From contig CAJYYA010000012.1 in assembly GCA_913778905.1 (NCBI GenBank), positions 1 through 64,000 on the forward strand: a DNA stretch of 64,000 nucleotides. Reading direction: 5' to 3'. A program made the translations under genes and the position numbers. Origin of the DNA: an uncultured Naasia sp. GTDB taxonomy: Bacteria > Actinomycetota > Actinomycetes > Actinomycetales > Microbacteriaceae. The notes beneath the pieces were generated by a model that did no database searches, was not told where the DNA came from, and was given only the letters and a program-made list of their open reading frames with translations. Below, one piece after another: positions 1 to 64,000 of this stretch. The stretch's first letter is position 1. Each line of letters begins with the position of its first letter.

Positions 1-21
1 AGGATCAAACTCTCCGTAAAA
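1..21 (-). rRNA. rrs: 16S rRNA, 5' end only (gene continues off the left edge)
   Basis: Reverse complement of 1-20 is TTTACGGAGAGTTTGATCCT, matching the conserved 16S 5' end. Confidence 0.9.
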
Positions 22-139
22 AAGATTTGCTAACCCAACCGGAATAAGGCCGAGCAGCGAGTTTGAAACCAGCTAAAAAGACTGTCTACTGACAATCCAA
101 ATAACCAAAGGAATCTCAAACCCCATCAAATGACGAGGC

Positions 140-190
140 CGAGGTAAATTGGCATTGACTTAGTGCACGCTGTTGAGTTCTCAAGGATCG
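140..190 (-). promoter_or_regulatory. rRNA operon leader element (boxL/boxA-like antitermination/processing region)
   Basis: Reverse complement contains CTTGAGAACTCAACAGCGTGC, a conserved element of actinobacterial rrn leaders, about 160 nt upstream of 16S. Confidence 0.6.
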
Positions 191-656
191 GACACACAAC
201 ACCCACCACCACACACAGTGCAGCAGCAGCATGAAGGCTGACATCCATTCGCGCCCCTGTGGAGCCCACCCGAAGGCGACTCTTGCCCAGTCCAACCAGA
301 CCAGACCGTGGGGCTTGTTCAGCCCCGGAGCAGCTAGGCAACTGTACGACCAGAACCCGCATCCGTCAACCGGACCAGACCCCGTCGCCACAGCGACCGA
401 TGTTCCCAACTTGACGGGCTAGAAGCTCTTCCAGCTTCCCGCTCCGTTTGGGGCAACAAGAAGAACATTACGTGCATGTTTCCAGCTGCGCAAGCCGCAG
501 AGACCCCCCGGGCGTGTCGGGGTCAAAGTTCCCGGAATGACGGCCTTCTCCGTCTCCTGGCCGGGTTGATGGCGTCGCACAGGGTGATGATTGGCCGCGC
601 GAGACCCGTCATCAGTTCCGTCGGGAAGAACGCCAGGTGCCCCCTTGACAACGAGC

Positions 657-690
657 GAAGCCCCGCACTGTTTGACAGTGCGGGGCTTCA
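657..690 (-). terminator. Intrinsic terminator-like hairpin downstream of rsfS
   Basis: Inverted repeat GAAGCCCCGCACTG-TTTGA-CAGTGCGGGGCTTC. Confidence 0.7.
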
Positions 691-712
691 TCGGTGTCCG
701 GTCGTGCTGAGA

Positions 713-1096
713 TCAGTCGCGGACCGGAGTCGGAACGGTCACGGGGACGACGGGGCAGTCCTTCCAGAGACGCTCGAGCGAGTAGTACGCGCGATCCTCT
801 TCGTGGAACACGTGGACCACCAGGTCACCGAAGTCGAGGAGAACCCATCGTCCTTCCGAGCGCCCCTCGCGACGCAGCGGCTTCGCGCCGGCCTCCGACA
901 GACGGTCTTCGATCTCATCCGCGATCGCCAACACATTGCGCTCGGTGCGTCCCGTGAGGAGCAGGAACACATCCGTGAGGGGAAGCGGCCCCGTCACGTC
1001 GAGAGCGACCGGGTCGAGCGCCCCCTTCGAGTCGGCGGCAACTGTCGCGAGCTGAGCGAGTTCTTGGGAGCGGGCGCTTGCGCCTGAGGAAGTCAT
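713..1096 (-). CDS. rsfS: Ribosomal silencing factor RsfS
   Basis: 127 aa; RsfS/Iojap-like sequence (ALDVTGPLPLTDVFLLLTGRTERNVLAIADEIEDRL ... WVLLDFGDLVVHVFHEEDRAYYSLERLW), next to nadD. Confidence 0.95.
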   Translation of the reverse strand: MTSSGASARSQELAQLATVAADSKGALDPVALDVTGPLPLTDVFLLLTGRTERNVLAIADEIEDRLSEAGAKPLRREGRSEGRWVLLDFGDLVVHVFHEEDRAYYSLERLWKDCPVVPVTVPTPVRD

Positions 1097-1107
1097 TGAG
1101 TCCTTGG

Positions 1108-2739
1108 TCAGAACCAGCCGAAGGCCAGTCCGGAGATGAAGAGACCGGCGACGATGACCGCCAGTCCCCCAGCCGTCACCGCGAGGATGACGGGAAGCGA
1201 CATGCCGCCCCCCGTTGCCGGCGTGACAACGCTGCGAGTAGAGGTGTGAGTGCTCACCGCACGGGCCGCGCGCACCGGCGCGACATCCGCGTGGTGCTCG
1301 ACCTGGCTCGCCTCGAACAGCCGATCGATCTCCGAGGAATCGAAATGATCGGACGAGGCGCCGGTCGAGGCGAGGCTGCGCGGAAGGTCGAGCGAGCCCG
1401 TGACGAGGATCTCACCGGTGCTGTTGAGCGCCTGCATGAGGTCCGGCTGGGGGTCGTTGGGCATGATGAGCGCGTTGTTCGACCCCGTCGAGGTTCCGAC
1501 GTTCCGAGACAACAGTCCGTCGAATGGGAGCGGAGCCAGCTCGTCCTCTTCTTGCGCCTGCACCGACCAGTGCCCCCTGGGAGGGGTGAAGGTCTGCTCG
1601 GCAGCGGGGGTGGGAACGAACGGCTCGGGGTCGACTGCTCGAGACGCTTGCACCGGAGTCGGTCCCGTCGCCGGCACCGACGGGGCGTCGAGACCCGCGC
1701 TGGCCTGGGCGATCAGAGCTTCGAAACCCTGCAGCCCGGTGATGGGCTCGGGCTCCGACGCGAACGGCGAGGGGACTACCGGGGGCTGACGCACGGGAGC
1801 GGAGAGCTCCTGGGCCTCGGCCTGCGCGGGCACCGGCGGGGCCGGCTCCGGCGTCTTGATCGGCCGGTTCAGAGCGACCGAAGCGGCGGGGTGTCGCAGC
1901 TGGGGGCGCGGTGACGGAGTCACCTCCACGCCGGGGCCGCGGTCCTCGGCGAGCTCCGCGCGGTCGAGGGCGGTCATCGGCGCCGTTGCCGTGTCCTCGA
2001 AAGCGGGCTTGCCGGCGAAAGGTGCACCCACGGGAGGAACCACGGGCGGCAGGATCGGGGCCGGAACGACCGGGGCTGAGGTCGTGGCACGCGCCGGAGT
2101 CGCCGGCGCGAGGTCGGCGGCACCGAACGGCGGCATGACGCCGGTCTCGCGGCGAGAACGGATCTCGCGGCGTGTCAGCGTGTGGTCGAGCTCAGCGTCG
2201 ACCTCCGGCTCCGGGGCCGCGGACCGCAGCGGGGGTGTCCGCGTCTGAGTGTGATAGTCCAGGCCCGCGACCGTCGGCTGCTGCCGCGGCTGATCCTCGG
2301 ACACGCCGGGGGCGAAGCTGCGGGGTCGGAAAGGTGCGTCGCCCGAGGCCGCCGTGCTCGGCGCCGCCGGAGCGGCGGCGGGACGCGAGCGCTGTGCCCC
2401 GTCGTAGGTCGGGATGTTGGGGCGTGCCTGCGTCGCGTAGGTCAGGGGCTCGGGCAGAGGCGCCTCATCGCGCTCCGCGACCCGGCGTCCGGACTTGCGC
2501 TCCGCTTCGCTCGCGGCGTCCGTCAGCTGCGAGGCGGCGCGACGGGAGATGTTGTCCCAGATGTTTCCCGACGCGCTCAGGTCGACCACACCGGACGGGT
2601 GCGTGCCCGCCTCGGGAGCCTCGTCGACGCCTCCGCGGCGCTCGAGGTTGCGAGCTTCGCGGCGACTACGCGGCTGGCCCGCGGCCGCGGAGCCTGAATC
2701 GCGGCGTCCCTCCGGCTGCTGTTCCTGCGACAAAGTCAT
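1108..2739 (-). CDS. Pro/Ala-rich, mostly disordered protein with C-terminal TM segment
   Basis: 543 aa low-complexity protein ending in a hydrophobic helix ([29 protein letters not shown]), overlapping nadD. Confidence 0.8.
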
Positions 2740-3344
2740 TTACCACTCCGATACAAGTCATGCTTGGAGATGTATTGCACGACGCCGTCTGGAACGAGGT
2801 ACCACACAGGGGACCCGTTGCTCACCCGCCCCCTGCAATCAGTGGATGAGATGGCCAGCGCCGGAATTTCCAGCCAGCTTACGTGCCCCTTCGGCAATTC
2901 AGAAACGGACACGACGTGCCCGGGACGGCTGACCGCCACGAAGTGAGCGAGCTCCCAGAGCCCGTCCAAGTCCTTCCAGGACACGATCTGCTTGATCGCG
3001 TCGGCACCTGTGATGAAGAACAGATCGGCGTCGGGATGCTGCGCGGTGAGATCTCTCAACGTGTCGATCGTGTACGTGGGACCGTCCCGGTCGATGTCGA
3101 CACGGGAGACGGTGAAGCGCGGGTTCGATGCGGTGGCGACGACCGTCATCAGGTAACGATGCTCGGCCGGCGTGACGACCCTTTTCTGCCACGGCTGCCC
3201 CGTGGGGACGAAGATGACCTCGTCCAGATCGAACGACTGCGCGACCTCGCTGGCGGCCACCAGGTGACCGTTGTGGATCGGGTCGAACGTTCCACCCATG
3301 ACGCCGAGGCGCCGACGGGTGGTCCGTGCAGGGAGGCTGGTCAC
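2736..3344 (-). CDS. nadD: Nicotinate-nucleotide adenylyltransferase
   Basis: [21 protein letters not shown] nucleotidyltransferase motif; [11 protein letters not shown]-terminal motif. Confidence 0.95.
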
Positions 3345-3565
3345 GCTCCGTGCGCGCCGCCGTGACCCGAACCGTCGCCGCCACGCGAGCCGGAGACCTG
3401 CGAGTGGCGGTTGGCCACGTCGCGGTAGCTCCAGACCACCGTACCGAGGGCCGCGAAGACGATGAGGGCGATGACGCCGAACATGAAGCTCGGCATCGGC
3501 AGCTCGTGGTGGCCGGCCTCTGCGGCGGCGGCCAGATAGGTGAGCGGCAGCGACATGTTCGTCAT
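3341..3565 (-). CDS. Small membrane protein of unknown function
   Basis: 74 aa, one TM segment, 4-bp overlap with nadD. Confidence 0.7.
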
Positions 3566-3650
3566 CCTTCTTCGTTCGTGACGGCCCCGGTGACCCGGTT
3601 CCGATGCGACAGTCTACCGGGGGCGGGAGCGCCCGCGCCGAAGCACGCGA

Positions 3651-4916
3651 TCAACCTCGGATCTGGCCGTTGCCGCGGACGAGCCACTTGGTGCTGGTGA
3701 GCTCGGGAAGTCCCATGGGCCCCCGCGCGTGGAGCTTCTGAGTCGAGATGCCGACCTCGGCACCGAATCCGAACTCGCCCCCGTCGGTGAACCGGGTCGA
3801 CGCATTGACCATGACCACCGCGGAGTCGACGCGGGCGAGGAACTCCTCGGCCGCGGCATAGTCGCGGGTGATGATCGTCTCGGTGTGGTGGGTCGAATAG
3901 GCCTCGATGTGCTCGACCGCCTCGTCCAGCGAGGCGACGATCTTCACAGCGAGGTCGAGGGACCCGTACTCCGCGTGCCAGTCGTCTTCCGTGGCCTCGA
4001 CGCTGTCCGGGAATGCCGCCCGAACGGCGGGATCTCCGTGCAGCGTCACGCCCGACGCACGGAGCTTCCGGAGTACGGGGACGAGGACCCGATCGACCGC
4101 CGCGCGGTGCACGAGGAGCGTCTCGAGCGTGTTGCACACGCTCGTCCTCTGCGTCTTCGCGTTGTGGACGATCTCCTCAGCGAGCTCCAGGTCGGCCGAC
4201 TCATCGATGAAGGCGTGCACCACACCGGCGCCCGTCTCGATCACCGGGACCGTCGACTCGGCCACGACGGTGTTGATCAGGGCCGCGCTCCCGCGCGGGA
4301 TGAGCACGTCGACGAAACCCCGCGCACGCATGAGAGCCTTGGCGCCGTCACGACCGAACTCGTCGATGGTCTGAACCGCCTCGCGAGGCAGACCCACCGA
4401 GGCGAGGGCGTCCTGGATGACCTCCACGAGCACTCGGTTCGAATTCTCCGCGGCGGAGCCGCCACGCAGAACGACGGCGTTGCCGCTCTTCAGAGCGAGC
4501 GCGGCGATGTCGATGGTGACGTTCGGCCGCGCTTCGTAGATGGCGCCGACGACGCCGAACGGCACGCGAACCTGACTGATCTTGAGTCCGTTGGGGAGGG
4601 TGCGACCCCGCACGGTCTCCCCCACCGGGTCCACGAGGCCCGTGATGTCGACGACGGCCCGGGCCAGCCCTTCCAGACGGGTCTCGTCGAGGCGCAGGCG
4701 GTCCTGCAGCCCCTCGGATACGCCGTTCTCGCGCGCCGCGACGAGGTCGAGTCGGTTCGCCGCGATGACATCGGCCGAGGACCGGACCAGGTTCTCCGCG
4801 ATGGCGCGAAGCGCCGCGTCCTTGTTCTCGGTCGGCACCGTGGCCAGTACTCGCGATGCGGAACGAGCGGCTACCAGCTTGTCATCGAGGGAGGACGGGG
4901 CGGTGATGGTCGACAT
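3651..4916 (-). CDS. proA: Glutamate-5-semialdehyde dehydrogenase (gamma-glutamyl phosphate reductase)
   Basis: 421 aa ProA sequence, adjacent to proB. Confidence 0.95.
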   Translation of the reverse strand: MSTITAPSSLDDKLVAARSASRVLATVPTENKDAALRAIAENLVRSSADVIAANRLDLVAARENGVSEGLQDRLRLDETRLEGLARAVVDITGLVDPVGETVRGRTLPNGLKISQVRVPFGVVGAIYEARPNVTIDIAALALKSGNAVVLRGGSAAENSNRVLVEVIQDALASVGLPREAVQTIDEFGRDGAKALMRARGFVDVLIPRGSAALINTVVAESTVPVIETGAGVVHAFIDESADLELAEEIVHNAKTQRTSVCNTLETLLVHRAAVDRVLVPVLRKLRASGVTLHGDPAVRAAFPDSVEATEDDWHAEYGSLDLAVKIVASLDEAVEHIEAYSTHHTETIITRDYAAAEEFLARVDSAVVMVNASTRFTDGGEFGFGAEVGISTQKLHARGPMGLPELTSTKWLVRGNGQIRG

Positions 4917-4919
4917 GGA

Positions 4920-5726
4920 TCAGGATTCTAGGTCCGACAGCGCCTCCGGCGCCGCGTCGAACCACGTTCCGATCCCTTCCGCGCCTCGCAGCGCCTCTTC
5001 TGCTTGCGCCGCCGAGGTGAGGAGGACCCCCGCCCCGGAATCGGCGGCGAGCCGAGCCGCCGCGACCTTGGTGATCGCACCGCCGGTTCCGACACCGGTT
5101 CCGACGGAGCCGACCACGATCCCGTCGAGGGGATCGCCGTAGGGCACGTGATCGACGCGCTCGGCGCCCGGCTCGAGTGGAGGCTTCGTGTAGAGCGCAT
5201 CCACGTCGCTCAGGAGGACCAGCAGATCGGCACCCACGAGTGACGAGACGAGAGCGGCGAGCCGGTCGTTGTCGCCGAAACGGATCTCGTGGGTCGCGAC
5301 GGTGTCGTTCTCATTGACGATCGGCAGGATCCGCAGCTCGAGCAGCTTGTCGATTGCGCGGACCGCGTTCTGACGGTGGGTCGGGTTCTCGAGATCGCCC
5401 GCGGTGAGAAGGACTTGAGCCGCCGCGATGCGGAAGGGGCGCAGCGCCTCCTGGTAACGGAAGATGAGTGCGTTCTGACCGACTGCCGCGGCCGCCTGCT
5501 GGGTCGCGAGGTCGGTCGGCCGGGTCTCGAGACCGAGGAACGGCATCCCCGTCGAGATCGCTCCCGACGAGACCAGCAGGATCTCGGCGCCGCGCGAATG
5601 CGCCGCGGCGAGGGCTGCGACGAGCGGAGCGATCCGCCCGGCGTTGTCACCGCTGATGGAGGACGACCCGACTTTGACGACGATGCGACGGGCGGCGTGC
5701 GCCGTGGCACGCGTGACCCGGGTCAT
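4920..5726 (-). CDS. proB: Glutamate 5-kinase
   Basis: [13 protein letters not shown] ... [25 protein letters not shown], typical ProB. Confidence 0.95.
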
Positions 5727-7315
5727 CGAGCGTCGTCCTGGTCGGCGTCCGTCTCGCCACCCAGCGGAGCCGGTCCGGCTGTCGTCTCGTCCTCATCGTC
5801 GCGCCAGAGCCCTGCCTCGCGCTCTCGCTGGAGCTCGGCACGCGCCTCGGCCTTGGCGTCCATACGGTCGAAGTAGTTCTCGCGGCGCTCGTTGCGGGTG
5901 AGGCGACGGTTGTCGTCGAGGCGGGCATCCGTTCCGCGAGGGCTCGTGATGAGCTCCGCCGCGCTCGTCAGCGTGGGCTCCCAGTCGAACGTGACCCCGA
6001 GGATGACCACGGTGCTTCCGGGGACCGCACCGGCCTTGAAGAGTGCGTTCTCCACGCCGAGCGCAGCGAGACGATCGGCCAGGTAGCCCACGGCCTCGTC
6101 GTTGTTGAAGTCGGTCTGGTGGACCCAGCGCTCGGGCTTGGCGCCGCTGATGCGGAACACCGCTCCCCCGCTGCCGCCCTCGTTGCGGACCGTGTACTCG
6201 GCTTCGTCTACGGCGCGCGGACGGAGGATGATGCGGGGCTTGGCGGGCGGCTCGGCACTGCGTGCCTCGGCGACGACGCCGGCGAGGGCGTAGTTCAGTT
6301 CGCGGAGCCCGGCCCGGCTCACGGTCGAGATCTCGAAGACGCGGTAGCCGCGGGCTTCGAGATCGGCACGCACGAACTCGGCGAGTTCGAGGGCCTCAGG
6401 GACGTCGACCTTGTTGAGCGCGACGAGCTGGGGACGCTCGAGAAGCGGAATCTGTCCCTCGGGAACCGGGTAGGCACCCAGCTCGCCGAGGATGACGTCG
6501 AGATCCGAGAGCGGATCGCGGCCCGGATCGAGAGTGGCGCAGTCGAGGACGTGGAGCAGTGCCGTGCAGCGTTCCACGTGACGCAGGAACTCGAGCCCGA
6601 GTCCCTTGCCTTCGCTCGCTCCCTCGATGAGACCGGGGACGTCGGCGATCGTGTATCGCGTCTCCCCCGCCTCGACGACCCCGAGATTGGGCTGGAGAGT
6701 GGTGAAGGGGTAGTCGGCGATCTTGGGCCGCGCGGCGGACATCGCCGCGATCAGGCTCGACTTGCCGGCGGACGGGTAGCCGACGAGCGCGACATCGGCG
6801 ACGGTCTTCAGCTCGAGCTGGACGTCGCCCTCCCACCCGGGCGTACCGAGGAGCGCGAAGCCGGGCGCCTTGCGCTTCGTCGTCGCCAGTGCGGCGTTGC
6901 CGAGACCGCCTTGGCCGCCGGGCGCGACGACGATGCGCATCCCCGGCTCCGTCAGATCGGCGAGCTCGGTGCCGTCGGCGTCCTTCACGACCGTCCCGAC
7001 GGGGACCATCAGCTCGAGGTTCTCGCCCGTCGTCCCCGCACGGTGGTCGCCCATGCCGGGGCCGCCGTTCTGCGACGAACGGTGAGGGCCGCGGTGGTAG
7101 GCGAGCAGCGTGGTGGTCTGCTGATCCGCGACGATGATGATGTCGCCGCCGTGACCGCCGTTGCCGCCGTCGGGCCCCGCGAGGGGCTTGAACTTCTCGC
7201 GCTTGACCGAGACGCACCCGTTGCCACCGTGACCGGAGCGCAGGTGGAGGGTGACGTGATCGACGAAGGTGGCGACCATGGGGTCCTCCTCGAGCTGCAC
7301 CGGGGTGTTGGACAC
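5723..7315 (-). CDS. obg: GTPase Obg/CgtA (start may lie inside at MVATFVDHV)
   Basis: Gly-rich Obg fold ([26 protein letters not shown]), [12 protein letters not shown]-loop, OCT domain. Confidence 0.95.
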
Positions 7316-7410
7316 GCAGCCGGCGATGGGGTGGATGGGTGGAAAAACGAAATGGGCGAGCCGACCGGCCCGCCCATCCGTATGACCTCTCGACCTGCGA
7401 GAGGTGGGAA

Positions 7411-7671
7411 CTACTCGGCAGCTGCCGCCACGATGTTGACGACCTTGCGGCCGCCCTTCGCACCGAACTCGACCGATCCGGCCGACAGGGCGAACAGAGT
7501 GTCGTCGCCGCCACGGCCGACGTTCACGCCGGGGTGGAAGTGGGTGCCGCGCTGGCGGACGATGATCTCGCCAGCCTTGACGACCTGGCCGCCGAAGCGC
7601 TTGACGCCGAGGCGCTGCGCGTTGGAGTCGCGACCGTTACGGGTGGAGCTTGCGCCCTTTTTGTGTGCCAT
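7411..7671 (-). CDS. rpmA: 50S ribosomal protein L27
   Basis: [28 protein letters not shown]; start corrected from the longer track ORF. Confidence 0.97.
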
Positions 7672-7693
7672 GTCTTGAGGTCTCCTTCGCGGC

Positions 7694-8002
7694 TTACTTG
7701 ATGCCGGTGATCTTGACGCGCGTGAGCTCCTGACGGTGGCCCTGGCGCTTCTTGTAGCCGGTCTTGTTCTTGAACTTCTGGATGACGATCTTCTTGCCGC
7801 GGAGGTCACCGAGGACCTCGGCGGTCACGACGACCTTCGACAGCGCGTCGGCGCCGTGGGTGATGTTGTCACCGTCGACCAGCAGCACCGGCGCGAGCTG
7901 GACGTTGCCGTTCTCGTCGGCCTTGATGCGGTCGAGCGTGACGACAGTCCCGACTTCGACCTTCTCCTGACGCCCTCCGGCGCGCACAATCGCGTAAACC
8001 AC
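7694..8002 (-). CDS. rplU: 50S ribosomal protein L21
   Basis: [26 protein letters not shown], upstream of rpmA. Confidence 0.97.
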
Positions 8003-8175
8003 TTGCTAGCCAATCTGTTAGTTGTCCGCGCACAGCTCGTGACGAGCCGTAGCGGCGAAGATCCGGTGCGGGCAGGGCCGCGCACACCGACGGTCAAGAC
8101 TACCGGATGGATCCGGCACCGGCAACCAAGAGGGTTCCCTCCGCGCGTCGCGCCTGCGGTGCGACACTGACTCAC

Positions 8176-8469
8176 GTGACCGTCCTCGTCGACAACCCCA
8201 TCTGGCCCGCCCACGGAACACTTTGGGCGCACCTGGTGAGCGACGAATCCCTCGACGAGCTCCACGCCTTCGCCCGGAGGACGAACCTCCCGCCGCGCAG
8301 TTTCGACCTCGACCATTACGACGTCCCCGCCGACCGCGTCGCCGAGCTCGTCGCCGCGGGGGCGGAGGCCGTGACCGGTGGCGACCTCGTGCGACGCCTC
8401 CGTGCGAGCGGCCTCCGCATCACGGCGCGTCAACGCCGAGAGGCCGGCCGGGACGGCAGCTCTCGCTGA
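8176..8469 (+). CDS. DUF4031 domain protein
   Basis: VTVLVDNPIWPAHGTLWAHLVSDESLDELHAFARR; GTG start at 8176. Confidence 0.8.
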   Translation: MTVLVDNPIWPAHGTLWAHLVSDESLDELHAFARRTNLPPRSFDLDHYDVPADRVAELVAAGAEAVTGGDLVRRLRASGLRITARQRREAGRDGSSR

Positions 8470-8504
8470 CGACACGACCGGCCTCCCGGACGGCAGTGGG
8501 GCGA

Positions 8505-11012
8505 CTACTCGGCGGACGACCCACCGGGGGTGGCCGTCTCGCCGGCGGTCAACGCCCCCGTGCTGACGCGGCGGCTGCGAGAGCGGCCCTGGCCGGGCTT
8601 CTTGGGCTCGGGAAGCGCCTGCAGCACATCGGACAGAAGCGATTCGGCATCCGGGGCGACGCGACGCACCGGCGGCTGCGCGATCTCCGGCAGGTCGATG
8701 ACCTTCTCGGGCAGGACGATGATCGGCTCCGCCTTGGCCGCGGTGCTCTGCCCCTGAGCGGGACCACCCTGAGCCGACGCGGCACGACGCGGCCGACGAG
8801 CGGGACGCTCGTCCGACTTCTCGGCCGGCGAGTCGGCCGAGGCAGCGGGCAGCGGCTCGGGCAGCACGATCTCGATGGTCTCGCTGGTCTCGGTCTTCTC
8901 GACGACTCGCACCTCGACATCGTCGCGGTGCAGCGTGCTCTTCGCGATCATCGCGAGAGCGTTCTTGGCGCCGTCCGTGATCTCGTGGGTGCTTCCCGTC
9001 TGCTGGCGCGGCGGCGTCGACTGCACGGGCTTGCTCCGGCGGCGCGGCTCGGGCTTCGAGTCGGTCTGGCGGGGAGCGTCCGCCATGCTCTCCGCGAGGC
9101 CGAGACCCAGCTTCTTGCGCGTCATCTGCACGAGGCCCAGCGACGTCACCTCGGCGACCTGATGCTTGGTGCGGTCGCGGCTCAAGCACTCGACGAGGCG
9201 ACGGAGAACGAGATCGCGGTTGTTCTCGAGGACCATGTCGATGAAGTCGATGACGATGATGCCGCCGATGTCGCGCAGGCGCAGCTGGCGGACGATCTCC
9301 TCGGCCGCCTCGAGGTTGTTCTTGGTGACCGTCTCCTCGAGATTGCCGCCGGAACCGACGAACTTGCCCGTGTTGACGTCGACGACCGTCATGGCCTCGG
9401 TGCGGTCGATCACGAGGGATCCGCCCGACGGCAACCAGACCTTGCGGTCGAGCGCCTTGTCGATCTGCTCCTGGATGCGGAAGCTCGAGAACACGTCGCC
9501 GTCGCCCGACCAGGACTCGACGCGATCGAGCAGGTCGGGGGCTACCGAGGTCAGGTACGACTCGATGGTGGTGCGCGCGTCGGAGCCCGCGATGACGAGT
9601 TTCGAGAAGTCTTCGTTGAAGACGTCCCGGATGATCTTGACCAGCAGGTCGGGCTCGCTGTGCAGCAGGGCCGGGGCGTTGGCCTTCTCGAGCTGCTCGC
9701 TGATGTGCTGCCACTGGCTCGTGAGTCGCGTGACGTCGCGCGTCAGCTGCTCCTCGGTCGCACCCTCCGCGGCGGTGCGCACGATGACGCCCACGCCCTC
9801 CGGGAGGACCTCCTTGAGGATCTTCTTCAGGCGCGCGCGTTCGGTATCCGGCAGCTTGCGAGAGATGCCGTTCATCGATCCACCGGGCACGTAGACGAGA
9901 TAGCGCCCGGGCAGGGAGATCTGGCTCGTGAGGCGGGCACCCTTGTGGCCCACCGGGTCCTTGGTCACCTGCACCAGGACGCGATCGCCGGGCTTGAGCG
10001 CCAGCTCGATACGGCGGGGCTGGTTCTTCTCCCCCGCCTCGGCGGCGGCCTCCCAGTCGACCTCGCCCGAGTAGAGCACGGCGTTGCGCCCGCGGCCGAT
10101 GTCCACGAACGCCGCCTCCATGCTGGGCAGGACGTTCTGGACCTTGCCCAGGTAGACGTTGCCGATGAGCGACGCGTTCTGCGCCTTCGCGACGTAGTGC
10201 TCGGCGAGGACGCTGTCCTCGAGGACGCCGATCTCGATGCGCTGGTCCGCGCTGCGAACGACCATGACTCGGTCGACGGACTCACGGCGAGCGAGGAACT
10301 CCGCCTCCGTGACGACGGTACGGCGCCGTCCGGCGTCGCGGCCGTCGCGCCGGCGCTGCTTCTTCGCCTCCAGGCGGGTCGATCCCTTGATGCGCTGAGG
10401 CTCGGTGATGGGAGCGGGGGCGACGCGTTCGCGCGGCTCACGCGGCTCGCGCTGAATCGTGGCGGTCTCGCCGTCGCCGCTTGAGCGGCGACGTGAGCGA
10501 CGGCGGCTCGACGCCGTGCCGCGCGTGCTGTCGTCCTCATCCTCGTCGTCGAAGGCGTCGTCGCTGCGCGGCTGGCCACCGCCCGAGAAGGTGAAGACCG
10601 GCGGGGCCTGGAAGAGCGGGATGAGAGGAGAGACGGGCGGGGCCGGAGCCGCTTCCGGCTCCTCCGCGACCGCCTGGGACGCGAGCATCCGGGGCGTGGA
10701 GGTCTCATCGCTCAGGTCGAGCGCCTCGGAGTCGATGAGGGCGGGATCGGTGGGCGCGGGGGCCTCCGCGGCAACCTGCTCGACGACGGCCTCGACCTGA
10801 ACCTGTTCGGGCTCAGGGCCCTGCTCCTCCTGGACCGGGGCGGCGTCAGGCAGCACGGGAGGGACGACGGCCTGTGTCGCCGAGCTCTCGACCGCCGTGC
10901 GGGCGCTGCGGGGCGCACGGCCCAGCACGCTCTCGCGGAACGAGCGTCGTCGCTTGGGCTTCTCCTCTTCGCGCTCTCCGGAACCGTTGTGTGTCGTGTT
11001 GTTCTCCACCAT
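8505..11012 (-). CDS. rne: Ribonuclease E/G family protein
   Basis: S1 domain and RNase E catalytic region (IGNVYLGKVQNVLPSMEAAFVDIGRGRNAVLY; VVDVNTGKFVG; GGIIVIDFIDM) with charged disordered N- and C-terminal extensions; start taken as MVENNTTHNG. Confidence 0.93.
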   Translation of the reverse strand: MVENNTTHNGSGEREEEKPKRRRSFRESVLGRAPRSARTAVESSATQAVVPPVLPDAAPVQEEQGPEPEQVQVEAVVEQVAAEAPAPTDPALIDSEALDLSDETSTPRMLASQAVAEEPEAAPAPPVSPLIPLFQAPPVFTFSGGGQPRSDDAFDDEDEDDSTRGTASSRRRSRRRSSGDGETATIQREPREPRERVAPAPITEPQRIKGSTRLEAKKQRRRDGRDAGRRRTVVTEAEFLARRESVDRVMVVRSADQRIEIGVLEDSVLAEHYVAKAQNASLIGNVYLGKVQNVLPSMEAAFVDIGRGRNAVLYSGEVDWEAAAEAGEKNQPRRIELALKPGDRVLVQVTKDPVGHKGARLTSQISLPGRYLVYVPGGSMNGISRKLPDTERARLKKILKEVLPEGVGVIVRTAAEGATEEQLTRDVTRLTSQWQHISEQLEKANAPALLHSEPDLLVKIIRDVFNEDFSKLVIAGSDARTTIESYLTSVAPDLLDRVESWSGDGDVFSSFRIQEQIDKALDRKVWLPSGGSLVIDRTEAMTVVDVNTGKFVGSGGNLEETVTKNNLEAAEEIVRQLRLRDIGGIIVIDFIDMVLENNRDLVLRRLVECLSRDRTKHQVAEVTSLGLVQMTRKKLGLGLAESMADAPRQTDSKPEPRRRSKPVQSTPPRQQTGSTHEITDGAKNALAMIAKSTLHRDDVEVRVVEKTETSETIEIVLPEPLPAASADSPAEKSDERPARRPRRAASAQGGPAQGQSTAAKAEPIIVLPEKVIDLPEIAQPPVRRVAPDAESLLSDVLQALPEPKKPGQGRSRSRRVSTGALTAGETATPGGSSAE

Positions 11013-11387
11013 CGCTGGTGCACTCCTCGTGGAGGAGCGGCTGCTGAGCCGCTCCGTCCGAAACTTGTCGGTGGACTGCTCCACCTGATCCTGTGGTCTC
11101 GCCCGTGCCGAGTCCGGCCGGGCTGCAGACGCCGGTGGCATCCGCTCACGTGGTCGCCATCTGCGGCGCTCACGCTCCGGGCCCGCCTGGGCGACCCCGG
11201 TGAAAAGTCTTCCGTCGCCTCCGTGTGGGTGGCGATAGCGCCTCGATTATCGCACGCCGCGCATCACCCGCCACTGGATGCCGCGCTGACGGGCGGGAAC
11301 ACCGTCCGCGTCGAAGGACTTACGACTTGAGTATGAGAGAGGGCCCATCGCCCCTTCTACGGGCTATCGAAATGGGATGATTCAGCA

Positions 11388-11990
11388 ATGACGAGCACGA
11401 CGCCCCGCCAGCCGATCGCCATCGCGTTCCTGTTCATCGTGACGGGGCTCGTCGGGCTCTACGCCGCGTTCCAGCTCACGCTCGACCGTTTCGCGCTCCT
11501 CGCGGACGAGACCACCAAACTGTCGTGCGACATCAACCCATTCGTGGCGTGCAGCACCGTCATCAACAGCGCGCAGGGCTCGACCTTCGGGTTCCCGAAC
11601 CCTCTGATCGGTCTCATCGGCTTCGCTGCTCCGGTCGTCGTCGGGGCCAGTCTTCTCGCGGGTGCCCGGTTCGCACGCTGGTACTGGGCTTTGTACAACG
11701 TGGGGCTGCTCGGTGCGTACGTCTTCATCCACTACCTGATGACTCAGACGGTGTTCTTCATCGGGGCTCTCTGCCCGTGGTGCCTCCTCGTGTGGTTCGT
11801 CACGATTCCGCTGTTCTGGTACGGGACGATCAACAATTTCGCCCGCAACTTCGGGCTGAGCGGTGGAGCCCAGGCGTTCTTCCGGAAGCTGCTGCCGTTC
11901 ACCTGGCTGATCGTGCTGATCAACTACCTCGTGATCGTCCTTCTCATCGTGCAGAACTTCCCCCTGCTCCTCCCCTACCTCTTCGGCTGA
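11388..11990 (+). CDS. Vitamin K epoxide reductase (VKOR) family membrane protein
   Basis: Multi-TM protein with LSCDINPFVACSTV Cys pair and ALCPWC CXXC motif. Confidence 0.9.
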   Translation: MTSTTPRQPIAIAFLFIVTGLVGLYAAFQLTLDRFALLADETTKLSCDINPFVACSTVINSAQGSTFGFPNPLIGLIGFAAPVVVGASLLAGARFARWYWALYNVGLLGAYVFIHYLMTQTVFFIGALCPWCLLVWFVTIPLFWYGTINNFARNFGLSGGAQAFFRKLLPFTWLIVLINYLVIVLLIVQNFPLLLPYLFG

Positions 11991-12010
11991 CACCGGCGTC
12001 GGACACGACG

Positions 12011-12042
12011 AAGGCCCCGACTCGCGACGAGTCGGGGCCTTC
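12011..12042. terminator. Bidirectional intrinsic terminator between VKOR and ndk
   Basis: AAGGCCCCGACTCGCGACGAGTCGGGGCCTT inverted repeat between convergent genes. Confidence 0.8.
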
Positions 12043-12050
12043 TTCGTGGA

Positions 12051-12464
12051 TCAGAACCAGAGGGCGAGCTCGCGGGCGGCGGACTCGGGCGAGTCGCTGC
12101 CGTGCACGAGGTTCTGCTGCACCTTGAGGCCCCAGTCGCGGCCGAGGTCGCCGCGGATCGTTCCGGGTGCCGCCGTCGTCGGGTCGGTGGTGCCCGCGAG
12201 GGAGCGGAATCCCTCGATCACACGGTCGCCCGCGATGCGGATCGCGACGATCGGGCCCGACTCCATGAACTCGACGAGCGGCTCGTAGAAGGGCTTGCCC
12301 ACGTGCTCCTCGTAGTGCTTCGAGAGCAGGTCGCGGTCGGCGTCGACGAGCTGGATGTCGACGAGCGAGTATCCCTTGGCTTCGATGCGGCGGAGGATCT
12401 CGCCCGTGAGGCCGCGGGCCACACCGTCGGGCTTGATCAGGACGAGGGTTTCTTCAACGGTCAT
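12051..12464 (-). CDS. ndk: Nucleoside diphosphate kinase
   Basis: VEETLVLIKPDGVARGLTGEILRRIEAKGY ... NLVHGSDSPESA. Confidence 0.97.
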   Translation of the reverse strand: MTVEETLVLIKPDGVARGLTGEILRRIEAKGYSLVDIQLVDADRDLLSKHYEEHVGKPFYEPLVEFMESGPIVAIRIAGDRVIEGFRSLAGTTDPTTAAPGTIRGDLGRDWGLKVQQNLVHGSDSPESAARELALWF

Positions 12465-12539
12465 GAGTCTCTTCTTTCGTGAGATCGGTCGGATCGTGCG
12501 GTCGATGGCCGGGCGGGCAGCCGGCCCGGATGCGGAAAA

Positions 12540-12920
12540 TCAGGCGGCGGAGCCGGGCGGTCGCTCGTCGAGAGCGCGGCCCGCGACGACCATGCAGTAG
12601 GCCCACATGGCGACGAAAATGCCCGCGACCAGGAAGATCATGGGTTCGAGCAGGCCGCCGGCCATGAAGGCGAGCTGGCAGAACCAGCCGAGCCAGACGG
12701 CCCACGGATACCGCATCAGCCCGGCGGTGATGAGCATCAGCAGGCTGAGACCGATGCCGAGCGACAGGGCCAGGGGCCACGGAAGCTTCTGCAGACCGCC
12801 GAGGACCAGACCGGCGAGGAACACGATCACGAACTCGAAGCCGAGGACGATCGACCCGAGCTTCTCGGCGAGGCTCCGGTTGCGTTTGGGTCTCGGAGCC
12901 CGAGCGGAACGAGCGCTCAT
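12540..12920 (-). CDS. DUF4233 membrane protein
   Basis: 126 aa, about 4 TM, between ndk and folC as in many actinobacteria. Confidence 0.8.
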   Translation of the reverse strand: MSARSARAPRPKRNRSLAEKLGSIVLGFEFVIVFLAGLVLGGLQKLPWPLALSLGIGLSLLMLITAGLMRYPWAVWLGWFCQLAFMAGGLLEPMIFLVAGIFVAMWAYCMVVAGRALDERPPGSAA

Positions 12921-14293
12921 ACGGTCCCCTTCCAGTTCTGTTCCTCGGCGATCTCGATGACCTTGCCGACGAGGGCGATCGAGCCGAACACGAGTACAGC
13001 ACCCTTGGGTGAATCGCGGATGTCGTCCCGAGCCGCGTCGAGCGCGACCGTCAGTGTGGGTTCGACGCGAACGCGATCGGCCCCCGCGACGCGGACGGCG
13101 ATCGCGGCGAGCTCGTCGACATCGAGGGTGCGGTCGGACGGTGCGAACGTGACGACAAACTCGTCGACGACCGGCTCCAGCTCGCGCAGAAGCCCTTCCG
13201 CGTCCTTGTCGCCGAGCACCGCGACGACGGCGACGACCCGGTCGAAGGTGAAGTAGGTCTGCAGCGCCGCCGCGAGCGAGGCCGCGCCGTGCGGATTGTG
13301 CGCTGCGTCGACGAGCACGGTCGGCTCGATGCCGACGAGCTGGAGGCGGCCCGGCGAGGTCGCTGTGCCGAAGCCCTCCGCGACGGTATCGGAGTCGAGC
13401 GCTCCCGTCTCCCCGCCGAGGAACGCCTCGACGGCGGCGAGGGCGACCGCCGCGTTGTGGGCCTGATGCTCGCCGTAGAGCGGGACGTAGAGCTCGTCGT
13501 AGGAACCGGCGAGCCCGGTGATCGTGACGGTCTGACCACCGACGCCGACTGTGCTGACGGCCTGGAAGTCACGGCCCTCGAGGGTGACGCTCGCCTCGCT
13601 GAGCTCGGCGGCGCGCTCGATCTCGGCGATCGCCTCCGGGGCCTGAACTGCGCTGATCACCTGCGCGGACGGCTTGATGATGCCGGCCTTCGTGCGGGCG
13701 ATCTCGCCGATCGTCGACCCGAGGCGCGCCTGATGGTCGAGCGCGACCGGGGTGAAGACGGCGATCTGCGCATCGGCGACGTTGGTCGCATCCCACTCCC
13801 CGCCCATCCCGACCTCGATGACCGCCACATCGACGGGCGCGTCGGCGAAAGCCGCGTAGGCGAGGATCACCAGGGCCTCGAAGTAGGTCAACGGCAGCTC
13901 GTCGGCTGCCTCCAGCTCGCGGTCGACGATGCCGAGGTAGGGCTCGATGTCGCGCCAGTTCGCGACGAGGCGCTCGTCGGAGATCGGCTCCCCGTCGATG
14001 ACGATCCGCTCGTTGAACTTCACGAGGTGCGGGCTCGTCAGCAGACCGGGTCGCAGGCCGTGCGCACGCAACAGGCTGTCGATCATCCGGCTCGTCGACG
14101 TCTTGCCGTTCGTGCCCGCGATCTGGATGACGGGATAAGCGCGCTGCGGGTCACCGAGGAGGTCGACGGCACGTCGAACCGGCTCGAGACGTGGCTGCGG
14201 TGAGCCCTCGCCAAGACGGTCGAGCAGCTCGGAGACGACCTGCTCGGCCTCGTCGGCCCAGTCGTCCTCGAAGGAGTCGATGGAGTCAGACAT
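12917..14293 (-). CDS. folC: Folylpolyglutamate/dihydrofolate synthase
   Basis: [35 protein letters not shown] Mur-ligase-type motif. Confidence 0.93.
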
Positions 14294-17200
14294 TCACGAT
14301 CACCGGTCCCGTCTTGCGGAGTTCGAAGCGGCCGCCGTCCGTTGCACCCCAGGTCCCGGCGGGGAGGAGCGTCACGTGGCCGTCGGCCCAGGTGGGGAGG
14401 ATGCCGGTGGCGTCCGTCGTCGCGGGAGCGAACTCGACGCCCGTCGCGAGGGTCTCCCCGGCGATGAGATCGCGATGCGCCTCCAGAACAGCCTCGAGTT
14501 CCGTGTCGCCCTCGAAGCGGAGATCGATGCGGTCGGACACGTCGAGGCCGGCCGTTCGGCGGGCCTGCTGGATGTCGCGGACGAGGTCGCGGGCGTGGCC
14601 CTCGGCCTCGAGCTCGGGGGTCACGACGGTGTCGAGGAGAAGGAACCCGGAGCCCGGGAGGACCGCCACGGCTCCGCTCGCGTCGCCGGATCCCGACGTC
14701 TCGAGCACGAGCTCGTACTCGCCGTCCTGCAGCTCGTAGCCACCCGCGGTCACGGTCTCGCCGTCGCGGCTCCAGTCGCCCGACTTCGACGCCTTGATGA
14801 CGTGCTGGACGTTCTTGCCCAGGCGGGGCCCGAGGGCACGAGCGTTGACGGTCAGTCGCGTACTGATGCCGTACGTCTCGGCGCTGCCGCCTTCGAGCTC
14901 GACGAGCGTCACCGACTTGAGGTTGAGCTCCTCGCGGAGAATCGCCTCGAAGGGGTGGAGCGCGGCGGCGTCGGCGGTCACGATGGTGAGACCCGCGAGA
15001 GGCAGACGCACGCGGAGGCCCGCCTGCTTGCGCAGCGCCAGGGCCGCCGAGGTGACGGCGCGAACACGGTCCATGGTCGCGACGAGGGCATCGTCGACCG
15101 GGAACTCGGCCGCCTCGGGCCAATCGGCGAGGTGCACGCTGCGCCCGCCCGTCAGGCCGCGCCAGACCTCCTCGGAGACCAGCGGGATGAGGGGAGCCGC
15201 GACGCGGGAGAGGGTCTCGAGAACCGTGTACAGCGTGTCGAACGCCTCCGCATCCCCGCGCCAGAAGCGCTCGCGGCTTCGACGCACGTACCAGTTGGTG
15301 AGCACGTCGGCGAAGTCGCGGAGTCGGCCGGCCGCGGTGGACGCCTCGAACGACTCGAAGTCGCTCGTGGTCTCGGCGACGAGCGCACCGAGCTTGGCGA
15401 GGATGTAGCGGTCGAGCACGTCCGTCGAGTCGGCGCGACGCGTGGCGGTGTAGCCGTTCTCTCCCGTCGCATTCGCGTAGAGGGTGAAGAAGTAGTACGT
15501 GCTCCACAGCGGCAGCAGCAGCTGGCGGACCCCCTCGCGGATGCCCTCCTCGGTGACGATGAGGTTCCCGCCGCGCAGGACGGGGCTCGAGAGCAGGAAC
15601 CAGCGCATGGCGTCGGACCCGTCGCGCTCGAAGACCTCGGAAACGTCGGGATAGTTACGCAGCGACTTCGACATCTTCTGGCCGTCGTTGCCCAGCACGA
15701 TGCCGTGGCTCACGACGTTCTTGAAAGCCGGGCGGTCGAAGAGCGCGGTCGAGAGGGTGTGCAGCGTGTAGAACCAGCCGCGGGTCTGCCCGATGTACTC
15801 GACGATGAAGTCGGCCGGGTTGTGGGTGTCGAACCAGTCTTCGTTCTCGAACGGGTAGTGGACCTGCGCGAACGGCATCGACCCGGAGTCGAACCACACA
15901 TCGAGCACGTCCTCGATGCGGCGCATGGTGCTCTTCCCCGTCGGGTCGTCGGGGTTCGGGCGCGTGAGGTCGTCGATGAAGGGGCGGTGCAGGTCGGGCT
16001 CGCCGTCCGCGTTCAGGGGCAGACGGCCGAAGTCGCGCTCGATCTCTTCGAGCGAGCCGTAGACGTCCACGCGCGGGTACTCGGGGTCGTCGCTGCGCCA
16101 CACCGGGATGGGACTGCCCCAGTAGCGGTTGCGCGAGATCGACCAGTCGCGGGCGCCGGCGACCCACTTGCCGAACTGGCCGTCCTTGACGTTCTCCGGG
16201 ATCCACTCGATCTGCTGATTGAGCTCCTCCATGCGGTCGCGGAACTGCGTCACGCGCACGAACCAGCTCGACACCGCCTTGTAGATGAGCGGCTTGCGGC
16301 AACGCCAGCAGTGCGGGTAGCTGTGCTCGTAGCTGGCCTGGCGGAGGAGGCGCCCCTTCTCCTTGAGCAGCTTCACGAGCGCCTTGTTGGCGTCGAAGAC
16401 CTGGAGACCCGCGACCTCGGCGACGTTCGGAAGGAATTTCCCACCCTCGTCGACCGAGATGATCGTGGGAATGCCTGCCGCGGTGCAGACCAGCTGGTCG
16501 TCCTCACCATAGGCCGGGGCCTGGTGGACGATACCGGTGCCCTCACCCGTCGCGACGTAGTCGGCGACGAGGATCTGCCAGGCCCTTTCGGTGCCGTACT
16601 TCTCGGTGTCGGCGTAGTAGTCCCACAGCCGGTCGTAGTGGACGCCGTCGAGCTCCGAGCCCTTCAGGGTGCGCGTGATGCCCGCCTTGGCCGACTCGGC
16701 GTCGTCGTAGCCGAGCTCCTTCGCGTAGTTTCCGACCAGGTCGGCGGCCAGGAGGTACTCGGCGCCCATGACCTCCACGTCGAGCGCCGGGCCTTCGCCC
16801 AGGTCGCCCGCGAGCGAATCCGGGGCCTCCGAGTCGGGCGTGCCGTTGGGGCCCGAGCGCACGATCGCGTACTCGATGTCGGGGCCGACCGCGAGCGCGA
16901 GGTTGGTGGGCAGGGTCCACGGGGTCGTCGTCCACGCGAGTGCCCGGACCGCGGTGAGGCCGAGCGCTTCGGCACGGGCCCCGACGAGCGGGAAGGTGAC
17001 CGTCACGGTCTGGTCCTGACGCATCTTGTAGACGTCGTCGTCCATGCGCAGCTCGTGGTTGCTGAGCGGGGTCTCGTCGTTCCAGCAGTAGGGCAGCACG
17101 CGGAAGCCCTCGTAGGCGAGGCCCTTGTCGTAGAGCTGCTTGAACGCCCAGATGACGCTCTCCATGAAGGTCACATCGAGCGTCTTGTAGTCGCCCTCGA

Positions 17201-17672
17201 AGTCGACCCAGCGGGCCGCGCGGGTGACGTACTCCTCCCACTCCTGCGTGTAGCGGAGCACGGACTCGCGCGCGGCAGCGTTGAACGTCTCGATGCCCAT
17301 GGCCTCGATCTCGCCCTTGGTGGTGATGCCGAGCTGGCGCATCGCCTCGAGCTCGGCGGGCAGGCCGTGGGTGTCCCAGCCGAAGCGGCGGTGCACCTGC
17401 TTGCCGCGCATGGTCTGAAAGCGCGGGAACGCGTCCTTCGCATAGCTGGTCAGCAGGTGCCCGTAGTGCGGAAGGCCGTTGGCGAAGGGCGGGCCGTCGT
17501 AGAAGACCCATTCGTCCGCGCCTTCGCGCTGGTCGATGGAGGCATGGAACGTGGCATCCGTCTTCCAGTACTCGAGGATCCCGGTCTCGACGGACGGGAA
17601 CTTCGGCGACGGGACGACGCCGAACGCGGCGCCGGGGGCGCGAGTGGAGGCGTCGGGATTCTTCGGGTACAT
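14286..17672 (-). CDS. ileS: Isoleucyl-tRNA synthetase
   Basis: HYGHLL (HIGH) and [13 protein letters not shown] (KMSKS) motifs; start [11 protein letters not shown] at 17672, shorter than the track ORF. Confidence 0.97.
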
Positions 17673-17860
17673 CGGTGCTCCTGGTGTTCCTGCGTGACCT
17701 GTGTCAGCACGAGGACGCCTGTCGGTTCCGAGATATTCGGCCGGCGAGCGCGGTACCACCTCGCTTGGCCCGTCGCGTCGCCACGCCGGACCCTCTCGAT
17801 GCGAGCTGTGACGGGCTCACCCGCTCGGTTCTACTGAGCCCGCCTCACGACGGAACCGTT
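17673..17860 (-). promoter_or_regulatory. T-box riboswitch leader of ileS
   Basis: Reverse complement contains the T-box core GAGGTGGTACCGCGC (17747-17761), a candidate ATC (Ile) specifier (17797-17799), AGTAGAA and stem-forming GGGCTCA...TGAGCCC, ending at CAGGAG just before the ileS ATG. Confidence 0.9.
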
Positions 17861-17958
17861 CTTCCGAGGACTCCCCGGTGATGGCCGGATCGATGTCTTC
17901 TGCGGGTAATCCTAATCCGTCACGCCGGTGTCGCCAGCGCCTTCAGTACCCTGGCCCG

Positions 17959-18453
17959 ATGGGAACGCTGACGGTTCTGGTGACGCTGATCTGGATCGGC
18001 GCTCTCGTCGACGTGATCCTGTCCCCCGCCGAGCGCGTGAAGCGCCTGCCGAAGGTCGCCTGGGTGCTCATCGTGGCGTTCCTCTCGCTGATCGGCGCGC
18101 TGCTGTGGTTCGGCCTCGGCCGCGACTGGTCGGGCCTCGTGCGTCCGCCGCGGATGCCGGACCGCCTGCGACCGCAGGCGCTCGGGCCGCAGCAGGGCGG
18201 AGAGTTCCGCGCCACTCCCCTCGGCGACCCGCGCAGCACCGAGCAGCAGCTCGAGGATCTCGACCGCGAGATCGCGTTCTACAAGCGCAAGGCCGAGCTC
18301 GAGGCGAAGCGGCCGAAGCTCGCGATCGAGGCTGCCCCGGGCGATCGGGCCGAGGATCGGGCGGGTGCGGACGCGAACGCGGACCCGTCGACTTCCGGCG
18401 GTCCCGGGGATGACGATGTCCTGAGCCCCGATCCGTCCCGCGACAAGGAGTGA
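17959..18453 (+). CDS. PLDc_N-domain (cardiolipin synthase N-terminal-like) membrane protein
   Basis: MGTLTVLVTLIWIGALVDVILSPAERVKRLPKVAWVLIVAFLSLIGALLWFGLGRDW. Confidence 0.8.
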   Translation: MGTLTVLVTLIWIGALVDVILSPAERVKRLPKVAWVLIVAFLSLIGALLWFGLGRDWSGLVRPPRMPDRLRPQALGPQQGGEFRATPLGDPRSTEQQLEDLDREIAFYKRKAELEAKRPKLAIEAAPGDRAEDRAGADANADPSTSGGPGDDDVLSPDPSRDKE

Positions 18454-19289
18454 TTCCCGTGACCCAGCCCGACTACCTCGACGCCAACCGCGCGAACTGG
18501 AACGACCGCGCCGACGCGCACTCGGAACACGGCACCGGTTATCTCGTGGAGAGGTACATCGCCGACCGCGAGCTCCTGTCGGACGTGGTCCGTTTCGACG
18601 TCGAGCGGCTCGGCGACATCCGAGGGCTCCGGACCGTGCACCTGCAGTGCCACATCGGCACCGATACCCTCTCGCTCGCACGGCTGGGCGCGCGGGTGAC
18701 GGGGCTCGATTTCTCGTCATCGGCTGTGCGAGCGGCTCGCGAGCTCGTCGCGGAGACGGGCGACGCGGTCGATTTCGTGCAGTCCGACGTCTACGGGGCG
18801 ACCGACGTCCTCGACGCGGGGAGCTTCGATCTCGTCTTCACCGGAATCGGCGCCCTCTGCTGGCTGCCCGATATCGACCGCTGGGCCGCGACAGTAGCCG
18901 CGCTGCTGAAGTCGGGCGGCCGGCTGCACCTCCGGGAGACGCACCCGATCGTGTGGAGCGCCGACGAGCGCATCCCCGACGGCCCCCACCTGCGCTTCCC
19001 CTACTACGAGCAGGCGGAGCCGCTGGCCTGGGACGACGACACCACGTACGTCGAGGTCGACACACCGATCACCGCGACGAAGACGTTCGAATGGAACCGC
19101 GGACTCGGAGAGATCGCCACCGCGCTGCTGAACCACGGCATGCGCCTGACGATGCTCGTCGAGCACGACAGCATTCCGTACGAGGCGCTGCCCGGGCTGC
19201 TCGAGGACCGCGGCGACGGAGAGTGGGGCGTCATCCGACAGCCCGCCGCCTATCCCCTGACCTACACATTGCAGGCCGTGAAGGAGTAG
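18450..19289 (+). CDS. Class I SAM-dependent methyltransferase
   Basis: VHLQCHIGTDTLSLARLGARVTGLDFSSSAVRAAR motif I. Confidence 0.88.
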   Translation: MIPVTQPDYLDANRANWNDRADAHSEHGTGYLVERYIADRELLSDVVRFDVERLGDIRGLRTVHLQCHIGTDTLSLARLGARVTGLDFSSSAVRAARELVAETGDAVDFVQSDVYGATDVLDAGSFDLVFTGIGALCWLPDIDRWAATVAALLKSGGRLHLRETHPIVWSADERIPDGPHLRFPYYEQAEPLAWDDDTTYVEVDTPITATKTFEWNRGLGEIATALLNHGMRLTMLVEHDSIPYEALPGLLEDRGDGEWGVIRQPAAYPLTYTLQAVKE

Positions 19290-19435
19290 CTCGGCGAGAC
19301 CTCGGCGACGGCGGATCCCGTCTCCTCCACAGGTGCTTCCGAGGGCCGTTTCACCACAGGAGAAAGTGGATAATTCGATACCTGATCAGTCTTTTTCCTC
19401 TTGATTCGGGTGCCCGGTGATGGTTGGATAGACCT

Positions 19436-20782
19436 ATGCCCTCCACCCCTCAGGACACCCCCGGCGGCCCCGCCGAGGCGCCCCGAGGGCTTGTGGATCA
19501 GCTGACCGCGACGACCGCGTCCGCGCGGCGTCTGGCCGCGAAGCGGTACGAACTCATCGACCGCCTACGGCTCGCCGCCGAGACCGAAACGGGCGCCACA
19601 TGGTCGGACCCGGATGATCTCGCCTGGCGGGATCTGCGCGCCGAGGTCGCCGCGGCGACACAGGTGCACGAGCGCGTCGCGGGTGGCGACATCGAGCTCG
19701 CCCGCCGGCTCGTGCACGACTTCCCCTCCACCCTGGGCGGGATGCGGGACGGGGCCGTGCCCGAGACGCATGCACGGGTTCTCGTGACCCACTCGGCAGG
19801 CCTGTCACCTGAGTTATGGCCGGTGTACGAGGCCGAGCTGCTCCCGTTCGCCGGACAACTGATCCGGTCCCGGTTCGAGAAGCTCGCCCGGGAACTGCGG
19901 GCATCCCTCGAACCCGAAGCGGTGATCGAACGACACCGGGAAGCCGTGCAGGAGCGGCGGATCGCACTGGAAGCAGCACCCGACGGGATGGCCTGGTTCG
20001 GAGCACTCCTTCCCGCGGAAGACGCTGTCGGTGCCCACGCCGCGGTATCCGGCGTCGCGCGCAGTCTCATGGTCGAGGGCGAAACCCGCACCCGAGCACA
20101 GATCGAAGCGGACGTGTTCCGGGACCTGCTCGTCGACGCGACCGGGCTCACCCCGTCCGCCGGTGATGGCGCCGCGCCCGTCGTCTCTCCTGCCGCTCGG
20201 CGTGGAGTGCGCCCCGAGGTCCTGATCCACGTTCCGGTGCTCACTGCGATGGGCAAGTCCGACGACGCAGCCCTCCTCGACGGGTACGGCCCCATCGACG
20301 CCGACACCGCGCGCCAGCTGTGCGCTGAGGCGCCGGGATTCCTGCGCATCCTCACCGACCCCGAGGACGGGGCGACACTCTCGTTCGGGCGCACCACCTA
20401 CCGGGTCCCCGCCGAACTGAAGCGGTACCTGCGGGTCCGCGACGAGGTCTGCCGGTTCGTCGGCTGCACCCGCAACGCCGCACACTGCGACATCGACCAC
20501 ACGGTTCCCTGGTCGGAGGACGGCGAAACGGTCGAGGCGAACCTGGCCCACCTGTGTCGTGGGCACCACCGATTGAAAGAACGCAACAGGTGGAAGGTCC
20601 GCCACGACCCGGGCGGCATCCTGGAATGGACATCCCCCACCGGCCGCACCTACGCAACCAGACCCGCAACACACCCGATCGGGAAGAAACGCGGACCACG
20701 CGTCGGAGCACCCCCACGCGTCATGACGGACTGGCTCCTCGCCAACACCACACCCCCATCGACGGCCGACCCCGAGTTCTGA
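19436..20782 (+). CDS. DUF222 / HNH endonuclease domain protein (13E12-type)
   Basis: DUF222-like N-terminus and C-terminal HNH (CRFVGCTRNAAHCDIDHTVPWSEDGETVEANLAHLCRGHHRLKE). Confidence 0.88.
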   Translation: MPSTPQDTPGGPAEAPRGLVDQLTATTASARRLAAKRYELIDRLRLAAETETGATWSDPDDLAWRDLRAEVAAATQVHERVAGGDIELARRLVHDFPSTLGGMRDGAVPETHARVLVTHSAGLSPELWPVYEAELLPFAGQLIRSRFEKLARELRASLEPEAVIERHREAVQERRIALEAAPDGMAWFGALLPAEDAVGAHAAVSGVARSLMVEGETRTRAQIEADVFRDLLVDATGLTPSAGDGAAPVVSPAARRGVRPEVLIHVPVLTAMGKSDDAALLDGYGPIDADTARQLCAEAPGFLRILTDPEDGATLSFGRTTYRVPAELKRYLRVRDEVCRFVGCTRNAAHCDIDHTVPWSEDGETVEANLAHLCRGHHRLKERNRWKVRHDPGGILEWTSPTGRTYATRPATHPIGKKRGPRVGAPPRVMTDWLLANTTPPSTADPEF

Positions 20783-20794
20783 CACCGCCCCGCG

Positions 20795-20972
20795 CTCTCG
20801 GTACGTCGCTGCGCTCCTACTCGAGCCGTCTCGATACGGGACGCTCCGCGGCCCTACTCGACGACCGGAGCGACTTCCGCCACTCGACGACTGCGGCGAC
20901 CTCTGGAGGTCGAGTAGGCGCCGCGAAGCGCGCCGTACCGAGACCGGCCGAGTAGCCGCAGGCGTACCGAGG
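20795..20972. repeat. Palindromic intergenic repeat, copy A
   Basis: Contains CTCGGTACG / CTACTCGA...GGTCGAGTAGGCGCCGCGAAGCGCGCCGTACCGAGA; shares words with copies at 26932 and 54443. Confidence 0.75.
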
Positions 20973-20993
20973 CCCACCGATCGCCCCGCGCGC

Positions 20994-21608
20994 TCAGGCG
21001 GAGCGCGAAGACCCGAGACCCGCGCGCAGGGGAACGAGGGCCGCGTCGACCCACGGGGCGAGGGTGCCGCGACGGCTGCCCGCACGAGCCCAGTCGACCG
21101 CCGCGGTGGCAACGGCCGCGGCCAGGGCGGCCGAGGTGGAACGGGCAATCGTGCGCTCCATGCCTCCGTGCTTCTCGAGGTGATCGGCGAGCGCCGCCGC
21201 CAGTGCCGCGAAACGCGGGAGCGCCGACGCGCCCAGCTCGTCGCCGATGCCCATCGCCTCGGCTTCGGTCACCGCCCACGGCGCCCGCTCGGGGCCGAAG
21301 TCGGCCGCCACGGCGAGCACCGCCGCCACCGCCTCCTCCATCGCACGCCCCGGGTCGACCGCCTCGTCGGCCGAGACGCGCCCCAGCTCCTCGGCGAGGC
21401 GGTGGGCGCTGTCGTCGACTCCGACCCAGAGCACGTCGCTCTTCGCAGCGAAGTAGTTGAAGAAGCTCGCCCGGCTCACCCCGGCGCGCTGGGCGATCTG
21501 ATCGACACTAGTGCGCGGATACCCCTGCTCGAGGAACAGCTCGACCGCCGCATCCTCGATCGTCTCGCGCGACGAGCGTCGCGGACGGCCGGCACGGGCG
21601 GAGGTCAT
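20994..21608 (-). CDS. TetR family transcriptional regulator
   Basis: ETIEDAAVELFLEQGYPRTSVDQIAQRAGVSRASFFNYFAAKSDVL HTH. Confidence 0.9.
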   Translation of the reverse strand: MTSARAGRPRRSSRETIEDAAVELFLEQGYPRTSVDQIAQRAGVSRASFFNYFAAKSDVLWVGVDDSAHRLAEELGRVSADEAVDPGRAMEEAVAAVLAVAADFGPERAPWAVTEAEAMGIGDELGASALPRFAALAAALADHLEKHGGMERTIARSTSAALAAAVATAAVDWARAGSRRGTLAPWVDAALVPLRAGLGSSRSA

Positions 21609-21722
21609 GGTCACACCCGTCACGGTACCGCCCGGCGCCGCCGACGTGCAGTGCGGCTTGGCTATAGTTGTACGCCGTCCAAGAAATCAGCATCCATTCC
21701 CGAAGACGTTCCGAAAGACACG

Positions 21723-23393
21723 ATGCCCCTCTCCTCGAAGCCGCGTACGCGAGCCCGCGCCATTCCCCTCGCCTTCGTCGCCACAGCAACCGCGACGGCG
21801 CTCCTGCTCACCGGCTGCACCGGCGGCTCGACCGCCCCGTCGGCGTCGGGCACGCCCACGGCCGGCGGCACCTTGACCTACGCCTCGGGCGACGGCGAGC
21901 CGACCTGCCTCGACCCCCATGTCGGCGGCAACTACCCGCAGGCCCTTCTCGGCGGGCAGTTCCTCGAGTCCCTCGTCAGTCGCGACTCCTCCGGTGAGAT
22001 CATCCCGTGGCTCGCGAGCTCGTGGGAGGTCACCGACGACGGCCTCAGCTACACCTTCACTCTTCGCGACGGCGTGAGCTTCACCGACGGCACCCCGCTC
22101 GACGCGGAAGCGGTCAAGGCGAATGTGGCCCACGTGCAGGATCCCGACACGGGATCCTCGACCGGCTACCTCGCGCTGCAGAAGGTGGCGAACGTCGAAG
22201 CGCTCGACGCCACCACAGTGCGTTTCGACCTCTCGGCGCCCGACAGCGCGCTGCTCGAGTCGCTCTCGCAGCCGTGGGTCGCCATCGAGTCGCCCGCCGG
22301 CCTCGAGCGCGGCATCGAGGCCAACTGCGAGGGTCCGATCGGCACGGGCCCCTTCACGGTGAGTGAGTGGATCAAGCAGGACCGTGTGATCCTCACCCGC
22401 AACGACGCTTACGTCTCTCCCCCGGCTGACGCCGGTCACGAGGGCGCCGCCTACCTCGACGAGATCGTGTGGCGCTTCATCCCCGACTCGGCGTCGCGCT
22501 ATGCGGCTCTGCAGGCGGGCGAGGTGGACGTCATCGACAACGCCCAGCCCGACACCATCGTCGCCGCGACCGAACAGAGCGGGCTCGCCGAGCTCGACGC
22601 CCCCCGCCCCGGCTCGGTCAACCGCCTTGAGCTCAACTCGGACAAGGCCCCCTTCGACGACGAGCGCGTGCGCGAGGCGTTCATCCGGGCCGCCGACGTG
22701 AACGACGGCATCCAGTCGCTGTTCTTCGGCACCGCCCAGCGCTCCTACTCGCCGCTCTCGAGCGTCGAGACGACCGCCTACTCGGACGAGTCGCTCTTCG
22801 GCACCGACCTCGACGAGGCGAACAGCCTTCTCGACGCGGCCGGATGGACGCAGCGTGACAGCGAGGGCTACCGCACCAAGGACGGGCAGCGCCTCTCCCT
22901 GCAGTTCCCGGTCAGCACCAACCAGTCGATCCCGGCCGAGCAGTCGCTGTTCGAGCAGATCCAGGCGACCGTGAAGGACGCCGGCTTCGAGGTCGTGCTG
23001 CAGCCGCTCGACCTGTCGAGCTGGTACGGCGCCTTGGGTGCCAACGAGTACGACGTGGTCAGCGCGCCGTACACGAAGGTCGGCCCCGACGTGCTGCGGA
23101 TCCTGTACGACTCCTCCGGCATCACGCCGGCGCCGAGCGGCTACTTCGCGAACCACGCGCAGGTGAACCGGCCCGAACTCGACGCGATCCTCAGCCAGGC
23201 AAGCGCGACGAGCGACGCCGACGAGCGGGCCGATCTCTACAAGCAGGCGCAGAAGATCGTGCTCGAGGGGTATTACATCCTCCCGCTCTACGATCAGCAG
23301 AACCACTTCCTGTACCGCGACCGCGTGCAGGGACTCCGGGCGATGCCGACGGTGTCGACCCCGACCTTCTATGACGTCTCCCTCAGCGAGTGA
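21723..23393 (+). CDS. ABC transporter substrate-binding lipoprotein (peptide/nickel family 5)
   Basis: Lipobox LLLTGCTGG; SBP_bac_5-type sequence (SWEVTDDGLSYTFTLRDGVSFTDGTPLDAEAV). Confidence 0.92.
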   Translation: MPLSSKPRTRARAIPLAFVATATATALLLTGCTGGSTAPSASGTPTAGGTLTYASGDGEPTCLDPHVGGNYPQALLGGQFLESLVSRDSSGEIIPWLASSWEVTDDGLSYTFTLRDGVSFTDGTPLDAEAVKANVAHVQDPDTGSSTGYLALQKVANVEALDATTVRFDLSAPDSALLESLSQPWVAIESPAGLERGIEANCEGPIGTGPFTVSEWIKQDRVILTRNDAYVSPPADAGHEGAAYLDEIVWRFIPDSASRYAALQAGEVDVIDNAQPDTIVAATEQSGLAELDAPRPGSVNRLELNSDKAPFDDERVREAFIRAADVNDGIQSLFFGTAQRSYSPLSSVETTAYSDESLFGTDLDEANSLLDAAGWTQRDSEGYRTKDGQRLSLQFPVSTNQSIPAEQSLFEQIQATVKDAGFEVVLQPLDLSSWYGALGANEYDVVSAPYTKVGPDVLRILYDSSGITPAPSGYFANHAQVNRPELDAILSQASATSDADERADLYKQAQKIVLEGYYILPLYDQQNHFLYRDRVQGLRAMPTVSTPTFYDVSLSE

Positions 23394-24357
23394 TCTCCGT
23401 CCGACCGCACCCCGCGCGGGTGCGGTCGGACGCCTCGGTCGCCCCCTGCTGATCGGTGTCGGCGGGGGCGTCTTCGTGCTCTGGGCGGTCGCGACGCTCA
23501 CCTTCGTGCTCGTCAGACTCATCCCCGGGGACCCGGCGCAGGCGGTGCTCGGCGGGCCCGGATCGCAGGCGTCCGCCGAAGCCCTTGCGGCGGCCCGGGC
23601 CGAGTACGGCCTGGATCAGCCGATCCTCGTGCAATACCTCATGCAGCTCGGCCGGATCGCGACGCTCGACTTCGGGACGTCGTACTCGCTGCGCACCGAG
23701 GTCGCTCCCCTGCTCCTCTCGCAGCTCGGCGGCACTCTCCTGCTGGCTGTTCTCGCGCTCGCGCTCGCCTGGGTCGTCGCACTCGCACTGGCGCTCGCAT
23801 CGACCCGCGGCGGCCGTGTCGGCGCCTCACTCGGATCGGCCCTCGAAGTGGTCGCGGCCGGGCTCCCCCAGTTCTGGCTCGCGACCGTCCTGATCCTCGT
23901 GTTCAGCCTCGGACTCGGCTGGTTCCCGCCGATCAGCGTGCCCGGTCCGATCGGCCTCGTCCTCCCCGTCGTGACCCTGGCACTGCCACTGGCGGGCTTC
24001 CTCGGCCAGACGATCCGCGAGTCCCTCCTCGACGCCCTCGAGGCTCCCTTCGTGCTGTCGGCACGGGCGCGCGGTGAGGGCGAGCGCGGGATCCGGCTGC
24101 GTCACGCGATCCGCCACGCGGCCGTGCCGGGCGTCGCGCTCTCCGGCTGGGCGTTCGGGTACCTGATCAGCGGAGCCGTCGTGGTCGAGACGATCTTCGC
24201 CCGTCCCGGACTCGGCCGGACCCTCCTCAACGCCGTCACCGTGCGCGACGTCCCCGTCGTCATCGGCGTCGTCATGATCACGGCCCTCGCGTACATCGTC
24301 GTCACCGTAGTCTCGGATGCGGCCACCCGCCTGCTCGATCCGAGGAGTGCCGCGTGA
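23371..24357 (+). CDS. ABC transporter permease (DppB-like)
   Basis: LTFVLVRLIPGDPAQAVLGG; multi-TM permease; operon position. Confidence 0.9.
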   Translation: MTSPSASDLRPTAPRAGAVGRLGRPLLIGVGGGVFVLWAVATLTFVLVRLIPGDPAQAVLGGPGSQASAEALAAARAEYGLDQPILVQYLMQLGRIATLDFGTSYSLRTEVAPLLLSQLGGTLLLAVLALALAWVVALALALASTRGGRVGASLGSALEVVAAGLPQFWLATVLILVFSLGLGWFPPISVPGPIGLVLPVVTLALPLAGFLGQTIRESLLDALEAPFVLSARARGEGERGIRLRHAIRHAAVPGVALSGWAFGYLISGAVVVETIFARPGLGRTLLNAVTVRDVPVVIGVVMITALAYIVVTVVSDAATRLLDPRSAA

Positions 24358-25271
24358 CCGACCTGTCCTTCCGCGCCGCCGAACAGCAGGCACCGGTCGT
24401 CGACGAGCAGCGAGCGGACGACCGCGCTTCCGGGCGCGGGGCCGGATCCCGCCGTCGATTCCGCATCGGAGCCGGCGAGGCGCTTGCAGGTGCCTACCTC
24501 ATCGCGGCCGTCGTCGCCGCCGTCGCGCCCGGCCTGCTCAGCCCGGTCGACCCGCTCGCCATCTCACCGTCGCAGGCGTTCTCGCCTCCGTCGCTCGCCG
24601 ACCCGGCCGTCACCCTCCTCGGCACGGACGAGTCGGGGCGCAGCATCCTCAGCCGCATCATCCACGGCGCGGGGCCCTCGCTGCTGATCGGGGCGAGCGC
24701 CACCGCGATCGGGCTCCTCCTCGGCGCCGCCCTCGGGCTCTTCGCCGGCCTGTCCGGGCGCGTCGTCGACTTCGCCGTGAACCGGCTGCTCGAGGTGCTC
24801 TTCGCCCTCCCCGGCCTGCTCCTCGCCCTGTTCCTCATCGTCATCGTCGGCCCCGGCGTCGTCACCACGACCCTGGCGGTCGGTCTGTCGACGGCGCCCG
24901 GCTACGCGCGCATCATCCGCGGTCAGGTGCTGGCCATCCGCAGGTCCGGATACATCGAGGCCGCGACAGTGCTCGGGGTCTCACCGGTTCGTCGACTCAT
25001 CCGCCACATGCTGCCGAACACCGCCGGGCCACTCCTCGCCCTCGGCACCCTCGGGCTGGGCCAAGCGATCGTGTGGGCGTCGGCGCTGAGCTACCTCGGC
25101 CTCGGCGCGGTGCCGCCATCACCGGAGTGGGGCGCCATGCTCGCGGCGGGCCGCATCTACCTGACGACCGCGTGGTGGATGAGCGTCATGCCGGGCCTTG
25201 CCATCGTTCTCACCGCCATGTCGGCGACCGCACTCGGCCGCGGCGTCCAGCGACGGGTGCGGGCGCTATGA
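24354..25271 (+). CDS. ABC transporter permease (DppC-like)
   Basis: LLGTDESGRSILSRIIHGAGPSLLIGASATAIGLLLGA. Confidence 0.9.
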   Translation: MTDLSFRAAEQQAPVVDEQRADDRASGRGAGSRRRFRIGAGEALAGAYLIAAVVAAVAPGLLSPVDPLAISPSQAFSPPSLADPAVTLLGTDESGRSILSRIIHGAGPSLLIGASATAIGLLLGAALGLFAGLSGRVVDFAVNRLLEVLFALPGLLLALFLIVIVGPGVVTTTLAVGLSTAPGYARIIRGQVLAIRRSGYIEAATVLGVSPVRRLIRHMLPNTAGPLLALGTLGLGQAIVWASALSYLGLGAVPPSPEWGAMLAAGRIYLTTAWWMSVMPGLAIVLTAMSATALGRGVQRRVRAL

Positions 25272-26914
25272 GCGGACTGATCAGCGTGCGCGACCTCCGC
25301 GTGTCGTTCGGCGATCGCGAAGTCGTGCGCGGCGTCGACATCGCCGTGGCCCCCGGCGAGACGCTCGCGCTCGTCGGCGAGTCCGGTTCCGGAAAATCCG
25401 TCACCGCGCGAGCGCTGCTCGGGTTGACCGGCCCGGGCGCGGCGGTCACCGCCTCGCAGCTCGACATCGACGGCCGCGACCTGCGCGCCGCCTCGGAGCG
25501 GGAGTGGCGCGGCGTCCGCGGATCGCGCGTGGGACTCGTCTCGCAAGACGCTCTGGTCTCGCTCGACCCGCTGCGTCCCATCGGCCGCGAGATCGCCGAC
25601 ACGCTTCGGATCCACACCCGTCTCTCGCCGTCTGCCCGTACCGAGCGTGTGCTCGAGGTGCTCCGCGAGGTCGGGATGCCCGACCCCGAGGTCCGGATCG
25701 CACAGCGCGCCGGCGAGCTGTCCGGCGGTCAACGCCAGCGCGCGCTCATCGCATCCGCTCTCGCGCTCCGTCCGCCGCTGCTGGTGGCCGACGAGCCGAC
25801 GACCGCGCTCGACGTCACGGTGCAGGCCCGCATCCTCGACCTCCTCGGTTCCGTCACGGCGAACGGAACCGGTCTCGTGCTCATCAGCCACGATCTGGCG
25901 GTCGTCGCACGCGTCGCCGATCGGATAGCGGTGATGAGCGACGGCCGCATCGTCGAGACAGGCACGGTCGACGAGGTGCTGGGCGCGGCCCGCGCCCAGC
26001 AGACGAGACGTCTCATCGCGGCGATTCCGTCGGGTCGTCCCCGTGGCTCGCGACTGCGACCGGTCGACGCAGCCGGCGTGATCGAGACGAGGCCCCGTCC
26101 GACTGCGGAGCGGACAGTCCGGGAGGAGACGGATCCGACATCCCCGATCCTCGACGTCCGCGGTGTCTCGAAGGCCTATCCGCGCCGGGGCACCGAGCCG
26201 CTCGTCGCGGTGGACGACGTCTCGCTGTCGATCCGTCCGGGCGAGACGCTGGGCCTCGTCGGCGAATCGGGATCCGGCAAATCGACGCTGGCCCGGATCG
26301 CGCTGGCCCTCACCGCCCCGGATCGCGGCGAGGTAGTCGTGGACGGCGAGTCGTGGAGCACACTGCGCGAGTCGAAGCGCCGAGCGCGCCGCCACCTCAT
26401 GGGAGCGATCTACCAGGACGCACTGAGTTCGTTCGATCCGCGACTCACCACGGGTCAGATCCTCGCCGACGCCCTCCTCGTCGCCGGTGTCCGGGACGGC
26501 GGCGGACGTCGGGCACGCGAGCTGCTGGACTCGGTGGGTCTGCCGAGCGCCGTACTCGCCCGCCGCCCGGCGCGCCTCTCGGGCGGACAGCGACAGCGGG
26601 TGTCGATCGCCCGCGCGCTCGCGACCTCCCCCCGTCTGCTCCTCTGCGACGAGCCCGTCTCCGCCCTGGATGTGGGCGTGCAGGCAACCGTCCTCGACCT
26701 GCTCGACGACCTGCAGCGGGAGCACGGGCTCGCGCTGCTGTTCATCTCGCACGACCTGGGCGTGGTTCGGCACATGAGCGATCGGATCGCGGTCATGCAT
26801 GCGGGCCGCCTCGTCGAGACGGGCGACGCCGAGGCGGTGTTCGCCGCCCCGCAGCACCCCTACACCCAGCTGCTCCTCGAAGCGACGCCGACCCTTCCGC
26901 AGAGCGGGAGGTGA
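25268..26914 (+). CDS. ABC transporter ATP-binding protein, two fused ATPase domains (DppD-DppF-like)
   Basis: Two Walker A (GESGSGKS) and two signature motifs (LSGGQRQR) in one ORF; start ATG at 25268 in an ATGA overlap. Confidence 0.92.
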   Translation: MSGLISVRDLRVSFGDREVVRGVDIAVAPGETLALVGESGSGKSVTARALLGLTGPGAAVTASQLDIDGRDLRAASEREWRGVRGSRVGLVSQDALVSLDPLRPIGREIADTLRIHTRLSPSARTERVLEVLREVGMPDPEVRIAQRAGELSGGQRQRALIASALALRPPLLVADEPTTALDVTVQARILDLLGSVTANGTGLVLISHDLAVVARVADRIAVMSDGRIVETGTVDEVLGAARAQQTRRLIAAIPSGRPRGSRLRPVDAAGVIETRPRPTAERTVREETDPTSPILDVRGVSKAYPRRGTEPLVAVDDVSLSIRPGETLGLVGESGSGKSTLARIALALTAPDRGEVVVDGESWSTLRESKRRARRHLMGAIYQDALSSFDPRLTTGQILADALLVAGVRDGGGRRARELLDSVGLPSAVLARRPARLSGGQRQRVSIARALATSPRLLLCDEPVSALDVGVQATVLDLLDDLQREHGLALLFISHDLGVVRHMSDRIAVMHAGRLVETGDAEAVFAAPQHPYTQLLLEATPTLPQSGR

Positions 26915-26931
26915 CCGCGCGCGGAAATCGG

Positions 26932-27044
26932 GGCCTCGATACGCCTGCGGCTTCTCGGCCGGTCTCGGTACGCGGCGCTTCGCGGCCGCTACTCGACCTC
27001 CGGACGTCGACTAGGCCGCCGAGCCGTACCGAGAGCAGACAGGA
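26932..27044. repeat. Palindromic intergenic repeat, copy B
   Basis: GGCCTCGATACG...GGCCGGTCTCGGTACG...CTACTCGACCTCCGGACGTCGACTAGGCCGCCGAGCCGTACCGAGAGCAGACAGGA. Confidence 0.8.
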
Positions 27045-27057
27045 CTGGAGCGTCGCG

Positions 27058-28476
27058 TCAGTCGGCGTGGGATTCCAGGAAGGCGAAGACCTCGCGATCG
27101 TCGACGCCGGGGAAGGTTCCCGTCGGGAGCGGCGAGAGGATGTGGGCGTGCAGGCGCGCGCTCGGCCAGGCCTTGCCGCGCCAACGTTCGGTCAGCGCAC
27201 GATCCTCCTCGCGGACGCCCTCGGGGCGGGTCGCGTCCTGCCGGAGGGTCGTGCCGCGCCCGCGGAACCACTTCGAGTCCAGGAAGCGGACACCGATCGA
27301 GATCGAGAACTCCTCGTTCGACGCGGTGCCCGTCTGCACCGAGCACCAGTAGGTGCCCTCCGTGGTGTCGGTCAGCTGGTAGAACTCCGTCGTGCGGTTG
27401 GTGCGCTCGAACGCCCGCCGGGCGGCCCAGGCGCGCGGCACCAGCTGGCCCTCGACGGATCCGCCCACGTCGCTCGGCAGCGGAAGGCCGTCGTTCTCGT
27501 AGGCCTTCATGATCGCCCCGTCGTCGGCGACGCGGAGGAAGTGCACCTCTAGACCGAGATGCACGGTCGCCAGATTGGTGAACCGGAGCGCCGCGGCTTC
27601 GTGCGTCACGCCGAACGCGTCACGGAAGTCCTCGATGGCGAGGTCCTTACGCGCCTTGGCCCCGGCGAGGAACTCCACGCTCGACTCCCGAGGCATGAGA
27701 CAGGCGGCGGCGAAGTAGTTGATCTGCTGCCGTTGACGGAGGAACTCGGCATAGCTCGACGGCTCCCGGTGCCCGAGCACGCGGTGCGCCATGGCCTGCA
27801 GGGCCAGCGCACGCAGGCCGTGCCCGCCGGGGATCGACGCCGGCGGCAGATAGATTCGACCGTTCTCGAGATCGGTCACCGACCGGGTCGAATGGGGCAG
27901 ATCGTTCACGTGGATGATCTCGAAGCCGAGAGACCGGGCCATCCGCGCCACGTCGTGGTGGGTCAGGGCGCCGCGCTCGTGCCCGACCACGGCGAGCAGA
28001 CCCTTCGCCGCCTCCTCGATCTCGGGCTGATAGCTGTCGTGCGCGCGGAGGGCGAGCCGGAGCTCGGTGTTCGCGCGCCGCGCCTCCTCGGGGGTCGCGA
28101 TGGCCTCCGTCGCGCGGCGGATCCGGTCGCGGTGCAAGCCGACGAGCGCACGGAGAGCCTCGTCGGGAAGACCGCGGGTGAGCGGCACCTTCGGCAGGCC
28201 GAGGGCGAGATACGCCGTGCTCGACTGGGCGCGCTCGAGTTCGATCTCGAGCGCCGTGCGCTCATCCGGCGCCTCGTTCGACAGGAGATCCTGCGCGTCG
28301 ACACCCAGCGCCTCGGCGATCGTCCCGAGCTGGGACAGTCGCGGCTCGCGCTTGCCGTTCTCGATGAGGGAGAGCTGGCTGCCCGCGAGGCCGACCAGAC
28401 GACCCAGATCATCGAGCGTCAGGTCTTTCGCTTTGCGCACGTGACGGATGCGACGGCCGACCGTGAGAGCGTCCAT
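27058..28476 (-). CDS. RamB-like XRE regulator with ImmA/IrrE-type and short-chain fatty acyl regulator domains
   Basis: N-terminal HTH ([41 protein letters not shown]) and 472 aa RamB/ScfR-like architecture. Confidence 0.82.
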
Positions 28477-28588
28477 TCCTTACCCCATCGTTAAGAATCG
28501 CGAGTTTTCCAGTGACTCTATCCGGATTCCCGCCGCAAAGTCGCCACAGAATCGAGGTACCGCCACTTTTCCACGTAAGGAGCTCGCA

Positions 28589-30502
28589 ATGACGCTGACC
28601 CTCGACCCCGTCGGATCCGCCACCTCCCCCGTCACGGCCCCGACCTACGTGGCCCCCACCGCCCCGGCAGCCGGCTCGTCCCGCAACTCCGAGGTGAACG
28701 CCTGGGTGCAGCGCATGGCCGAGTTGACCGGCGCCGCCGACGTGCACTGGTGCACCGGCGACTCCGCCGAATGGACGCGCCTCACCGCACAGCTGGTCGA
28801 GTCGGGTTCGCTCGTCCGCCTCGACCCCGAATGGCGCCCCAACAGCTTCCTCGCTCGCAGCGACCCCCGCGACGTCGCCCGCGTCGAAGAGCGCACCTTC
28901 ATCTGCTCCGAGCGCGAAGAGGACGCGGGCCCGACGAACAACTGGCGGGCGCCGGCCGAGATGCGCATCCAGCTCGACACCCTGTTCCGCGGTTCGATGC
29001 GCGGCCGCACGATGTTCGTCGTCCCGTTCTCGATGGGCCCGATCGGCAGCCCGCTCGCCAAGCTCGGCGTGCAGGTCACCGACTCCCCCTACGCCGTGCT
29101 GTCGATGGGCATCATGACGCGGATGGGCACGCAGGCCCTCGACCAGATCGGCCCCGACACCGAGTGGGTGCCGGCGGTCCACAGCGTCGGCTACCCGCTC
29201 ATCGACGACGCCGGTGTGGTACGCGACGACGTGCGCTGGCCCTGCAACGACACGAAGTACATCACCCACTTCCCCGAGACCCGCGAGATCTGGTCGTTCG
29301 GATCCGGGTACGGCGGCAACTCGCTGCTCGGCAAGAAGTGCATGGCGCTGCGCATCGCGTCCGTCCTGGCCCGCGACGAGGGCTGGCTCGCCGAGCACAT
29401 GCTGCTCGTCAAGGTCACCTCTCCCGCCGGCCGAAGCCGCGTGCTCGCCGCCGCGTTCCCGTCGGCGTGCGGCAAAACCAACTTCGCGATGATGCAGCCC
29501 TCCCTCCCGGGCTGGAAGGTCGAGACGATCGGTGACGACATCGCGTGGATGCGCCCGGATGCGCAGGGACGCCTCCGCGCCATCAACCCCGAGCGGGGCT
29601 TCTTCGGCGTCGCCCCCGGCACCGGGGAGACCACGAACCCGACCGCGATCGACACGATCTGGGGCAACACGATCTTCACGAACGTGGCTCTCCGCGACGA
29701 CGACGACGTCTGGTGGGAGGGCATGACGGATGTCGCGCCCCGTCACCTGCGCGACTGGAAGGGCGACGACTGGCACCGCGGCGACTCGTCGCACGCGGCG
29801 CACCCCAACGGCCGCTTCACCGTCCCGGCCGAGCAGTGCCCGAGCATGGCGCCCGAGTGGGACGACCCCGAGGGCGTCGTGGTCGACGCGATCCTGTTCG
29901 GCGGCCGTCGCGCCACCAACATCCCCCTCGTCGCCGAGGCCACCGACTGGGCCCACGGCGTCTTCATGGGCGCGACCATCTCGAGCGAGCGCACCGCGGC
30001 CGCAGAGGGGACGCTCGGCGAGCTGCGCCACGACCCCTTCGCGATGCTCCCGTTCTGCGGCTACAACATGGCCGACTACTGGGCGCACTGGCTCCGCGTC
30101 GGCCGCTCGCTGGCCCACCCGCCGAAGATCTTCCAGGTCAACTGGTTCCGCCGCGGCGCGGACGGCTCGTTCCTCTGGCCCGGATTCGGCGAGAACAGCC
30201 GCGTCGTCGATTGGATCGTGCGCCGCCTCGACGGTCGGGCGCTCGCGACGTGGACCCCGGCGGGCCACATCCCGTGGCGCGAGGACTTCGCCCTCGAGGG
30301 CACCGGGGTGGACGAGGACATCTGGGAGGAGCTCACGGCCATCGACACCGCATCGTGGCTTGCGGAATGCGACCTCACCGAGCAGCTGTTCGACCGCTTC
30401 GGGCGCCGCGTCCCCCACGAGCTGCGCGCCCAGCTGGCGAGCCTTCGCTGGAAGCTCGAACGTTCGGCCGAGACCACCACGGCCGATAGCGCGGCGGCCT
30501 GA
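28589..30502 (+). CDS. pckG: Phosphoenolpyruvate carboxykinase (GTP)
   Basis: [15 protein letters not shown] and [15 protein letters not shown] motifs; start ATG at 28589. Confidence 0.96.
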
Positions 30503-30509
30503 TCCTCCC

Positions 30510-31478
30510 TCATGCGTCGCCGGTCATCCGGCGTCCGGGTTCTTCCCGGGCGCCGGACCTCTGCGTCGTCAACGCGGAGCGCTGTCCGATGAAGACCCCC
30601 GCGAGGATCATCGCGCCGCCGATGAGGTCGGCCGGCGACGGGACGGACCCGAGGAACAGCCCGATCACCACGACGAACACGGTGATCAGGTTGAGGAACA
30701 AGCCCGCCTCCCCCGCCGGGATCACGCGCAGGGCCGAGTTCCACAGCAGGTAGGAGCCGACCGACGGCAGCGCGGCCACCACGAGCAGCGCGATGAGACC
30801 CGACGCGGTGACGCCGTCGTGCGCCGGACCTGGTACGACGGCCGCGACAGGCGTGCACAAGACCGCGATGACGCTCGCCTGCACGGCTGTGGCGGTGATG
30901 GGCGGCACATCGGAGACCGACCGACCGGCGAGCGAATAGACGGTCCACGCGACGATCGCGAGCACCATGAGCCCCTCGCCCGGGCCCGCGGACACGGCGA
31001 GCGGGTGGTCGCCGCCCGCGACGAGCACGATCATCACCCCCACGAATCCGAGCAGGAGGCCGGCGACCGCCGCGCCGCGCAGCCGGGTCCGAGCGAGGAG
31101 GGCCCCGCCCAGCAGGATCAGCCCCGGATTCGCGGCGTTCACGAGCGCGGCGCCCGACGGCGTCGTGAACTGCAGAGCCGTGTAGAGCAGCAGGTTGTAT
31201 CCCGCGACGCCGATGAGGCCGAGCACCGCGAGTCGTGGGAGAGCCCGAGCGACCCGGCGCCAGTCCGGCCGCTCGATGACGGCCGCGAGGATCAGCAGGA
31301 CGGGAGCGGCGAGCACCCAGCGCGAAGCCGTCAGTTCGAGCGGCGAGAACTCGGCGAGCGCTGCCGCCCCGACCACGTAATTGATTGCCCAGAACAACGT
31401 CGCGAGCACCAGGAAGAGGATCGCCGACCGTCGACCGGTCCCCCTCGCGTTGGTGCGCTGTCCGCCGGTCTCGACCAT
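30510..31478 (-). CDS. EamA/DMT family transporter
   Basis: About 10 TM, two EamA repeats (FWAINYVVGAAAL ... ASRWVLAAPVLL). Confidence 0.88.
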   Translation of the reverse strand: MVETGGQRTNARGTGRRSAILFLVLATLFWAINYVVGAAALAEFSPLELTASRWVLAAPVLLILAAVIERPDWRRVARALPRLAVLGLIGVAGYNLLLYTALQFTTPSGAALVNAANPGLILLGGALLARTRLRGAAVAGLLLGFVGVMIVLVAGGDHPLAVSAGPGEGLMVLAIVAWTVYSLAGRSVSDVPPITATAVQASVIAVLCTPVAAVVPGPAHDGVTASGLIALLVVAALPSVGSYLLWNSALRVIPAGEAGLFLNLITVFVVVIGLFLGSVPSPADLIGGAMILAGVFIGQRSALTTQRSGAREEPGRRMTGDA

Positions 31479-31655
31479 TCCCCCATCCTGACGCGACTCG
31501 TCGCCGTTCCGGTCGACGGATCCTCCCCGTGTCCTCCGGATGGCCGACTCACGCGCCGTGACAGCCGTCGGGTAGCCTGGACCCGTCGCCTACGCGACCA
31601 CACTCAGGCACCCTCACGCGGTGCCGCACATACCGATGCCTCGAAGGATGTACCC

Positions 31656-34259
31656 GTGACCGACTCCGCCGCCATTCCCGACAAGCCGGCTCTCGAGGGC
31701 CTCGAGGACAAGTGGGGTACCCGCTGGGAGGACGACGGCGTCTACAGCTTCGACCGCACCGATGTCACCCGTGACGACATCTACTCGATCGACACTCCCC
31801 CGCCCACGGCGTCGGGATCTCTGCACATCGGGCACGTCTTCAGCTACACGCACACCGACGTCATCGCGCGCTACCAGCGCATGAGCGGCAAGACCGTCTT
31901 CTACCCCATGGGGTGGGATGACAACGGGCTGCCCACCGAGCGGCGTGTGCAGAACTACTACGGTGTCCGCTGCGACCCGACACTGCCCTACGAGCCCGAC
32001 TTCACCCCGCCCTTCGAGGGCGGAGACAACAAGAGCAGCAAGGCCGCCGACCAGAAGCCCATCTCGCGCCGCAACTTCATCGAGCTCTGCGAGAAGCTGA
32101 CCGTCGAGGACGAGAAGCAGTTCGAGGCCGTCTGGCGCATGCTCGGACTGTCGGTCGACTGGAACCAGACCTACCGCACCATCGGCGACGACGCGCGTGC
32201 CGCGTCGCAGAAGGCGTTCCTGCGCAACCTGGCCCGCGGTGAGGCGTACCAGGCCGACGCCCCCACGCTGTGGGACGTGACGTTCCGCACGGCCGTGGCC
32301 CAAGCCGAGCTCGAGGACCGGGTGCAGCCCGGCCACTACCACCGCGTGGCGTTCGCGAAGCCGGACGGTGGGACGATCGAGATCGAGACGAGCCGCCCCG
32401 AGCTGCTCCCCGCCTGCGTCGCCCTCGTGGCGCACCCCGACGACGAGCGCTACAAGCCGCTCTTCGGCACCACCGTGACCACGCCGGTGTTCGGCGTCGA
32501 GGTCCCGGTGCTCGCGCACCACCTGGCCCAGGCCGACAAGGGCACCGGCATCGCCATGATCTGCACCTTCGGCGACGTGACCGACGTCGTCTGGTGGCGC
32601 GAGCTCGACCTGCCCAACCGCGCCGTGATCGGTTTCGACGGTCGCTTCATCACCGAGGCCCCCGACGCGATCACGACCGAGGCCGGCACGGCCGCGTACG
32701 AGCGGATGGCCGGCAAGACGGTGTTCTCCGCGAAGCAGGCCATCGTCGAGATGCTCCGCGAGACCGAGACGCTCCTGGAGGAGCCGAAGGCCATCCAGCA
32801 CCCGGTCAAGTTCTTCGAGAAGGGCGACCGCCCGCTCGAGATCGTCTCGACCCGCCAGTGGTACATCACCAACGGCGGCCGCGACGAGGAACTCCGCGAG
32901 CGCCTGCTCGCCATGGGTCGCGAGATCGACTTCGTGCCCGACTTCATGCGCGTGCGCTACGAGAACTGGGTCCGCGGGCTCGCCGGCGACTGGCTGATTT
33001 CGCGTCAGCGCTTCTTCGGTGTGCCGATCCCCGTCTGGTACCCGCTCGATGCCGACGGTAACCCTGTCTTCAACTCGCCGCTCGTGCCCGACGAGGCGTC
33101 CCTCCCGGTCGATCCCTCGAGCGACGTGCCCACGGGCTACACGGAGGACCAGCGCGGAGTCGCCGGCGGCTTCATCGGCGAGCTCGATGTCATGGACACC
33201 TGGGCGACCTCGTCGCTCACGCCGCAGCTGGCGGGCGGCTGGGAACGCGACCCCGAGCTCTGGAACCTCGTGTTCCCGTTCGACCTGCGCCCTCAGGGTC
33301 AGGACATCATCCGCACCTGGCTGTTCTCGACCGCGCTGCGCGCGCTGCTCGAGGACGGCCAGAAGCCGTGGTCGCATGCGACCATCTCCGGATTCATCGT
33401 CGACCCCGACCGTAAGAAGATGTCGAAGTCGAAGGGCAACGTCGTCACCCCGGCCGACATGCTCGAGCAGCACGGATCCGACGCGGTGCGCTACTGGGCC
33501 GCCTCCAGCCGTCTCGGCACCGACGCGGCCTTCGACCCGCAGAATCCGACCCAGATCCGCATCGGACGCCGGCTGTCCATCAAGATCCTCAACGCCGCGA
33601 AGTTCATCCTGTCGTTCGAGGCCGGCGAGGCGAGCACGAGCGGACGCGCTGCCGTCACGCACCCCCTCGACTGGAGCATGCTCACGAGCCTCGACGAGGT
33701 CGTCCGCATCGCGTCGAAGGCCTTGGGCGATTACGACCATGCTCGAGCGCTCGAAACCACGGAAGCGTTCTTCTGGACTTTCTGCGACGACTACCTGGAG
33801 CTCGTCAAGGAGCGCGCCTACGGTTCGGCCGGCACGGAGGACGGCGGTCAGGCGTCAGCCGTCGCAGCTCTCCGCGAAGCGCTCGACACGATGCTGCGGC
33901 TCTTCGCCCCGTTCGTGCCTTTCGCCACGGAGGAGGCCTGGTCCTGGTCGCACACCGATTCCGTGCACATCGCGGCCTGGCCCACCCCCGGAACGGCTCC
34001 GGAAGCCGCCCGCCGGGAGCTGCTTCAGCTCGCCAGCGAAGCACTCATCGGAGTCCGACGCGCCAAGACAGATGCGAAAGCGTCACAGAAGACTCCGGTT
34101 TCCCATGCAACTATCGAAGGACCGCTTGAGAAGATCGAACTTCTCCAGCTCGCCGAAGCCGACCTTCGCGCCGTAGGGCGCATCGAAGATCTCGACTTCA
34201 CGCCGGGTGACAACCTGGCAGTCACCCGTATCGAACTCGCACCGAATGAGGAACTGTGA
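31656..34259 (+). CDS. valS: Valyl-tRNA synthetase
   Basis: PPPTASGSLHIGHVFSYTHTD (HIGH) and RKKMSKSKGN; GTG start inside a much longer track ORF. Confidence 0.96.
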   Translation: MTDSAAIPDKPALEGLEDKWGTRWEDDGVYSFDRTDVTRDDIYSIDTPPPTASGSLHIGHVFSYTHTDVIARYQRMSGKTVFYPMGWDDNGLPTERRVQNYYGVRCDPTLPYEPDFTPPFEGGDNKSSKAADQKPISRRNFIELCEKLTVEDEKQFEAVWRMLGLSVDWNQTYRTIGDDARAASQKAFLRNLARGEAYQADAPTLWDVTFRTAVAQAELEDRVQPGHYHRVAFAKPDGGTIEIETSRPELLPACVALVAHPDDERYKPLFGTTVTTPVFGVEVPVLAHHLAQADKGTGIAMICTFGDVTDVVWWRELDLPNRAVIGFDGRFITEAPDAITTEAGTAAYERMAGKTVFSAKQAIVEMLRETETLLEEPKAIQHPVKFFEKGDRPLEIVSTRQWYITNGGRDEELRERLLAMGREIDFVPDFMRVRYENWVRGLAGDWLISRQRFFGVPIPVWYPLDADGNPVFNSPLVPDEASLPVDPSSDVPTGYTEDQRGVAGGFIGELDVMDTWATSSLTPQLAGGWERDPELWNLVFPFDLRPQGQDIIRTWLFSTALRALLEDGQKPWSHATISGFIVDPDRKKMSKSKGNVVTPADMLEQHGSDAVRYWAASSRLGTDAAFDPQNPTQIRIGRRLSIKILNAAKFILSFEAGEASTSGRAAVTHPLDWSMLTSLDEVVRIASKALGDYDHARALETTEAFFWTFCDDYLELVKERAYGSAGTEDGGQASAVAALREALDTMLRLFAPFVPFATEEAWSWSHTDSVHIAAWPTPGTAPEAARRELLQLASEALIGVRRAKTDAKASQKTPVSHATIEGPLEKIELLQLAEADLRAVGRIEDLDFTPGDNLAVTRIELAPNEEL

Positions 34260-34858
34260 ACGGACACGACATCGACACCGAGCGTCCGGCTGAGGCCGAT
34301 GACGTGTCGACAGACGACACCTCGATTCCCGAGGCAGGCGACTCCGAGGTCGACGGCTCGGCGCCCCGGAACAGCGAGACCCCTTCCGCGACCGGATCCG
34401 AGCAGCTTTCCGCCGTCACGGTGCGGCCGCTGGCGCAGAACGATTTCTTCGCCTGGTACGACCTCTACGCCCAGTACGCGACCTTCTATGAGGAGGAGTT
34501 GACCGACGAGCGCGCCATGCGCGCCTGGCTGTGGCTCCACGACGAGAACCACCTCATCACAGGGCTGGTCGCAGTCGACGCCTCCGGCGCCCTGGTGGGC
34601 CTGGCGCACGTTCGCCCCTTCGAGCGATTGCTCGCCGGGGGCAACGGCCTCTACATCGACGACCTCTTCGTGAGCCCCGCCGCTCGCAAGCAAGGCGTGG
34701 CTCGCGCACTCATCGCCGCCGTGGAGCAGCAGGCGAAGGACGGCGGCTACCAGATCGTCCGGTGGATCACGGCGAAGGACAACGACACCGCCCGTCGCGT
34801 CTACGATGCCGTCGCCAAGAAGACGAACTGGGTCACGTACGACCTCGCCGTCTCCTGA
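34256..34858 (+). CDS. GNAT family N-acetyltransferase
   Basis: LYIDDLFVSPAARKQGVARALIAAVEQQAKDGGYQIVRWIT. Confidence 0.88.
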   Translation: MNGHDIDTERPAEADDVSTDDTSIPEAGDSEVDGSAPRNSETPSATGSEQLSAVTVRPLAQNDFFAWYDLYAQYATFYEEELTDERAMRAWLWLHDENHLITGLVAVDASGALVGLAHVRPFERLLAGGNGLYIDDLFVSPAARKQGVARALIAAVEQQAKDGGYQIVRWITAKDNDTARRVYDAVAKKTNWVTYDLAVS

Positions 34859-34866
34859 TCTCGGCG

Positions 34867-35142
34867 ATGATCGGACTGGGAACCAGGTGGGCCTTCGGCT
34901 CCGTGCCGCCGGCCCGCCTGGCACCCGAAGTGGCACAGGTGATCGCCGGGGTGGAGAATGATCTGACCGGCTCGGGTCGTACGGATCTCGCCGGGTCCAT
35001 GTGGACCCTCACCTGGCTCGAAGGGCGTCCCATCGCCGAACTCGACCGCGACACCGCCGAAGGGGACCCCATCGTCGTCTCGGTCGACGCGACCGGGCGC
35101 ATCACGACCTCGACGGACGAGGACCTCGACGACGTCTGGTGA
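34867..35142 (+). CDS. Small conserved hypothetical protein
   Basis: 91 aa, ATG at 34867 directly downstream of the GNAT gene. Confidence 0.65.
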   Translation: MIGLGTRWAFGSVPPARLAPEVAQVIAGVENDLTGSGRTDLAGSMWTLTWLEGRPIAELDRDTAEGDPIVVSVDATGRITTSTDEDLDDVW

Positions 35143-35176
35143 CGGAGGCCGACTCAGCGCCCGCTGACCTCACACG

Positions 35177-35213
35177 AAGAGGCCGACCCGGCTAGCTCGG
35201 GTCGGCCTCTTTC
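35177..35213. terminator. Bidirectional intrinsic terminator
   Basis: AAGAGGCCGACCCGGCTAGCTCGGGTCGGCCTCTTT between convergent genes. Confidence 0.8.
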
Positions 35214-35247
35214 CGTGTCTCGGCCTCCAGGGCTGCCACGGTCCGGA

Positions 35248-35832
35248 TCAGACGGCGGCGGCTCTCTCGTCGGCCTTCTTGTTGGGCAGCGTGAGGAGCG
35301 TCGTCAGCGCCACGACGATGAGCAGGATCGAGCCGATCTGGACGAGGATGTTCACCCCGGCGAAGGGCAGGACGAACATCGCGACGCCCGCGGCGATCGA
35401 GACGATGCCGGAGACGAAACCGAACCAACGCGGCTGGACGGCGCCACGCAGGCCGAGGACGAAATCGACGACGCCGTCGATGATCCAACCGATGCCGATG
35501 ATCAGACCGAGTGCTTCGATGGTGCCGAACGGATTGGCGAGCGCCAGAACTCCGACGACGAGGAGCAGCACGCCCATGATGGCGCTGAGCCAGCGGACGG
35601 CGGGCACCATGGTGTGCGCGATGAACGCCGCGATGAGCCGGAAGACGCCGCTCGCGATCAGGAACGACCCGAACACGATCGCGACGGTCAGCAGAGTCGC
35701 ACCCGGGAAGATCAGGCCGATGAGGCCCAGGACGAGGCCGATGACTGCGATGGCGATGATCTGACCCCGGAAAACTCGACGGAGCGTCGCGAGATCCACC
35801 GCGGTGATCGACTGTTCGGTGAAGATGGTCAT
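35248..35832 (-). CDS. HdeD/DUF308 family membrane protein
   Basis: 194 aa, about 6 TM, repeated GIVSIAAGV / GVLLLVVGVLAL segments. Confidence 0.83.
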   Translation of the reverse strand: MTIFTEQSITAVDLATLRRVFRGQIIAIAVIGLVLGLIGLIFPGATLLTVAIVFGSFLIASGVFRLIAAFIAHTMVPAVRWLSAIMGVLLLVVGVLALANPFGTIEALGLIIGIGWIIDGVVDFVLGLRGAVQPRWFGFVSGIVSIAAGVAMFVLPFAGVNILVQIGSILLIVVALTTLLTLPNKKADERAAAV

Positions 35833-35968
35833 GACTGTGTTTCCCCCTCAGCGGCGTCCGCCGCGTCGAGTAGGAGTGTGACAGAATCCTCAGCTTCGAC
35901 ACAGAACCCCGTTCGCGGGACGTGTCGTGTCGGGTTCCGCTCAGAGATGCGGGATTAGTGTCACGCCC

Positions 35969-37516
35969 ATGAGTGGTTCGCGGAATCAGGTGTCGTCGAT
36001 CTCCGCGGGAGTCGCATCGGCCCTTGTCGGAGTCGGTGCCGCCGAACTCGTGGCGGGCATCGTCTCCCCCGGATCGAGCCCGCTCGCATCCATCGGCGCC
36101 TGGATCATCGATCTCGCCCCCGGCTGGGCCAAGGACGTCATGGTGGCGCTCTTCGGTACCGGGGACAAGCCCGTCCTCATCACGCTGACCGTTCTGGGTG
36201 TGGCAGCTCTCGGAGCTCTCGCCGGCTTCCTCCAGCACCGGCGGCCACCGTCGGGTGTCTCGCTGACCGGTGTCGTGACGTTGGTGGGCGTCATCGCCGC
36301 CATGACGCGCCCCGGCGCCGGGATTCTGACTCCGCTGGCAGCCGTGGTGGGCGGCGGCGTCACGGTTCTCGCCCTCACCAGGCTGACCAGGAGGATCGGT
36401 GTGCCCGCGCGCCCCGAGCTGGCCGTCCGGCCGGTCGTCGCGGGGGCGGTGTCGGGGTCCACGGATCGGCGCGGATTCCTTCGTCTGGCCGGCGTCTTAT
36501 CCGCCGCCGGGATCGCGGCGGTCGCCGCCGGGCAGTTCATCGGCGCATCGTCGCGACGGGCCCTCGACGCCATCTCGGATGTCGTGCTCCCCGCCCCGGC
36601 GACCACGGTCGCGGCTCCCCCGGCCGGTGCCTCGTTCGCCATCGACGGTCTCTCACCGCTCGTCACCTCCAACGACGCCTTCTACCGGATCGACACCGCC
36701 CTGGTGGTCCCCGAGATCGACCCGTCCGAGTGGAGTCTTCTCATCACCGGCATGGTCGAACAGGAGGTGCGCATCACCTTCGAAGAACTCCTCGCACTGC
36801 CGCTCGAGGAGAGCTACACGACACTGATGTGCGTCTCGAACGTCGTCGGAGGGGACCTCATCTCGAATGCCCGCTGGCTCGGGTACCCGATACGCGACCT
36901 TCTCGCCCGGGCTACGCCGCTGGACGGGGCCGACATGGTCCTCTCGCGCAGCACCGACGGGTGGACGGCGGGAACCCCCCTGGAGGTGTTGCAGGACGAT
37001 CGCAACGCGATTCTCGCCGTGGGCATGAACGGCGCTCCGCTCCCCGCCGAGCACGGCTTCCCCGTCCGGATGGTCGTGCCCGGTCTCTACGGCTACGTCT
37101 CGGCCACCAAGTGGGTCGTGACCCTCGAGGTCACGCGCTTCGCTGACGTCCAGGCGTACTGGACGACCCGAGGCTGGGGTGAGCGCGGACCCGTGAAGGT
37201 CGAGAGCCGCATCGACGTCGCTCGAGCCGACGAGTCCGGGGGTGCTCTCCTCGCGGGGGTCGCCTGGGCGCAGCACACGGGTATCGCGGGGGTGGAGGTC
37301 CAGATCGACGACGGGGAGTGGGTCGAGGCCGAGACGGCCGACGAACTCTCGATCGATACCTGGCGTCAGTGGCGAGCCACGGTCCCTGCGGCCGCCGGCC
37401 GACACACCGCTCGAGTGAGGGCCACGACGTCAGCGGGTGAGGTGCAGACCAGCGATCGCGCAGACGTGCTCCCCGACGGCGCCACCGGCTACCACTCGCG
37501 CGACTTCACCGTCTAG
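35969..37516 (+). CDS. Membrane-anchored molybdopterin-dependent oxidoreductase (sulfite oxidase family)
   Basis: N-terminal TM segments then Mo-cofactor domain (YTTLMCVSNVVGGDLISNARWLGYPIRDLLA) and C-terminal dimerisation domain. Confidence 0.88.
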   Translation: MSGSRNQVSSISAGVASALVGVGAAELVAGIVSPGSSPLASIGAWIIDLAPGWAKDVMVALFGTGDKPVLITLTVLGVAALGALAGFLQHRRPPSGVSLTGVVTLVGVIAAMTRPGAGILTPLAAVVGGGVTVLALTRLTRRIGVPARPELAVRPVVAGAVSGSTDRRGFLRLAGVLSAAGIAAVAAGQFIGASSRRALDAISDVVLPAPATTVAAPPAGASFAIDGLSPLVTSNDAFYRIDTALVVPEIDPSEWSLLITGMVEQEVRITFEELLALPLEESYTTLMCVSNVVGGDLISNARWLGYPIRDLLARATPLDGADMVLSRSTDGWTAGTPLEVLQDDRNAILAVGMNGAPLPAEHGFPVRMVVPGLYGYVSATKWVVTLEVTRFADVQAYWTTRGWGERGPVKVESRIDVARADESGGALLAGVAWAQHTGIAGVEVQIDDGEWVEAETADELSIDTWRQWRATVPAAAGRHTARVRATTSAGEVQTSDRADVLPDGATGYHSRDFTV

Positions 37517-37558
37517 GCGACGTGCCACCGAGCGCCTGATGTGTCGACGAGTGTCTGC

Positions 37559-38836
37559 TCAGGCGCTCTTCTCGGCGCGAACCGCGGTCCGGGGGACGAT
37601 GGTGGGCGCGGCGTTCTCGACGACCGCTTCTCGAGTGATGACCACACGGGCGACGTCGTCATCGGACGGCACATCGAACATGACCGGTCCGAGGACCTCT
37701 TCCAGGATGGCACGCAGCCCGCGGGCACCCGTCTGACGCAGGACGGCGAGGTCGGCGATCGCTTCGAGAGCACCGCGGTCGAACTCGAGTTCGACACCAT
37801 CGATCTCGAACATCCGCTGGTACTGCTTGATCAGCGCATTGCGCGGGACGGTGAGGATCTCCATCAGAGCGTGCTGATCGAGCGGGGTGACCGTGGTGAC
37901 GACGGGCAGACGACCGATGAACTCGGGGATGAGCCCGAACTTGTGCAGATCTTCCGGCAGGACCTCGGAGAACAGGTTGATGTCGTTGCCCTTGCTGTGC
38001 AACGGGGCGCCAAAACCGATGCCCTTCTTGCCCGCCCGGTTGGAGATGATCTCCTCGAGCCCTGCGAATGCGCCCGCGACGATGAAGAGCACATTGGTCG
38101 TGTCGACCTGGATGAATTCCTGGTGCGGGTGCTTGCGACCGCCCTGCGGCGGGACGGAGGCGACGGTGCCCTCGAGGATCTTCAGCAGTGCCTGCTGGAC
38201 ACCTTCGCCCGAGACGTCGCGGGTGATCGAGGGGTTCTCCGCCTTGCGGGCGATCTTGTCGACCTCGTCGATGTAGATGATGCCCGTCTCCGCGCGCTTG
38301 ACGTCGTAATCGGCTGCCTGGATGAGCTTGAGGAGGATGTTCTCGACATCCTCGCCGACGTAGCCGGCCTCGGTGAGAGCGGTCGCATCGGCGACTGCGA
38401 AGGGCACGTTGAGGCGCTTCGCGAGCGTCTGCGCCAGGTAGGTCTTGCCGCACCCCGTGGGGCCGATGAGGAGGATGTTGCTCTTCGCGATCTCGATCTC
38501 ATCGGCGAGGGATTCGGCTGCGGTCACGGTCTGCCGCGAACGGATCCGCTTGTAGTGGTTGTAGACCGCCACCGAAAGCGAGCGCTTGGCCTGCTCCTGC
38601 CCGACGACGTACTCCTCGAGGAAGGAGTAGATCTCCTTCGGCTTGGGGAGGTCGAACTCGCTGGTCGTCTCTTCCCCCGCTTCGGCGAGCCGCTCCTCGA
38701 TGATCTCGTTGCAAAGCTCGACGCACTCGTCGCAGATGTACACACCGGGGCCGGCGATCAGCTGCTGCACCTGCTTCTGGCTCTTGCCGCAGAACGAGCA
38801 CTTCAGCAGATCTGCGCTCTCACCAATACGCGCCAT
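37559..38836 (-). CDS. clpX: ATP-dependent Clp protease ATP-binding subunit ClpX
   Basis: N-terminal Zn finger ([33 protein letters not shown]), Walker A GPTGCGKT. Confidence 0.97.
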
Positions 38837-38996
38837 GAACCTGGATCCTTCCGGTGCTCCGCGATGGGCGGAGGTCGTCGCCGTGCCACGAGCCTACTTC
38901 GCACCGCCGACATCGAGGCGCGGACGGCGGCGAGTCGGCGGCGCTGGGGCGTGGCGCGGTCCGAATTCCGTTCGAGGCCGCCCCCGAAACGCCGCA

Positions 38997-39041
38997 GGGC
39001 CCGAACGGGACGATCCGTGTGGATCGCCCCGTCCGGGCCCC
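38997..39041 (-). terminator. Hairpin between clpP2 and clpX
   Basis: GGGCCCGAACGGGACGATC...GATCGCCCCGTCCGGGCCC. Confidence 0.55.
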
Positions 39042-39056
39042 GTGGACGCTGACGGA

Positions 39057-39767
39057 CTACTTGGTGAGCGCCGCCTGGATGCTCTTGCGGCTCGTCAGCA
39101 CCTGGTCGATGAGCCCGTACTCGAGGGCCTCGGAGGCTGAGAGGATCTTGTCGCGGTCGATGTCGCGGTTGACCTCCTCGACACTCCGGTGCGAGTGCTT
39201 CGACAGGGTCTCCTCGAGCCATTCGCGCATGCGCATGATCTCGCGAGCCTGGATCTCGATGTCCGACGCCTGGCCGCGCCCCGCGTCACCCGTCGCGGGC
39301 TGGTGGATCAGGATGCGGGCGTTCGGCAGCGCGAGACGCTTGCCGGGCGTACCGGCGGCCATCAGCACGGCGGCGGCCGAGGCGGCCTGACCGAGCACAA
39401 CGGTCTGCACGTGGGGACGGATGTACTGCATCGTGTCGTAGATGGCCGTCATCGCCGTGAACGAGCCGCCGGGCGAGTTGATGTACATGACGATGTCGCG
39501 GTCCGGGTCCTGGCTCTCCAGGACGAGGAGCTGGGCCATGATGTCGTCGGCCGAGGCGTCGTCGACCTGCACGCCGAGGAAGATGATGCGGTCCTCGAAG
39601 AGCTTGGCGTACGGATCCTGACGCTTGTACCCGTATGCGGTCCGCTCCTCGAAGCTCGGGAGGATGTACCGCGACGAGGGCGCTCCCTGGCTTCCGAATG
39701 CGCGGCCACCGAGGTCGAAGTTGTTCATGGTGATGTCGTTTCCGTTCTTCTCGGTGTCGAAACTCAC
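39057..39767 (-). CDS. clpP2: ATP-dependent Clp protease proteolytic subunit
   Basis: [20 protein letters not shown]; active-site context [15 protein letters not shown]. Confidence 0.95.
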
Positions 39768-40369
39768 AGTTCGCCCTTGGTGGCGGGGTCGAGGGTTCCG
39801 CCACCGCCGGTCACGTCACTGGCCGACTCGCGAATGTGGTCGACGAAGCCGTATTCGAGGGCCTCCTGGGCCGTGAACCAGCGGTCGCGGTCACCGTCGG
39901 CGTTGACCTGCTCGACGCTCTTGCCCGTCTGGGCGGCGGTGATCTCGGCGAGACGGGTCTTCATGCTCAGGATGAGCTGCGCCTGCGTCTGGATGTCGCT
40001 CGCAGTGCCGCCGAAGCCGCCGTGCGGCTGGTGCAGGAGGACGCGGGCGTTCGGCGTGATGTAGCGCTTGCCCTTGGTGCCGGCGGTCAGCAGGAGCTGG
40101 CCCATGGACGCGGCCATTCCGATGCCGACCGTGACGATGTCGTTCGGCACGAACTGCATGGTGTCGTAGATCGCCATGCCCGCCGTGATCGAGCCGCCGG
40201 GCGAGTTGATGTAGAGGTAGATGTCCTTCTCGGAGTCTTCGGCAGCGAGGAGGAGGAGCTTGGCGGCGATCTCGTTGGCGTTCTCGTCGCGCACCTCGGA
40301 TCCGAGCCAGATGATGCGGTCTCGAAGCAGTCGATCGAAGACGCTCTGAGCCAGGATGGGTTCGGCCAT
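39764..40369 (-). CDS. clpP1: ATP-dependent Clp protease proteolytic subunit
   Basis: [36 protein letters not shown]; 4-bp overlap with clpP2. Confidence 0.95.
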
Positions 40370-40471
40370 GTGGGCACTCCTTGGTTGTTTCGCGGGACCT
40401 GATGAATCTATCGAGTCGCACTTGTGGGAACGGCCCTGTTCGCCCTCGGCAGAGATCGGGTGCCGGATGCG

Positions 40472-40507
40472 AGAAGCGCCCCGCCCCGTGCGGGGCGAGG
40501 CGCTTCT
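40472..40507 (-). terminator. Intrinsic terminator downstream of tig
   Basis: GAAGCGCCCCGCCCCGTGCGGGGCGAGGCGCTTC. Confidence 0.7.
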
Positions 40508-40527
40508 CAGGCGCTGCGGGAGAGCGG

Positions 40528-41874
40528 TCAGTGGTTGTGGCCGGCGTGCTCGTCCTCGTCGTCCTCGACCGGAGCGACGAAGTCGTCGTCGTCCGAGTTG
40601 GTCGCGGCGAAGTCGCTCATGTCGATGGCGTTGCCCTCGGTGTCGACGACATCGACCTTGCCCAGCAGGACCGCGAGGGCCTTCGAGCGGGTCACCTCGG
40701 CGATGACGCCGGGGAGCTGGCCGTTCTGCTGCAGGACGTCGGCGAACTCCTGCGGCTGCATGCCGTACTGCGACGCGGCCTGGATGACGTAATTGGTGAG
40801 CTCGCCCTGGCCGATGCGAACCTCTTCCTTCTCGGCGATCGCGTCGAGGAGGAGCTGCGTGCGGAAGGTCTTCTCACTGGACTCGGTGACCTCGGCGCGG
40901 TGCTCGTCGTCCTCGAGGCGGCTCTCCTGCTCGAGGTGACGGTTCACCTCGTCCTCGATGAGCTGAGCGGGGACGGGGATCTCGACCTGCTCGAGGAGCG
41001 TGTCGACGATCTTGCCGCGGGCCTCGGTCGCCTGGCCGAAGGTCTTCGAGCGGGCGGCCTGCTCGCGGAGCTGCACCTTGAGCTCGTCGAGGGTGTCGAA
41101 CTCGCTCGCCATCTGGGCGAAGTCGTCGTCGGCCTCGGGCAGCTCGCGCTCCTTGACGGCCACGAGCTTGACGGCGATCTGGGCGGTCTCGCCTGCGTGG
41201 TCGCCACCGAGCAGCTTCGACTCGAAGGTGGTCTCCTCACCGGCGGTGAGGGTGTCGAGGGCCTCGTCCATGCCCTCGAGCAGCTCGCCCGAGCCGATCT
41301 CGTAGGAGATCGAGTCGGCACGGTCGACCTCGTTGCCGTCGATGGTCGCGACCAGGTCGAGCTGGGCGAAGTCGCCGGTCTTGGCGGGGCGGTCGACCGA
41401 GATGAGGGTGCCGAAGCGGCTGCGGAGCTTCTCGAGCTCGGCGTCGAGGTCCTCGTCGCTGACCTCGGCGGCCGCCACCTCGACCTTGAGGTCGTCGTAG
41501 GCGGGCAGCTCGAACTCGGGACGCACGTCGACCTCGACAGTGATCTCGAGATCGCCCGAGAAGTCCTTGATCTCGGGGAGTTTGGTGACGTCGGCCTCGG
41601 GACGGCCGAGCGGCTTGAGGTCGTTCTCGCCCATCGCCTGGCGGTAGTAGCGGTCGAGGCCCTCGTTCACGGCGTGTTCGATGACGGCGGCCTTGCCGAC
41701 ACGCTGGTCGATGATCGCCGGGGGCACCTTGCCCTTGCGGAAGCCGGGGATGTTCACCTGCTCGGCGATGTGCTTGTAGGCGTGGTCGATGCTCGGCTTG
41801 AACTCCTCCGAGCTGACCGTGACGACGAGCTTGACTCGCGTGGGGCTGAGCTTCTCGACAGTGGACGTGACCAT
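40528..41874 (-). CDS. tig: Trigger factor
   Basis: Start [56 protein letters not shown]; PPIase domain. Confidence 0.96.
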
Positions 41875-41971
41875 AGTGATTCCTCGTTCGTGGGGCTTCG
41901 TGGGTGGGCCCGCTCGTGTCGGGTGCGATGCGCTCGCGGCTCCGCCTTTCGCGGTTCCACGTTCGCACCGG

Positions 41972-42045
41972 TCGGGGCGACAGGATTTGAACCTGCGGCC
42001 TCCCGCTCCCAAAGCGGGCGCTCTACCAAGCTGAGCTACGCCCCG
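41972..42045 (-). tRNA. tRNA-Pro (anticodon TGG)
   Basis: Reverse complement CGGGGCGTAGCTCAGCTTGGTAGAGCGCCCGCTTTGGGAGCGGGAGGCCGCAGGTTCAAATCCTGTCGCCCCGA folds as a cloverleaf; loop TTTGGGA. Confidence 0.95.
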
Positions 42046-42224
42046 GTCTTGCGACCGGTGGTCGCATGCACGCAGTCGTGAGTGACCAGACCGCCCGAAA
42101 GTCTAGCCGAGACGGATGCGGCACGCTCGACCGCCTCGGATGGGCGGCACCACCGCGGGCGTCACGAGCAGGGCGCGGATATGGGCTAGGCTTTGATCCG
42201 CTGTCCGGTGATACCGACAGTCAC

Positions 42225-42298
42225 GGGGATGTAGCTCAATGGTAGAGCCTCAGTCTTCCAAACTGATCACGCGGGTTCGATTCCCGTCATCCCCTCCA
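42225..42298 (+). tRNA. tRNA-Gly (anticodon TCC), CCA encoded
   Basis: GGGGATGTAGCTCAATGGTAGAGCCTCAGTCTTCCAAACTGATCACGCGGGTTCGATTCCCGTCATCCCCT followed by CCA. Confidence 0.95.
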
Positions 42299-42303
42299 CG
42301 ACG

Positions 42304-42336
42304 AGAAGCCCCGACCTGATCAGGTCGGGGCTTCTC
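42304..42336. terminator. Intrinsic terminator between tRNA-Gly and the peptide operon
   Basis: GAAGCCCCGACCTGATCAGGTCGGGGCTTC. Confidence 0.8.
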
Positions 42337-42382
42337 GCGTCGATGCCCTGCTGTCCCGCAGAACACCGGGTGGTTCAGACGC

Positions 42383-42520
42383 TCAGTCGCTCGGCGGACG
42401 GACGAGCATGCCGACCGAGGTGATCGGGAACCGTCCGCCGCCGGCGATCTGATCGAGTGCTTCCTCGCCGACGCCGTTCTCGGCGGGCGCTTCCTGTACG
42501 TGCTCCGTGTTGTTCGTCAC
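42383..42520 (-). CDS. Putative double-glycine-leader peptide precursor C (45 aa)
   Basis: Translated by hand: MTNNTEHVQEAPAENGVGEEALDQIAGG/GRFPITSVGMLVRPPSD; GAGGAG SD upstream of the GTG start; linked to a C39 exporter. Confidence 0.8.
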   Translation of the reverse strand: MTNNTEHVQEAPAENGVGEEALDQIAGGGRFPITSVGMLVRPPSD

Positions 42521-42583
42521 AGCCACTCCTCGGTCTTGCTGTTCAGGGGATTCGCCCTCCACGCGGAGGGAACGATGCTCATC

Positions 42584-42739
42584 TCAGGGCTGAGGCGAGC
42601 TCGCGGCTCCGGAGAGGTCCTCCACGAACTGATTCCAGGTGTAGCCGCCGCCCTGCGCGCCGGAGACGGCGTCGTCGGAGAGCGGGACGTCCTTCTGGTC
42701 CGTCGTGTCGGATGCGGTTGAGCTGATGCGGTCGTTCAT
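42584..42739 (-). CDS. Putative double-glycine-leader peptide precursor B (51 aa)
   Basis: Translated by hand: MNDRISSTASDTTDQKDVPLSDDAVSGAQGG/GYTWNQFVEDLSGAASSPQP; AAGGA SD upstream of the ATG. Confidence 0.78.
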   Translation of the reverse strand: MNDRISSTASDTTDQKDVPLSDDAVSGAQGGGYTWNQFVEDLSGAASSPQP

Positions 42740-42825
42740 TGAATTTCCTTCTTGTTGATATGGGTACGGCCTGGCGAAGGTCGTCGGGACGCGCTCGCGA
42801 TCTCAGATGCGGCTGAGTTCGGCGC

Positions 42826-42968
42826 CTACGGCCGCACGGTGGCTCCCACCCACTCATCGAAGACATCCCAGATGTGGCCCCCTGCGAACCGGAGACGGAA
42901 TCGTCCGGGAGCGGGGTGTCCTTCTCACCCGTCGAGTCGGATGCGGCAGGTTCGATGCTCTTGTTCAC
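42826..42968 (-). pseudogene. Frameshifted double-glycine precursor A (paralogue of B)
   Basis: Adding one G to the G5 run (CCCCC at 42878-42882 on +) gives MNKSIEPAASDSTGEKDTPLPDDSVSGSQGG/HIWDVFDEWVGATVRP*, colinear with B; GAGGA SD upstream of the GTG. Confidence 0.72.
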
Positions 42969-42995
42969 GATCGTCCTCGTTTCATGACGGGTCGA

Positions 42996-43091
42996 CTATC
43001 CGGTTGTGTTGTGGGCGGGAGAGGAGCTCGGAGAGGCGGCGTGGGCGCTGTAGCCCGTCAGCAGACCCCAACGCGAGTAGGAGCCGATCAT
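42996..43091 (-). CDS. Possible 31-aa peptide, translationally coupled
   Basis: ATG overlaps the TGA of the upstream 54-aa ORF (ATGA); MIGSYSRWGLLTGYSAHAASPSSSPAHNTTG. Confidence 0.3.
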   Translation of the reverse strand: MIGSYSRWGLLTGYSAHAASPSSSPAHNTTG

Positions 43092-43252
43092 TCGCGGTCA
43101 CCCGCGGCATTCATGGCTCGCTCCAGGTCGCCGGGCTGCAGCCTCCCGGGGCCTCGGAACACCCGGCCGTCGGCCAGTTCGACGCGCCACCCGCCGTCCA
43201 CCTCGATGAGCAGATCCTCGGTCAGCGGCGAATCGTTCTCACGTGCGTTCAT
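43088..43252 (-). CDS. Small ORF (54 aa) heading the minus-strand peptide operon; possible GG-type precursor or accessory protein
   Basis: MNARENDSPLTEDLLIEVDGGWRVELADGRVFRGPGRLQPGDLERAMNAAGDRE; GAGGAGA SD; LTEDLLIEVDGG fits the leader consensus. Confidence 0.6.
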   Translation of the reverse strand: MNARENDSPLTEDLLIEVDGGWRVELADGRVFRGPGRLQPGDLERAMNAAGDRE

Positions 43253-43473
43253 CGGTCTCCTCGAGACGTCGTCAATGCCCCGGTGCATTCCCGGCGGTCG
43301 CTTCGAAAGGCCACTGTGCCGAGGATCAGTCGCCCCGACGAGACCCTCTTCGGGGGCCCTGCAGGAGTGGCACCACAACTGGGCCGTTGTCGAAGGACAC
43401 GGCTCCCCCGTACTTTCTGCTTACGAACGCCGGGGGTGGACCGGCGTCGTCACGCAGCATCAGGGGGAACCAA

Positions 43474-44319
43474 GTGGCTGTCACGCCGCAGAGCAGCTCG
43501 GCCGAGCGCCCGGTCTCGCCGTACCGTCAGGAGGCGCTCGACGCTCTCGACATCGGCTCGAAACTGGACCGGCATCTCCGCGCCACGAAGCCCGTTCGGT
43601 GGGTCGCTCTCGCCGCGATCCTCGTACTCATCGCCGCCGCCCTCATCTGGGCCGTCGCCGGCCGGGCCCCGGTGCTGGTCACCGGGAGCGGTGCTCTGCT
43701 CCCCCGTGACGGGCTGGTCAGAATCACCAGCCTGCACGATGGTGCGGTCGTGGACGGCATCGCCGAGGACCGCACCACCGTGGCCAAGGGTGAGACGCTG
43801 CTCGTCCTCGAGGGTGCCGACGGGACCCGGCGTACGATCGTCGCTCCCACCGACGGCGAACTCGTGGAGAGGTCGCCGCTGTCGCTCGGCGACCGGGTCG
43901 CCGACGGCGATGCGGTCGGCGCCATCCTCCCCTCCGGATCGCACGGGGTCGCCGTGGCGTTCGTGAATCCCGTCGCCGCGACCTCGGTCGCGCCCGGGAT
44001 GACCGTGCTCGTCACACCCGATGTGGCCAAGGCCGGCGCCTACGGCCGCATGGTGGGCACGATCACGTCCATCGACCGCGTCCCCTTCGCCGAGCGCGAC
44101 TTCATCGATCTCACCGCGGGGAACGATGCGCTCGCCGCTTCGCTCGCGAGCGAGGGCAGCCTGCGCGTCGTCATCGCGCTCACCCCGGCAGATACTCCGT
44201 CCGGCTTCCTATGGACCTCCGAGAACGGCCCGCCGTTCGCGATCCCCACGGCGAGCGCGGTGAACGTCTCGATCCAGACCGGTGAGCGCGCCCCCATCTC
44301 GTTCCTCGTGGGTGGCTGA
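43474..44319 (+). CDS. HlyD-like secretion adaptor (NHLP bacteriocin system type)
   Basis: One TM near the N-terminus, barrel-sandwich half-motifs, beta-barrel; GTG start after AGGGGGA SD; precedes two ABC transporters. Confidence 0.82.
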   Translation: MAVTPQSSSAERPVSPYRQEALDALDIGSKLDRHLRATKPVRWVALAAILVLIAAALIWAVAGRAPVLVTGSGALLPRDGLVRITSLHDGAVVDGIAEDRTTVAKGETLLVLEGADGTRRTIVAPTDGELVERSPLSLGDRVADGDAVGAILPSGSHGVAVAFVNPVAATSVAPGMTVLVTPDVAKAGAYGRMVGTITSIDRVPFAERDFIDLTAGNDALAASLASEGSLRVVIALTPADTPSGFLWTSENGPPFAIPTASAVNVSIQTGERAPISFLVGG

Positions 44320-44320
44320 T

Positions 44321-46507
44321 ATGACCGTCTCCGCGAAGATTCCCGCTCGCCCGGCTGCGAGTCGCCGGGTCAAGACCCCGACCGTCCTGCAGATGGAGGC
44401 CGCGGAATGCGGGGCCGCCGCCCTCGGCATGCTCCTCGGTCATTACGGCCGTTTCGTGCCGCTCATCGAGCTCCGCGAGACGGTCGGCGTCTCCCGCGAC
44501 GGCACCAATGCGAAGGCCATCCTTCACGCCGCGCGGCTGCACGGTCTCGAGGCCGCCGCCTACCGTCGCGAACCGGCCGATCTCAAGACCCACCCGCTGC
44601 CGGTCATCGTCTGGTGGGAGTTCGATCACTTCCTCGTCGTCGAGGGGTACTCGGCGGGCCGCTGGTATCTCAACGATCCGGCATCGGGACGGCGCTCCGT
44701 CTCGGACGAGGACTTCGGACGCGCGTTCACGGGCATCGTCCTGGATGCGAGACCCGGTGCCGACTTCCAGCGGAGCGGGCGTCGCCCGTCGGCCTGGCTC
44801 GCTCTCATGGAACGCGTCAGCCGTTCCCGCCTCGCCCTGCTCTACGTCGTCCTGGCCGGCGTGGCGATGCTCGCCCCCGGCCTCGCCGTCCCCGCCCTGA
44901 CCCGGGCGTTCGTCGACGGAGCGCTGGTCTCGGATCGGACGGCACTCATCGGGCCGATCCTCGTCGGGCTCGTCCTCGCAGCCGTCGTGCAAGGCGCGCT
45001 GACCTGGCTGCAGGCGGCCGTCACGGTGGATATCCGGGCGGTACTCGGCATCCGGATGTACGCGGCCCAGACCCAGCGACTGCTGGCCCTGCCCATGCGG
45101 TTCTTCCTGCAACGAGCGGCCGGCGACGTCGCCTACCGCGCATCGCTCGGGGGAACCGTCGCGGGCGTGGTGACGGGGCCGCTCGTGGCATCCCTGGTCG
45201 GATTGGTGGTCGCGGCCGCCTACATCGGCATCGTGTTCTCTCTCGATGCGCTGCTGGGCCTGGTCGTCCTCGTGGGCTCACTGGCCGTCGTCGCAGCTAT
45301 CCTGCGCACCGCCGGCAGACAACGGGATCTCTCCAACCGCGCGATGCGCGAGCAGATCGATGCGGCTGTGGCCAAGACCGGCACGCTCGCGCTGATCGAG
45401 ACGGTCAAGGCGCAGGGCGCCGAGGACGAGGCGATGGCGAGGATCAGCGCGGCCCGCGCCCGCCTCGTGGCCGCGCGCGCGGAATCCGAGACGGCTCTGC
45501 TGCCTCTGCTCGCACTCCCCGCTGCCGTCAGCGGCATCATGGCCCTTCTCCTCCTCGCCATCGGCGCCGGGCAGGTCATGTCCAGTCAGATCACGCTGGG
45601 AACGCTCCTCGCCATCCAGTTCCTGTCGGCCGCCGCACTCGCTCCGCTCTCGACCCTGGCGTCGCTCACGGGGCAGGTGCAGCAGATCGCCGCCGTCATC
45701 GATCGCATCGACGACATCGAGGACTCGGGGCTCGACGATGAGATCCAGGCTCGGCTCGGCGGGCGCCGCGCAGATCTCGACGACCGTCCCGTGGAGGGCC
45801 GCATCACCTTCGACGAGGTGAGTTTCGGCTACTCGCTTCTGACTCCCCCTCTGATCCGCGACTTCTCGCTCGACATCCCCGTCGGCTCGCGCGTCGCCAT
45901 CGTGGGCGCGAGCGGCAGCGGCAAATCGACCGTCGCGAAGCTCGTGGTCGGCCTGCTCTCGCCCACGAGCGGGCGCGTGCTGGTGGACGGTCGCGAGCGT
46001 GTGCGCTTCGAGCGGGAGACCCTGGCCGAGGGGATCGGTTACGTCGAACAGAGCACGGCCCTGTTCTCCGCTTCGGTCCGTGACAACATCACGCTGTGGG
46101 ATGACGAGGTCGATGAAGTCGATCTCGTGTCCGCCTGTCGTGACGCGGGCATCCACGATGTCATCGCCGCACGCCCGGGCGGATACGACGGGCTGCTCGG
46201 TGAAGGCGGACGAGGGCTGTCCGGGGGTGAGGCGCAGCGTGTGGAGATCGCGAGGGCTCTTCTCCGCAACCCCCGGATCGTCGTCCTCGACGAGGCGACG
46301 AGCGCACTGGATCCGCTCACCGAGTTGCAGATCGTCGACGCCGTGAGTCGCCGCGGCTGCACCACGGTCATCGTGGCGCACCGTCTGTCCACCGTGCGCG
46401 ACGCCGACCTGATCCTCGTCCTCGACCGCGGAGAGGTCGTCGAACAGGGCACGCACGACCGACTCGTGAGCCTCGACGGCGCCTACGCCCGGCTGGTGCG
46501 CGCATGA
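44321..46507 (+). CDS. C39 peptidase-containing ABC transporter (NHLP bacteriocin export type 1)
   Basis: VLQMEAAECGAAALGMLLGHYG (Cys), FDHFLVVEG (His) and LNDPASGRR (Asp) C39 motifs, then TM domain and ATPase (GASGSGKST, LSGGEAQR). Confidence 0.93.
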   Translation: MTVSAKIPARPAASRRVKTPTVLQMEAAECGAAALGMLLGHYGRFVPLIELRETVGVSRDGTNAKAILHAARLHGLEAAAYRREPADLKTHPLPVIVWWEFDHFLVVEGYSAGRWYLNDPASGRRSVSDEDFGRAFTGIVLDARPGADFQRSGRRPSAWLALMERVSRSRLALLYVVLAGVAMLAPGLAVPALTRAFVDGALVSDRTALIGPILVGLVLAAVVQGALTWLQAAVTVDIRAVLGIRMYAAQTQRLLALPMRFFLQRAAGDVAYRASLGGTVAGVVTGPLVASLVGLVVAAAYIGIVFSLDALLGLVVLVGSLAVVAAILRTAGRQRDLSNRAMREQIDAAVAKTGTLALIETVKAQGAEDEAMARISAARARLVAARAESETALLPLLALPAAVSGIMALLLLAIGAGQVMSSQITLGTLLAIQFLSAAALAPLSTLASLTGQVQQIAAVIDRIDDIEDSGLDDEIQARLGGRRADLDDRPVEGRITFDEVSFGYSLLTPPLIRDFSLDIPVGSRVAIVGASGSGKSTVAKLVVGLLSPTSGRVLVDGRERVRFERETLAEGIGYVEQSTALFSASVRDNITLWDDEVDEVDLVSACRDAGIHDVIAARPGGYDGLLGEGGRGLSGGEAQRVEIARALLRNPRIVVLDEATSALDPLTELQIVDAVSRRGCTTVIVAHRLSTVRDADLILVLDRGEVVEQGTHDRLVSLDGAYARLVRA

Positions 46508-48687
46508 GCGGGCACGATCGCGCCGGGTTGTTGCGTCGCCGGGAGCTGGAGGAGCAGCGCGCGTTCGCCGCCCTCATGGTGTCCGCGCCGCACCGTCCCC
46601 TCGACGCACAGCGCGCCACGACCGACCTCGGTCGCGATGCCGAACGCGAAGCCCTGGCCCTGATCGGTATCGAGGTTCCGGACCGGCCCGTGCACGGCTC
46701 CGCGGATACGTCCGCCACCGACCTGCTCGCCCGGTTGGCCGCCCGCGCAGCCGGTTCTGGAGGGCTCGTCCGCCGTGTCCGAGTGGCCCCCGATTGGGAT
46801 CGTGGCCTTCTGCGCCCCGTCCTCGCCATCGCGGAGGGCCGCCCCGTCGTCCTCGTTCCCGGATTCCCGCTCGCCCGCATGGTCGATCCCCGCACCGGTC
46901 GGAGCATCCCGCGCCGCGCCCGCCCGGCGGTAGAGCCCGAAGGGCTGCACTCGGTCGACGATCTGCCCTCGAGAGCCCGGCTGCGAGACCTCGTCGAGCT
47001 GTCCGGTCGCGGCAATCGTCCCGCGCTCATCCTCGTGGCGCTCTTGACGCTCCTCGCCGGCGGCCTGTCCGTCCTCCTCCCGCTCGCGAGCGGTCTCATC
47101 GTGAGTCGGATCGTCCCCGACGACGACACCCCCCGTCTGGTCGCGCTGGTCACGGCGCTCGTCCTCGCCACCATCGCGAGCGCGGGATTGCAGATCGCGC
47201 AGGGGCGAGTCCTCGCCACCATTCGTTCCCGGTCCGACATCGCGGTCGGGGACGCGGTCTGGCGTCGGCTCCTCCTCCTCCCGCCCTCGTTCCACGCGCG
47301 ATACACCACGGCGGATCTTGCCGATCGGGCCGACGCGATCGACGACCTGCGTCAAGCGATGGGGGCCGCCTTCGGGTCGGGTCTCGTGTCGGTCGTCGTC
47401 GCCCTCTCGAGCGTCCTCGTGCTGTTCTCGGCGAACCCCGTCGTCGGCGGTGTCGCTCTGACGGCGGTGGCCGTTCAGGGTCTGATCGTGCTGTGGACCC
47501 AGAAGCTCCGCACGGCGGTGCAGCGCAGGGAACTGCAGGCGGTTGCGGATCGCGACGGACTCATGCTCCAGGCCGTCGCGGCCATCGCGCGCATCCGTGT
47601 CTCCGCCGCCGAGAACCGCGTCTTCACCCAACTCGCCCGGCGCTTCGCCGATCTGCGCGTGCCCCAGCACGAAGACGGCGAACTGCTCAAACGGAATCAG
47701 ACGATCGCCGCGCTCTGGCCCGTGCTGGGTGTCCTCATCGTCACGGTGGGTGTGGTCGCCAGCGGCGCCGGCTCGACGGGTCTCGGCACCTACATCGTGC
47801 TGACCACTGCGATCGCGCAGGTGCTCACCGCGACGGCCACTCTCTTCGCCGTCGCGGCTGGACTGGTCGGCGTGCTGCCGCAGGTCGAGCGCCTGGCGCC
47901 GATCCTGGAGGCCACCCCGGAGACCGTGCACTCCGGCGCCCCCGACGGAGACCTTCGGCTCTCCGGAGCCGTCTCGCTCGAACACGTCACCTTCCGCTAC
48001 GGCGACACCGCGAGCGCTGTCGTTCTCGACGACGTGTCGTTCGAAGCCGCGGCCGGCGAGTTCGTGGCCGTCGTGGGCCCGAGTGGATCCGGTAAGTCCA
48101 CGATCCTGCGCCTCCTGCTCGGCTTCGAGGAGCCCGAGGCGGGCAGCGTCCGCTTCGACGGGCGCGATCTGGGCCAGCTCCCGCGACAGGCCGTCCGGCG
48201 GCGTATCGGGACGGTCCTCCAGACGGCCAGTCTGTTCCCCGGATCCATCGCCGACAACATCTCAGCCGGACGGCTGCTCTCCCGCGACAGGATCTGGGCA
48301 GCCGCGGAAGCGGCGGCGGTCGCCGACGACATCCGCGCCATGCCCATGGGGCTCGAGACGCCACTCGTCGAAGGCGCCGCGTCGATCTCGGGAGGTCAGC
48401 GGCAGCGCATCGTCATCGCGCGGGCTCTCGCGGGCGAACCGGACCTCATGTTCTTCGACGAGGCGACTTCGGCACTCGACAACGTGGCGCAGCAGACGGT
48501 GTCGGCATCGATCTCCGCCCGTCGCGTGACCCGCATCGTCATCGCCCACCGCCTGTCCACGGTGCTAGGCGCCGACCGCATCATCGTCCTCGACCACGGG
48601 CGGGTCGTTCAGAACGGCACCTTCGACGAGCTGATGGCCGTGCCGGGACTCTTCCGCGACCTGGCGGAGCGTCAACTGGTCGGCTGA
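46504..48687 (+). CDS. Second ABC transporter permease/ATPase (NHLP bacteriocin export type 2)
   Basis: About 200-aa N-terminal region without an obvious C39 Cys motif, TM domain, ATPase (GPSGSGKST, ISGGQRQR); 4-bp overlap with the C39 transporter. Confidence 0.88.
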   Translation: MSGHDRAGLLRRRELEEQRAFAALMVSAPHRPLDAQRATTDLGRDAEREALALIGIEVPDRPVHGSADTSATDLLARLAARAAGSGGLVRRVRVAPDWDRGLLRPVLAIAEGRPVVLVPGFPLARMVDPRTGRSIPRRARPAVEPEGLHSVDDLPSRARLRDLVELSGRGNRPALILVALLTLLAGGLSVLLPLASGLIVSRIVPDDDTPRLVALVTALVLATIASAGLQIAQGRVLATIRSRSDIAVGDAVWRRLLLLPPSFHARYTTADLADRADAIDDLRQAMGAAFGSGLVSVVVALSSVLVLFSANPVVGGVALTAVAVQGLIVLWTQKLRTAVQRRELQAVADRDGLMLQAVAAIARIRVSAAENRVFTQLARRFADLRVPQHEDGELLKRNQTIAALWPVLGVLIVTVGVVASGAGSTGLGTYIVLTTAIAQVLTATATLFAVAAGLVGVLPQVERLAPILEATPETVHSGAPDGDLRLSGAVSLEHVTFRYGDTASAVVLDDVSFEAAAGEFVAVVGPSGSGKSTILRLLLGFEEPEAGSVRFDGRDLGQLPRQAVRRRIGTVLQTASLFPGSIADNISAGRLLSRDRIWAAAEAAAVADDIRAMPMGLETPLVEGAASISGGQRQRIVIARALAGEPDLMFFDEATSALDNVAQQTVSASISARRVTRIVIAHRLSTVLGADRIIVLDHGRVVQNGTFDELMAVPGLFRDLAERQLVG

Positions 48688-48736
48688 ACGGGCTCGCCTC
48701 TCAGCCGCGCGCGGCTCCTGTGGGAACCGCTGTCGT

Positions 48737-49582
48737 TCAGTCCAGCCCCAGTTCCCGGCGGATCCGCGTCCGCTCGGCCGCGGTGGCCGGGTCGTTTCCC
48801 AAGAACGCGAGTTTCGCTGCCACCACTGAGCCGTCCGGGACGTCCGACGCGGGACCCGAGAGGACGAAGGTCGCGAAGGTCTCCGCGAAGTCCTCCGCCC
48901 CGTTCGTCGCCGCGTATTCGGAGACGAACGCGTCCGCGCCACCCTCCGACTCGTACTTCCGGGTGGCGTCCTCCTCCGTCGCCGCCTCGGCCTCCGCCCC
49001 GGTCTGGTCGTCCGCCCAGAACCGGGCGAGGAACCGACCGAGTATCGACCGCTCTGCGAGGCACCCTTCGGAGAACTCGAAGGTCGGGCATGCCCCCTGG
49101 ACGACCGCGACGTCGTCCGCGGAGAGACTGTAGATGTGCCCGTACTCGTGCACCATCGTGCGGCGCAGCTCGTCGGAATCCGTCGCCCAGGCCATGTTCA
49201 ACTCCGCATCCCAGATGCGGGGGTCGTCGGAGTCGCGCGCAACGGAGGCCATTGTCGACTCGTTCGAGTCGTCGGAGACCGAGACGCTCCTGACCTCGAT
49301 CGCCCGCTCCCCCATGATCGTCGTCCACTGCGACCAGGCGTCGGCGAGTTCGCGATCGGCGGCGGCACCGCTCTCCTGCTCGTGGAGGACGCCGTCGCGC
49401 ACGTCGTAGCGGATCGGTTCCGCGTAAGCAGCCCCCTTCCACGCGGCCTCGGACCGATTCGGAGAGGAGGCGTCGAGCAGGCCGCCCACCGCCCAGGTCG
49501 CCGCGACGACGGTCCCCACCGCGGTCAGTAGACCGACCATCGCCAACGAGACGATCAGGATGACAAATGGTCGTTTTCGCAC
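48737..49582 (-). CDS. Membrane-anchored putative zinc metalloprotease
   Basis: N-terminal TM; HEYGH (HExxH) motif; downstream GAEDFAETFATFV. Confidence 0.65.
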   Translation of the reverse strand: MRKRPFVILIVSLAMVGLLTAVGTVVAATWAVGGLLDASSPNRSEAAWKGAAYAEPIRYDVRDGVLHEQESGAAADRELADAWSQWTTIMGERAIEVRSVSVSDDSNESTMASVARDSDDPRIWDAELNMAWATDSDELRRTMVHEYGHIYSLSADDVAVVQGACPTFEFSEGCLAERSILGRFLARFWADDQTGAEAEAATEEDATRKYESEGGADAFVSEYAATNGAEDFAETFATFVLSGPASDVPDGSVVAAKLAFLGNDPATAAERTRIRRELGLD

Positions 49583-49721
49583 GGGGCGAGGCTATCGGGC
49601 CGGCAACACTTTCGATGCCCGCGACGCGGGACGCGTGGAGCGGATCCGTGTCACAGAGAGTGAAGGCTGGGAGAAAGCTTTCTGTTCGGCACGAGATAGC
49701 CGTGACCGACATACTGGTCCG

Positions 49722-51245
49722 GTGAATCTCTTCTCCCCCGAGACCATCGGCATCGCGGCTGTCGTCGGCGTCGTCCTCCTCGTCGCTCTCATCGTGCTCA
49801 TCGTGGTGCTGCGAGGGATCAAGGTGGCCAAGCCCGACGAAGCGATCATCGTCACGAGCCGCCAGCGAGGACCCAAGACGGGCGATGAGACCGACGAGAA
49901 CGCCGGCCAACGCGTGGTGTTCGGTTCACGGGTCTTCGTCAAGCCGGTCGTCGAGGCGTACTTCAAGCTCAGTCTCCGCAGCCGCCAACTCAACGTGCAG
50001 GCCACGGCCCAGACCAGGGACGCCATCACGATCCGCGTCAACGCCGTCGCGGTGGTCAAGGTCGGCGGGTCCGAAGCCATGGTGCGCGCGGCCGCCCAGC
50101 GCTTCCTCAATCAGCAGGATCAGATCGAGTCGTCGACGGAGGAGGTCCTGAGCGGATCGGTCCGCTCGATCGTGGGCCAGCTCACCGTCACCGAGATCAT
50201 CACCAACCGGTCCGCGCTCCAGGGACAGGTCCTCGAAGCCGTGCGCGAGTCCCTCGACGTCCAGGGGCTCCAGATCGACACGCTCCAGATCAAGGAGATC
50301 GACGACGACAACGGCTACATCCGCGATCTGGGTCGTGCCGAGGCCGCGCGCGTGAAGCAGGTCGCCGAGATCGCCGAGTCCGTCGCCCGCCAGGCGTCCG
50401 AAGAGGCGCGGATCACCGCCGACCAGGCCGTCGCCGAGTCGCAGCGCAAACTCGACCTCCGCCGTGCGGAGATCCAGAAGGAGACCGACAAGGCCCTCGC
50501 CGAGGCGGCGGCCGCTGCGCCGCTGGCGGAGGCCATCGCCCAGCAGGAGGTCGTCTCGCAGCAGGAGCTGACGGCGGGTAAGCGCGTCGGACTGCGCAAA
50601 CAGGAACTCGACGCCGAGGTGCGTGCTGCGGCGGACGCCGAGGCCTACGCGATCGCCAAGCGCGCCGAAGCGCAGGCCGCAGCGTCCATCGCCAATGCGA
50701 ACGCCCTCCGCGACGCCCGCAAATCCGCCGCCGAAGCCATCGAGGCCGAGGGTGTCGCCGAGCGCAACCGCCGCCGCTCCGCCGCCGAGGCCGTCGAAGC
50801 CGAAGGTGTCGCCGACAAGAACCGCCGTATCGCCGCGGCCGAGGCCGTTCGCGCCGAGGGCGAGGCGGAAGCCGACTCCATCCGCGCGACGGGTGCCGCC
50901 CAGGCCGAATCGACGCGGGCTCAGGCCGAAGCGCTGCAGGAGCGGTCGATCGACCTCATCCGTCAGCAGGTGGTCGCATCGCTTCCCGAGATCGTTCGCG
51001 CCGCGGCCGAACCGCTCTCGGGCGTCAAGAACATGACCATCATCGCCTCGGAGGGCGACCCGACCGGTCCCCTGGGCCAGAGCGTGACGGGTCAACTCGC
51101 GACCTCGACTCAGATCATCCGGGACCTCATCGGGATCGACATCTCCGAGATCATCTCCGGCCGCGCCACCGGTTCGGCGATCGGCGAGGGGATCGCGGCG
51201 AATCAGCGTCCTGCTCCGGCCCCCGGGGCGACCTCGGGCGACTGA
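49722..51245 (+). CDS. SPFH/Band 7 (flotillin-like) protein
   Basis: N-terminal TM, SPFH domain, Ala/Glu-rich coiled coil; GTG start at 49722. Confidence 0.88.
   Translation: MNLFSPETIGIAAVVGVVLLVALIVLIVVLRGIKVAKPDEAIIVTSRQRGPKTGDETDENAGQRVVFGSRVFVKPVVEAYFKLSLRSRQLNVQATAQTRDAITIRVNAVAVVKVGGSEAMVRAAAQRFLNQQDQIESSTEEVLSGSVRSIVGQLTVTEIITNRSALQGQVLEAVRESLDVQGLQIDTLQIKEIDDDNGYIRDLGRAEAARVKQVAEIAESVARQASEEARITADQAVAESQRKLDLRRAEIQKETDKALAEAAAAAPLAEAIAQQEVVSQQELTAGKRVGLRKQELDAEVRAAADAEAYAIAKRAEAQAAASIANANALRDARKSAAEAIEAEGVAERNRRRSAAEAVEAEGVADKNRRIAAAEAVRAEGEAEADSIRATGAAQAESTRAQAEALQERSIDLIRQQVVASLPEIVRAAAEPLSGVKNMTIIASEGDPTGPLGQSVTGQLATSTQIIRDLIGIDISEIISGRATGSAIGEGIAANQRPAPAPGATSGD
50724..50885 (+). 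repeat. Degenerate 54-bp tandem repeat (3 units) in the SPFH gene
   Basis: 18-aa units SAAEAIEAEGVAERNRRR / SAAEAVEAEGVADKNRRI / AAAEAVRAEGEAEADSIR. Confidence 0.8.
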
Positions 51246-51264
51246 CCCGATCGGCCGGGACCGA

Positions 51265-51933
51265 TCAAGACGGGCTCGGGAGCTCCTCCAGATCGATCGC
51301 GACACGGCGGCGCAGTCGGCCGACCTGATCGAACACGATCGCCCCGATGAGGAAGCCCACGACGACCGCGCCCGTGCTGACGGTCAGCCGCTCGTAGCCG
51401 CCCTCCAGTCGAGGGTCGAGGAACGGATACGGGTAGAAGTCGACGAGAGGCCCGCGCACCAGCGAGAACGTCAAATAGATGACCGGGTAGATCAGCCAGA
51501 CCAGTGGCCGCCACCACGCGGCGCGGACCACAGCGGGGATCACCAGCCAGTCCACGACCGCCAGGATGGGCATGATCTGATGCACGACCGCGTTGACCCA
51601 GGGGGTGATGGTTCCAACGGTCGGCGAATCGGCGAGCAACAACGCGAACACCACTCCGGTGAGCGCGAGGTAGATCGCGGCCGCTCCGCGCACCCCGTCC
51701 CACCACTTCGGGAGTCGAGCCCGGGGACGCGATCCCGAAACGATGAAGACGCCACCCGCCAGGAGATTGGTGAGGTTGGTGAAGTAACTGAAGTACTCCG
51801 CGAGGTCGAGCCCCTCCGGTAGCGATGCGACGATGCCGATGTTCACCAGCACGGTGATGATCGCCGACGCCCCGATCACGATCCGAGCGATCCGAACGAC
51901 CGGCGCATCGAACCAGAACTCGAGCGTTCGCAT
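51265..51933 (-). CDS. Pr6Pr family membrane protein
   Basis: 222 aa, 6 TM; SYFTNLTNLLAGGVFIVSG and TPWVNAVVHQIMPILAVVDWL motifs. Confidence 0.82.
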   Translation of the reverse strand: MRTLEFWFDAPVVRIARIVIGASAIITVLVNIGIVASLPEGLDLAEYFSYFTNLTNLLAGGVFIVSGSRPRARLPKWWDGVRGAAAIYLALTGVVFALLLADSPTVGTITPWVNAVVHQIMPILAVVDWLVIPAVVRAAWWRPLVWLIYPVIYLTFSLVRGPLVDFYPYPFLDPRLEGGYERLTVSTGAVVVGFLIGAIVFDQVGRLRRRVAIDLEELPSPS

Positions 51934-51943
51934 CCCCGGTGCC

Positions 51944-52393
51944 TCAGAGGGCTTCGGCGACGGCGTGCTCGGCGGCTACCCACGCGAGCATGGCGCACTT
52001 GACGCGCATGGGGTACCGCGCGACACCCGCGAAGGCTGCGGCGTCACCGAGGGTCTCTTCATGGTCGGCGGTGTTGTCACGGGTGCGCATCATGGTGCGG
52101 AACTCGTTCGACAGCTCGCGGAACGCCTCCGCGTCGACACCGATCGCCAGCTCGGACAGGACCGATGCGCTCGCCATGGAGATCGAGCATCCGCGCCCCT
52201 CCCAGCGCACCTGTGCAACCCGCCCGTCGACGACTGCGGCGCGCAGGGTGATCTCATCCCCGCAGGTCGGGTTGAGCTGATGCGAGCTCCCCGTTCCTGC
52301 GCCGGCCGGCGTCGGCTCGTCGAGTCCCATCCCGAGCCGGCGCTTGGAGTGGTCGAGGATGATCTCGCGGTACAGATCGTCGAGGCTGCTCAT
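51944..52393 (-). CDS. sufU: SUF Fe-S assembly scaffold SufU
   Basis: LYREIILDHSKRR ... NPTCGDEI ... GRGCSISMASASVL; start MSSLDDLYRE. Confidence 0.93.
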   Translation of the reverse strand: MSSLDDLYREIILDHSKRRLGMGLDEPTPAGAGTGSSHQLNPTCGDEITLRAAVVDGRVAQVRWEGRGCSISMASASVLSELAIGVDAEAFRELSNEFRTMMRTRDNTADHEETLGDAAAFAGVARYPMRVKCAMLAWVAAEHAVAEAL

Positions 52394-52418
52394 GACTTCT
52401 CTCCATCGGCCGCTGCGA

Positions 52419-53774
<1,356 letters not shown>

Positions 53775-53871
53775 TTAGCCCCGCCTTCATTAGCCGAGCC
53801 TCAGCTTCCTTGCGAACAATTCTCAGACGAGTAGCGTTCCCTGGGTACGTCAACGAAGGGAAACAAGTCTG

Positions 53872-54387
53872 ATGACCGACACCACCATCGCCCCCAACGC
53901 CGAGACCGTGAAGCAGGACACCACCTCCATCTGGGGTGCCGATGTCGCGTCCGGCGTCGCGCAGTTCCTGCAGCCCCTCGTCGTGAACCTCACCGCCCTG
54001 TCGGTCGACGGCAAGCAGGCGCACTGGCACGTCCGCGGCCAGAACTTCATCGGCCTGCACGAGCTCCTCGACGTCTACGTCGACCACGTCCGCGAGTGGG
54101 CCGACATGGTCGCCGAGCGCACCGTCGCCCTGGGCCTCCCCGTGGACGGCCGTATTCAGACCGTCGCGTCGAGCACCACGACCCCTACGCTCACCGAGGG
54201 CTTCACCAGCACGTCCGACACCGTGGCGCACGTCGTCTCGCAGATCGACGCGACCCTCGAGATCCTCCACAAGGGGATCACCGACCTCGACGACATCGAC
54301 CTGTCCTCTCAGGACGTCCTCATCGAGATCGAGCGCGGCCTGGTCAAGGACCGCTGGATGCTGTTCGCACACATCGCACAGGCCTGA
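53872..54387 (+). CDS. dps: Dps family ferritin-like protein
   Basis: KQAHWHVRGQNFIGLHELLDVYVDHVREWADMVAERTVALG. Confidence 0.95.
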   Translation: MTDTTIAPNAETVKQDTTSIWGADVASGVAQFLQPLVVNLTALSVDGKQAHWHVRGQNFIGLHELLDVYVDHVREWADMVAERTVALGLPVDGRIQTVASSTTTPTLTEGFTSTSDTVAHVVSQIDATLEILHKGITDLDDIDLSSQDVLIEIERGLVKDRWMLFAHIAQA

Positions 54388-54442
54388 TAGCCACATCTCA
54401 ACGACGAGGGGCCGCTCCGACCGGGGCGGCCCTTCGTCGTGG

Positions 54443-54600
54443 GGCCTCGATACGCTCCGCTACTCGGCCGGTCTCGATACGCTCCGCTACTCGACCTCCG
54501 GGGTTCCGGACGTCGAGTAGGCCGCCAGGCCGTACCGAGACGGCTCGAGTAGCCGCAGGCGTACCGAGAGCAGACAGAACAGCATCGGCGCAGCCGATCC
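54443..54600. repeat. Palindromic intergenic repeat, copy C1
   Basis: GGCCTCGATACGCTCCGCTACTCGGCCGGTCTCGATACG...CGACCTCCGG...GACGTCGAGTAGGCCGCCAGGCCGTACCGAGA...GAGCAGACAGAACAGCATCGGCGCAGCCGATCC. Confidence 0.85.
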
Positions 54601-54621
54601 CTCACGCTCACCCCGAGGCAG

Positions 54622-54751
54622 GGCCTCGATACGCTTCGCTACTCGGCCGGTCTCGGTACGCTCCGCTACTCGACCTCCGGAACCCTGGACGTCGAGTAGG
54701 CCGCCAGGCCGTACCGAGAGCAGACACAACAGCATCGGCACAGCCCGATCC
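54622..54751. repeat. Palindromic intergenic repeat, copy C2 (near-tandem with C1)
   Basis: GGCCTCGATACGCTTCGCTACTCGGCCGGTCTCGGTACG...GACGTCGAGTAGGCCGCCAGGCCGTACCGAGAGCAGACACAACAGCATCGGCACAGCCCGATCC. Confidence 0.85.
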
Positions 54752-54769
54752 ACAAGTCCAACGCGCTCG

Positions 54770-56233
54770 TCAGAGCGCTACGTGCGTCGCCCGTCCGCCC
54801 AGAAGGGTGAGCGCCACGGGCATCGCCCGCAGGCCCGCGTGGTCCGCAGTCGACGGGTCCGCGTCCAGCACCGCGACGTCGGCGACGTCACCCAGTCGCA
54901 GTTCGGAGCGCCCACCACAGGAGGCGTCCAACGCCTCCGTCACGGTGATGGCCTGCTCACCATGCCACGGCTCGTCCCCGACCGCTGCGCGATGCACGGC
55001 CGCCGCGACGGCGACCCACGGATCGAGCGGCGCCACCGGAGCGTCCGACCCGAGCACGACCCCTGCTCCCGCGTCGAGCAGCGCCCGCAGGGGGAACGCC
55101 CGACCGGTGCGGCCCGCCCAATGGTGCTCGGCCACCTCGCGATCGTCGACGAGATGCGCCGGCTGGATGCTGGCCAGGACGCCGAGTCGGGCGTATCTGG
55201 CGATGTCTGTCTCGGCGACGAGCTGCGAATGCTCGATCCGGCCTCCGAAACCCGCGCGTTCGAAGGCGTCCAGGGCTCCCCGCACGGCTCGATCACCGAT
55301 CGCGTGGACCGCCGGAGTGAAGCGTCCCCGACACAGGTCCATCAGCGCGTCGAGCTCGGCCGGTGCGACCGTGAGGATGCCGAAGTCGCCGTCCGCGTCC
55401 GGATAGGCGTGATCGCAATACGCGGTGCGCGTATTGAGCGAGCCGTCGATGAGGACCTTGAGCGGTCCGACGCGGAGACCGGGGCGAATCTCCAGCCCCG
55501 TGCCGAAGCCTTCGGCGAGCGCACGTTCGAGGTCGTCGGGGTAGACGCCGAAGTCGACCCGGAGCGAGTCGAACCCGGCTTCGAAACGGCGGTTCCACAC
55601 ATCGACGTTCCACGTCATCTCGAAGTCGGTGACCCCGGTGACGCCCCGGCCGGCCGCGCGGCGTCCCGCCTGCTGGGCCCAGGTGTCGAGGGTCGCATCG
55701 GGAGTGCTGTCGAGGGCCACCTGGACGGCGAAGGCGGGGTCCTCGCGGAGGAGTCCAGACTCGTCGATGTCGGCGCCGAACAGTCTCGACGCCGATGCGT
55801 TCAGCCAGACGCAGTGCAGATCGCCGCTGATGAGCACGACGGGATTGCCTCGTCCGGCGGCATCCAGCAGATGCGCCGTCGGCTCGTCGCTCCAGAGCCC
55901 GTCGCGGAAGCCCACACCGATGATGACCTCATCAGGTGCCGCCTCGACGGCACCGACCAACGCCGCCGTCTCGGAAGCGCTCTCGGCCGAGGTGAGGTCG
56001 AGACGTTTCGTGGCGAGCGTCCACTGGGTGAAGTGCACGTGCTCATCCCGGAGCCCGCGCACGAGGGTTCGCCCCTCGAGGTCGACACGCGGCAGGCCAT
56101 CCCGGTCGAGCCTCGGACCGATCGCCGTGACCCGACCGCGCTCGATCGCGACGTCGATCAGTTCGGACGAGCCGGGACGACGAACGGCCCCGAGGAGGAC
56201 GGATCCGTTGGGCATCGGAAGCACTCGGTCCAT
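54770..56233 (-). CDS. YtcJ-like amidohydrolase
   Basis: LRDEHVHFTQWTLA; VHAIGDRAVRGALDAFE; LGSDAPVAPLDPW. Confidence 0.88.
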   Translation of the reverse strand: MDRVLPMPNGSVLLGAVRRPGSSELIDVAIERGRVTAIGPRLDRDGLPRVDLEGRTLVRGLRDEHVHFTQWTLATKRLDLTSAESASETAALVGAVEAAPDEVIIGVGFRDGLWSDEPTAHLLDAAGRGNPVVLISGDLHCVWLNASASRLFGADIDESGLLREDPAFAVQVALDSTPDATLDTWAQQAGRRAAGRGVTGVTDFEMTWNVDVWNRRFEAGFDSLRVDFGVYPDDLERALAEGFGTGLEIRPGLRVGPLKVLIDGSLNTRTAYCDHAYPDADGDFGILTVAPAELDALMDLCRGRFTPAVHAIGDRAVRGALDAFERAGFGGRIEHSQLVAETDIARYARLGVLASIQPAHLVDDREVAEHHWAGRTGRAFPLRALLDAGAGVVLGSDAPVAPLDPWVAVAAAVHRAAVGDEPWHGEQAITVTEALDASCGGRSELRLGDVADVAVLDADPSTADHAGLRAMPVALTLLGGRATHVAL

Positions 56234-56244
56234 CTCTTGGCTGG

Positions 56245-57357
56245 TCAGTCGTTCTTCGGAGTCGTCTTGGGGGCGCGCTTCGCAGCGGGGGGCTTCGGGG
56301 CCGGACGCTTCTGCCATCCGGGAGCCCAATAGAGATTGCGCCCGCCCATGTCCTCCATGACGACCTCGCCGCGACCGCGGAGGCTCTTCTCGCCCTCGCG
56401 CTTGTAGACGTAGTGGCGCTCCGACCGGCGCGCCATGGCACGGCGGTACTCCTCCGGGCTCAGGTCGTCCTTGGTCAGCATCTGGCCGGTCTCGACGCCG
56501 ATCGTGAGCAGTTTGACCCAGTCGCGCCAGAGTGCCCGCAGCTGCCGCTCGGGGACGTCGCGTCCGGGTGTCCAGGGATCGAGGCGAGCGCGGAACAGCA
56601 ACTCCGCGCGGTACACGTTGCCGATACCGCTGACCACGCTCTGATCCATGAGGATCATCCCGATGGGAGTGGGCTTCTTGATGGCCTTCTTCACGAACGC
56701 GTCTTCGGCGGCCTTGCCCGAGTCGACCATGGGGTCGGGTCCCAGCTTGGCCAGCGCCTGCTGCACCTGCTCGGGGTCGAGCACCTCGCAGGCGGTCGGC
56801 CCGCGCAGATCGGCCATGGTGTCCTCGGTCAGCAGGCGGACGCGCACGGCGCCCACGGGCGGCGGTGGCCAGTCCTCGAGGGACGAACTCTTCTCCCCCT
56901 CCGCCATGCGCAGCCGGGCGCGGCGCGGCGCGCCGATGGATCCGATGCTCGACTCGGGAAGGGCGTCCGGCAGCGCGTCGGGATCGGTCGGGAGCTCAGC
57001 GGCGACGTCCTCGAGGAAGGTCCCGCGCTGGTTGGTCTGGCCGATACGACCATCGGAGGCCTGGATCGTCGCGTCCACCGAGATGTCGCCGGAGAAGTCC
57101 CATGCGCCGTAGAGCCCCAGATGGACTCGCAGGATGCGGGGGGCGGGGGCTTCGGTCGACGTCGTCTCGTCGGCCTTCGGACCGAATTCGAGGAAGAGCT
57201 GCTTGCCGACGGCCGAGGCCGCGACCATCTCGCGTCCGTCGAGTTCGGCCGCCCCCGCGGTGAAGCGCCCCTGCGGGCTCGACGCTGAAACGCGTTTCCC
57301 GACGAAGTTCGCCCGGAACTGGCGGGCGATGCGGTGGATCGAATGGCCCTCAGGCAT
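56245..57357 (-). CDS. Fpg/Nei family DNA glycosylase
   Basis: PEGHSIHRIARQF N-terminus; VVSGIGNVYRAELLFRARLDP H2TH region. Confidence 0.92.
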   Translation of the reverse strand: MPEGHSIHRIARQFRANFVGKRVSASSPQGRFTAGAAELDGREMVAASAVGKQLFLEFGPKADETTSTEAPAPRILRVHLGLYGAWDFSGDISVDATIQASDGRIGQTNQRGTFLEDVAAELPTDPDALPDALPESSIGSIGAPRRARLRMAEGEKSSSLEDWPPPPVGAVRVRLLTEDTMADLRGPTACEVLDPEQVQQALAKLGPDPMVDSGKAAEDAFVKKAIKKPTPIGMILMDQSVVSGIGNVYRAELLFRARLDPWTPGRDVPERQLRALWRDWVKLLTIGVETGQMLTKDDLSPEEYRRAMARRSERHYVYKREGEKSLRGRGEVVMEDMGGRNLYWAPGWQKRPAPKPPAAKRAPKTTPKND

Positions 57358-57859
57358 CGGAGCGGGTGACCCCCGGCGTGTGCTCTCCCGGCTGGATGGC
57401 CCCGGTGCGCTCGTATTCGGCGAGCTGGGCGATGCGACGCTCGTGACGGTCGTCGAACGAGAAGGGCTCGGCGATGAACGCCTCGATGAGTGCGACAGCC
57501 TCCTCGAGAGTGTGCTGACGGGCGCCGATCGAGATCACGTTGGCGTCGTTGTGCTGGCGCGCGAGCTGCGCGGTCGCCAGGTTCCAGGCGAGGGCCGCGC
57601 GCACGCCGGCGACCTTGTTGGCAGCGATCTGCTCACCGTTGCCCGAGCCGCCGAAGACCACGCCGAGCGCTTCGACGCCCTCGCTCTGATCGGCGACGAC
57701 GGCCTGCGCAGCCGAGATGATGAAGGCCGGGTAGTCGTCGAGGGCGTCGTAGGACGCCGGTCCGTGGTCGACGACCTCGTGCCCGAGGCCGCTGAGGTGA
57801 TCGACGAGATGGGTGCTGAAGTCGAGGCCGGCGTGATCGGTCGCGAGGTGGATGCGCAT
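57350..57859 (-). CDS. rpiB: Ribose-5-phosphate isomerase B
   Basis: MRIHLATDHAGLDFSTHLVDHL; VVFGGSGNGEQIAANKVAGVRAAL. Confidence 0.93.
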   Translation of the reverse strand: MRIHLATDHAGLDFSTHLVDHLSGLGHEVVDHGPASYDALDDYPAFIISAAQAVVADQSEGVEALGVVFGGSGNGEQIAANKVAGVRAALAWNLATAQLARQHNDANVISIGARQHTLEEAVALIEAFIAEPFSFDDRHERRIAQLAEYERTGAIQPGEHTPGVTRSDA

Positions 57860-57870
57860 GGATACGAATT

Positions 57871-58875
57871 CTAGGACGACTCGTCGCCGTCGGATCGCGC
57901 TGTGGGAGCGTGCCAGCTGACCCACACGCCGTGGGGGTGCGCGTGTGCCACCGGCACCCCGTCCCGGGCGACGACGAACGAGAAGGCGTTGGACGACACG
58001 GGCGAGCCCGTCACCTGGGGAACGACATCGGCGAGCTCGTTGGAGATCCATACGGCGCCGAGGTCGCGGACCGTCCGCACGAAGCGCTCCGCCTCGTCCT
58101 GCGTCACGTACGGCAGCACCGCCGAATGCATGACGACCAGCGTCAGCCCGTCAGGCACTTCCGCGGCCAGCTCGGCCAGCCGGTCGTTCAGGTCGCCCTC
58201 GATGATCGACACCGGATGTTCGCGGAGCACCTCGATGGCTTCCTGGAGGTTGTCGCGACGCGACGCGTGATCCGGCCACAGCAGAGCCGTGAGCCAGCGT
58301 CGGTCGTCGTCGTCCTCGATGTCGAGGGGGTTGAGCTCGATGCCGGCCCTCCAGCGGATGTCCGGCATCCGCGAGGGCACCGGAACCGGGCCGTCGATGT
58401 CGCCGGCGAGCCGGACCGCGCTGGGGCCGCTACGGGGGTGGAGCCATTCGCTGCCGCCCCACCGATAGCTGTACCTGTCGGCGTTGAGATTGAGTCCGGC
58501 GGATGCGCCGACCTCGATGAGGGCTATCGGTCCGTCGATCTCGGAAAGGATCGGGAGGATCGCGAGCATGCGTGCCGGGTCGTTGGTCTGCAGGGTCCGG
58601 GTACGCGCCGTCTCGGCGATGTCGTACCAGCGCTCGAGGAGGTCCCGTCGGAACGTCTCGAAGTCGTTCATGTCCACGCCGTGGAATCGAGCAGCGGCGA
58701 ACAGGAAGCCTGCGTGCCGCTTGGCGGCGGGAAGGGTGTCGATCATCTCGAGCAGCTCGGTGTCGTCCGCGATCGCGATGGCGAGATCCGAGTAGAAGGT
58801 CGACAGGTCCTGCGCATCGATCTGTGAGAACACGCGATAGCGCTCGGCCGTCAACGACTCGTTGACTCTCTCCAT
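57871..58875 (-). CDS. DUF2332 domain protein
   Basis: IALIEVGASAGLNLNADRYSYRWGG; start MERVNESL. Confidence 0.85.
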   Translation of the reverse strand: MERVNESLTAERYRVFSQIDAQDLSTFYSDLAIAIADDTELLEMIDTLPAAKRHAGFLFAAARFHGVDMNDFETFRRDLLERWYDIAETARTRTLQTNDPARMLAILPILSEIDGPIALIEVGASAGLNLNADRYSYRWGGSEWLHPRSGPSAVRLAGDIDGPVPVPSRMPDIRWRAGIELNPLDIEDDDDRRWLTALLWPDHASRRDNLQEAIEVLREHPVSIIEGDLNDRLAELAAEVPDGLTLVVMHSAVLPYVTQDEAERFVRTVRDLGAVWISNELADVVPQVTGSPVSSNAFSFVVARDGVPVAHAHPHGVWVSWHAPTARSDGDESS

Positions 58876-58970
58876 AGTCACACCGGTCAGTAAATGGCAG
58901 TCAGGGCCGGGCTCACAAGTCGACCTAGGGTTGATGCAGGAGATCCGAATGAGAGCAGGAGACATTTCGC

Positions 58971-61511
58971 ATGCCCGGTGAGAACCTGACCCGACTCGAA
59001 GCCCAGGAGCGCAAGGCTCTGATCGACGTCCAGTCCTATGAGGTCGACCTCGATCTGACCCGAGGTGACGAAGTCTTCGGCAGTATCACGACCGTCCGTT
59101 TCACGGCGAAGGCCGGATCGTCAACCTTCATCGACGCCATCACCCGTACCGTCCGCTCGGTCACCCTCAACGGTGTCGAGCTCGACCCGGCAGCGGTGAG
59201 CGACGGCGTTCGCATCCAGCTCGACGAGCTGGCCGGGGAGAACGTCCTGCGCGTCGACGCGGATGCGATCTACACCAACACCGGCGAGGGCCTTCACCGT
59301 TTCGTCGATCCCGCCGACGGCGAGGTGTACCTCTACTCGCAGTTCGAGGTGCCCGACTCGCGGCGCATGTTCGCGGTGTTCGAGCAGCCCGACCTCAAGG
59401 CCACGTTCCAGTTCACGGTCACCGCCCCCGACTACTGGGAGGTCGTCAGCAACTCCCCCACCCCGGAGCCGACCGACGTGGGCGACAGCAACAAGCGTTG
59501 GGAGTTCGCGCCCACGCAGGTCATCTCGAGCTACATCACCGCGCTGATCGCGGGCCCGTACTCGGTCGAGCGCAGCGAACTCACCTCGAGCGACGGCCGC
59601 ACCATCGCGCTCGGCGTCTTCGCTCGCGCCTCGCTGGCCCAGTACGTCGACGCCGACTACATCTTCGAGAAGACCCGTGAGGGCTTCGCCTTCTACGAGG
59701 AGATCTTCGACTTCCCCTACCCCTTCGAGAAGTACGACCAGCTCTTCGTCCCCGAGTTCAACGCCGGCGCCATGGAGAATGCGGGCGCGGTCACCTTCAC
59801 GGAGACCTACGTCTTCCGCTCGAAGGTCACCGACGCGATCCGCGAGCGCCGGGTCATCACGATCCTCCACGAGCTGGCCCACATGTGGTTCGGCGACCTC
59901 GTCACCATGAAGTGGTGGAACGACCTCTGGCTCAACGAGTCGTTCGCGACCTACATCTCGACCCTCGCGGGCGCCGAGGCGACCGAGTGGAAAGAGAGCT
60001 GGACGACGTTCGGGGCCCTCGAGAAGTCGTGGGCCTACCGTCAGGATCAGCTGCCCTCGACCCACCCCATCGTCGCGACCATCAACGACCTCGAGGACGT
60101 GCAGGTCAACTTCGACGGCATCACTTACGCCAAGGGCGCCTCGGTGCTCAAGCAGCTGGTGGCCTGGGTCGGGCGCGACGAGTTCCTGTCGGGCGTCGCG
60201 GCGTACTTCAAGAAGCACCAGTTCTCCAACACGGAGCTCACCGACCTGCTCGCCGAGCTCGAAGCGACGAGTGGGCGCGACCTCACCACCTGGTCCGAGC
60301 AGTGGCTCGAGACGGCGGGGGTGAACACGCTGCGTCCGCAGTTCGAAGTGGCTGAGGACGGCACCTTCTCGTCCTTCGCCATCGCGCAGACCACCCCGGC
60401 GGACTGGCCCACCCAGCGTCCCCACCGTCTCGCGATCGGCCTCTACGTCATGCGCGACGGGTCCCTGGTCCGCGAAGGGCGCGTCGAGGTCGACATCGAC
60501 GGCGAGCGCACCGAGATCGCCGAACTCGTCGGCTCGAAGCGCCCCGACCTCATCCTGGTCAACGACGACGACCTCGCCTACGCCAAGATCCGCCTCGACG
60601 AGCAGTCGCTCCGGGTGGCGATCGAGTCGCTGGGCGCCATCGACTCGCCGCTGGCACGATCGCTGGTCTGGGGCAGCGTGTGGGATGCGACACGCGACGC
60701 CGAGACGAGCGCCCTCGACTACGTCGAGCTGGTGCTCCGCAACATCGGCGCGGAGACCGAGTCGACCACTCTGCGCACCACGCTTGCCCAGCTTCAGCTC
60801 GCGGCGACGCAGTACGTGGCCCCCGAGCGCCGCGCCGCCACTCTCGAGCGAGTCGGAGACGAGCTCTGGCGCCTCGCCCGCGCCGCGGACAACGGGTCGG
60901 ACGCGCAATTCCAGTTCCTGCAGGCTTTCGCAGCGGTTGCGCACACCGACGCGCAGCTCGACACCGTGCAGGACGTGCTCGACGAGCGAATCGTCCTCGA
61001 GGGCCTCGACATCGACACCGACCTCGGGTGGATCCTGCTGATCGCTCTCGCAGCGGGCGGCCGCGTCGGCGCCGAGGAGATCGATGCCGCCCTCGCGAGC
61101 GACAACACCGCCTCCGGGGCGCAGTCCGCCGCTCACGCACGCGCAGCGATCCCCACCGCAAAGGCGAAGCTCGCCGCGTGGAACTCGATCGTCGAGAACG
61201 ACGGGGCGTCCAACGCGATCGTGCGGGCCACGGGCCTGGGCTTCCTCCGGGCGAGCGACCCCGAGCTGCTCCGCCCGTTCGTCGAGCGCTACCTGAGCAG
61301 CCTCGAGCGACTGTGGGAGGAGCGCAGTTACGCGATCTCATCGGCGATCATCGGCGGGTTCTACCCGTCGCCGCTCGCGGACACCGAGCTCGTCGCGGCT
61401 ACCGAGGCATGGCTCGACGGGCACCCGGACACCCCGGCGCTTCGCCGCCTGGTGCTCGAGAGCCTGGCGGGCACTCAACGCGCTCTGCGTGTGCAGCAGC
61501 GATCGCACTGA
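58971..61511 (+). CDS. pepN: Aminopeptidase N (M1 family)
   Basis: GAMENAGAVTFTE and HELAHMWFGDLVTMKWWNDLWLNESFATY. Confidence 0.97.
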   Translation: MPGENLTRLEAQERKALIDVQSYEVDLDLTRGDEVFGSITTVRFTAKAGSSTFIDAITRTVRSVTLNGVELDPAAVSDGVRIQLDELAGENVLRVDADAIYTNTGEGLHRFVDPADGEVYLYSQFEVPDSRRMFAVFEQPDLKATFQFTVTAPDYWEVVSNSPTPEPTDVGDSNKRWEFAPTQVISSYITALIAGPYSVERSELTSSDGRTIALGVFARASLAQYVDADYIFEKTREGFAFYEEIFDFPYPFEKYDQLFVPEFNAGAMENAGAVTFTETYVFRSKVTDAIRERRVITILHELAHMWFGDLVTMKWWNDLWLNESFATYISTLAGAEATEWKESWTTFGALEKSWAYRQDQLPSTHPIVATINDLEDVQVNFDGITYAKGASVLKQLVAWVGRDEFLSGVAAYFKKHQFSNTELTDLLAELEATSGRDLTTWSEQWLETAGVNTLRPQFEVAEDGTFSSFAIAQTTPADWPTQRPHRLAIGLYVMRDGSLVREGRVEVDIDGERTEIAELVGSKRPDLILVNDDDLAYAKIRLDEQSLRVAIESLGAIDSPLARSLVWGSVWDATRDAETSALDYVELVLRNIGAETESTTLRTTLAQLQLAATQYVAPERRAATLERVGDELWRLARAADNGSDAQFQFLQAFAAVAHTDAQLDTVQDVLDERIVLEGLDIDTDLGWILLIALAAGGRVGAEEIDAALASDNTASGAQSAAHARAAIPTAKAKLAAWNSIVENDGASNAIVRATGLGFLRASDPELLRPFVERYLSSLERLWEERSYAISSAIIGGFYPSPLADTELVAATEAWLDGHPDTPALRRLVLESLAGTQRALRVQQRSH

Positions 61512-61638
61512 CAGGACGCGTCTCACGCACGGACGACGGGCCGCTTCGCATGGGGGCGGCCCGTCGTCCCTATCGACCATGAGCACTTCGCATGTAAATT
61601 TCTGATCTCACAACGGATCCCGTCGCCGCTGACGCGTT

Positions 61639-63330
61639 ATGGTGACGAAAACCACTGAGCCGGTTGGCGCGACGGAAGAGGTGCTGGTGTCGAGCGCGGA
61701 TGTCGTCTTCGTCGGTGGTTCCGTCTTCGACGGGCACATCCATCGACCGGAGATCGGCGCGGTCGCCATCCGAAACGGCCGCATCATCGCCGTCGACCGC
61801 GAGCTCGATCGCGATCTCGTCTCGGCGGACACCGAGGTGGTCGACCTCGGTGGCGGCATGCTGCTGCCCGGATTCATCGACGCTCATGTGCACCCCGTCG
61901 AGGGCGGCCTCGAGCGCCGACAGTGCGACCTGTCGGCGGCTCACACCCAAGACGAGTACCTCCGTATGATCCGCGACTACGCGGCCTCTCATCCCGATCT
62001 GGAATGGATCGTGGGCGGGGGCTGGCACACGGCCGCGTTCCCGGGCGGGACACCGCTGGCGGCCGACCTCGATCGAGTGGTACCCGACCGCCCCGTGTTC
62101 CTCTCCAATCGGGACCACCACGGTGCCTGGGTGAACTCGGTCGCCCTCGAACGCGCGGGCGTCGACCGCCACCGGGCGGACCCGAGCGACGGACGCGTGG
62201 AACGGGACGCCGAGGGGAACCCGACGGGGACGCTGCACGAAGGAGCGCGCCTCCTCGTGCACGACCTCATTCCCCGTGTGACCGACGAGGAGACGCGCCT
62301 CGGTCTACTGGAGGGCCAGCGGTATCTCCACGCCGTCGGAGTCACCGGGTGGCAGGACGCGATCGTCGGGGAGTACGGCAGCCACACGGACACGGGCGAC
62401 GTCTATCTCCGCGCCGCGCAGGAGGGCGAGCTCACGGCGACCGTCGTCGCGGCGCTGTGGTGGGACCGCAATGCCGGACCGGAGCAGATCGCGCGTCTCA
62501 AGGCCCGCCGGGCGGAGCTCCGGCACGGGAAGTTCGTCGCGACGAGCGTCAAGATCATGCAGGACGGCATCCCCGAGAACCGTACGGCCGCGATGCTCGA
62601 TCCCTACCTCTCCCCCGGCTGCACCTGCGGAACGGATCGCGGCCACGCCTTCCTCGAACGCGATGACCTTCTCGAGGCGGTCCGTCTGCTCGACGCCGAC
62701 GACTTCCAAGTCCACATCCACGCGATCGGCGACCGCGCGGTGCGCGATGCCCTCGACGCCGTCGAGGCGACTCCCAACCGGATGCGACCCGGCGCACCTC
62801 TGCACCACATCGCCCATATCCAGATCGTGCATCCCGCGGACGTCCCCCGTTTCGGGATGCTGGGCGTCGCCGCCAACATGCAGGCGCTGTGGGCCACCTA
62901 CGAGCCGCAGATGGTCGAGCTGAACCTCCCGTCGCTCGGTGCCGAGCGAGCGACCTGGCAGTACCCGTTCGCCGCTCTCGCCCGCACGGGGGCGCCGCTG
63001 TGCGCCGGATCCGACTGGCCCGTCACGACCCCCGACCCGTGGGCTGCGCTGCACGTCGCGGTCAACCGGGTGCTGCCCGTGGACGATGCCGACTACAACC
63101 CGCGACCCTTCCTGCCGGAGCAGTGCCTCGACCTCGCAACCGCGTTGCGCGCCTACACGTCGGGATCCGCCCGTATCAACGGGGTCGCCGGACGCGGTGT
63201 CATCCGGGTCGGCGCCGTCGCCGACATCGCCGTCGTCGACCGAGATCCCTTCCGGATCCCCTCCGACGCCCTAGCCTCGACCCAGACCGTTTCGACCTGG
63301 GTCGACGGACGACGCGTCTTCGAGGCCTGA
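61639..63330 (+). CDS. YtcJ-like amidohydrolase (second paralogue)
   Basis: LLPGFIDAHVHPVEGGLERRQCDL; HIHAIGDRAVRDALDAVE; AGSDWPVTTPDPW. Confidence 0.9.
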   Translation: MVTKTTEPVGATEEVLVSSADVVFVGGSVFDGHIHRPEIGAVAIRNGRIIAVDRELDRDLVSADTEVVDLGGGMLLPGFIDAHVHPVEGGLERRQCDLSAAHTQDEYLRMIRDYAASHPDLEWIVGGGWHTAAFPGGTPLAADLDRVVPDRPVFLSNRDHHGAWVNSVALERAGVDRHRADPSDGRVERDAEGNPTGTLHEGARLLVHDLIPRVTDEETRLGLLEGQRYLHAVGVTGWQDAIVGEYGSHTDTGDVYLRAAQEGELTATVVAALWWDRNAGPEQIARLKARRAELRHGKFVATSVKIMQDGIPENRTAAMLDPYLSPGCTCGTDRGHAFLERDDLLEAVRLLDADDFQVHIHAIGDRAVRDALDAVEATPNRMRPGAPLHHIAHIQIVHPADVPRFGMLGVAANMQALWATYEPQMVELNLPSLGAERATWQYPFAALARTGAPLCAGSDWPVTTPDPWAALHVAVNRVLPVDDADYNPRPFLPEQCLDLATALRAYTSGSARINGVAGRGVIRVGAVADIAVVDRDPFRIPSDALASTQTVSTWVDGRRVFEA

Positions 63331-63377
63331 CGCGCCGCACCACACCACAGCACATCCCCAGCACAGAAAGCGAACAC

Positions 63378-64000
63378 ATGCGAACCATGAAGATCGTCCT
63401 CCCCGCGGTTCTCGCGGTGGCGGCTCTCGCCCTCACCGGGTGCGTCAACAACGAGGTGGCCACCCCCGGCGCCAGCGGAGGAGCCACCGACGCCCCCGCC
63501 ACGAACATCTCCGCGGACGAGGCCGCCGTCGCACTGCTGCCCGAGGACATCAAGTCCGCCGGAGTCCTGCAGATCGGCTCCGACGCGAGCTATGCGCCCA
63601 ACGAGTTCAAGGACGCCGACGGCAACCCCATCGGGTGGGAGATCGAGCTCGCCGACGCCATGGCCGCCAAGCTGGGTCTGAAGACCAACTACAACATCGC
63701 CAAGTTCGACAACATCCTGCCCGCCGTCATCGGCAAGAAGTACGACGTCGGTCTCTCGTCGTTCTTCGACACGAAGGAGCGCCAGGAGCAGGCGGACATG
63801 ATCGACTACTACACCGCCGGCATCCAGTGGGCCGTGCCCGCCGGGAAGACGGTCGACCCCGACAACGCCTGCGGTCTGAAGGTCGCCGTCCAGAACGGCA
63901 CCACCCAGGCGCTCGACGACGTGCCCGCCAAGTCGAAGGCCTGCACCGACGCCGGCAAGCCCGCCATCGAGCAGCTCGGCTACGACACCCAGGACGAGGC
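63378..64000 (+). CDS. Polar amino-acid ABC transporter substrate-binding lipoprotein, truncated by window end
   Basis: Lipobox ALTGCVNN; SBP_bac_3-type (GVLQIGSDASYAPNEFKDADGNPIGWEIELADAMAAKLGLK). Confidence 0.9.
   Translation, partial: MRTMKIVLPAVLAVAALALTGCVNNEVATPGASGGATDAPATNISADEAAVALLPEDIKSAGVLQIGSDASYAPNEFKDADGNPIGWEIELADAMAAKLGLKTNYNIAKFDNILPAVIGKKYDVGLSSFFDTKERQEQADMIDYYTAGIQWAVPAGKTVDPDNACGLKVAVQNGTTQALDDVPAKSKACTDAGKPAIEQLGYDTQDE

What the first reader, a model, noticed from the sequence alone, without database searches (positions are those of the whole stretch)
42383..48687. GG-leader peptide cluster with an NHLP-type dual-ABC exporter and no visible maturation enzyme
Seen: three short minus-strand ORFs, each with an SD, encode acidic leaders ending in GG. 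Aligned at positions -12 to -1 they read VGEEALDQIAGG (C), LSDDAVSGAQGG (B) and LPDDSVSGSQGG (A, after frame repair), close to the LSxxELxxIxGG double-glycine consensus. They are divergent from HlyD + C39-ABC + ABC, and the C39 domain keeps its Cys, His and Asp motifs. Predicted exported cores are short and Cys-free: GRFPITSVGMLVRPPSD, GYTWNQFVEDLSGAASSPQP and HIWDVFDEWVGATVRP. Knowledge: C39 ABC transporters cleave after GG, and HlyD/ABC1/ABC2 trios are known from NHLP bacteriocin systems, where precursors are often modified. Inference: with no LanM, YcaO, radical SAM or nitrile-hydratase-like gene in the window, this may be a family of secreted unmodified peptides (bacteriocin or signal).
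Basis: partly seen in the sequence, partly recalled or inferred. Interest (0 to 1): 0.86.

Follow-up and report, generated by a model that had tools for sequence, protein, structure and literature searches.

The report
Small-peptide export cassette, no modifying enzyme
A bacterium (by its relatives an actinobacterium) carries a compact cassette of tiny secreted-peptide genes next to a three-part cutter-exporter pump; it is real and probably ships short unmodified peptides, but the same kind of cassette is already known from Streptomyces and cyanobacteria.

Summary
HlyD (43474-44319), C39-ABC (44321-46507) and ABC (46504-48687) match NHLM export families TIGR03794/03796/03797 best, but each falls below its curated cut-off. 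C39 keeps Gln24, Cys30, His103 and Asp119. A strict pattern finds three such ORFs in the 64-kb window, all here, against two in 260 kb of control DNA from the same genome.

The closest exporter found (50% identity, tree support 100/99) serves an NHLP/LanM lanthipeptide cluster in another family. The window's genome has no LanC-like gene. A same-family genome, G106, carries one divergent Cys-free GG peptide before hlyD. Precursors B, C and D have no relatives in 369 family genomes. The cassette sits in an interval that varies among relatives.

Most likely it exports short linear peptides cleaved after GG. Precedents exist: SCO0753-0756 and cyanobacterial group V. New member of a known kind; biological role unresolved.

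The parts
42383..42520 (-). precursor C: MTNNTEHVQEAPAENGVGEEALDQIAGG|GRFPITSVGMLVRPPSD (GTG start)
   Evidence: SD CGAGGAG upstream; V-12, L-7, I-4, GG; leader charge -6; Cys-free core
42584..42739 (-). precursor B: MNDRISSTASDTTDQKDVPLSDDAVSGAQGG|GYTWNQFVEDLSGAASSPQP
   Evidence: SD AGAAGGAAA; L-12, V-7, GG; duplicate of A, 76% over 88 nt
42826..42968 (-). precursor A, frame broken in a G run at the GG; leader MNKSIEPAASDSTGEKDTPLPDDSVSGSQG, core frame reads HIWDVFDEWVGATVRP
   Evidence: SD ACGAGGA; leader and core region align to B
   Evidence: SD CGAGGAGACCG-ATG; L-12, T-11, L-7, V-4, GG; Cys-free
43253..43473 (.). divergent intergenic region between precursor operon and hlyD, presumably the promoters
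   Evidence: position only; no sigma-70-like site found
43474..44319 (+). short HlyD-type adaptor, 281 aa (GTG start)
   Evidence: TIGR03794 119.5 bits, cut-off 156.2; 42% to L090 HlyD
44321..46507 (+). ABC1: C39 peptidase-permease-ATPase, 728 aa
   Evidence: TIGR03796 820 bits, cut-off 853; PF03412 113.9 bits; Q24/C30/H103/D119 and Walker/signature motifs intact
46504..48687 (+). ABC2: peptidase-less permease-ATPase, 727 aa, start overlaps ABC1 stop by 4 nt
   Evidence: TIGR03797 601.5 bits, cut-off 709.4; nucleotide-binding motifs intact
42225..42298 (+). tRNA-Gly(TCC) marking the left edge of the variable interval
   Evidence: ARAGORN; the stretch is 98.7-100% conserved in two congeners that lack the cassette

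Best explanation
A probably horizontally acquired peptide-export cassette. Three to four short precursors are made with acidic GG leaders. The C39 domain of ABC1 grips the leader through hydrophobic residues at about -12, -7 and -4 and cuts after GG. The ABC1/ABC2 pair with the short HlyD exports the 17-33 residue Cys-free cores as linear, probably unmodified peptides. The exporter is closest to one that serves an NHLP/LanM lanthipeptide cluster, but here neither the enzyme nor that precursor type is present. Shown: gene content, leader pattern, catalytic residues, phylogeny of ABC1, absence of LanC. Inferred: expression, cleavage, export, lack of modification, and role (signal, bacteriocin or surface peptide).
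For: Trio and its best families; C39 residues; leader pattern enrichment; C39 pocket rules for -4/-7/-12 (PMC6363468); no LanC-like gene in the genome while the same search rings in G1069, G1087 and G861; housekeeping neighbours; same-family G106 locus with one Cys-free GG peptide divergent from hlyD; Cys-free GG peptide beside hlyD in large-genome actinomycetes; SCO0753-0756 in the literature (PMC6629963); tree with L090 as sister 100/99 and not the same-family loci; cassette in 1 of 9 congeners at an interval with other content in relatives.
Against: All three proteins fall below the NCBIfam equivalog cut-offs. B, C and D have no homologue in 369 family genomes. Precursor A is frame-broken, so decay is possible. 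A/B differences are mostly non-synonymous, so no purifying selection is shown (read from the two sequences). Only 12 of 26 relative loci gave a GG ORF under the strict pattern, partly because NHLP-type leaders and contig ends escape it. Non-LanC enzymes elsewhere in the genome were not searched.
Confidence: 0.7

Rival explanations
1. Remnant of a class II lanthipeptide cluster that lost LanM and its NHLP precursors and is decaying; the short ORFs are left-overs.
For: Sister exporter L090 is an NHLP/LanM cluster; precursor A is broken.
Against: Remaining precursors are unrelated to NHLP and Cys-free, so they are not left-over lanthipeptides; C and B are intact with SDs; all three exporter genes are intact with GC3 of 0.86-0.88.
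Confidence: 0.12
2. The cores are modified by an enzyme encoded elsewhere in the genome (YcaO, radical SAM, glycosyltransferase, etc.).
For: Related exporters sit with modifying genes: LanM in L090/L134 and glycosyltransferases in L012, L013 and L113. Only LanC was searched genome-wide with a working control.
Against: Short Cys-free cores; no candidate recognised in the neighbourhood.
Confidence: 0.15
3. The short ORFs are chance and the exporter handles something else.
For: No homologues of the peptides; rapid divergence.
Against: Pattern enrichment about 5e-8; A/B duplication preserving the leader; same layout in G106.
Confidence: 0.03

Closest known systems
Streptomyces coelicolor SCO0753-SCO0756 (PMC6629963)
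   Same: small Cys-free precursor next to HlyD + two ABC genes, no lanthionine chemistry possible
   Different: one hydrophobic 77-aa peptide reported upstream of the operon there; here three to four divergent peptides with short cores. The SCO0753 sequence itself was not compared here.
NHLP/LanM class II lanthipeptide clusters with the NHLM export trio (Haft 2010, PMC2887384; here L134+L090)
   Same: same three exporter families and gene order HlyD-ABC1-ABC2; closest exporter sequences (50% ABC1, 42% ABC2, 42% HlyD)
   Different: no LanM, no NHLP leader, no Cys in cores
Cyanobacterial group V bacteriocin clusters (Wang 2011, PMC3140520)
   Same: HlyD, C39-ABC and peptidase-less ABC with several GG precursors; LanM clusters form a separate group IV
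   Different: Gram-negative hosts; NHLP/Nif11 precursors are common there
Class II (unmodified) bacteriocin / PCAT systems such as ComA and PCAT1
   Same: C39 cleavage after GG, linear cores
   Different: single PCAT rather than an HlyD/ABC1/ABC2 trio; A and B cores are anionic, with no immunity gene recognised

Membership tests
NHLM export system (TIGR03794/03796/03797) | scores over the curated cut-offs | tested here: not met
   119.5/156.2, 820.1/853.3, 601.5/709.4 bits; best-matching families all the same. The LanM-linked sister G1069 also falls below the ABC2 cut-off, 629.9 bits
NHLM export system (TIGR03794/03796/03797) | three adjacent genes HlyD, C39-ABC, peptidase-less ABC | tested here: met
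NHLP or Nif11 precursor family (TIGR03793/03798) | precursor with NHLP/Nif11 leader | tested here: not met
   no NCBIfam hit for B, C or D at E 0.01
Class II lanthipeptide cluster | LanM/LanC enzyme in the genome | tested here: not met
   PF05147 none in G000, found in G1069; PF13575 none, but without a positive control
Class II lanthipeptide cluster | Cys plus Ser/Thr in cores | tested here: not met
   all cores Cys-free
C39/PCAT double-glycine peptide exporters | catalytic Cys/His/Asp and oxyanion Gln | tested here: met
   PF03412 113.9 bits
C39/PCAT double-glycine peptide exporters | adjacent substrates with hydrophobic -12/-7/-4 and GG | tested here: met
   pocket residues from PMC6363468
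C39/PCAT double-glycine peptide exporters | cleavage after GG and export | not testable with these tools
   needs protein assay
Unmodified bacteriocin | dedicated immunity gene | tested here: inconclusive
   no candidate recognised among the genes listed or scanned next to the cassette, but immunity proteins are small and diverse

The most novel reading that the evidence does not exclude
An exporter related to those of NHLP/LanM lanthipeptide clusters has been captured by gene transfer and paired with a fresh, fast-diverging set of unmodified Cys-free peptides, so that the export module rather than the chemistry is the unit of evolution.
Probability: 0.35. Interest if true: 0.5.

Novelty: new member of a known kind. 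Interest (0 to 1): 0.37.

Why it matters
It adds a rare, apparently enzyme-free peptide-export cassette to its family (this genome, G106 and two related small genomes among about 400 sampled) and supports the 2010 proposal that the NHLM exporter is mixed and matched with different precursors and chemistries. It also gives a small, testable set of native peptides for assigning a function to Cys-free GG peptides in actinobacteria, whose published example found here, SCO0753, has unknown function.

Tried and rejected
The genome-contig scan with ABC2 gave only remote ABC proteins. Plasmid tblastn gave nothing at 1e-60. An order-level BLAST with ABC2 found only the window itself at 1e-85. Hits of the joined precursor query in other genomes straddle the artificial joins or lie inside large frames at E of 9e-4 or more, so they were rejected. 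The neighbouring zinc metallopeptidase (48737-49582) was considered as an accessory and left out: weak Peptidase_Mx match below cut-off, no link shown. Phylogeny was done for ABC1 only; ABC2 and HlyD rest on pairwise identity. PF13575 rang in no control, so PF05147 was used instead. A structure job for a transferase of L012 was not sent because that locus is outside the tool's stated scope.

Full report
What is there. HlyD is a short 281-aa protein at 43474-44319 (+), ABC1 with a C39 domain is at 44321-46507 (+), and ABC2 without a peptidase is at 46504-48687 (+). Their best NCBIfam matches are TIGR03794, TIGR03796 and TIGR03797, the NHLM (NHLP) bacteriocin export families, with 119.5, 820.1 and 601.5 bits against cut-offs of 156.2, 853.3 and 709.4. 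They are therefore nearest to these families but formally below threshold. The C39 domain matches PF03412 with 113.9 bits, and Gln24, Cys30, His103 and Asp119 are present together with the nucleotide-binding motifs of both ABC proteins.

The small ORFs. On the minus strand, divergent from hlyD, lie D (43252-43088), A (42968-42826), B (42739-42584) and C (42520-42383), each behind a Shine-Dalgarno-like stretch. A is not intact: the frame breaks in a G run exactly at the GG, and its core can only be inferred. A and B are a tandem duplication, 76% identical over 88 nt, with similarity running into the core. Comparing the two leaders codon by codon (sequences), most differing codons are non-synonymous, so the pair shows fast divergence and gives no evidence of purifying selection. 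All cores are Cys-free; the A and B cores carry charge -2, C +1 and D 0.

Chance. With a pattern requiring hydrophobic -12 and -7, small or hydrophobic -4, GG, a Shine-Dalgarno-like site, short length and an acidic leader, the 64-kb window gives three hits, exactly C, B and D, whereas 260 kb of the same genome outside the window give two. For 0.9 kb this corresponds to a Poisson probability of about 5e-8; the pattern was fixed after the leaders had been seen, so the figure is indicative. Without the acidity condition the window gives four hits, one antisense to hlyD, and the control six. The positions are those that fill the hydrophobic groove of a C39 protease in the LahT structure (Val-4, Leu-7, Leu-12; PMC6363468).

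Surroundings. The cassette lies between tRNA-Gly at 42225-42298 and, beyond a metallopeptidase gene, a flotillin-like gene at 49617. Other nearby genes are trigger factor, clpX, clpP-like ORFs, a class-V aminotransferase and a NifU-like gene. In congener G002 the same tRNA and flotillin genes flank about 3.3 kb without the trio, and in G006 about 9 kb of other genes. The trio is in 1 of 9 congeners and in 3 of 400 family genomes at a strict threshold on ABC2; a second family search with ABC1 adds G106. GC content does not stand out: 0.705 for the trio and 0.655 for the peptides against 0.686 for the rest.

Relatives. A class-wide search found strong TIGR03797 matches in 61 of 395 genomes. Among the loci read, the closest exporter is L090 of G1069, from another family: 50% for ABC1 over its aligned span, 42% for ABC2, 42% for HlyD. 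A maximum-likelihood tree of ABC1 joins window and L090 with 100/99 support and puts the same-family loci L139, L012 and L013 elsewhere; this discordance suggests horizontal transfer. In G1069 a LanM over the NCBIfam cut-off (373.8 bits, cut-off 304) and several precursors with NHLP-like leaders (TIGR03793 49.6 bits, just under the cut-off of 50.9, for the one scanned) precede hlyD. The LanM is complete on contig C81, and contig C211, which holds the exporter genes, begins with a near-identical LanM end (94% over 99 residues), so two close copies or strain variants exist in that assembly.

Same-family case. G106 (L139) has hlyD and ABC1 with one divergent short ORF just upstream, MTMDETPRPQDATEDLDDAELTNIVGG|QGTPVFGQRIGDGGTGPYN. 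This is the window's layout: a Cys-free short core and a canonical leader. Large-genome actinomycetes (L082, L083) have a Cys-free GG peptide beside hlyD. In the literature this resembles SCO0753-0756 of S. coelicolor, a 77-aa peptide without cysteine upstream of HlyD and two ABC genes (PMC6629963); I did not compare its sequence. No relative of B, C or D was found outside this genome: 369 family genomes gave only hits that straddle the joins of the query or lie in large frames, at E of 9e-4 or more.

Modification enzymes. PF05147 (LanC-like) finds nothing in the window's genome but rings in G1069, G1087 and G861.

Mechanism. Shown: the parts, the catalytic residues, the leader pattern and the lack of a LanC-like gene. 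Inferred: C39 cuts after GG, and ABC1/ABC2 with the short HlyD export linear cores. The role is undecided. The anionic A and B cores and the lack of a recognised immunity gene speak mildly against a classical bacteriocin, while several diversified peptides speak mildly for competition or signalling.

Placement. Haft et al. 2010 described the trio and noted that it is more widely distributed than its NHLP substrates (PMC2887384). Wang et al. 2011 described cyanobacterial clusters with the trio and GG precursors (group V), separate from the LanM group (PMC3140520). The window is therefore a new, divergent member of a known kind.

Noticed in passing
L012:4645-17467 and L013:4699-15223 (same family, small genomes G339, G188); L113 and L114 (another family): Exporter relatives sit with glycosyltransferases (Anp1 4.8e-51, Glyco_transf_7C 6e-13, group 1) and, in L012/L013, arrays of about 11 and 5 GG-leader peptides whose cores are rich in N-x-S/T, e.g. 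YTVNETIYFQ, YSYNSTIYFQ; L113/L114 have YTVNQTLYFQ and YSVNQTIYYQ. Sequons are 22 against 10.8 expected after shuffling. Possibly glycosylated secreted peptides, a lead more unusual than the window itself.
   Followed up: partly
L012:6512-7516: Protein in that cluster with a weak PqqD-like N-terminus (20.2 bits, cut-off 23.4), perhaps a leader-binding domain joined to a transferase-like part; the L013 counterpart gave no Pfam hit.
   Followed up: partly
L113:2610-3329 and L114:12832-13545: Secreted-looking 237-239 aa proteins end near GYSWNSSVYFQ / GYSYNTQVYFQ, the same motif as the neighbouring GG-peptide cores.
   Followed up: no
L084 (G1097): Five GG-leader ORFs with Cys-free, charged cores around one exporter trio.
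   Followed up: no
window:48737-49582: HExxH zinc metallopeptidase gene convergent with ABC2, not found in the flotillin neighbourhoods of five congeners; Peptidase_Mx match below cut-off.
   Followed up: partly
window:42302-42337: Perfect 18-bp inverted repeat with no loop directly after tRNA-Gly, probably its terminator.
   Followed up: no
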